From positions 1-32,004 of the forward strand of contig JAQIWT010000143.1 in NCBI GenBank assembly GCA_034696485.1: a stretch of DNA of 32,004 bases, written 5' to 3'. Source of the DNA: Isohypsibius dastychi. Its lineage: Eukaryota > Tardigrada > Eutardigrada > Parachela > Isohypsibiidae. Under the pieces are notes generated by a model. The model did not search any database. It was given only the letters and a program-made list of their open reading frames with translations, and was not told the DNA's origin. A program made the position numbers and the translations under genes. Positions 1 through 32,004 of this stretch are shown here, piece after piece (the first letter of the stretch is position 1; the number at the start of each line of letters is the position of its first letter).

Positions 1-1780
1 TTGTTTTTTGGAAATTCGCGCACTCTCAACGGGTGGTATCATCCAGTTGGTTTATACCTCATTAAAAAGACAAAAAAAAACTGAATACTACAAAAATATT
101 AAATTTGGGTTATCTGGGATACCGACTAAGATATTTCTTAGTTAAACTCGTGAAGCTGATAACAGCATTGTTAGAGTATTGAATTCTCCTGGTACAGAGA
201 ATTCAGGAGAACAAATACAGCGCTAGTCAGGTATTCTCAAAGAAGAACTGAACAATTATGCCCGGTATTTGTTGCTATTGGACTGCCTCTTGAATTAGAG
301 CCACGGCCTGTATTCATGATTACGGTCACAAATAAGACCGGCTGCTCAACTTTGTAGCCCATTAATGTTATTAGCCAATGACTTATATTGAGATCGAATT
401 TCATCATACTCTTCCCATGTCCGTTATCGTATTTATCACATACTGTATTCCGCGTATGTCACCTCTATGGTATCCTCTGGTGTTGGTGAAATAATCACGG
501 TAACAATGGTGTTGTCGCTCACTGCTCCCCGGAAGCATGGCTCTCATTGCATGAGAATAGTGTATATTTTTATTCTTGTCTAGACAAGGTGACCTTTCAG
601 ATGTTAACATGGTTAAGGTTGTGCACGGGAAGAAGCCACGTTCCAAGGATACAAACAACGATAAAATCATCAACAAATAATAAAAAGGTCCATAATACAA
701 TCAACCAGGCTACCATGGCCAAACCATTGTGACGAAAACAGACATATGAGAACCGCACTGACTGCAACGCCTGCCTTCAGTGAACCCACTGATTTTTGAT
801 GTTGACCATTGAAAGTTAAATGCTTTCTTTCCCTTGCGTACAATTATGATTAATTATCGTGTTATTTGGAAAATACGATATTCTAAGATGAAAAGGTACT
901 GCCAATATGCTTTTGGTTGATGGGGAATCTTGGGGTGGATACCATACACATCAACACAACTTGATGAGAATAACACGGTTGACCGAGTGCGGTAGAGACA
1001 GACTTCCAAGATGATATAAGAGTATCAAGACTCCCTGATTTTACCATCAATATAATATCTCACCTCCCGATTCAGAATCCGAACTCGTATCATAACACTC
1101 TCCGCCTGAGCCGGATGAGAACTGTGGTGTGTCTGCGTTGGTTTTTTCAGCCACAACCTCGGCGGACAGAAACTTGGCCGAAATCCATTGTTCTTCCACC
1201 CTAACACAAACAAATACACATAATAAATCATTTTGTTGCACATCTCCTGTTGTTGTATACGATGGGCGACATCGGTTATCAGGTGAATTTTAATTGTTTG
1301 AAATCAACCCTTCACCCTATACTCGAATTGGATAAATGGAGTGATTCACCGTTGGGGCTGGGCTGGCAGCCTGGTGTACTAGGTGATTGTTGGATTGCTC
1401 ATTATGCCAATGCATCTCGTATATATTGTCGCGAGGATCTGTAGGACATTACATACAGGAGCAAATGAATAACATCACACGAGATGAAACGAACAAAGAA
1501 GGGTCACACACAGGCTTTTATTCCAGCAGCATTTATAATATCGAGACCAGCTCAAAACGGGATCAGAAGCACAATATATTGAGATCGGTACAGCTCGGAA
1601 ACGAAGAAAAAATTCGGACTGTACTTGGTGCAAAAGTGCGATACTCTCGTCCATGTTGAACAAAATGATTTTCAGAATGAAATCCAGCAGCTTCTATATC
1701 AATTTTTGTGAGAACGGAAAATCGGGAAAATCTGAAACTCAAAATCAGTTCCAGCTTTTGCTATTTGCTGCGATATTTTA
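1..1780. other. Gene-free stretch, nothing recognised
   Basis: Open frames here are short (under about 100 codons) and none shows a recognisable domain, exon chain or repeat. The base composition matches the rest of the window. I see no RNA gene and no long repeat. The stretch may be intergenic or intronic. Confidence 0.5.
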
Positions 1781-2221
1781 ATGGTATCTTCTGGTAACCA
1801 GGTAAAGAACGATCAATTCATTGAGGGGAGCTATGATTTTCTGGGTTCATCAATTAAGCTCTTTCAAAGTGACGAAAAAACTCATTGTTCTTCAAGACAT
1901 GCAAATCCAAAAGGACAAATTTTTGGAAAAAACATGAAAATCAGATTCGCATCATTTTTCAGAACCGAATGTGAAAGCAACGCCATTCTCGGGGATCTGG
2001 TCCATTTCCTCGAGCTATCAAATGCGATCGACGCTTTTATTGAGCGGATTAAAACTCGGCTTGACTTCAAACTGGTCAGGAGCGTCCGGGGCCAAATTGA
2101 ATGTGAAAAACGCACACGTCGCCGATTTGAAAATCGATCCGAATTTCTCATTGAATGGTCAGTTCTAAATAACGATTATGAAACTCACAGGGTATTCACT
2201 TGTGCTCTTTTAGAGGACTGA
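1781..2221 (+). CDS. Uncharacterised open reading frame, 146 codons
   Basis: This is the longest uninterrupted ATG-initiated frame in the first 3 kb, running to a TGA at 2219-2221. The predicted product is charged, with a basic stretch near residues 110-120 (K-R-T-R-R-R). It has no signal peptide or membrane segment that I can see. A second frame over the same bases (about 2050-2165, ending near N-F-S-L-N-G-Q-F) also looks protein-like, so the true coding frame is uncertain. I do not recognise a family. It could be an exon of a spliced gene or chance. Confidence 0.2.
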   Translation: MVSSGNQVKNDQFIEGSYDFLGSSIKLFQSDEKTHCSSRHANPKGQIFGKNMKIRFASFFRTECESNAILGDLVHFLELSNAIDAFIERIKTRLDFKLVRSVRGQIECEKRTRRRFENRSEFLIEWSVLNNDYETHRVFTCALLED

Positions 2222-2281
2222 TGGAAGTGTCATTACTTCATCTTCAATGAGGATGTTCATGAAAGAACAATGGAAAGCTGA

Positions 2282-2552
2282 ACACATGAGTTACTTGCTT
2301 GCCAAGTCACAGGCACTGGGATACCACATTGGACCAACCCCGATCTCAGCGGCCCAGGTGGCTGGCTTATTTTAACCATTTTGATGACGACACGAAATCG
2401 GATTCTCGTTCGGCATCTGAAGATGGGAATTCCGGATCCGGTGGAGAATAATACCAAAAACTTTCGTGAAAGCCCACACAGCTCTGGCGGTGTTACAAGA
2501 CACCACACATCTTTTGCTTCGTTCGACGAAGAGGAACCGATTTACTGGAGCT
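2282..2552 (+). CDS. Possible 3' exon of an unrecognised protein
   Basis: This frame is open for 90 codons from just after a TGA at 2279-2281 to a TGA at about 2550. It has no early ATG, so it would have to be an internal or terminal exon. It contains a short hydrophobic stretch (W-L-I-L-T-I-L) followed by basic residues and a polar tail ending S-F-D-E-E-E-P-I-Y-W-S-S. A second frame over the same bases is Asp/Ser-rich near its end, so the frame choice is uncertain. No homology is recognised. Confidence 0.15.
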
Positions 2553-3721
2553 CTTGACTTTTTTACGTTTTTGTTGGATTGTTTCTTTCACATTTGATCG
2601 TTATCCCGTTTCACTCCCACTTTTTTGAGAGTTTGTGATGAGATTCATCGTCTGGATTTGCTTGCTGTGAGTTCTGTGCCTGATTCCGCCCAGTGTTCAC
2701 GTTGAAACATTGGTCGACTTTTGTCCTTTTTCCAGACTTCTCACTGCTCTTCTGTGCTCTTTATCTCCCATATTTTTATCTCAAGATATCGTCCTGAGTT
2801 ATCATAAAGGTTTGCTCTGATTATAGACTGCAGCTTCATGCCTGCAGTTCGTTCAGTCAACAGTTCACCAAATTTCAAATCGTCGCTGAACTGTAGTTCA
2901 AAACTCCAGCCAGGTTTGGCAGTTAAAAACTGCAAAATCTGTCTTGTTAGGCCCTTATTCCTCCTCACACAATTCTGCACCATAGTGCTGACTTTTTTAG
3001 ACGAAGTTTGGTGGCACCAATGTTGAGCCAACTAGTGGGACATTAACAAGGGGGCAGCCATAGGTCTCCTTTCTGCAGTCGGTTCTCGACGCTGCTGACA
3101 AACTCGTTGAAAATGCTGTGGTTTTTTTCCCAAACTCTTTCTGTTGGTTTGACTTATAGCGAATATCATTATTTAAACTATGAGAACGATCTGGGTGATA
3201 GCTCTAGCCGTTTGGCTATACATTGGCTTTCGATTGTCCATGATTACGTTTTTTTGGTTCGTTTTGTTTTCAAGGGTGCTAAAAAATCATAGAATCATAC
3301 AAAATAATGGTGAACCTACAGAGTTGTAAACGTTCCCCAGTAGTAGCCGCGTGCCGTAATAAACAAACCTCGTGACGAATTTCGTGAATGGAGATACCGT
3401 ATACTCGCGCGAGATATTGCTTGACAGAATTTGTACTGTTCGCCCGTTCCTGTTAGAGGAGGCAAGAATTTCCCGAAAAAGGCAGGCCAATGATGCCGTT
3501 CGTTTTATTACCAATTCCAAAGCCTTGGCAGTTCGCTAATTCGTGGGTCGCCGATATACAAAGACATTTCAGTTGGTTTTAAACAACCTCAGGCTCACTG
3601 TAATGAAATACTGATTGTGATGGTTCGCATGGCCGAATTCTGAATTTTCCAGGTCAGTTCAGTAGAATGCACGTAATTGTTCTATGGATGTAACACATGA
3701 ATACTTGAGTGAAACTTCTAG
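2553..3721. other. Stretch without an assignable gene
   Basis: A minus-strand frame of 96 codons (3031-2741) is open but shows no domain I recognise. The upstream exons expected for the p44 gene that follows (the von Willebrand A-like Ssl1 domain and the GYFCPQC-type first zinc strand) cannot be found here on the plus strand. The stretch may be intronic, diverged beyond recognition by eye, or separated from p44 by rearrangement. Confidence 0.35.
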
Positions 3722-4113
3722 AATACTGCGAACTTCCGGTCGAGTGCAAAGTGTGTGGACTGACACTGATATCCGCTCTTCATCTGGCTCGGTCATACAA
3801 TCACCGCTTCCCCGTGGAATCTGTTCAGGAAATCCCGTTCGCGGCAGCCACTTTGTTGCCTGGTATGTATGTTAGTAAGGTCTCGTGAAAACGAAATAGA
3901 CGGTGGATTTTGCCGTTTTGATTGGATAAACTTGTTCTTGCTGTCAGGAAGTGTTTTGGATGTTTCATGGAGCAGAATGGAGACAATATCCGGCCCTTTA
4001 GATGGAAATCCTGCCGGAAAGCTCTTTGTGTGGACTGTGACCTATTCGTTCATGATGTGCTACATAATTGTCCCGGTTGCGTATATATTCCACCAAAAGC
4101 AACTGAAGCGTAA
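3722..4113 (+). CDS. GTF2H2: TFIIH core subunit p44 (Ssl1/GTF2H2), C-terminal zinc-binding exons
   Basis: p44 is a core subunit of TFIIH, acting in transcription initiation and nucleotide excision repair, where it stimulates the XPD helicase. Two exons are visible. Exon A (3722-3866) follows a TTCTAG acceptor and encodes the conserved block [15 protein letters not shown], then H-L-A-R-S-Y-N-H. A phase-2 intron (3867-3947, GTATGT...GTCAG) separates it from exon B (3948-4113). Exon B carries C-F-G-C, then [10 protein letters not shown] and H-N-C-P-G-C, the Cys-rich C4 domain typical of the p44 C-terminus, and ends at TAA 4111-4113. The splice keeps frame and gives no stop. The N-terminal two-thirds of the family protein, including the Ssl1-like vWA domain, is not found upstream in the window. 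The identification is firm; completeness is not. Confidence 0.88.
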
Positions 4114-4292
4114 ATAATGCCAAGGTTTGTGTGAAACGCATGAGATGTTTCACCTTTGATCTTGAAAATAATGATGTGGTTGAGCTTGTTTTACTTTCTT
4201 TTTGAACAAGCATTTTCTTTTGTAAGTGGAACTGATTGTAATTGATTGTAACTGATTAACGAGGATTGATCTGGTTTTCGCTGTGGGTGTTA

Positions 4293-4298
4293 AATAAA
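4293..4298 (+). promoter_or_regulatory. Candidate polyadenylation signal for p44
   Basis: An AATAAA hexamer lies about 180 nt after the p44 stop codon on the same strand. No other canonical hexamer is nearer. It is assigned by position only. Confidence 0.4.
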
Positions 4299-4424
4299 AA
4301 TGGGTGTTGCTCAAGAATACTTCTTGGTAAAGTTATTTTCTAGTCATTACCGTACTGTAATCCGTCGAAAAATCTAATGTGTTGCACAGCGTGCACTGAA
4401 TAGCTTCACCAACAGGTTTTGGCA

Positions 4425-4438
4425 GGGGGGGGGGGGGG
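4425..4438 (+). repeat. Poly-G homopolymer
   Basis: Fourteen consecutive G bases, flanked by an approximate direct repeat of AGCTTCRCCAACA (about 4402 and 4445). Similar long G or C runs occur at 12686-12695, 12901-12910 and 13399-13419. Confidence 0.9.
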
Positions 4439-4717
4439 TCAACAGCTTCGCCAACAACACAATGCAATGCACTAAAGAAGAAATAAGTTTTGATTTGTTC
4501 ATTTCTATCAGATCGAAAGAGGTTGGACGTCTTCCGGATGGTTATCACACTCATACATATTTTTGGTGTGAATTCTCGTCACTTCTCTGGGCTGAATCAT
4601 CGTCTATCTCGGTTTGAATGTCGACCAAATGGTAGCATCCGAGGATCAAATCTGCGATCACTCCCTCTTCAGAACAGGTAAAGTTGTTAATCTATGATTA
4701 TTCCCGAAGCTGAATCG

Positions 4718-4743
4718 AGATGTACGCTCTTGAGCGTACATCT
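4718..4743. repeat. 26-bp palindrome, 12-bp arms with 2-nt centre
   Basis: AGATGTACGCTC is followed by TT and then its exact reverse complement. There is no coding context. It could be a hairpin, a protein-binding site or a recombination footprint. Confidence 0.85.
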
Positions 4744-6505
4744 TAGTGAATGTGTTTTTGTTAAAATATTCTTCAAAAATGAAACTTATTACTGAAATAT
4801 AATTAGTGGCGGTGCCCACAAAAATGTTAATTGGGATGAGGAAACATTAATGTCTCCTCGTCCTTTTATTTATTGCTCTACATGAGCAGCTGGAATTTCC
4901 ATTTACAAAGTAGACACCGCCGATCGTTCATGTGTGATCAGCAATAATCAGGAAGGAATATTTAAAGACAAAGAAAGATTAACCTTCCTTTCTTTTTATT
5001 GCTTATTAAGAGTTCATTCAGTCTCTCTTACCAAAGGACACCCGATCTGAATAAATATTTATTGGGCCATGCTGTTGGTGTGGTCCATTTAATCTCATGT
5101 TATTATCAGTTTTTCCCCTTTCCTCTTCCTGCGAGAAAAGTGACCAGTCCCCGTTCTTTGTTTCAGCAGCAGTGGGAATCTAACACATCCAGCAATTTGA
5201 TCAGTCTGGCCCTTTCAGTCTTTTGAATTTGCGGATGTCCTCCATTTCCTGAATCATCTTCAGATCGCAACTGGAGTGTGCGTATCGGAATCGATTTTGG
5301 TAAGTCGTGATAGTTTCAAATTGATTCTGATTCAAAATCGATTCGGATCGCAATTAGTGCATGCCTAGCCGCCGTCCAACTTGTGTAATCTGGTCAGTTT
5401 TACGTCACACTTAGCGGTAACGTTTCTGACCTTTTTTTGACTCCTTGTCAGCTAGCTAATTTGGCAACCCATGATCGCTGATCAACCCGAGCGCGCACTG
5501 TCTCACGAAGATATGGATTATTTGCAAATCCAGATTTTGTACCTTTAAATGCTGAATGAATCAATGTTATTGAATCGCCGGGTGTAGGCGATCTGATTAT
5601 TCGCCAAAGAATGTTCATTCTCAGCTGTCGACATCCCGGCTTGGTCCCAGTTGGGTAAACGTTTCCCAAACGGGTTTTGATTTCGAAATCGGCTTTGATA
5701 AATGAGATGTTGCGGAATACTCAGCCAGATTGCCGGTTGATAATGTGCAGTCTTTTCTTCATGTTCGCGCCGGTGAAAGAGAATGGATTGGGAATTTTTG
5801 AAAGCTTTTCGATTTTTCTGAACTTTCCCCGGTTTCTCTTATGTGGATCTGTGCGGATTAGTCTGTTTTTTATTCTTAACTATTCATCTTCAAGAAATGA
5901 TCCTCGTACCATGTTTTCAAGTTAAAGACTTGAATATCCATGTTCATTGTGTCCGAATGTGTGCCAATAGCAGTTTTTGCTGCTAAATATCACTAGAGGC
6001 TTTTTTGTGCCCACAATCATTAGGGAAAATCTCACTAGTGCCTCAATCGCTAGATTCCAAGTGAGTAGACTGGCCGCACACTCGCGGAGTTCCTTAATTT
6101 TGAGTTTCTTTCTTTCACCTGCACGTGATGGTCAACGATGTTCCCAAAAATCCGTCCTGATCTTTAAATGTGAATGTGTGCGGATTCGTTCATGTTTCAT
6201 CTTTAGTTTTACATCTCTTACAAATAATCTCTGTGTCATTCTCACGAGCTGAAAATAAGAATATTCATTGTGCTTGCTTGTATGAGGTAGTGTAACCGGA
6301 TGGATTGAAGTCGATTCCTTTGGGAGAGCAATATCTAACTAAGCGGACTAAAACGCTCAGTTGGACATATAGACTTTATTCGTCAACACAAAACAGAGTC
6401 TAAAAGGCAAGATGATTCGAGAAGAGAAGCGCGTGTTTAAATGTGATGAGAAAGGTTTGCGGCATGCCACCTGTCAAGAGTACCGACAGAGGCCCAGACA
6501 ATAGA

Positions 6506-6531
6506 ATGTTCCGGGTCGTGACCCGGAACAT
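6506..6531. repeat. 26-bp palindrome, 12-bp arms with 2-nt centre
   Basis: ATGTTCCGGGTC is followed by GT and then its exact reverse complement. The geometry matches the palindrome at 4718-4743 although the sequence differs. Confidence 0.85.
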
Positions 6532-7082
6532 CATCGGTAAAGCCGTAAACATGTCAAACGATGAAAGAAATTTTATTAGGTCAAAGACCTTTATGGCGCC
6601 GATAAGGTGGAATCTGGCTCGGATGCAGTGGAAGAAATGACAATACGGGAATGCTGGCTTCAAGAATTCGTCTTGGAGAAAATCAAAGAAAGGACAAGAA
6701 AAAACGAAAGTCAAAAGTGTTGATTCCGACGTGTAGGATTGGCCGTGGGCAAAGAAATTAACTTGCACATTTTTTCAGTCAATTCTCACAACAGTCAAGA
6801 CCTTTTCAGCGCGTTATCCAGCTAGATTTAAATATCCCTTATATCCGTTCATATTATCCTTCATTTGTTCCCGGTAAAATCACGATATTCTTCAGTCTAC
6901 CGCAAATGTCCTAACAGAGCGTCTCACTGAAAAACTACCCCCCTACTGGCACCGGTCTACTCCAAACCACTCCTTTTAATTGGAACTTGATATGACGATA
7001 GCACAGTAAATAGTCAGAAGGTACGTTCATTGAGTTTTGTTCTTCTGTTGTCTGGTCCTAAAACTTCAAAAAGGCGATGAAA

Positions 7083-7992
7083 TCACATCCAAGACCGTGA
7101 TGATATCATTGATTTCTCTTCTATTTGATTAATTAGCCAGAAATCACAAGTTTTTAAAGCCAGTGCGTCCTCATTGTAGTAATTTCTAATTTTTCCGATA
7201 CCTGCAGTTTTCAAGATCACCATGCCGGTGAATACGTAATGCGGACACTTCCAAAATTCTATTGAGTTCAAGATCACGAGTGCGGAGCGATGGGGCTTTT
7301 CCAAACTGGAACAAATCCGCAATTGGCCATTCCAAAATTTCGGGAATCACTTTGGCCTCGGCTTCTTCTCAAAGAACTCCGTTCAATCTTGTAATCAAAG
7401 TTTGAAGATCCTGCAGAAAACGCATTCTGTTGACAACCACACAATACTGAATGAACACAGTTTTTGCTTACCACAAGAACCTGCGCTTGTTCCTCATTTT
7501 GTTTACCCTCCGGAAGCGTCATCTGAGAAGACTGCATCCCACCTTATGAAACAGCATGCGGTAAACATGGATACCTTTCCAATCTTGATCCAACTTGGCG
7601 AGCGCCGATGCATCATCCATGGCCATAGTTTTTATCGAGATTCTCAGATATGAATTTTGCGACTTTTGAAACAGATCTGGGTGATCAGAGGATGGAGGTC
7701 AAGAGAAGAGGAAGTTGGCCGTTAATTGCTCGGCGAACGAATGATTTCTGATCGACAAGTTCACTGCGTTACACAAATTTTCGCTACCATGTTTGGAGTA
7801 AGGTAGCTTACTCTCATTCGTTACACCGCCAATCGAAGTGGCTTTGTGTTCTTCCAATTCAACTTCAATGCATTTTCTAGATGTTCCAGCAGAGTGTTGA
7901 AATATCAGTTCGATCGGTTTTCTTTGGATTTTGTTTTCAATCTTATCGTTGTTATTAAATAGCGTCATCGTTTGTGGGGATCTCGCGAGCAT
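7083..7992 (-). CDS. Unrecognised multi-exon coding region
   Basis: Read on the minus strand, this has exon-like coding separated by short introns. A long frame runs from 7992 to about 7584 (Lys/Glu-rich, then D-H-P-D-L-F-Q-K-S-Q-N-S-Y and A-L-A-K-L-D-Q-D-W-K). A short exon follows a TGCAG acceptor near 7535 (S-S-Q-M-T-L-P-E-G-K). Another exon follows TTCTGCAG near 7402 (D-L-Q-T-L-I-T-R-L-N-G-V-L, later I-L-E-W-P-I-A-D-L-F-Q-F-G-K). Two in-frame TGA codons interrupt this reading (7701-7699 and 7371-7369), and one junction is a base out of phase at an AAA run. Alternatively the first TGA ends one gene and the ATG at about 7641 starts another. No domain is recognised. It lies head to head with the cullin, so a shared promoter region near 8.0 kb is possible. 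Confidence 0.4.
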
Positions 7993-8182
7993 GGCTCGGT
8001 ACCAACTTTGGGTTGGTATTCACGTTGGGAATTAGGTGTTTTAGTAGGAGAATGTTTCAGTTTTCTTGATTGGTTTCAGGGTGTTCCGACACATTCCATG
8101 GCTGTTTTCACGATCGTCTCCAGCACGTACCGCAGGGTAACGGCAAGGATCTCTGGTTTGTAGAACTATACATTGTTCTGAT

Positions 8183-11100
8183 ATGGTGCTGGAGGGCAGA
8201 GCACAAGTCATCTACGAAGGACTTCAGTCGATCTACAAAAATCTCCCTTAAGAAAAGGTGAGGCCGTTGTGTGCTTTAGTTAGTGAATTGGATTTCTGCA
8301 GTTGTGATGATGTTCGAGCTTGATTGCGAAAGCTTATCGATATGGTGTTGCAGATATTACCTGAGATCATCGATCGTGAGAAGGATGAAATGTTGGTGGA
8401 GATTATGCGTCATTGGAAGGAATATTCTATGGGTTGCATGATGATCGGAGATGTTTTGAGACATGTGGTGGTTGCTTCGTGAACGGAATCGTGTTTTGTT
8501 GTTGGTGTTTAGTGGTTATCTTATTTAGAATTTGCATTATGTCGTAAGGGAAGGCTTGGAGAGTGTCCCAGTTGGGACACCGAATATTCGGAGAAAATGT
8601 CATTATGCGGATGAAAGTTCAGTTGGCGATTTGGAGTGTAATTGTTGGAGCATTGAATGGATAAAAAAATGCCGTCGCTTTACCGGAGAGTTTCTCTGAA
8701 ATGTTGGACGAGTCCGAAGAGAAGGGGAGGACTCATTTCTATAGGGAATCGGTGGAGACGCTATTCTTGGAGGCATTTGCTCTGAAGCACACGGTGAGGT
8801 CTATTTTCTTCTTTGATTTACAATTAAAATCGCTGCCTGCGGACCCATTCAACGCGGATTGTTTTCGTTGACCCTCAAGTTAGATTACCAGCAATTGCGT
8901 TTCGTTGATAAAATGAATGAATATATTGAATGCATGTGGTGTACATTAAATTTTGTCAAGGATTAATTTTGCAATGAAGTCGAAATTTTGGAATATCGTC
9001 AGCAATTCGATGGCGTTCTGGTGAACTTTTATTTGCGAGTTACCTGGTGCCTTATATTTATGCGAGTTGTTGTATGTGTCAATTTTAGACTGTTCTATTA
9101 AAGTTCCTCATGTAGTGATTAATGAAAATGCCACCAGCTCTTATTATGTCGTCTGTACATGGCAGTATCTTTGAAGCATTTGCTCTTTGTTGCAGGTGGA
9201 GGTTGCGACAAATTTTGCGGATCGTAACATTTATGATTATGCAGTTGATGTCCTCAAGCAAGTCGACGTTGGAATGCGTTCGGCAGAAACTTGTTTACCT
9301 TTTTCGGTTCCCGATTGCCTTAAAAGCCGCTTTGTGGATTACTTCATTGTCAAACCGCTTGACAAACTAGCGAGCAACCTTCCGGATGATTCCTCCAAAA
9401 CCACGAACGTACTTTACACCAACAACCTCCATGAAGAAATTACGGAAGTGACTTTGCAATTGGGTTCAGGAGGTTCCATACGTGTTATCGCGGAATGTCG
9501 GAATTTCGAAGGTAACTTGTGGGATTATTTAGGAGGGGAGGGAGGGGAGGGGAGTGATGTCGCACGTACTTGACATTGATCTGGTAGGGAATTTCACACA
9601 TGTTCGTCATTTCAGGAATGGGAATGATTGTTCAGATGTTTAGAGAATTCAAAGGCGACCTAGCCGTGATCATCGGTGCATTCAGTTTCATCATTCGAAA
9701 AGCCGTCAGTGTGGACATCAGTTTGGCCTTTAGTCCAGTAATCGATGTTCCGAACCGATCTATCACGGTAATTTTGTAACATCGGGTGGATTAGAGTTTG
9801 GGGATATGTATTCTATATGTCCATTTTTCCAAGGCATTGCTAGAGACATTGAAGAAATTTAGAAGAATTCTGCGTTGGTATTTCGCAAGCAGTAGACAAA
9901 TCGAAGAAATGATACAGACCGAAGTTCGGTGGTTTCAATGTCACGACCCTCGTCCATCCAAGATTTTGACATATTTCTACGACAGCGTCATCAGCAAAAT
10001 CAAGCAACTGGTATGTCTAGAGAATTGTTTTAGAAATGTTCGTTGAGCCGCTCATGTGGGCATTTTGATATCATGAGTCGTCTACGTTTGTCAGGATATC
10101 ATATTGCCAACATGTTTACTTTCCAGAAATCTTGATTAGAACTTCAGCCTTTCATCGACATGTTTCTGCTGCTGTGCCCCTTCATCACGGATACGAGAAC
10201 CTTCAAATAGCATTATGTGTTCGATCTACGCAAGCGTCTGCTCTGCAGTTCATTGAATTTCGCTCGTGTCGATCAAGAGATCAATCTCATCCAGAGTTTG
10301 CGATGTCGATTTCGTGATGATTCCATCCTCATGGGGAACTTGCGGCTGATCGCGAATGATCACCAAGAATCGTGCCGTGTCGTGGAAATTCATATGGATG
10401 CAATGGAAGTGACTGGAAAGGTCACAAAAAGTTCAAAGCATCTTCTGCAGTTGGTTCATGTTTGTTTGGTCGTTTAGGATGAAGTGCCGGGTCGCGTCGA
10501 TTTGGAGGTGATGTTCCTGACTGCTCATGCTTGGGATATACCGGTGCCAACGAGCGAAATAATACTGCCCATTGTTGCACAGCAGGCATTGGAACGATAT
10601 TGCGCGTGACTGTTGTTTTCTCATGAACTCTGTATCATGCTACATTTCAATTACTTTAATTCTTTCACTTTCTTTATAGACTTTTCGGCAATCGTGGTTT
10701 CTGGAAGAAAATGGTCCTGCAGCCTGCTCTAGGATGCGCCGAACTGCGCGGCCATTTTTCTGATCGTGAATACGTCTTTGAAGTGCCTACGCCCCTGATG
10801 ATAATCCTCCTGCTCTTCAACGACCAAGATGTTTGGACCCTTGCGCAGGTGGCAAGTGTCACAAAGATGGCACTCGGTGACTGTGAGACTTTATTAAAGT
10901 CTTTGACTTCTGCTGAGGCGAGACTTCTGGTGAAGATTGAAAACAACGGTAAAATGCTCTTGTTTTAATTGTGATTGTCATGTGTCATTGTGTTGGTTAT
11001 TTTTGAAGGAAACGACACGTTGTACCAATTTAATCATGGATACTCTTCTGCGGAAAAACGAATCATTCTCCGCTTCGGAATCATTTACCCTCCTGCAATC

Positions 11101-11338
11101 CAACAGCTCCGTACTTACGCGTCTTCTCAACCCCGTTGAAACCGTCATACCGCACTATTCACGTTCAAATCGATCCTCACCTGCGTTTCACCCTCCCCCG
11201 GCGGACACACATTTGGATTTGTCTGTTGTTTCATCGGTCTTAGTATTATCACACTTGATATTCATTTTTTGTTTCTATTGTCGTTGCAGTGGCACCATCT
11301 ACATTGAGCGCATGCACGGATGTCTATACAAAATCTGA
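8183..11338 (+). pseudogene. Divergent cullin gene, probably decaying
   Basis: Cullins scaffold RING-type ubiquitin ligases. Exons were followed by splice sites and family alignment: 8183-8257, 8354-about 8465, about 8640-8793, 9196-9511, 9616-9767, 9834-10010, 10127-10420, 10478-10605, 10680-10948, 11009-about 11130 and 11290-11338. Most phases agree. Family marks include F-Y-R-E-S before F-L-E-A-F, R-K-R-L-L (10.23 kb), A-L-G-C-A-E-L-R-G-H-F with L-L-L-F-N-D (cullin homology domain and winged helix A), Y-Q-F-N, and a C-terminus I-E-R-M-H-G-C-L-Y-K-I resembling the usual E-R-E-Y-L-E-R...L-Y. In-frame stops occur at TAA 8249, TGA 10133 and TAG 10208, the last inside the conserved F-K-x-H-Y. 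The winged-helix-B segment with the neddylated lysine (I-V-R-I-M-K) is not found. The N-terminus and start are unclear. The paralogue (CUL3- or CUL4-like) cannot be decided. Confidence 0.75.
9532..9553 (+). other. G-quadruplex-type G-run cluster in a cullin intron
   Basis: GAGGGGAGGGAGGGGAGGGG contains four G-runs of three or four bases separated by single A residues. It lies on the coding strand inside the intron 9512-9615, which could affect splicing or RNA folding. Only the base pattern is observed. Confidence 0.6.
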
Positions 11339-11576
11339 ATTCCTGCACGTGAGACGGAGCCCTCTTATCAGAGACGACCCTGTTCTCCTCACAGTCGTCA
11401 ACTCTTCGCCATTCTATTTTTTTAGTGGGAAGAACTACTTTTCCAACTCGAATACAGTTTAGTCTCTCCACAGTTCCAGCTGGAGTTCAGATTGCTAGTC
11501 TTCTTCTCCAGACCATAATTCGGCCTTACCTTTTTGAAGTATCCGAGGATACGGAATTAAAATCATCCCATTCAGA

Positions 11577-11927
11577 ATGAAACTCATCACTATTTCACAT
11601 CTCGCTACTGTTGTGGCTTGTGTGAACTATTGCTCATTACCCACCTCCAGATGCCGTCCTGACTATCAATTGGTCGATTGCGTTGTTACCGGTTTCGCTG
11701 ACCTCGTAACTGAAATCAACCCCGTCGTGACGGGAATACTGTTCAACTATACTGTTTTGGATGTCTGGCGGAACGGTCCAACTTGCATGCCGCGCTTGGG
11801 TGATCTCGCTCGAATCCTACCGCATTTCGAGCGAATTTACCTTTCCGATAATCCATCCGACTGTGAGTGTTTTGTAAACACTTTCGAGCTACTACAGATC
11901 TCCACTTTATTCTCTGGAAACCCTTGA
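11577..11927 (+). CDS. Secreted leucine-rich-repeat-like protein, ending at a mobile element
   Basis: The ATG lies one base after a CATTCAG acceptor-like sequence. The frame encodes 116 residues. A hydrophobic N-terminus (M-K-L-I-T-I-S-H-L-A-T-V-V-A-C) looks like a signal peptide. Next come Cys residues in an LRRNT-like arrangement (C-R-P-D-Y-Q-L-V-D-C), Leu-rich repeats, and I-Y-L-S-D-N-P-S-D-C-E-C-F, which closely resembles the start of an LRR C-terminal cap (L-x-x-N-P-x-x-C-D-C). The frame then ends at TGA 11925-11927, where a possible terminal repeat of the Tc1-like element begins. The cap lacks its later cysteines, so the protein looks truncated, or continues in an exon beyond the element. 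It is likely extracellular; ligand and role are unknown. Confidence 0.6.
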   Translation: MKLITISHLATVVACVNYCSLPTSRCRPDYQLVDCVVTGFADLVTEINPVVTGILFNYTVLDVWRNGPTCMPRLGDLARILPHFERIYLSDNPSDCECFVNTFELLQISTLFSGNP

Positions 11928-12730
11928 TTGAAAGTCAGCGGGCGCTGATTGTTTTTTGTACAACGCAGCGGTCCGAACGCGAGTTCTTCTATAACCCGCG
12001 TGATCGAACACGCCCGCCAACGCGTTTTGTGCACCGGGCACCTTAAAAACGGCTTGACCAAGTGCAAAACACAAAACCAGTGAAATGCATTCGTGCTTCA
12101 AATTTTTCAAAACTAACCATGGCTCGTGGAAAAACTATATCGCCAGACCTCGCCAAAGCTGTTCACGAGCTTCGACGTCAGGGAAGAACGTTGAAGCAAA
12201 TCGCCCAGGTATTTCAAAAAGCGTCAGCTGGGTCGATTTTGTATTAAAGGATCGTTTGCCACTTTCTGGCGAGAAAGTTTGCGCCAAAACCCGTGGTCGG
12301 CCACGAATCGCAGGACTTGACAACGAGCTATTGCTGGAAGTTATGGTTGAAAATAACGACGATACATCAATTCGAGAGCTGACCGGGAAACTTGATGCGA
12401 AATGTGGAATTGTCGCTCACCGGGAAACAGTTCGACGTCGCATCAGGAAGGTCTTCAAAAACGTGAACGTGATTATTGATGAACTGACCGACGCGCACAA
12501 AATGAAACGTGTGAGATGGTGCAAAATGATGATAGAGAAGCTGAAGGAAGACCCAGGATTCTTCGACACCGTTTGGTTCTCTGACGAGGCAACATTTGAA
12601 CTTGGCTGCTGCAGACAAAGGGTGAGCTTCGTTAGAATTAAATTATTTTCCATATTACCGATGTACTTTTGCGCAAACATAATGTCCCCCCCCCCTTGAA
12701 ATTGATTGAGTTAAAGCAGTGATAAAAACC

Positions 12731-13144
12731 AGGGGCTAGTTTGAGCTGTTGGAGGGTGTATATTTTATATACACCCCTACTTTTCTCGACTTCTATGAGT
12801 CGAAAAAAATGTTGAGTATTGTCTTCTTGTTCAGTTTTTTTCTGATCCAGGGTGTCTACTCAGGGGGGCAACGGTTTAAAGACCCTGAAGGGGACAGCGA
12901 GGGGGGGGGGAGGTGGGGGGCGGCCAATCAAAAAAGCCCGAATAATTTCGCGCTTTCCGGATTGACTGCCCCTTGTGCTGTCCCCTTGGGGGTTTGTAAA
13001 ATGTTGCCCCCTTGAGTAAACCTACCAAATCAGAAAAAAACTGAACAAAAAAATAATACTCAACATTTTTTTCAACTCATAGGAGTCGAGAAAAGCAGAG
13101 GTGTATATAAAATATTCACCCTCCAACAGCTCAAACTAGCTCCT
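12731..13144. mobile_element. 0.41-kb foldback element with about 180-bp inverted arms
   Basis: The left arm (12731 to about 12912) and right arm (about 12966-13144) are inverted copies that match closely with scattered mismatches and short indels: GCTAGTTTGAGCTGTTGGAG, then TTTTCTCGACT, then ATGTTGAGTATT, then GGGGACAGC towards the centre. A short G-rich spacer lies between them. The element is flanked by an exact direct repeat TGATAAAAACC (12720-12730 and 13144-13154), a 10-11 bp target-site duplication. No coding sequence fits. It sits in the intron of the Tc1-like transposase. The structure suits a non-autonomous foldback element; the duplication length is longer than Tc1 (2 bp) and near that of Mutator-like elements. 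Confidence 0.85.
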
Positions 13145-13398
13145 GATAAAAACCCAAAATGAAACAAGACGAGTGAGAATGATGGAACGATTGAAAAAAT
13201 GGATGATAAATAAATGAATAACCGAATGGGTAAATCAACAAATAACATCATACTGTAATATGAATATTTTTACATTATATTTAGATGAACTCTTATAGTT
13301 TTACATAATAATACACAATGATATTCCCGTTCATAATAAATGTTGTTTTGATGATAAGCATTTTGAACTTTACTATGCAATTCTTTGGTTAATGATCG

Positions 13399-13419
13399 CC
13401 CCCCGGGGGGGGGGGGGGG
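13399..13419 (+). repeat. C6-G15 homopolymer junction
   Basis: Six C bases are followed directly by fifteen G bases, within the transposase intron. Companion runs are C10 at 12686-12695 and G10 at 12901-12910. They are hard to sequence and may be unreliable in length. Confidence 0.85.
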
Positions 13420-14255
13420 ACAAATTATTGGTTGCGATAGATTGGTACAGTAGTTTATATCTGTTTGTTTTTCAGAAGTGGATTAAGAAGGGTGATTCCT
13501 GTTTTAGAAAGATCCATCAAGTACGAGCGTCGACCGCGAAAGGGAAGATTATGGTTTGGGGAGTCATTTGCGAGCAAGTGCCAGTTTGTTTCACCGTTGT
13601 ACCGCAAAAGGTTAAAATTAACCAAGACAACTATCAGGAGATGATGAAAGAGCATCTCTTGCCGCGTGTTGAACGCTATAATTCAAGTGGAGAAAGAAAA
13701 GTTATTTTCCAACAAGATGGCGCTTCATCGCATACTGCCCACACAACTTTGGATTTCTTCGGACGTCGAAAGGTTTCTCTTCTACCGGACTGGCCAGCGA
13801 AGTCACCAGATCTCAGTCCAATCGAAAATTTCTGGGGCCTTATGAAGCAACGTATGAATAAACATCCGCCGCTCAACATCCATCAGCTCGAGAGGCGGGT
13901 TTATGAAGAATGGCATAACGTTTGCAATGTTCAAACGTGTAGCAATCTCTACAAAAGCATGTTAAATCGACTCGAATTATGTGTTGCGAATGATGGTGCC
14001 CGGATCCGATACTGAGAAATGAACTGTTTTCATTTTCTAGTCTTTCAGCGAGTTGTTCTTTCATTTTTTTTAATTTTTGATCTCACAAAAAGTATGTTAA
14101 TAGTTTTTGCAACTGTTGATGGTTAATAAAACAATCAAACCGATCAGCTCAATCAACTCGGTTGGTGCGGTAGGGCGGGGCTTAGTTTTCCAGAGAATAA
14201 AGTGGAGATCTGTAGGGATATATCGAGACTATACCTTCTTTGACGGAAATCTGTT

Positions 14256-14645
14256 ATGTCACCTCAACAGTTGGTAAGTAAACACGTATCGATCCAACAG
14301 AGCGTTTTTGCCTCATTATATTTTCAGCCCCATCCGCAGTACCAGCCACCACACGACTTTACCCGATTGTTGACGTTTTGCTCTTTGTGCTTGTCCTTGT
14401 GCTATGTTTGTTTCACCGCATATCAGCGAGACGAAGGTGGTAGCATCCTACCTAGTTCGTACATGTCAAACACTGCGACGTCGACCGACGCTTCTGTAAG
14501 TGTTGTACGTTTGGAACGGCTATTGAAGCAACTAAACACTGACCATTTAATTCGAATAGATGGACATTCTGGGTTCATGGCGAACCCCAAAACTGGAAAC
14601 ACGGAATCCCAAGCAACTTTAAAACAACTCAGATTGACACGCTGA
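14256..14645 (+). CDS. Small single-pass membrane protein, two exons
   Basis: Exon 1 (14256-14273) encodes M-S-P-Q-Q-L and ends at a perfect GTAAGT donor. A 54-nt intron (14274-14327) ends in TATATTTTCAG. Exon 2 (14328-14645) keeps the frame to TGA, giving about 111 residues. After a short Pro-rich N-terminus (P-H-P-Q-Y-Q-P-P-H-D) comes a hydrophobic, Cys-rich segment near residues 18-36 (L-L-T-F-C-S-L-C-L-S-L-C-Y-V-C-F), consistent with one membrane span. A polar tail contains a Leu-rich stretch (V-V-R-L-E-R-L-L-K-Q-L). An upstream in-frame TGA supports this start, although the ORF could also be the tail of a larger gene interrupted by the Tc1 element. The family is not recognised. Confidence 0.5.
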   Translation: MSPQQLVSKHVSIQQSVFASLYFQPHPQYQPPHDFTRLLTFCSLCLSLCYVCFTAYQRDEGGSILPSSYMSNTATSTDASVSVVRLERLLKQLNTDHLIRIDGHSGFMANPKTGNTESQATLKQLRLTR

Positions 14646-14793
14646 ATTAAGAACACAAACAGTATTCCTGTTTTTTAATAATAACCCTCTTATAAGCAAA
14701 ATTTGGACGCATATTCGTAGTTTCATAAAACGCATCACTTCCCTCATCGGTGAATCCATTGTCCTCGCGGACGTGGAGCGCCGAAGCTTTGCC

Positions 14794-16111
14794 CTAAGTT
14801 CGCCGGAGTTCCCTGCCGAATGCTCTCTTCATCTTTCGTCCAAGAACTTCGGCCGAGTGAAATGGAAAAAGATATCCTCTTCTCCGAAGACTGCTGTAAT
14901 GGCGAACAAAAAAACATATCAAATACTACCAGTCAGTTACTCACCATTCGTAGAAATGTGATGATTCGGTTGTAAATTCTCCCCCCGGGTTGATATCGAA
15001 AGTTATCACGCAACCTACAAAATGAGAACAAAAATATCAGCGTAAGAAAAAAAGAGGATCAGTGATACGGACCAGTTAACAGTTACGGCATGGGAAGTAT
15101 GACCGATAGTACCATCCCGGGGTAATTCAGGGGTTTTGATTTTTGAAAACAACCTCTTCAGATTCTCAGCGCGTGCTGTAATCTTCTTGTTCTGTCGAGT
15201 ACCAACCCATGCTTCCAACTGGCCAGGGACATAATGTTTAACGAATTTTTCGACGTTGACCACCGGCCCGGCGGTGTTTTTTTCGTCTGTACAAACACAA
15301 AACGATGCCGTCTCAGCCACATCGACCCACCTTGGCATGGTAAAATTGACCGCTTCCGCCACAATTTCACCCAAGTTGAAACCCATATGGTATGAGCGTA
15401 GCCACGTGATGATAAATTCCCCGGCATGCTGAGCCACCTAATTTTTTGGTTTGAATAAATTGTATGTATTCACCGCGCAGCATTGTTTCAATTTTTTCCG
15501 CTTCACTGGTCAGAAATGAGTACCAGTATTTATCCGCACAAAAATGGTTGAAATTAATGGACGGCAAATCAAAGTCTTCCGTATGGAGCACAAAGTTACT
15601 GCCCAATGTGCCGAAATGACAGAACGATGTGTTCAGCCCGATTAATAGCTCTTGTGGTCGATACAATGTCGTGGGAAATTTCGATAAATTCCAAACCTAC
15701 AAAATTGTCGAAAACAATCATACTAATTTTTGAGACTCCACAACTACCTTCAGGTCAGAATCGAACAACGACGCAACTTCATCTAAAAATTTTGAGCCGT
15801 ATAGTATGAAAGTCCTGGTCATCATGTTGAACAAATCGCCCAACGTCCTGCGATAATCCAATTGACCATTTTTCAATAGAGTGACTTCCACCATCCCACT
15901 GTAAAACGACTTGGCACGTTCCCAGAATGACCCCAAAAGCATCGTAAATGAAATTGCCGCAGCAAAAACAACCGTCACTCCGGACACTTTGGACACACAC
16001 TTCGTAGTCTGAAGGTATGAATTTTTGACGTTGACTCCAGTACGGATGGTTTTGTCACCATCCTTGCGGGGAACCCACTCTCTGGGTGGAATAACCGACG
16101 AAAAAGAAGAA
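14794..16111 (-). CDS. KDM4-like histone demethylase: end of JmjN, JmjC domain and tail
   Basis: KDM4 enzymes remove methyl groups from histone H3 lysines using Fe(II) and 2-oxoglutarate. Exons read on the minus strand: 16111-15748, 15696-15474, 15437-15113, 15014-14945 and 14893-14794. The first exon opens with V-I-P-P-R-E-W-V-P-R, the end of a JmjN domain, and later has L-F-D-S-D-L-K joining in phase to V-W-N-L. The JmjC iron ligands are present: H and E of L-H-T-E-D-F-D (15585-15577) and H of S-Y-H-M-G-F-N (15389). The 2-oxoglutarate lysine of D-K-Y-W-Y-S is at 15531. C-V-C (zinc ligands) follows. The junction 15474/15437 is abnormal: 36 nt, out of frame, and about 25-30 residues holding the other two zinc ligands are missing. 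The N-terminal half of JmjN is not here but at 19734-19856 on the other strand. The last two introns splice in phase; tail reading frame is uncertain. Confidence 0.85.
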
Positions 16112-16135
16112 CTGAAAGATGGTACATAAATCTAC

Positions 16136-16447
16136 CGCCAGTACAAAAAAGTACTGCCGGTACAATTTGGAGTACATTTAACCAGCTAGATCTCTAGTAC
16201 AGAAAAGTACTGCCGGTGAGAACACAGCTCAGCTAGTACAGAAAGATACTGTCAGTACGATTTTGTATTGCCAGTACAAAAATCTACTGCCAGTCGAATA
16301 CTTATTTCATTTGTGGTACAAAGAAAAACACTGGGAGTGCAGTATGATTTTTTTGACCTGCTTGAACCACAAGTACAAAAACATACTGCCGTTGAATACA
16401 TGATTTCAACTTGTACAAAAACATACTGCCAGTACGAAAATCTACTG
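16136..16447 (+). repeat. Left inverted repeat: array of GTAC / TACTGCC(A/G)GTAC units
   Basis: Irregularly spaced short units of the form GTACAAAAAYATACTGCC or AGTACTGCCGGTAC recur about eight times. The inner 100 bp (16349-16447) starts with TTTTTTGACCTGCTTGAACC and is an inverted copy of 20039-20160, differing by about four bases and a 19-bp extra unit. It lies directly upstream of the KDM4 exon beginning at 16111, so it is intronic to that gene in the proposed original arrangement. Confidence 0.85.
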
Positions 16448-16559
16448 TTGTTTACAGATAAGGAAGAGAAAAACCAAGTTGTGTTCACCAAATGCGGATG
16501 TGTTCACCGTCGCAATCGACGAAGTCCTGAATTTGGTTAAAACACTGAAAATGATTCAG

Positions 16560-16702
16560 GAAAAGCGACAAGCCTTTCCAAACCCGTTACCACCCCGAAA
16601 CGTCAAAAGAACCGATACGAAACAGGTACTAAAATTTCGAAGAAAAAACCCCTTCTTGTTTCACCATCCGGTGATCCTTATGATGATGTGGACGATTTTT
16701 AG
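16560..16702 (+). CDS. Possible terminal exon of an unrecognised gene
   Basis: After an ATGATTCAG acceptor-like site, a frame runs 47 codons to TAG 16700-16702. It is basic first (K-R-Q-K-N-R-Y-E-T-G-T-K-I-S-K-K-K) and ends in an acidic tail (G-D-P-Y-D-D-V-D-D-F), which looks like a protein C-terminus. Upstream exons would fall in or beyond the inverted-repeat array, so if the segment has been inverted this exon may also be detached from its gene. Evidence is compositional only. Confidence 0.25.
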
Positions 16703-17056
16703 CAAGTTCATTTTTTTAAAACAGTAAAAGTTCCCGTTTTGGGTTTGTTTTTCGATTTTATTGATGATACTTCAGCAGTTTTTTTCTTCTCTTTTGATGA
16801 CGTTTTCACTTCGGGTGTTGTTTCCATTTGATTTTCGGGAACAAGTTAAAAAACCTCCATTTCATTCAAGTAGACTTGAGTAGTAAGGTAGCTGACAAAC
16901 CCGATCTTTGAAACGGGCTCGTTCAATCAAGAAAGCAAATTCCCGCGAAAAACAGGATACTCACCAATGTTCTCGGAATGTGGAGTTTCGTTGTCAAGAT
17001 CTTTCTTATACCGGCATTAAAAATTATTAAACTGTTTACTGAAACTTTTGTTGTTC

Positions 17057-17817
17057 ATGACGTCTTTCGATAATTTGAATTCAAACGAAAAGTCAAACAA
17101 AGTGAAAATTAACGAGGTGATCGCGGCGACCAAAAAGGACCTTCAGAATGTCAAGCCTCTAATTTGCGATATCACTCATGATGACACTAACCATATTGTT
17201 GATATTATTGAGAAGATCAGCAAGGATAAGTGTATGCTTCTGTAGCAACAAGATTTAGGAAAAGATGCCGAAGAATACAAAAAGGCAAAATTTCAAGCAG
17301 GCCAAAATCACGGAATAATCTTTTGTCTTGATAGTAAATTAATCGGGAGCAGTAAACTTGAACAGAAAGTCACAATCGAGTGTCTGACTGGCACGGAAAA
17401 TTAATGTTCTCGAATCCGATTTGTTCCTCATTCTGCCGATTATGAATTGGATTTCTGACAGAGTTGAGCTGTTCTCGCGTGGAACGTATAGTTGCGAAGA
17501 AGCACCATTTTCCTCGCTTCTTTTGCACCGCACAAACAATAGTTCCCAGCGAGCCCAAAAATGTAAAAATGTTACTATTACATTGTGTATTTGTGAATTT
17601 GTGTGATCTTTTGTGTCTGTTATTCTAGGAACAACAAGAACAAATAAGTAACAAAAAAACAATAAATTTTCAGGAGGTAGAGCAGGCTATTAGACAGGCC
17701 GAGATTTTCGAAAAAGGAAGTTCACAGTTGATAAGGCCCGAAGAGTTTAAAAACTGGATGAATATATCAGTCGAAAATCTAAAAGTGTCAAATCATATTA
17801 TAAAATATCGTGATTAA
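17057..17817 (+). CDS. Unrecognised coil-rich coding region
   Basis: From ATG 17057 a charged, helix-prone frame runs (K-V-K-I-N-E-V-I-A-A-T-K-K-D-L) to an in-frame TAG at 17243-17245 and continues open beyond it (D-A-E-E-Y-K-K-A-K-F-Q-A-G). A better-supported final exon, 17629-17817, follows TTATTCTAG and reads E-Q-Q-E-Q-I-S-N-K-K to TAA, with R-P-E-E-F-K-N-W-M. A frame around 17400-17570 (L-E-S-D-L-F-L-I-L-P) may be an internal exon. The pieces are probably one gene, but phases between them were not established. No domain is recognised. The region lies within the segment bounded by inverted repeats. Confidence 0.35.
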
Positions 17818-18020
17818 CTATAGCTCCCAAAATGCTACAAATAATCTAGAACGATTTTTGTGAGGAGGATTCTGTTACCGGTTCCGATTTTGTTTGAACT
17901 GGGGTAGGTTCCACAGGCGATCCTCTCACCGGGTTCTCTTTCACCAGCATTCCTCTAATCGGGATCAGTTCACCGGAAATCCCATAGTTCACCGGTACGG
18001 TAGTCGGGACGGATGCTGCT

Positions 18021-18133
18021 GTATCTCCTATATCTATCTCTATCTCTATCTCTATCTCTTCGGATGCTGCTCTATCTCTATCCGCTCTATCTCTATCCGC
18101 TATATCTTCGGATGCTGCTCTATCTCATATCTC
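18021..18133 (+). repeat. TATCTC microsatellite with GGATGCTGCT interruptions
   Basis: A run of TATCTC/TATCTA hexamers is broken three times by CGGATGCTGC(T), forming a higher-order repeat. A loose GTTCACCGG-type repeat lies just upstream (about 17890-18000). Confidence 0.85.
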
Positions 18134-18382
18134 CTCAAAATCGAACGGAACTTCGTGCTTTCTCCGAAAAAAAGGAGTTTATTACACATATTATCTATGA
18201 AAAAACGCATCTGCCAGTGTAAGCTTGATCATGGACCTCTGCAAGAATGGATCAAACGCAAAACTGGGAAGCATCAGTCGAAGTTATGTTGATTATGAAA
18301 TACGAATATATGTTCAGATGCACTTCCGGGTGTACTTCTACCTCGCTTTTCACTGTTAATTCTCGCTCAAATATTTCAAATT

Positions 18383-18789
18383 TCAATTGTTTTCCAGTTG
18401 AAATAATTTACAATTTCGAATCTCACCTGAACACAAGTCCGGGACAAGTAAACCACGCATTCTTTCGGGCCAATTCATCAAAATCAAGCAATCGATTTCT
18501 ACATTTCGATCAACCAACATTGACTCCAAGTCTGGAAAACCCGGCTCAACAAGTGATGCAGATGGCATGGAATTCAGAGAATCGCCACGCAAATCAATTG
18601 ATCGAACTTTTTCAAATGTTTTTGCTGAAAGATGATCGAGGACAAAATAATAATTCCTTGGTCCGAGCAATCCAGCAATCGCTCCTCGATAACACAGATA
18701 CAATCTGTCACCGGACAGAATGTATGTGACCAGGAGTAAACTGAATTTATCGCAGCAACAAATAACATCAACTGCTTGAAAAGTGCCAT
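18383..18789 (-). pseudogene. Secreted LRR protein, N-terminal part, frameshifted
   Basis: Starting at ATG 18789 on the minus strand, a signal peptide (M-A-L-F-K-Q-L-M-L-F-V-A-A-I) is followed by an LRR N-terminal cap: F-C-P-V-T-D-C-I-C then L-L-D-C-S-D-Q-G-I. The frame is lost at the A5 run (complement of 18619-18623). In the next frame an LRR continues: V-R-S-I-D-L-R-G-D-S-L-N-S-M-P, then F-P-D-L-E-S-M-L-V-D-R-N. One extra A would join the two parts. The rest of the LRR array and any membrane anchor are not visible. It shares its architecture with the LRR-like gene at 11577, but by eye they are not close copies. It lies inside the putatively inverted segment. Confidence 0.65.
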
Positions 18790-18889
18790 TTTAAATAGCT
18801 GGCAAGGTATGTGATATGTAGCGTAATAATCAAACTTCAGCTTCCATATCGCGTCAGAGTGACGATAATAACGCTTTGCCTCTTTCAAC

Positions 18890-19725
18890 GCGACCCGAAG
18901 GTTTTTTGTTTGATCAATCAGTGAGGAAAGACCGGCAGAGCCGGGTGTTTAACACATAACTTCAGGGGTGAAATTTCCTGCTCAAATGATCTGTTCTCAT
19001 TTTCAGATTGCGATGATTTAGTCCCGAAATAAAATGACGTATTCTCGCAAATCGTCTAGTGTATGGTATATTCGAACCTTATGCGCTCTATTTCATCACG
19101 AACGAACAGGAAGGAAATCAATTTGGTAGCATATGACTGGAAGAAGTTTAGAAAATGTTTCTACATTCGGATTATCTTGCTGTAATCTTTTCTGTTGGAT
19201 TCAATCGGTTTTGATCGATCATGTTCAATCTTGAGGCCCATCAGGTGCAGATAGGCTCCTCGGATCTCGCTTACGGCTGGAAATTTCGTTATTCCGAAAT
19301 CAGGACGTGAATTGGGAGGCAGTCTGGAAATGGTTTCTATATTCGAGCGACGTTGACATTCCCATCATTGCATTCATTCGGTTTCCGTTGAGCGAATTTG
19401 ATCGTGTTGTTTGATAGGTTGTAATCGGCCCTTCGGAATTTCATTTAATAATTGATTATACGCCGGTTCTCTATTACATTTAAGGGAGAATATTGTTCAA
19501 TAAAAGCCTTACCCCAGTGAATAACTATGGACATGAATTGGGAATATTCGTGAGAAATTCAAGTTTTGAACCTCATTCCTACCTGAATTACAGTTTTTGT
19601 AACTCATCGCGCAAGTTGGCAATTGGTTGATATTTTGCGGAGAATCAAGGTTGAATTATTGCAGACAAGCTTAAACATCCCAATGTTACGGTTTTCAACC
19701 GTAATAATACCGTTCTGTTTTTCAG
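18890..19725. other. Non-coding stretch upstream of the JmjN exon
   Basis: No domain-bearing frame is seen on either strand. In the proposed original arrangement this would be the 5' flank or 5' intron of the KDM4-like gene and also the 5' flank of the minus-strand LRR gene. The last bases end in a good acceptor (CTGTTTTTCAG at 19725). Confidence 0.4.
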
Positions 19726-19733
19726 ATTTCACA

Positions 19734-19856
19734 ATGCCACGTTTTGAGAATGAGTTGTACATTCCAGTTTTTCAGCCATCCATAGAGGAATTCGAAAATT
19801 TTGAAACTTATGTTCAAACCATTTGCCGTAAATCGGGCACGTCGGGGATTTGTAAG
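19734..19856 (+). CDS. Orphan first exon of a KDM4-like gene: JmjN domain, first part
   Basis: The ATG at 19734 lies eight bases after CTGTTTTTCAG, consistent with a 5' UTR or trans-splice acceptor. The 41 codons encode M-P-R-F-E-N-E-L-Y-I-P-V-F-Q-P-S-I-E-E-F followed by E-N-F-E-T-Y-V-Q-T and S-G-I-C-K. This matches the start of JmjN (family pattern F-x-P-T-x-x-E-F-x-x-F-x-x-Y-I ... G-x-x-K). The exon ends AAG before GTAGAA, at the position where family members continue with V-V/I-P-P-K/R-E-W. No such continuation exists downstream on this strand, but the minus-strand exon at 16111 begins exactly there. The exon is therefore read as the detached 5' exon of the gene at 14794-16111. Confidence 0.8.
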
Positions 19857-19935
19857 GTAGAATGTAAGAATACAGTGCTGAAATATTCCCGTTCAAAACT
19901 GGTAAATCATTTTTGTATCACTTGAGAATTATGTT

Positions 19936-20160
19936 TGCACTGGCAGTGCGTTTTTGTACTATTGGTTTAAGCAGGTCAGAACCAAATCAAACTGCACTGG
20001 CAGTATCATCTTGTACCGCACAAAAAAAAATTATTTGACTGGCAGTAGATTTTCGTACTGGCAGTACAAAATCCTACTGGCAGTATGTTTTTGTACAAGT
20101 TGGGATCATGTATTCAACGGCAGTATGTCTTCGTACTTGTGGTTCAAGCAGGTCAAAAAA
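19936..20160 (+). repeat. Right inverted repeat: array of CTGGCAGTA / GTAC units
   Basis: This is the reverse-complement relative of the array at 16136-16447. It contains CTGGCAGTATGTTTTTGTAC-type units. Its outer 120 bp (20039-20160) ends GGTTCAAGCAGGTCAAAAAA, the inverted copy of the left array's inner boundary. It lies 80 bp downstream of the JmjN exon, so it too is intronic to KDM4. Confidence 0.85.
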
Positions 20161-20320
20161 TACATGGAGAAAGCCCTTGAAGAAAGTATGAATGCAGTTC
20201 GTCCAATCTTGCCGATGATGACCTCTACCGATGAACAACGACCCAACCTCATTCGAACAGTACCCAGCTAGCGTGCAACCTGCCATTACGCAGCATCATG
20301 AGGATCACAGTGATTTAACG

Positions 20321-20551
20321 TAAGAAACGGAGGAGATGGAAGGTTTTTCCAACGGATGTGATTACTGCCCAGAAAATGACCACTTCAGCAGTGAGTGTTT
20401 GAATAACCCGCAAGGAGCTGGACCGTGCTATTTCTGAGGAGACTACCGCCATTACAGTTCAGTGTGCGTTGAATGTCCATGCCAGTTCTGCGGTGTGGAA
20501 AACGGTAGCCATTTCAGCTCACAATGTTCTGACAATCCCTCAAACACTTGA
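20321..20551 (+). pseudogene. CCHC zinc-knuckle remnant (Gag-like), with stops
   Basis: In one frame three zinc-knuckle-like units occur. C-D-Y-C-P-E-N-D-H-F-S-S-E-C fits CX2CX4HX4C. C-Y-F-stop-G-D-Y-R-H-Y-S-S-V-C has the second cysteine replaced by TGA (20435-20437). C-Q-F-C followed by H-F-S-S-Q-C has a longer C-to-H spacing. A TAA precedes them at 20321-20323. Such knuckles bind nucleic acid and are typical of retroelement Gag proteins, including invertebrate families, though cellular proteins also carry them. No reverse transcriptase is visible nearby. Confidence 0.6.
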
Positions 20552-20775
20552 GAAAATTTTCTTGCTGGTATTGATGACCGTAGCACATTTGAAGTGAATC
20601 GCCAACACAAATACGGAGAAACTGGTCATGCGAATACAGAAAGTTCTGCCTGATCACCAGTTCTCATGGATTTCATTGCACAGCTACGGAGGACAATTGG
20701 ACACACATCGCGACTCTTCGTTCCAATGTTGTCAGGCCTTGCGATTGGCCACTAGTATATAGAAAAGCCGCCACC

Positions 20776-20901
20776 ATGGATGCATCCGTATTTAGGCGCC
20801 GTTATTTGAAGCCCTGTCATATTACAGGCCGAGATTTTTGCCGTTATTCGAAGCCCTGTCATATTACAAGCCGGAATTCCCAACGATGTTTCAAGCCCTG
20901 A
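20776..20901 (+). CDS. 41-codon ORF built on a 14-residue repeat
   Basis: The ATG lies in GCCGCCACCATGG, a strong initiation context. The frame encodes a basic N-terminus and then a 14-residue unit (R-R-Y-L-K-P-C-H-I-T-G-R-D-F) repeated with changes (C-R-Y-S-K-P-C-H-I-T-S-R-N-S) and started a third time before TGA. The repeat reflects a 42-bp DNA tandem repeat. Whether it is translated is unknown; it may be chance overlap with a minisatellite. Confidence 0.25.
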   Translation: MDASVFRRRYLKPCHITGRDFCRYSKPCHITSRNSQRCFKP

Positions 20902-20924
20902 CATTCTTCAGGCCGACATTCCGC
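20798..20924 (+). repeat. 42-bp tandem repeat, three copies
   Basis: Units start GCCGTTATTTGAAGCCCTGT, GCCGTTATTCGAAGCCCTGT and AACGATGTTTCAAGCCCTGA. The first two are nearly identical and the third is diverged. The period is a multiple of three. Confidence 0.85.
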
Positions 20925-21364
20925 GTTTTCCACTGACTCTGCAAACTCCTGCTTCGTCGTGATTTCCGAATTGTTTGACTATTTCGTTCTTCAGCGCTCG
21001 TGATGTTGCCGAGGACGCCAACATATTAAAGGGGGAATTTTTACGTAAACCGACCAACAAGTAGTTCTACGAATCAAACAACACCCCAAAAGCTACAGCC
21101 GTCTCGCCATCATACATTCCAACTTGTCAAGATGTCACATTGCTTCTATTGTTCTTAGGATTGTCTGTCATAGCAAGTCACTCGATCTCTATATTTAAGC
21201 TCGATGTTCTTTCTCTTTCACATCAGTCTCAAGCAGTATCAATCAGTCTCATCAGCCTGGGTTTCCACTTTTATTCCTTATCATCGTTCTCAAGAATATC
21301 TTTCATTTGTTTTTCGGTCGTAACAGTCAACGGAAGATCGGACAGCAAAGCAAGACGTTTAGCT

Positions 21365-22157
21365 ATGCCTGTGGTTGCAAAAACACTCCATCTTGAGAAA
21401 ACCTTGCGGGAGCTTTCCCCGTCAATGGTTGCCAGGATCTTCGATGCGGTAGAACCATGCCCTTCGTTCATGAAGGATGTTCATCGTTCAATCATGCAGG
21501 GACTGACAGCGGACGCGGAAAATTTTCAGATCCCGAGAAGAAGCACCGATAGACCCACAGGGAACAAGCCTTACTGAAAGGTACATCCGCAGTCAGAAGA
21601 TCGAGCAAGAACTAGATGAGTTGTGTTCGGATTTCGCAACTCGGTTGGAGACATACCATACACTTGATGAAAAAGTCGTTCTTGTCTCCTCTTGTGTCAG
21701 TTTGTTCTTACTGATTCATCTTTTTTCGAACGGAAATGGACGGGTAGCAAAAACTCTGGCAAGTCTGATGGATAGAACGAAGATTCTGCTCATTATTCTC
21801 GAAACGGGTGAGAACCAAAAGAACTACCTTTAAACTCTGCAAGAGTCGAGGTTAATACAGAAATATCACGACACTTCACCCAGCGCTCTTTCCCTGCTAA
21901 TACTGGAAAATGTCCATGAAACGTTGCGATGTGTCTACTTCGCACTTGAGCTATCCGAAAAGTGCCCGTACGAATGGTGCTGTGATTGCAGCTATAATGT
22001 ATCAGACCGAAAATGTCATGATTTTCTTCCCTGGTATTGGAACATCCAAGGTTGGCTTAAAGAAGACAACAGGTCCTTTTTGAAACGTTTCTATCGATTG
22101 TCATACAAAATGAGCTACCAGTTCCAATATTTTCTTGGTTCAATGTATCAGATTTAG
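21365..22157 (+). pseudogene. Fic-domain protein (FICD/HYPE-like), altered catalytic motif
   Basis: Fic proteins transfer AMP to protein side chains; animal FICD modifies the ER chaperone BiP. Here V-V-A-K-T-L-H-L-E-K-T-L resembles the FICD inhibitory helix (V-V-H-H-T-L-A-L-E-G-N), with its glutamate kept and glycine changed to lysine. D-V-H-R-S-I-M-Q-G-L and, after a frameshift at the T4 run 21523-21526, F-R-S-R-E-E-A-P continue the fold. The core motif at 21717-21752 reads H-L-F-S-N-G-N-G-R-V-A-K, against the family H-P-F-x-D/E-G-N-G-R-x-x-R, so the catalytic histidine and phosphate loop are present but the Asp/Glu is Asn. TAA at 21831-21833 interrupts a frame that stays open to 22157. About 45 residues between inhibitory helix and core are missing. 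The TPR and membrane segments of FICD are not visible; start taken as the first ATG in frame. Confidence 0.7.
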
Positions 22158-22310
22158 GCGCATTTTTTTAATGTATCAGATATGAACACAATACGCTCAA
22201 GTATCAGATCTTAGCGCAGTACCCTTAAGTATCAGAAATCAGCGCACTCCTCTAATGTATCAGTGTGAAACGCATCACTCTATCGTATCAGATTTTAATG
22301 CAATACTCTG
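22142..22310 (+). repeat. About 29-bp minisatellite, six copies
   Basis: Units begin RTGTATCAGAT or AAGTATCAGA and contain GCGCA or a variant before a CTCT-like end, for example GTATCAGATCTTAGCGCAGT. Copies are diverged by several bases. The array overlaps the end of the Fic frame. Confidence 0.85.
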
Positions 22311-22749
22311 AAAATATCCGCCTCAAACACCTTCGAGAACGAAAATTAAAATTGGGATCCGATTCTTAACTAGACTCGAGTATGGTATAAATATTGTACA
22401 ACATGTCATCATTAAATCTTATTTAAGGAACATTTAAAAAAGCGGCAAAATAGAACATGGAAGTCGAAAAACACACTTATTCATCAGGTGGGATCATACA
22501 TCTAACATAATCAGATGATGATACATACGTTTAGGCACTGATACATGAGATTTTGAACGACGAAAAAATCAGTCACAAAAACGAGAACGTAGAGAATATC
22601 GCTGAGTGGGTACAGCTTCCGTCTTCTTGACTATAACACGTGGTCCTTTACCTGAAGTCTTTCGCTCCGATCTCTCCGACGCACCTTCTCGGGTCCGGCC
22701 TTGTCCGATGCGGTCGAAGAACGAGCCGGCATAGCATCCATGGTACGAT

Positions 22750-25484
22750 CATCTGTGTCGAGTGAGAAGGCTGCAAGGCGGAAATGACGACGTGCATTGC
22801 CACACTCGGCAATTAAGACGGCTGAGTTCGTTCTTCTCAGGCATGCTCAAATCAAGACATCCCAAACATGGATCCTGAGGGTCATGTGGAGGGGCTCTGA
22901 AGCAGCAGATAAGATGGACATTTGGTGATGGATCTGAACCCCCAATTTCTACCGAACTGGAATAACAGATTCAGATGAGAGGACGATTCTGATTAGACTG
23001 ATGAAGAAATTAGCTTACGTAATACTTAAATCGTCAGGGGCAAAGAACTTCTCCCAACCCGGTATAAAAGATGGGGTTGGAATGAAGATGAACTTCTCGG
23101 ATTGTGAATCCAGGTTATCGTCATCGTTATCTTCTCCGGATGTAGTAGAATCCCCCTCGCCGTCAAATTGGCTGACACCTCCTTCATCGATTGCTTTCTC
23201 ATCCTCCTCCAGATAGGTAAACGCAGGATAAACGACATTTACGATCATTGCTGGAACATTTCGCGCGTTGACATCTGAAATATCGAGAAATGAGAAAGCG
23301 CAGGTTACCTTTGTTGCCTCCCAAGGTCTGTTACAAGTTATTTCCCCCAGAATGTAGCATTTTTTCTTGGTCTCCTGGAAGTCAATTTCTTAAGTATCAG
23401 TTTGTGATCGTGATGTGAACTCTTACCACCGATTCCGTGATGATCACTTGCGAGACTCGTCTCCTCGATCAGATTTTCTTCGATAGTTTCTTGATGAAAT
23501 GTCTGGTCATCGATTATCAATCTGTGAGATGAAGAGACCCTCCCATCGTCAACAACCAGATCGTGATTTGGCTGACTCACATGAAATTCATCCTTAAGTA
23601 TCAGGAATTTTCGAACACACCCATGGGATATTTTTCCGGAGCTTACGTTTGGGAGAAGACCGTTGAACATTCTTTCTTTGCCAGATTGCTCTGCATCCCA
23701 ACTTCTTCAATTCGAGAGTAAGGATCTGACAGTTTTTGGGTACAACGTGGATATTCATCGCTATCAGCGATCGAGCTTAGAATATGACATTTCCGACCGG
23801 AAGATCCCGAACCAAAATATGGTATCACGTATCTACTGTAAAAAATAATTCATGAAATTGATCGCAACTCACCATCATCATTGTTTCCGTCTTCCATGGA
23901 CATGGGATCCTCTCTAGCGTCAGACGCTGATTGTGAAGGCATCGGGATTTCTTTGGATACCGCGGATGAGCCTGACCAATTTTTTCCAAAGGCTGGGTCA
24001 ACCGTTGCTAGAGTATCAACTGACTCAGCACCAGCTACGAATCCAGTGGTTCGACTGCGCTCAATCTGAGCTCGTTCGATCTGGAAACGCTGTTTCTCTT
24101 CCAGATTTACGCGCAAAGAAGGTGCTCCCATTTTCTGAAATCAATCAGTATATGAGAAATTACATCGAATGATGTGTTCTGATTCAATCATACCTTAGGA
24201 AACGTAAAGACGCCGTGCTGCGCCCCAATTCTTTATCTACCAAGTGCCAGCCGAAATCTGGATTCTCAGCCCACTCCTGTTGTTCTTTGAGTAGATCTTG
24301 GCGGGAACCAGTTGATAATTCAGACAGATTGATAAGAGCCGCTGTGGTTTCTCGATAGCCTCCTAACTGCTCCTCATTGTATTTCTCATGGAGATCCAGA
24401 ATCTGTAGCTGATTCTTTAGAGTTTTGGATATTTTCCGGTTCTCGAGATAAGCAATTTTCAGTCGGAGTTCATGTAAGCCAGGGACCATTTACTCTCTGT
24501 TCTTGATGCACTGGGAATAAAAACAGAATTAGACAAATCCTGTGTGGTGGTTGGTCTTGCTTACACTTTGACGTTCGCGAATGGCCATTTTCGAGATTCG
24601 AATCCATTGCTCATTGACAAAGTTAACCGCAATAGAAAACTGCCGAATTCAGGTTAACAACCTACCAACATACGTTTCTTCCCATTTACTGTTCAGTTTG
24701 TTCAGAATGAATCAACTTACTTAATGTGGGATATCGCAATCTATGACCACAATCTCTCCAGCATGTTGTATCAGCCAGTTCACCGTCACGCCATGAAAAT
24801 GAAGTTCCTCCAATGAAGCGCAGAATAGTTCCCTCTGGTCGAGATGCTTACATCCCTTCAGGGTGAATTCTAAAACGTAGATGTAAGTACTGACCAAAAG
24901 AACCAAGATTTCAAGAACGAACTTTCACAGTATTTCCTGTAAGCTGGTAGGTTCTCTCTCGTGATGTAGAAGTACAATTTCCGTCCAGGACCATGGTTGA
25001 TATTAATTGATGCTTCAAAACCAAGGTTCATTCTTATGTATCACTGGTGAATAACGTCATTTACTTACCCAGTTTTCCGATTTTGGTGTGCATGACCGTT
25101 CCTGTTTCCGAGAGCGAAATGTAAAACCATCCAGAGCTTATCCCGTCCCCAGAACAAATGTTCATGGAGATCTCATGATGAGCAGTGTTTGGCTCTCTAA
25201 ATGTCGAACATTGCCAGCAAGTTCTTGAAATGCCCTCCTGTTGCGTATCCGTCCATACGTGTGTGGAAAATAAACTGGCGAGATTTAACGTTTTTCGATG
25301 TGTCTTTTTTCTTGGATAACTTATACTCCTTTTCGGGGTTAGCACGTTTGGATGACGAAAGGGCAAATTTTTGAGCACCTAGGTGCAGCTCTCTCGGACT
25401 GGCATGCATTCTGTGCTCAGCTCCCGATTTCTGCTCAATATACAATGGATCAAAAGAGTGAAATTCGGAATAGCTCAGTTCCAA
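22750..25484 (-). CDS. Unrecognised multi-exon gene with an acidic C-terminal part
   Basis: Minus-strand exon-like frames, 5' to 3': 25484-about 25061 (Lys-rich, then F-I-F-H-T-R-M-D-G-Y, N-I-C-S-G-D-G-I-S-S-G-W-F-Y-I); 24906-24721 (L-E-E-L-H-F-H-G-V-T-V-N-W); 24489-24184 (coiled, L-E-N-R-K-I-S-K-T-L-K-N-Q-L); 24134-23881 (L-E-E-K-Q-R-F-Q-I-E-R-A-Q, ending D-G-N-N-D-D-G); a short exon with M-F-N-G-L-L-P-N spliced in phase 0 to about 23602-23432; then 23275-23018 (G-E-D-N-D-D-D-N-L-D-S, P-S-F-I-P-G-W-E-K-F-F-A-P). Several junctions keep phase (23645/23602, 23432/23275). Others need a single base at a homopolymer, for example the C4 run 24223-24226. A basic exon (about 22860-22700) may be the 3' end. 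I recognise no family; it may be two genes. The composition suggests a nuclear regulatory protein. Confidence 0.45.
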
Positions 25485-25616
25485 ACATGATTCATCCTGA
25501 TACTTTAAAAAACCCTAGTAGAACACATTTCTTTCATTTTAAACGTAATCTAATTTGATCCAAATTCTTGGTCTTATTCGTCAATTATTGGAAATCAAAA
25601 TTTCTGATGAAGAGAA

Positions 25617-26104
25617 TCAATCGCGTTGAACGAATTGCTGATATATTTTTTCAACCTTCATTTCTGAGCAGTAAATCCTTTCTGTTTTAATCCTGCCTCT
25701 ATAAGTTTTCCTACAGTCTGAGGTTCCCCGGTTGAAGCGTAGTGATAATGATGCGTGTAGACAGAGACATGATTTTCCGCATTCGTTTAACTCGACACAC
25801 GGATACTGAAGTTTCCATGTAGAGTGTCCTTCATCAATCCCTGTGACAATTGGTTTGGTAATCTTGTAGAAAACATCGTTCACTGGATAATCCACACAAA
25901 TAATCTACGTTCAAGAATTCACATTGAATTCCATAATATGCCGTACATAAGATGTATTTCGGCCTACCTTTGCCATGCCTTCTTTTCCGTATCGGGGACA
26001 TTTCTTAATGAGCAATTCTTCATGTCTTCCGTCGTGTAGCTCGGATTCCACGAATGTACGAGCAGTCTGCATGCATCATCATCCGTGAAGTTTGCAAACG
26101 CCAT
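25617..26104 (-). CDS. Unrecognised two-exon coding region, Cys-containing
   Basis: From ATG 26104 on the minus strand, M-A-F-A-N-F-T-D-D-D-A-C-R-L-L-V-H-S-W runs to a GTAGG donor near 25967. After an intron ending GAACGTAG, a frame with V-D-Y-P-V-N-D-V-F-Y-K-I-T-K continues. It is Cys-rich in the middle (Y-P-C-V-E-L-N-E-C-G-K-S-C-L-C-L-H) and ends at TGA 25617. The splice is one base out of phase, at a TTT run. No signal peptide or known domain is seen. Confidence 0.3.
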
Positions 26105-26287
26105 TTCCTTCAATAAGAATGCGATCAAAGTGTGGTGTGAATTATGTCTCCGCTTGAAACAATATCCAGTTTCGCTCTCGATGTTTTTCGATAGCATGCG
26201 AGAAATTGAATGGTGAAGTGATTCGGGAAGTGGGCAGTGCCAACCTTAACAACGGAGTGCTTCCCTGCTGCCTTGCAGTTAGGCTAT

Positions 26288-26377
26288 TACGTCTCCGCCA
26301 AAAAGAACTGCGCACTTCTCCCTATCGATTGACTGAGTGAGAAGCCCAAGTGTGCAGTTCTTTTTGGCGGAGACGTA
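26288..26377. repeat. Near-perfect 90-nt hairpin
   Basis: TACGTCTCCGCCAAAAAGAAC continuing to CTGC (26288-26311) is the exact reverse complement of 26354-26377, and pairing continues for several bases after one mismatch, leaving a loop of about 30 nt. The size fits a structured small-RNA precursor or the stem of a miniature inverted-repeat element. No target-site duplication is obvious. Confidence 0.85.
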
Positions 26378-27912
26378 CGTATTAGCTTCTTGCTCTATCT
26401 GAGGGCGAGTGCAGCTCAAGGCTACCTGCGTCTTTTTCGCATGAAGACTGGATCCAAAAATATTCAAAAATTCGCACTGGCGAATTATTTTTTATCTTTA
26501 TCGCTGTACAAAAATGTGAGAAAAAACTAGACAGTGTCAAAACATTCAATACGGGCATGACAGTCACTTTACATAATATTATTATTTGAGAATATCATGC
26601 CAGAGCTCCAGTTCCCCTTGCGCGTATCTGTGATTCAGGAATTTCTTGATTCGATCACTAGTCTTCTCTATACGGCGACGTCGTTCAGTTTTGATACTAG
26701 CTTGCCCTACGATGATACAATATATCAGTGATAATCCATGATATTTGAATAGGTTTTTTTCAGAGTTATACCGGCACAACATTCTGTTCCAGGGAACAAG
26801 TAACCATTATGGCTACTATTTACCAACAACATCCGGATTTCGGAGATTCTTCGGCCAACAGGCGGCAAACTTTACGTCCAATATATGAGGGTAATCGCCA
26901 CATTGTAGAAACCCCAAGTGTTTGATACATCTGATCTTTTTAGATTCTAGCTGTCTCAGTTTCTCCATTTTCCGGAAACAGTCCATTGAGTTCCGAATTA
27001 TGGAGTTTTTGAAAAATTTGGGGAAATTGCTGGACACTGTATGGCGTTTCCATCAAAAGACGATGAAATTCAGTCAAAACAAACAAAAGAATCCATCAAA
27101 CAACACTGTCTTGCAGCGTCAGACCAAGGGTCACCAGTGAGTGCTATCCATAAACTAAATTGGTTCATACTTGTTTGACTATTTTCATAACGTATGGGTG
27201 TGTGGTATGAAAGTCAAGCTGAGACAATGAGCTTGGTTGGATTTGACCCTGAAGATGGTTACTTACTTGACAGAACGCATTGTGCACTTTTGGTAGTTTG
27301 GGAAAAAACTGATGAAAGCTTGGGCTGAAAACTCAATCGCACCAAACTACATTATTCGCAACAAAATAAGGCTCCCGTGAACCCATATTCCAGGTTTTAG
27401 TGATATCGCCTGAACTGTGGGCGGTGTTTCACAAAATCAAGAGTTTTACTGTCAGAAAAATAATGAGCGTTTGTTGAAAAATTGACTCAAAGTGTTGCGA
27501 TTTGTTTTTCACGAGTAAACAGCGGCTGCAACATTGACGAGTCAGCTTTTCATGGATCAGCAACGACTATGAAAGGAAACCGACAACGCGAGCAAGTCGC
27601 AGTTCATTTCTTGAAAGCAAACAAAAATGTCTTCGTTAAAAAGTCCTTATTAAATTGTGGACACTGGAGGAAGCAGCAAACTCGACCAGCAACCTTTTCG
27701 GTTCCACTTCATCGCGCTGCTTTTGTTTTTGAAAAAAAATTTGCGCATTGTTACTGCTCGTGCAATGAAAATGTACGACAAGGTTCACTGAAATCTCTTG
27801 TCGTCTTCCTAATCGATTTCGTTTTTTGTCTGAAAAGTCGATTTTTATAGCTTATGTGTTAAGGAAAGGAAAGTTGTGTCCTGTATCAAATAAAATATCT
27901 TGATTTTATCGC
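26378..27912. other. Stretch without a recognisable gene
   Basis: Frames such as 27482-27850 (+) are open for up to 122 codons but show no clear domain. Given the ATPase remnant that follows, part of this may be decayed Maverick/Polinton sequence; a Walker A motif expected upstream of that remnant could not be found. Confidence 0.35.
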
Positions 27913-28380
27913 ATGTATCAGGGGCGATACGATGAGTTGCTAAAAGAGATATTCAAATCCTCCGTCATCGAAAGTATCCCAGAAAACATCTCAGGCATGT
28001 TTTGTTGACAAGAAAAACAACAATTTGACAATCATTGATGACCTTCGTCTCCAGTCGGGCTCTAGCGAACATATCGCGCAGCTGTCTTGCAACTCGGGTC
28101 GACAAAGTAACATGTCTGTTGTCTTTATTACTCAAAACTTGTTTTTGAAACAATCATTTGGCTCGGTCATACGGCTGAACGCAAAAGTCATCGTTTGCGA
28201 CAAAAATCCGCAAGTTCCACAACAACTGGCACTTATCGGCCGGCAAGTATTTCTTGGAAGGGCTCAGTTTTTTCAGCTAAGCTGTGGACAAATGCTTCTC
28301 ATACAGATTTGGCTACATTGTTCTGGATCTGTCGCATGCGAAAGATCCAGGATAATTTTTGCGAAATTGGGCTGACCGTG
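27913..28380 (+). pseudogene. Maverick/Polinton-type packaging ATPase remnant
   Basis: Polintons are large virus-like DNA transposons whose FtsK/HerA-type ATPase is thought to package DNA into capsids. The Walker B region reads L-T-I-I-D-D-L, followed by a sensor-like stretch S-V-V-F-I-T-Q-N-L-F, then R-L-N-A-K, K-N-P-Q-V-P-Q-Q and I-G-R-Q-V-F, in the order and spacing of the family. The upstream part (M-Y-Q-G-R-Y-D-E-L-L-K) is in another frame, with the break at the T4 run 28000-28003. A further frame change and in-frame stops follow near 28275-28345. No Walker A motif, integrase, DNA polymerase B or capsid gene is recognised nearby, so this is a decayed fragment. Confidence 0.65.
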
Positions 28381-30078
28381 ACTGTGGTCCTTGTTTAAGA
28401 TGGAAAACAGCAAAATCCTGGCCAACTTGGAAGTCCCTTTCAATTTTAGAACGAGGCGACGAGAAACACACGCATGCAATTTTGTCTCCCATTCATCCTG
28501 ATGTCCAAATATTGGGCAGCACAATGTTGGGCATATCGCTTCGGGAGAATGACATACTATCCGGAAGCCCTCAAGTTGCTTCTGCTCGCCCCGTTTGTGA
28601 CCTCAGCAGTTAATAAGAGACACTTCAAAGTCACCAACGTTTTTGATGTCTACCTGGCATGTTCTCTATTCCATGGAAATTTTTAAAATATTTGCTCAGG
28701 GAAGGCAACCTATTCGGCCTGGACGCATATGGCCTTTCGCGGTACCGGAACATTTTTTCACAACAGCACCATCAATATTTACTTATGACCAGGATAGGAG
28801 CTGTGGTATCACATTTCACGTGTGGCGTTCAAAAAGTGGAATAAACTTCTGGAAGGTAACTTGACTTTAGTTTTACCGATCTTGTAAACAATGTTCTTTA
28901 CCAGATGTTATCAACAACGAATGTAAACATCTGGACCAGTTAAAAGTTTACACGTTAAGCATTCATGACCTTATCTTTGAGCACCAAATTCTCATTGAGT
29001 TTCACATCCTGTATCCAGTAGAAGTTATGATTTTGGACTGCAACAATCCACACAAGGTGAAAACACAGACGCTAAATTCGTGAATAAACCCACAACAGGA
29101 TTTTGAAGGTTACTAATCTGGAAGTGTCGGTGTCCTTGACTGTGAACTTTCTCCATGGAGAATGGCTCCGAGAGCCAACGACGGCTACCAAATACCGCTT
29201 TCATGAACCTGCAAATTGTTTTCTGCGGGTTTTAACGGTGTATTATTACTGTCGTATTTTACAGTGTGTCAATATGAGTGGGATAAATCCAGCGATTGAC
29301 ATCAGTAACACCACTTTTGTCACGAATAATCAACGAGAATTTCAAAATGCTCTCACCATGCCGACCGATCGTATGTGGGAGTACATCAGTCGATTTGCTC
29401 GAGATAATATTTTAACAGGCAAAGCTGTCATTCTTGGAATATGCACATTGCAGAATGTGGAATCAGTGTTTTCACTAAGATACAGTTCTGTGCTTGCGAT
29501 GTTATTCTTTATTTGCAGCGGAAAGCATTGCGAATAAGCCGAATACGCGACCAAAGTCTACAACACCATAACGATTATCTACACGTGAGGGATCCTTGAA
29601 TTTTTGATGTTACGTAACTGTTGAACAGTTACACAGTTACAAGCCGTCACATAAGAAAGTAGGTCTGTCTCTGTCGTCGTTGAAAGCGTACCGGTGAGAT
29701 AGTTTCTGTGAATTATTCTGGTGTGTAGTGTCTCATCTGCTTCAGAATTCGATCGACGGCAGTTCATCGCAGAAAATCAAAAGCAAGAAGACGAAGAATG
29801 GACCGTAGTCAAAGTGGAGATAATCTGAAGCGTTCAAGTGTGATTTATGTGGTAGTTGAGTGAGTCAGCTTTCGTCTGTGCCGCGACATCGACTCCCTTG
29901 CCGTGATGTAAAAAATGAGGAAGTAAATAAGAACCATCCTTTTTCGCAATCATTGGTTGTGAATTTGAATGAAACAACTCCCATTGCCTCAAGCAGTTTG
30001 AATCAGGTCTTATGAAATGCACAAGTTAATCATCCATCAGTGTGCACTCTCATTTTATATCCGAATTCGACAACTACA
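28381..30078. other. Stretch with only weak coding candidates
   Basis: A frame from ATG 29275 (M-S-G-I-N-P-A-I-D-I-S-N-T-T-F-V-T-N) to about 29450 has polar, protein-like composition. A frame near 28640-28850 is also open. No family is recognised; they could be remains of the same Polinton-like element or host exons. Confidence 0.25.
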
Positions 30079-30216
30079 ATGCCTTCCATGCGGGCACTTC
30101 TTGCTTTTTTGTTGATGACGGTGATGGTTCAAGGTCGTATCCGCACTTGTCGGCGGTGCATACCCTATAGAGGCACACGCATAGATTCACGATTCATATT
30201 TTGGAGCAACAAATAG
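30079..30216 (+). CDS. Tiny secreted-peptide ORF, 45 residues
   Basis: M-P-S-M-R-A-L-L-A-F-L-L-M-T-V-M-V-Q-G looks like a complete signal peptide with a plausible cleavage site after Q-G. The mature part (R-I-R-T-C-R-R-C-I-P-Y-R-G-T-R) is short, basic and has two cysteines in C-x-x-C. TAG ends the frame at 30214-30216. It may be a small secreted peptide or the first exon of a longer gene. No family is recognised. Confidence 0.35.
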   Translation: MPSMRALLAFLLMTVMVQGRIRTCRRCIPYRGTRIDSRFIFWSNK

Positions 30217-30545
30217 AACTTTCTGGACCGAAATTTCCGGTTTACAATTTTTTCTTGACAATCATAAACTGGTGCTAAATTATATGCAATTATATATGCA
30301 ATTACATACAAATACTCATTAAAAAGAAACGGTTCAATAAATATGCTGACAAGATTCAAAATCAGCAACACAGAATAATTCACACAGAATAATATCAGTT
30401 ATTTGGAATCTAGCAAATCGATTGGAACATAATCCCTGAAGCAGGTCGTTTTTGCGCCTTACAACAATATTTTCATTCATTTTTGAAAGAATAGTACGCC
30501 GTGATGTTCCTCCTGGAATAATTCCGGCGTGTAAACGGTGAGCAA

Positions 30546-30993
30546 CTAATTCACAATCTCAAATTTGCGAGATTCAATAGAAGAGAATAGAATGTTCCAG
30601 TATTTAAATGGATAGATCAATTCTGGCCAATCAAGCGATTTATCATGGTGCATCTGACGCGACGTTTTTGCGGTACGGTCTGGATGGTCATGTTTCTGAA
30701 CGTTACGTTGAAAACGTTTCCGTGTCATAAGCTGGCACGGTTTACGGCCCCGTACCGAACAACATATGATCGCAGACTTTCATTTTCCGCCGCTTCTTAA
30801 TCTCTTCATTCCGTGGGATGCTTTCACTCTTGATGACCTGAGTCGGATCGTTTAGCAGCAAACAATGAGTTTTCGTAGGCAAAGCCAGCCATCTGGTGGA
30901 ATATTTTTCTCCCAAGTCTTCCGGAGAGTCACCGACGACATGTGCGTCATCAGGGTCTGCCTCTCCCAAAAGCGATTCTAGTCTAATCACCAT
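30546..30993 (-). CDS. Unrecognised coding region, frameshifted at a G run
   Basis: From ATG 30993 on the minus strand the frame is acidic (L-L-G-E-A-D-P-D-D-A-H-V-V-G-D-S-P-E) then basic (E-E-I-K-K-R-R-K-M-K-V-C-D-H). It is lost at the G4 run (complement of 30748-30751). In the next frame coding-like sequence continues (K-P-C-Q-L-M-T-R-K-R-F-Q-R-N-V) to TAA near 30546. Removing one G joins the two. No domain is recognised. Alternatively these are two unrelated chance frames. Confidence 0.35.
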
Positions 30994-31429
30994 CTTGCTG
31001 TCCGTGAGAGAATAGTTAATTCAGTTGTTCCTTGTGGAGATGCTCTCATAATTTTATTTGCCTATAAAATGTGACAAATTTTGCAATGTTGGCGTTGCAG
31101 TCGGGATAGGGCTTTGTACAACCTGCTTTTTCTTACGTTATCTTTGTTGATCTGCATCTCGTGAACTGAATTGAAAACAACTCTGCGTTAGATCTTGTAA
31201 TTCGTGAGGTATCGATAGTGTGTGAAAAACAACCGGAAAACATTTAATAAAATAAAAAAATAAAAATAAATAAGGTTACAAAAGTTTCCTGCTTACCTTC
31301 CCCAACTTGAGTTGGCGTCCCCAACGTCATTTTTTGCTCCAATTCTGGCTCCAGGGTTATCTGTTATGTGAAATGTGAATTTTGGTGACAGTGAAACATT
31401 TGTATAGAGGAATTTCCACTTGAAAGACA

Positions 31430-31716
31430 CTGTCCGGCTTCGCCACAGGGATTCCGACCAGAGTCGGTGCACTCATTGATCGCGACGCAGATCCCCGGGC
31501 TTTTCTCACGGAAAGCGGGCGCGCATTTGCAGCTGATTTCGGAGCGCTCGTTGGTCAGGCACCGAGCATTGGCTTGGCAGGATGAGCGCTCACAACCGAC
31601 GGCGACGCATCGCTCGTTGACGGATTCATAACCGTTTGGACAGAAACAGACGTAGGAGCCACGTTCGTCTTTGCATCTGCCCGGAGAACAGGGGTTATCG
31701 ACACATTCGTTGACTT
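31430..31716 (-). CDS. EGF-repeat protein, one exon with two and a half EGF domains
   Basis: After a TTGGTGTTTGCAG acceptor (minus strand), the exon opens with E-V-N-E-C-V-D-N-P-C-S-P-G-R-C, a calcium-binding EGF start. It has all six cysteines through G-S-Y-V-C-F-C-P-N-G-Y-E and E-R-C. A second EGF domain follows (G-C-E-R-S-S-C-Q-A-N-A-R-C ... S-C-K-C ... G-I-C), and a third starts A-I-N-E-C-T-D and has three cysteines before the frame leaves the family pattern near 31430, presumably at an exon boundary without an obvious donor. Such tandem EGF modules occur in extracellular matrix, Notch-like and fibrillin-like proteins. A GTGAGT donor at about 31816 suggests an upstream exon on the same strand. 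This is an animal-specific architecture. Confidence 0.8.
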
Positions 31717-31835
31717 CTGCAAACACCAAAAGGTTTTTAAAGGTCACGAAGACACGTTTCACCAAATCAACTGACCAAGAATAAAACTGGCTTCAGCGCC
31801 TGACATCATGACTCACCGCGGATCGTGCTTTGGGA

Positions 31836-31985
31836 GCTCGTTTTTTCGGAGTGGCCATTTTCGGAGTGTAGCTTTGGGAGTCCCGACATCTGGGAGTCCG
31901 TAGCTTTCGGAGTGCCAAAATAGGAGTAAGATTTTTCGGAGTGTCCACTATTCGGAGTCTGACCACCGAGCTTTGGGAGTGAGCA
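31836..31985 (+). repeat. About 16-bp GGAGT minisatellite
   Basis: GGAGTGTAGCTTTG, GGAGTCCCGACATCTG, GGAGTCCGTAGCTTTC and similar units recur about nine times with a 14-17 bp period, anchored on GGAGT. On the minus strand one frame reads Thr-Pro-Lys-type repeats (A-T-P-K-K-R-A-P-K) up to the GTGAGT donor that precedes the EGF exon, so the array may be coding there. Confidence 0.75.
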
Positions 31986-32004
31986 AAAAAACCCATGAAC
32001 CGCT

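Follow-up and report, generated by a model that had tools for sequence, protein, structure and literature searches.

The order of exons at related loci gives good support to an inversion of about 3.7 kb that would have split a KDM4-like gene in the tardigrade Isohypsibius dastychi, parting its JmjN exon from the remainder. The window, that is, the whole stretch of 32,004 nucleotides analysed, is contig C143 (JAQIWT010000143.1), and genome searches were run over 30,365,899 bases in 1648 contigs; among the stretches fetched from these, L033 and L045 are parts of contig C122, L043 and L044 are parts of C86, and L025 is part of C276. Judged from its sequence, the C143 locus is probably a pseudogene with an inversion at an intronic minisatellite array, for which a staggered break is the likeliest route. 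It looks like ordinary gene decay that has left a clear scar, and not like a genetic switch.

The exon on the plus strand was identified by its match to the Pfam family PF02375 (E 2.3e-9, 37.3 bits, cut-off 26); its donor (AAG/GTAGAA) is present and an acceptor-like TTTTTCAG lies just upstream. The KDM4-like continuation runs on the minus strand, from 16095 to about 15072. Exon 2 finds no Pfam match by itself, and shares 66% and 63% of its amino acids with the corresponding exons of C86 and C122, respectively. Exons 3 and 5 both match PF02373 (E 7.9e-10 and 3.7e-6), and when joined they find KDM4C, D, A and B as their best matches among solved structures (top E 2.5e-23). The JmjC domain binds its metal through an H-E...H set of residues, which is retained here, as HTED and YHMGF of exons 3 and 5 align to HTED and YHAGF of KDM4C. 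These Pfam matches, together with colinear relatives, show that the placement of the two parts of the gene on opposite strands, pointed out in a first-pass annotation of this DNA, is real. Because two relatives elsewhere in the genome, C821 and C276, have a phase-0 intron in the same place, at the border between JmjN and exon 2, the two C143 exons belong together, and the same annotation was right to read the exon starting V-I-P-P-R-E-W as the continuation of JmjN. All features are listed in Table 1.

Table 1. Positions of the KDM4-like locus, its repeats and its neighbours in the window.
Feature	Positions	Strand	Basis or remark
Cullin part	10660-10968	+	PF00888, E 2e-12
Tc1/mariner-like transposase remains, two pieces	12058-14012	+	PF01498, E 4.1e-5 (below cut-off); PF13358, E 2.3e-10
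Stretch between the transposase pieces, like an inverted-repeat element	12727-13145		Matches C86 (L043 1727-2137) in both orientations, 74-75%
Downstream part alignable to C122	14691-15071	-	72% identity over 14691-15443
Exon 5, second JmjC half (YHMGFN...AEAVNF)	15072-15437 (3' end approximate)	-	PF02373
Remnant from exon-3 donor to exon-5 acceptor, 36 bases, exon 4 absent	15438-15473	-	Comparison with C821
Exon 3, first JmjC half, HTED and KYWY kept	15474-15696	-	PF02373; end placed at donor
Exon 2, open, starts V-I-P-P-R-E-W	15748-16095	-	Amino acid comparison with C86 and C122
Lost exon-2 splice acceptor	16096-16097	-	CG; three-way alignment without gaps here
R1, exon-2-side array piece	16115-16447	-	Repeat search, alignment, folding
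Near-identical inverted stretch, start of R1 (gene direction)	16349-16447	-	95/99 against 20043-20160
Putative inverted segment, 3713 bases	16448-20160		Orientation of exons and array against colinear C122
JmjN exon with start codon	19734-19856	+	PF02375, sequence
R2, JmjN-side array piece	19908-20160	+	Repeat search, alignment, folding
Near-identical inverted stretch, end of R2	20043-20160	+	95/99 against 16349-16447
Fic/DOC-like frame	21507-21833	+	PF02661, E 2.6e-5, 25.4 bits, cut-off 24
EGF-like repeats	31364-31792	-	PF00008, E 1.1e-8

The older order can be read in the paralogue C122, where a decayed JmjN exon (L033 2476-2586, plus strand) is followed by a 709-base intron containing the array and then by exon 2 (from 3296, plus strand), all colinear. 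Compared with this order, the segment that appears reversed in C143 begins directly after the exon-2-side array and closes with the end of the JmjN-side array, which supports the earlier proposal of a flipped segment splitting the gene and places it at about 16.45-20.16 kb. The flanks outside the gene had no match in the relatives, so that these give no view of the distal break in the old order, and a genome search with 16440-19960 for the older distal junction returned, besides the query itself, short matches alone (10 of 11 rows, 70-125 bases). The sequence at 20161-22300 matches contig C849 from the first base of the latter, and C849 ends where the older junction would lie. Within this region, 20262-21327 matches bases 1-1003 of C849 at 85%, and a zinc-knuckle-like reading was seen by eye at about 20360-20530.

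R1 and R2 are pieces of one minisatellite, with a unit of about 19 bases and a longer period of about 177 bases, and each is oriented relative to its own exon as a single intron would predict. When 20043-20160 was aligned with 16447-16349, 95 of 99 aligned bases were identical, with one 19-base gap, bearing out the first estimate by eye of inverted repeats about 95% alike. These terminal stretches resemble each other more than neighbouring array periods do, whether the latter are counted over the whole of a second, longer register, 19910-20157 against 16421-16177 (195/239, Fisher p 0.0003), or over its part outside the overlap (145/172, p 0.003). An ungapped repeat search between R1 and R2 gave 104 nt at 89%, and their longest exact words in common measure 28 bases. 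Both pieces fold strongly: 16115-16450 surpassed all 100 of its shuffles (z -6.0), and so did 19860-20165, folded as single-stranded DNA (z -4.9). Self-palindromy of R1, counted by 10-mers, was not above that of shuffles (0 of 319; shuffle mean 0.83). Genome-wide, the 19-base unit with two mismatches at most occurs in 23 places (20 forward, 3 reverse; the backward control gave 0 and 1), three of them in C143, two in C122 and one in C86, the other 17 being outside KDM4-like introns, on C779, C27, C146, C222 and C1120. The introns between JmjN and exon 2 of C821 and C276 gave no match to the C143 array. By eye, the tandem array seen in the JmjN intron of C276 (L025 8200-9200) is another one, built of longer units, so this intron may have acquired repeats more than once.

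To what extent the two terminal stretches cover the same part of the array in the paralogues depends on the register. In one register, 20022-20151 maps to L033 2679-2806 of C122 and the sequence from 16447 on to 2721-2963. The matching positions in C86 are L043 9213-9091 for 20037-20159 and 9162-8880 for the sequence from 16421 on, so that the two ends overlap on a single array in both cases. Another, higher-scoring register in C86 takes 19908-20066 to L043 9164-9009, and under other scoring the best matches in C122 are 20041-20096 to L033 2881-2936 and 16291-16235 to 2881-2937. The array is repetitive and its identities to C122 and C86, which are paralogues of the locus, are just 61-72%, so the overlap varies with the register. 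With this proviso, the overlapping mapping suggests that the inverted repeats may be the product of the inversion and not its cause, with one near-identical stretch beforehand that the inversion turned into two. In DNA, the C143 copy differs from C86 by 25% and from C122 by 28%, far more than the terminal repeats differ from each other, implying, provided that rates are similar, an inversion that is young relative to the duplications.

From these data the following course of events can be proposed. C143, C86 and C122 would be three related decaying copies of a KDM4-like JmjN/JmjC gene, whose JmjN intron held the minisatellite array. Breaks in this array and about 3.7 kb upstream would have been rejoined with the segment reversed, carrying the JmjN exon out of the gene, and a staggered break in the array would have copied some 100 bases to both ends, where they now stand as near-identical inverted repeats. 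A break in a strongly folding array, paired with one upstream, would account for the arrangement by a single step. What can be seen directly is the anatomy, the colinearity of C122 and the further lesions described below; from these we infer the staggered-break route, that there was one event, and the sequence in which the lesions arose.

The chief alternative, recombination between two inverted copies of the array that already flanked the segment in the same decayed copy, seems possible to us, if unlikely. It would lead to the same final anatomy, and an upstream second copy could be imagined, since the unit is not confined to KDM4-like introns; on the other hand, the array had no match in about 5.9 kb before JmjN in C122 (L033 and L045), nor in about 10.7 kb preceding the array in C86 (L043 and L044), an argument that is weak in both cases because these flanks are non-homologous to the C143 locus, and the near-identical match is short, with 99 aligned bases. 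An assembly error joining two haplotypes or copies is improbable. The assembly is fragmented enough to allow for one, but the window contains no N and the exact shared words are no longer than 28 bases, both of which make such an error unlikely, and the alternative order occurs in no other contig among the matches found.

The strongly folding 19-base array could in principle be a recurrent site of breakage that has helped to destroy this gene lineage in the tardigrade, although we regard this reading as doubtful. In two of the three array-bearing KDM4-like loci (C143 and C86), JmjN is no longer linked to exon 2, the connection being lost at the array or close to it, and the absence of a visible JmjN from the inspected part of C86 hints at a fragile site, though two cases are few.

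Apart from the inversion, the C143 copy carries further lesions. The dinucleotide directly before GTTATT is AG in C86, CG in C143 and AC in C122. The acceptor TTTCAG selected in the first-pass annotation was discarded; it lies 16 bases upstream of the ancestral acceptor site, which sits directly before GTTATT. The same annotation held that the flipped splice would be in frame if the T5 run had one base fewer, a claim that had to be rejected, as the three-way alignment is gap-free at this run and the T run in C143 is thus not an insertion. Exon 4, which in C821 encodes AAFPDMYKQCHSFLRHK..., is missing in C143, and with it the Cys/His part between the two JmjC halves, which is the zinc part of such proteins. 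The reading frame is broken, as exon 5 does not share the frame of exon 3, and JmjN and JmjC are unjoined on three counts: opposite strands, lost acceptor and disagreeing frames. With the acceptor and exon 4 lost, the protein would be broken even without the inversion, and flipping the segment back gives no whole frame.

Substitution patterns were compared over exons 2 and 3, without gapped sites and without 15 sites at which the three copies all differed. The changes specific to C143 are spread evenly over the three codon positions (17, 11 and 16 of 190, 190 and 189 sites; p 0.49) and so give no sign of constraint. The corresponding counts are 20, 29 and 21 for C86 (p 0.35) and 27, 27 and 42 for C122 (p 0.10), and in the JmjN exon C143 and C122 differ at 9, 9 and 12 of 32 sites per codon position. 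On the other side, exons 2, 3 and 5 run through 323 codons without a stop, which none of 2000 shuffles achieved; this reflects coding ancestry. In a simulation, 44 random changes left exons 2 and 3 open in 22% of 5000 trials. Since the three exons are still open over this length, the C143 copy may have begun to decay rather late, or it may keep some part of its role.

The C143 gene has relatives elsewhere in the genome. In C821, JmjN and exons 2, 3, 4 and 5 lie in one line and are open in the part read, giving an intact-looking core, a finding of the type that the first-pass annotation had listed as refuting its reading. A second JmjC exon downstream of 19856 on the plus strand was also looked for and is not among the 26 JmjC matches of the whole genome. 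Among the best 120 of 1080 matches to the C821 core, the closest are from Paramacrobiotus metropolitanus (69%) and Hypsibius exemplaris (66%), the remaining 118 reaching 53% at most. JmjN, exon 2 and the JmjC exons are also in one line in C276. JmjN was found genome-wide in four places at E <=0.001, plus the decayed one in C122. Out of 26 fetched stretches (L025-L050, most picked for JmjN or JmjC matches), 14 match C143 exons at E <0.05, and matches at E <=1e-5 were seen in 11 (L025, L026, L028-L031, L033, L036, L037, L039 and L043), from which the JmjN/JmjC family seems to be expanded in this genome. A search for a close intact orthologue of the C143 copy in other species, which needs shared 5-residue words, produced four distant matches alone (28-36% identity), the best-scoring one being a fungal JmjC protein. 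The literature search found nothing on the C143 locus or on tardigrade KDM4 genes, which is no proof of their absence from print.

Both sibling copies carry stops. In another explanation, a piece with JmjN and array was duplicated in inverted orientation next to a gene that has lost its own JmjN exon. C86 keeps the array and exon 2 with no recognisable JmjN in the part inspected, indicating that JmjN loss occurs in this clade; still, two events would be needed, and C122 is the sole other match to the C143 JmjN peptide in 30.4 Mb (two candidates scored), and we consider such a duplication very unlikely. Least credible of all is the recurrently flipping or polymorphic on/off switch for a chromatin regulator that the first-pass annotation had also raised, for while it would fit the near-identical inverted repeats, the strong folding of the array strands and the lack of JmjN near the array in the inspected part of C86, flipping back leaves the lost acceptor and the missing exon 4 unrepaired, changes by codon position give no sign of constraint, the repeats are told apart by 4 of 99 bases and a 19-base gap, which speaks against recent exchange, and C821 keeps its intact-looking, colinear core.

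As a decayed spare copy, the C143 gene reduces the importance of its inversion, and the locus has none as a regulator or switch. Its value is as a compact case in which an intronic minisatellite would have become the breakpoint of a small inversion dismantling a duplicate gene, while a sister copy still lets the older order be read. The case also advises against assuming, without an outgroup, that inverted repeats flanking an inversion are its cause. If the array does break repeatedly, repeat structure would be tied to the loss of duplicated chromatin genes.

The two sibling copies have the same array before exon 2 as C143 and are 75% (C86) and 72% (C122) identical to it in DNA. Unlike C143, C122 is colinear and has a stop in JmjN; in C86, inspection of 19.9 of its 37.6 kb revealed no recognisable JmjN. 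Among known inversions, the closest parallel we can draw is with Drosophila subobscura, for which inverted duplications exclusive to the inverted arrangement are taken as a sign of staggered breaks (PMC5080602). The near-identical inverted stretches at both ends of the C143 segment resemble these; in contrast, the C143 segment measures only 3.7 kb and lies inside a minisatellite, and its un-inverted state is known from paralogues alone, in which the distal break is unseen.

Compared with KDM4/JMJD2 genes (C821 and human KDM4A-D), the C143 copy departs in its JmjN, which lies on the opposite strand, in lacking exon 4 and thereby the Cys/His part, in its lost acceptor, and in exons 3 and 5, whose identity to those of C821 is just 36% and 39%. 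It nevertheless shares with them JmjN, the phase-0 border before (V/I)(I/V)PP, and a JmjC domain with HTED and YHxGFN.
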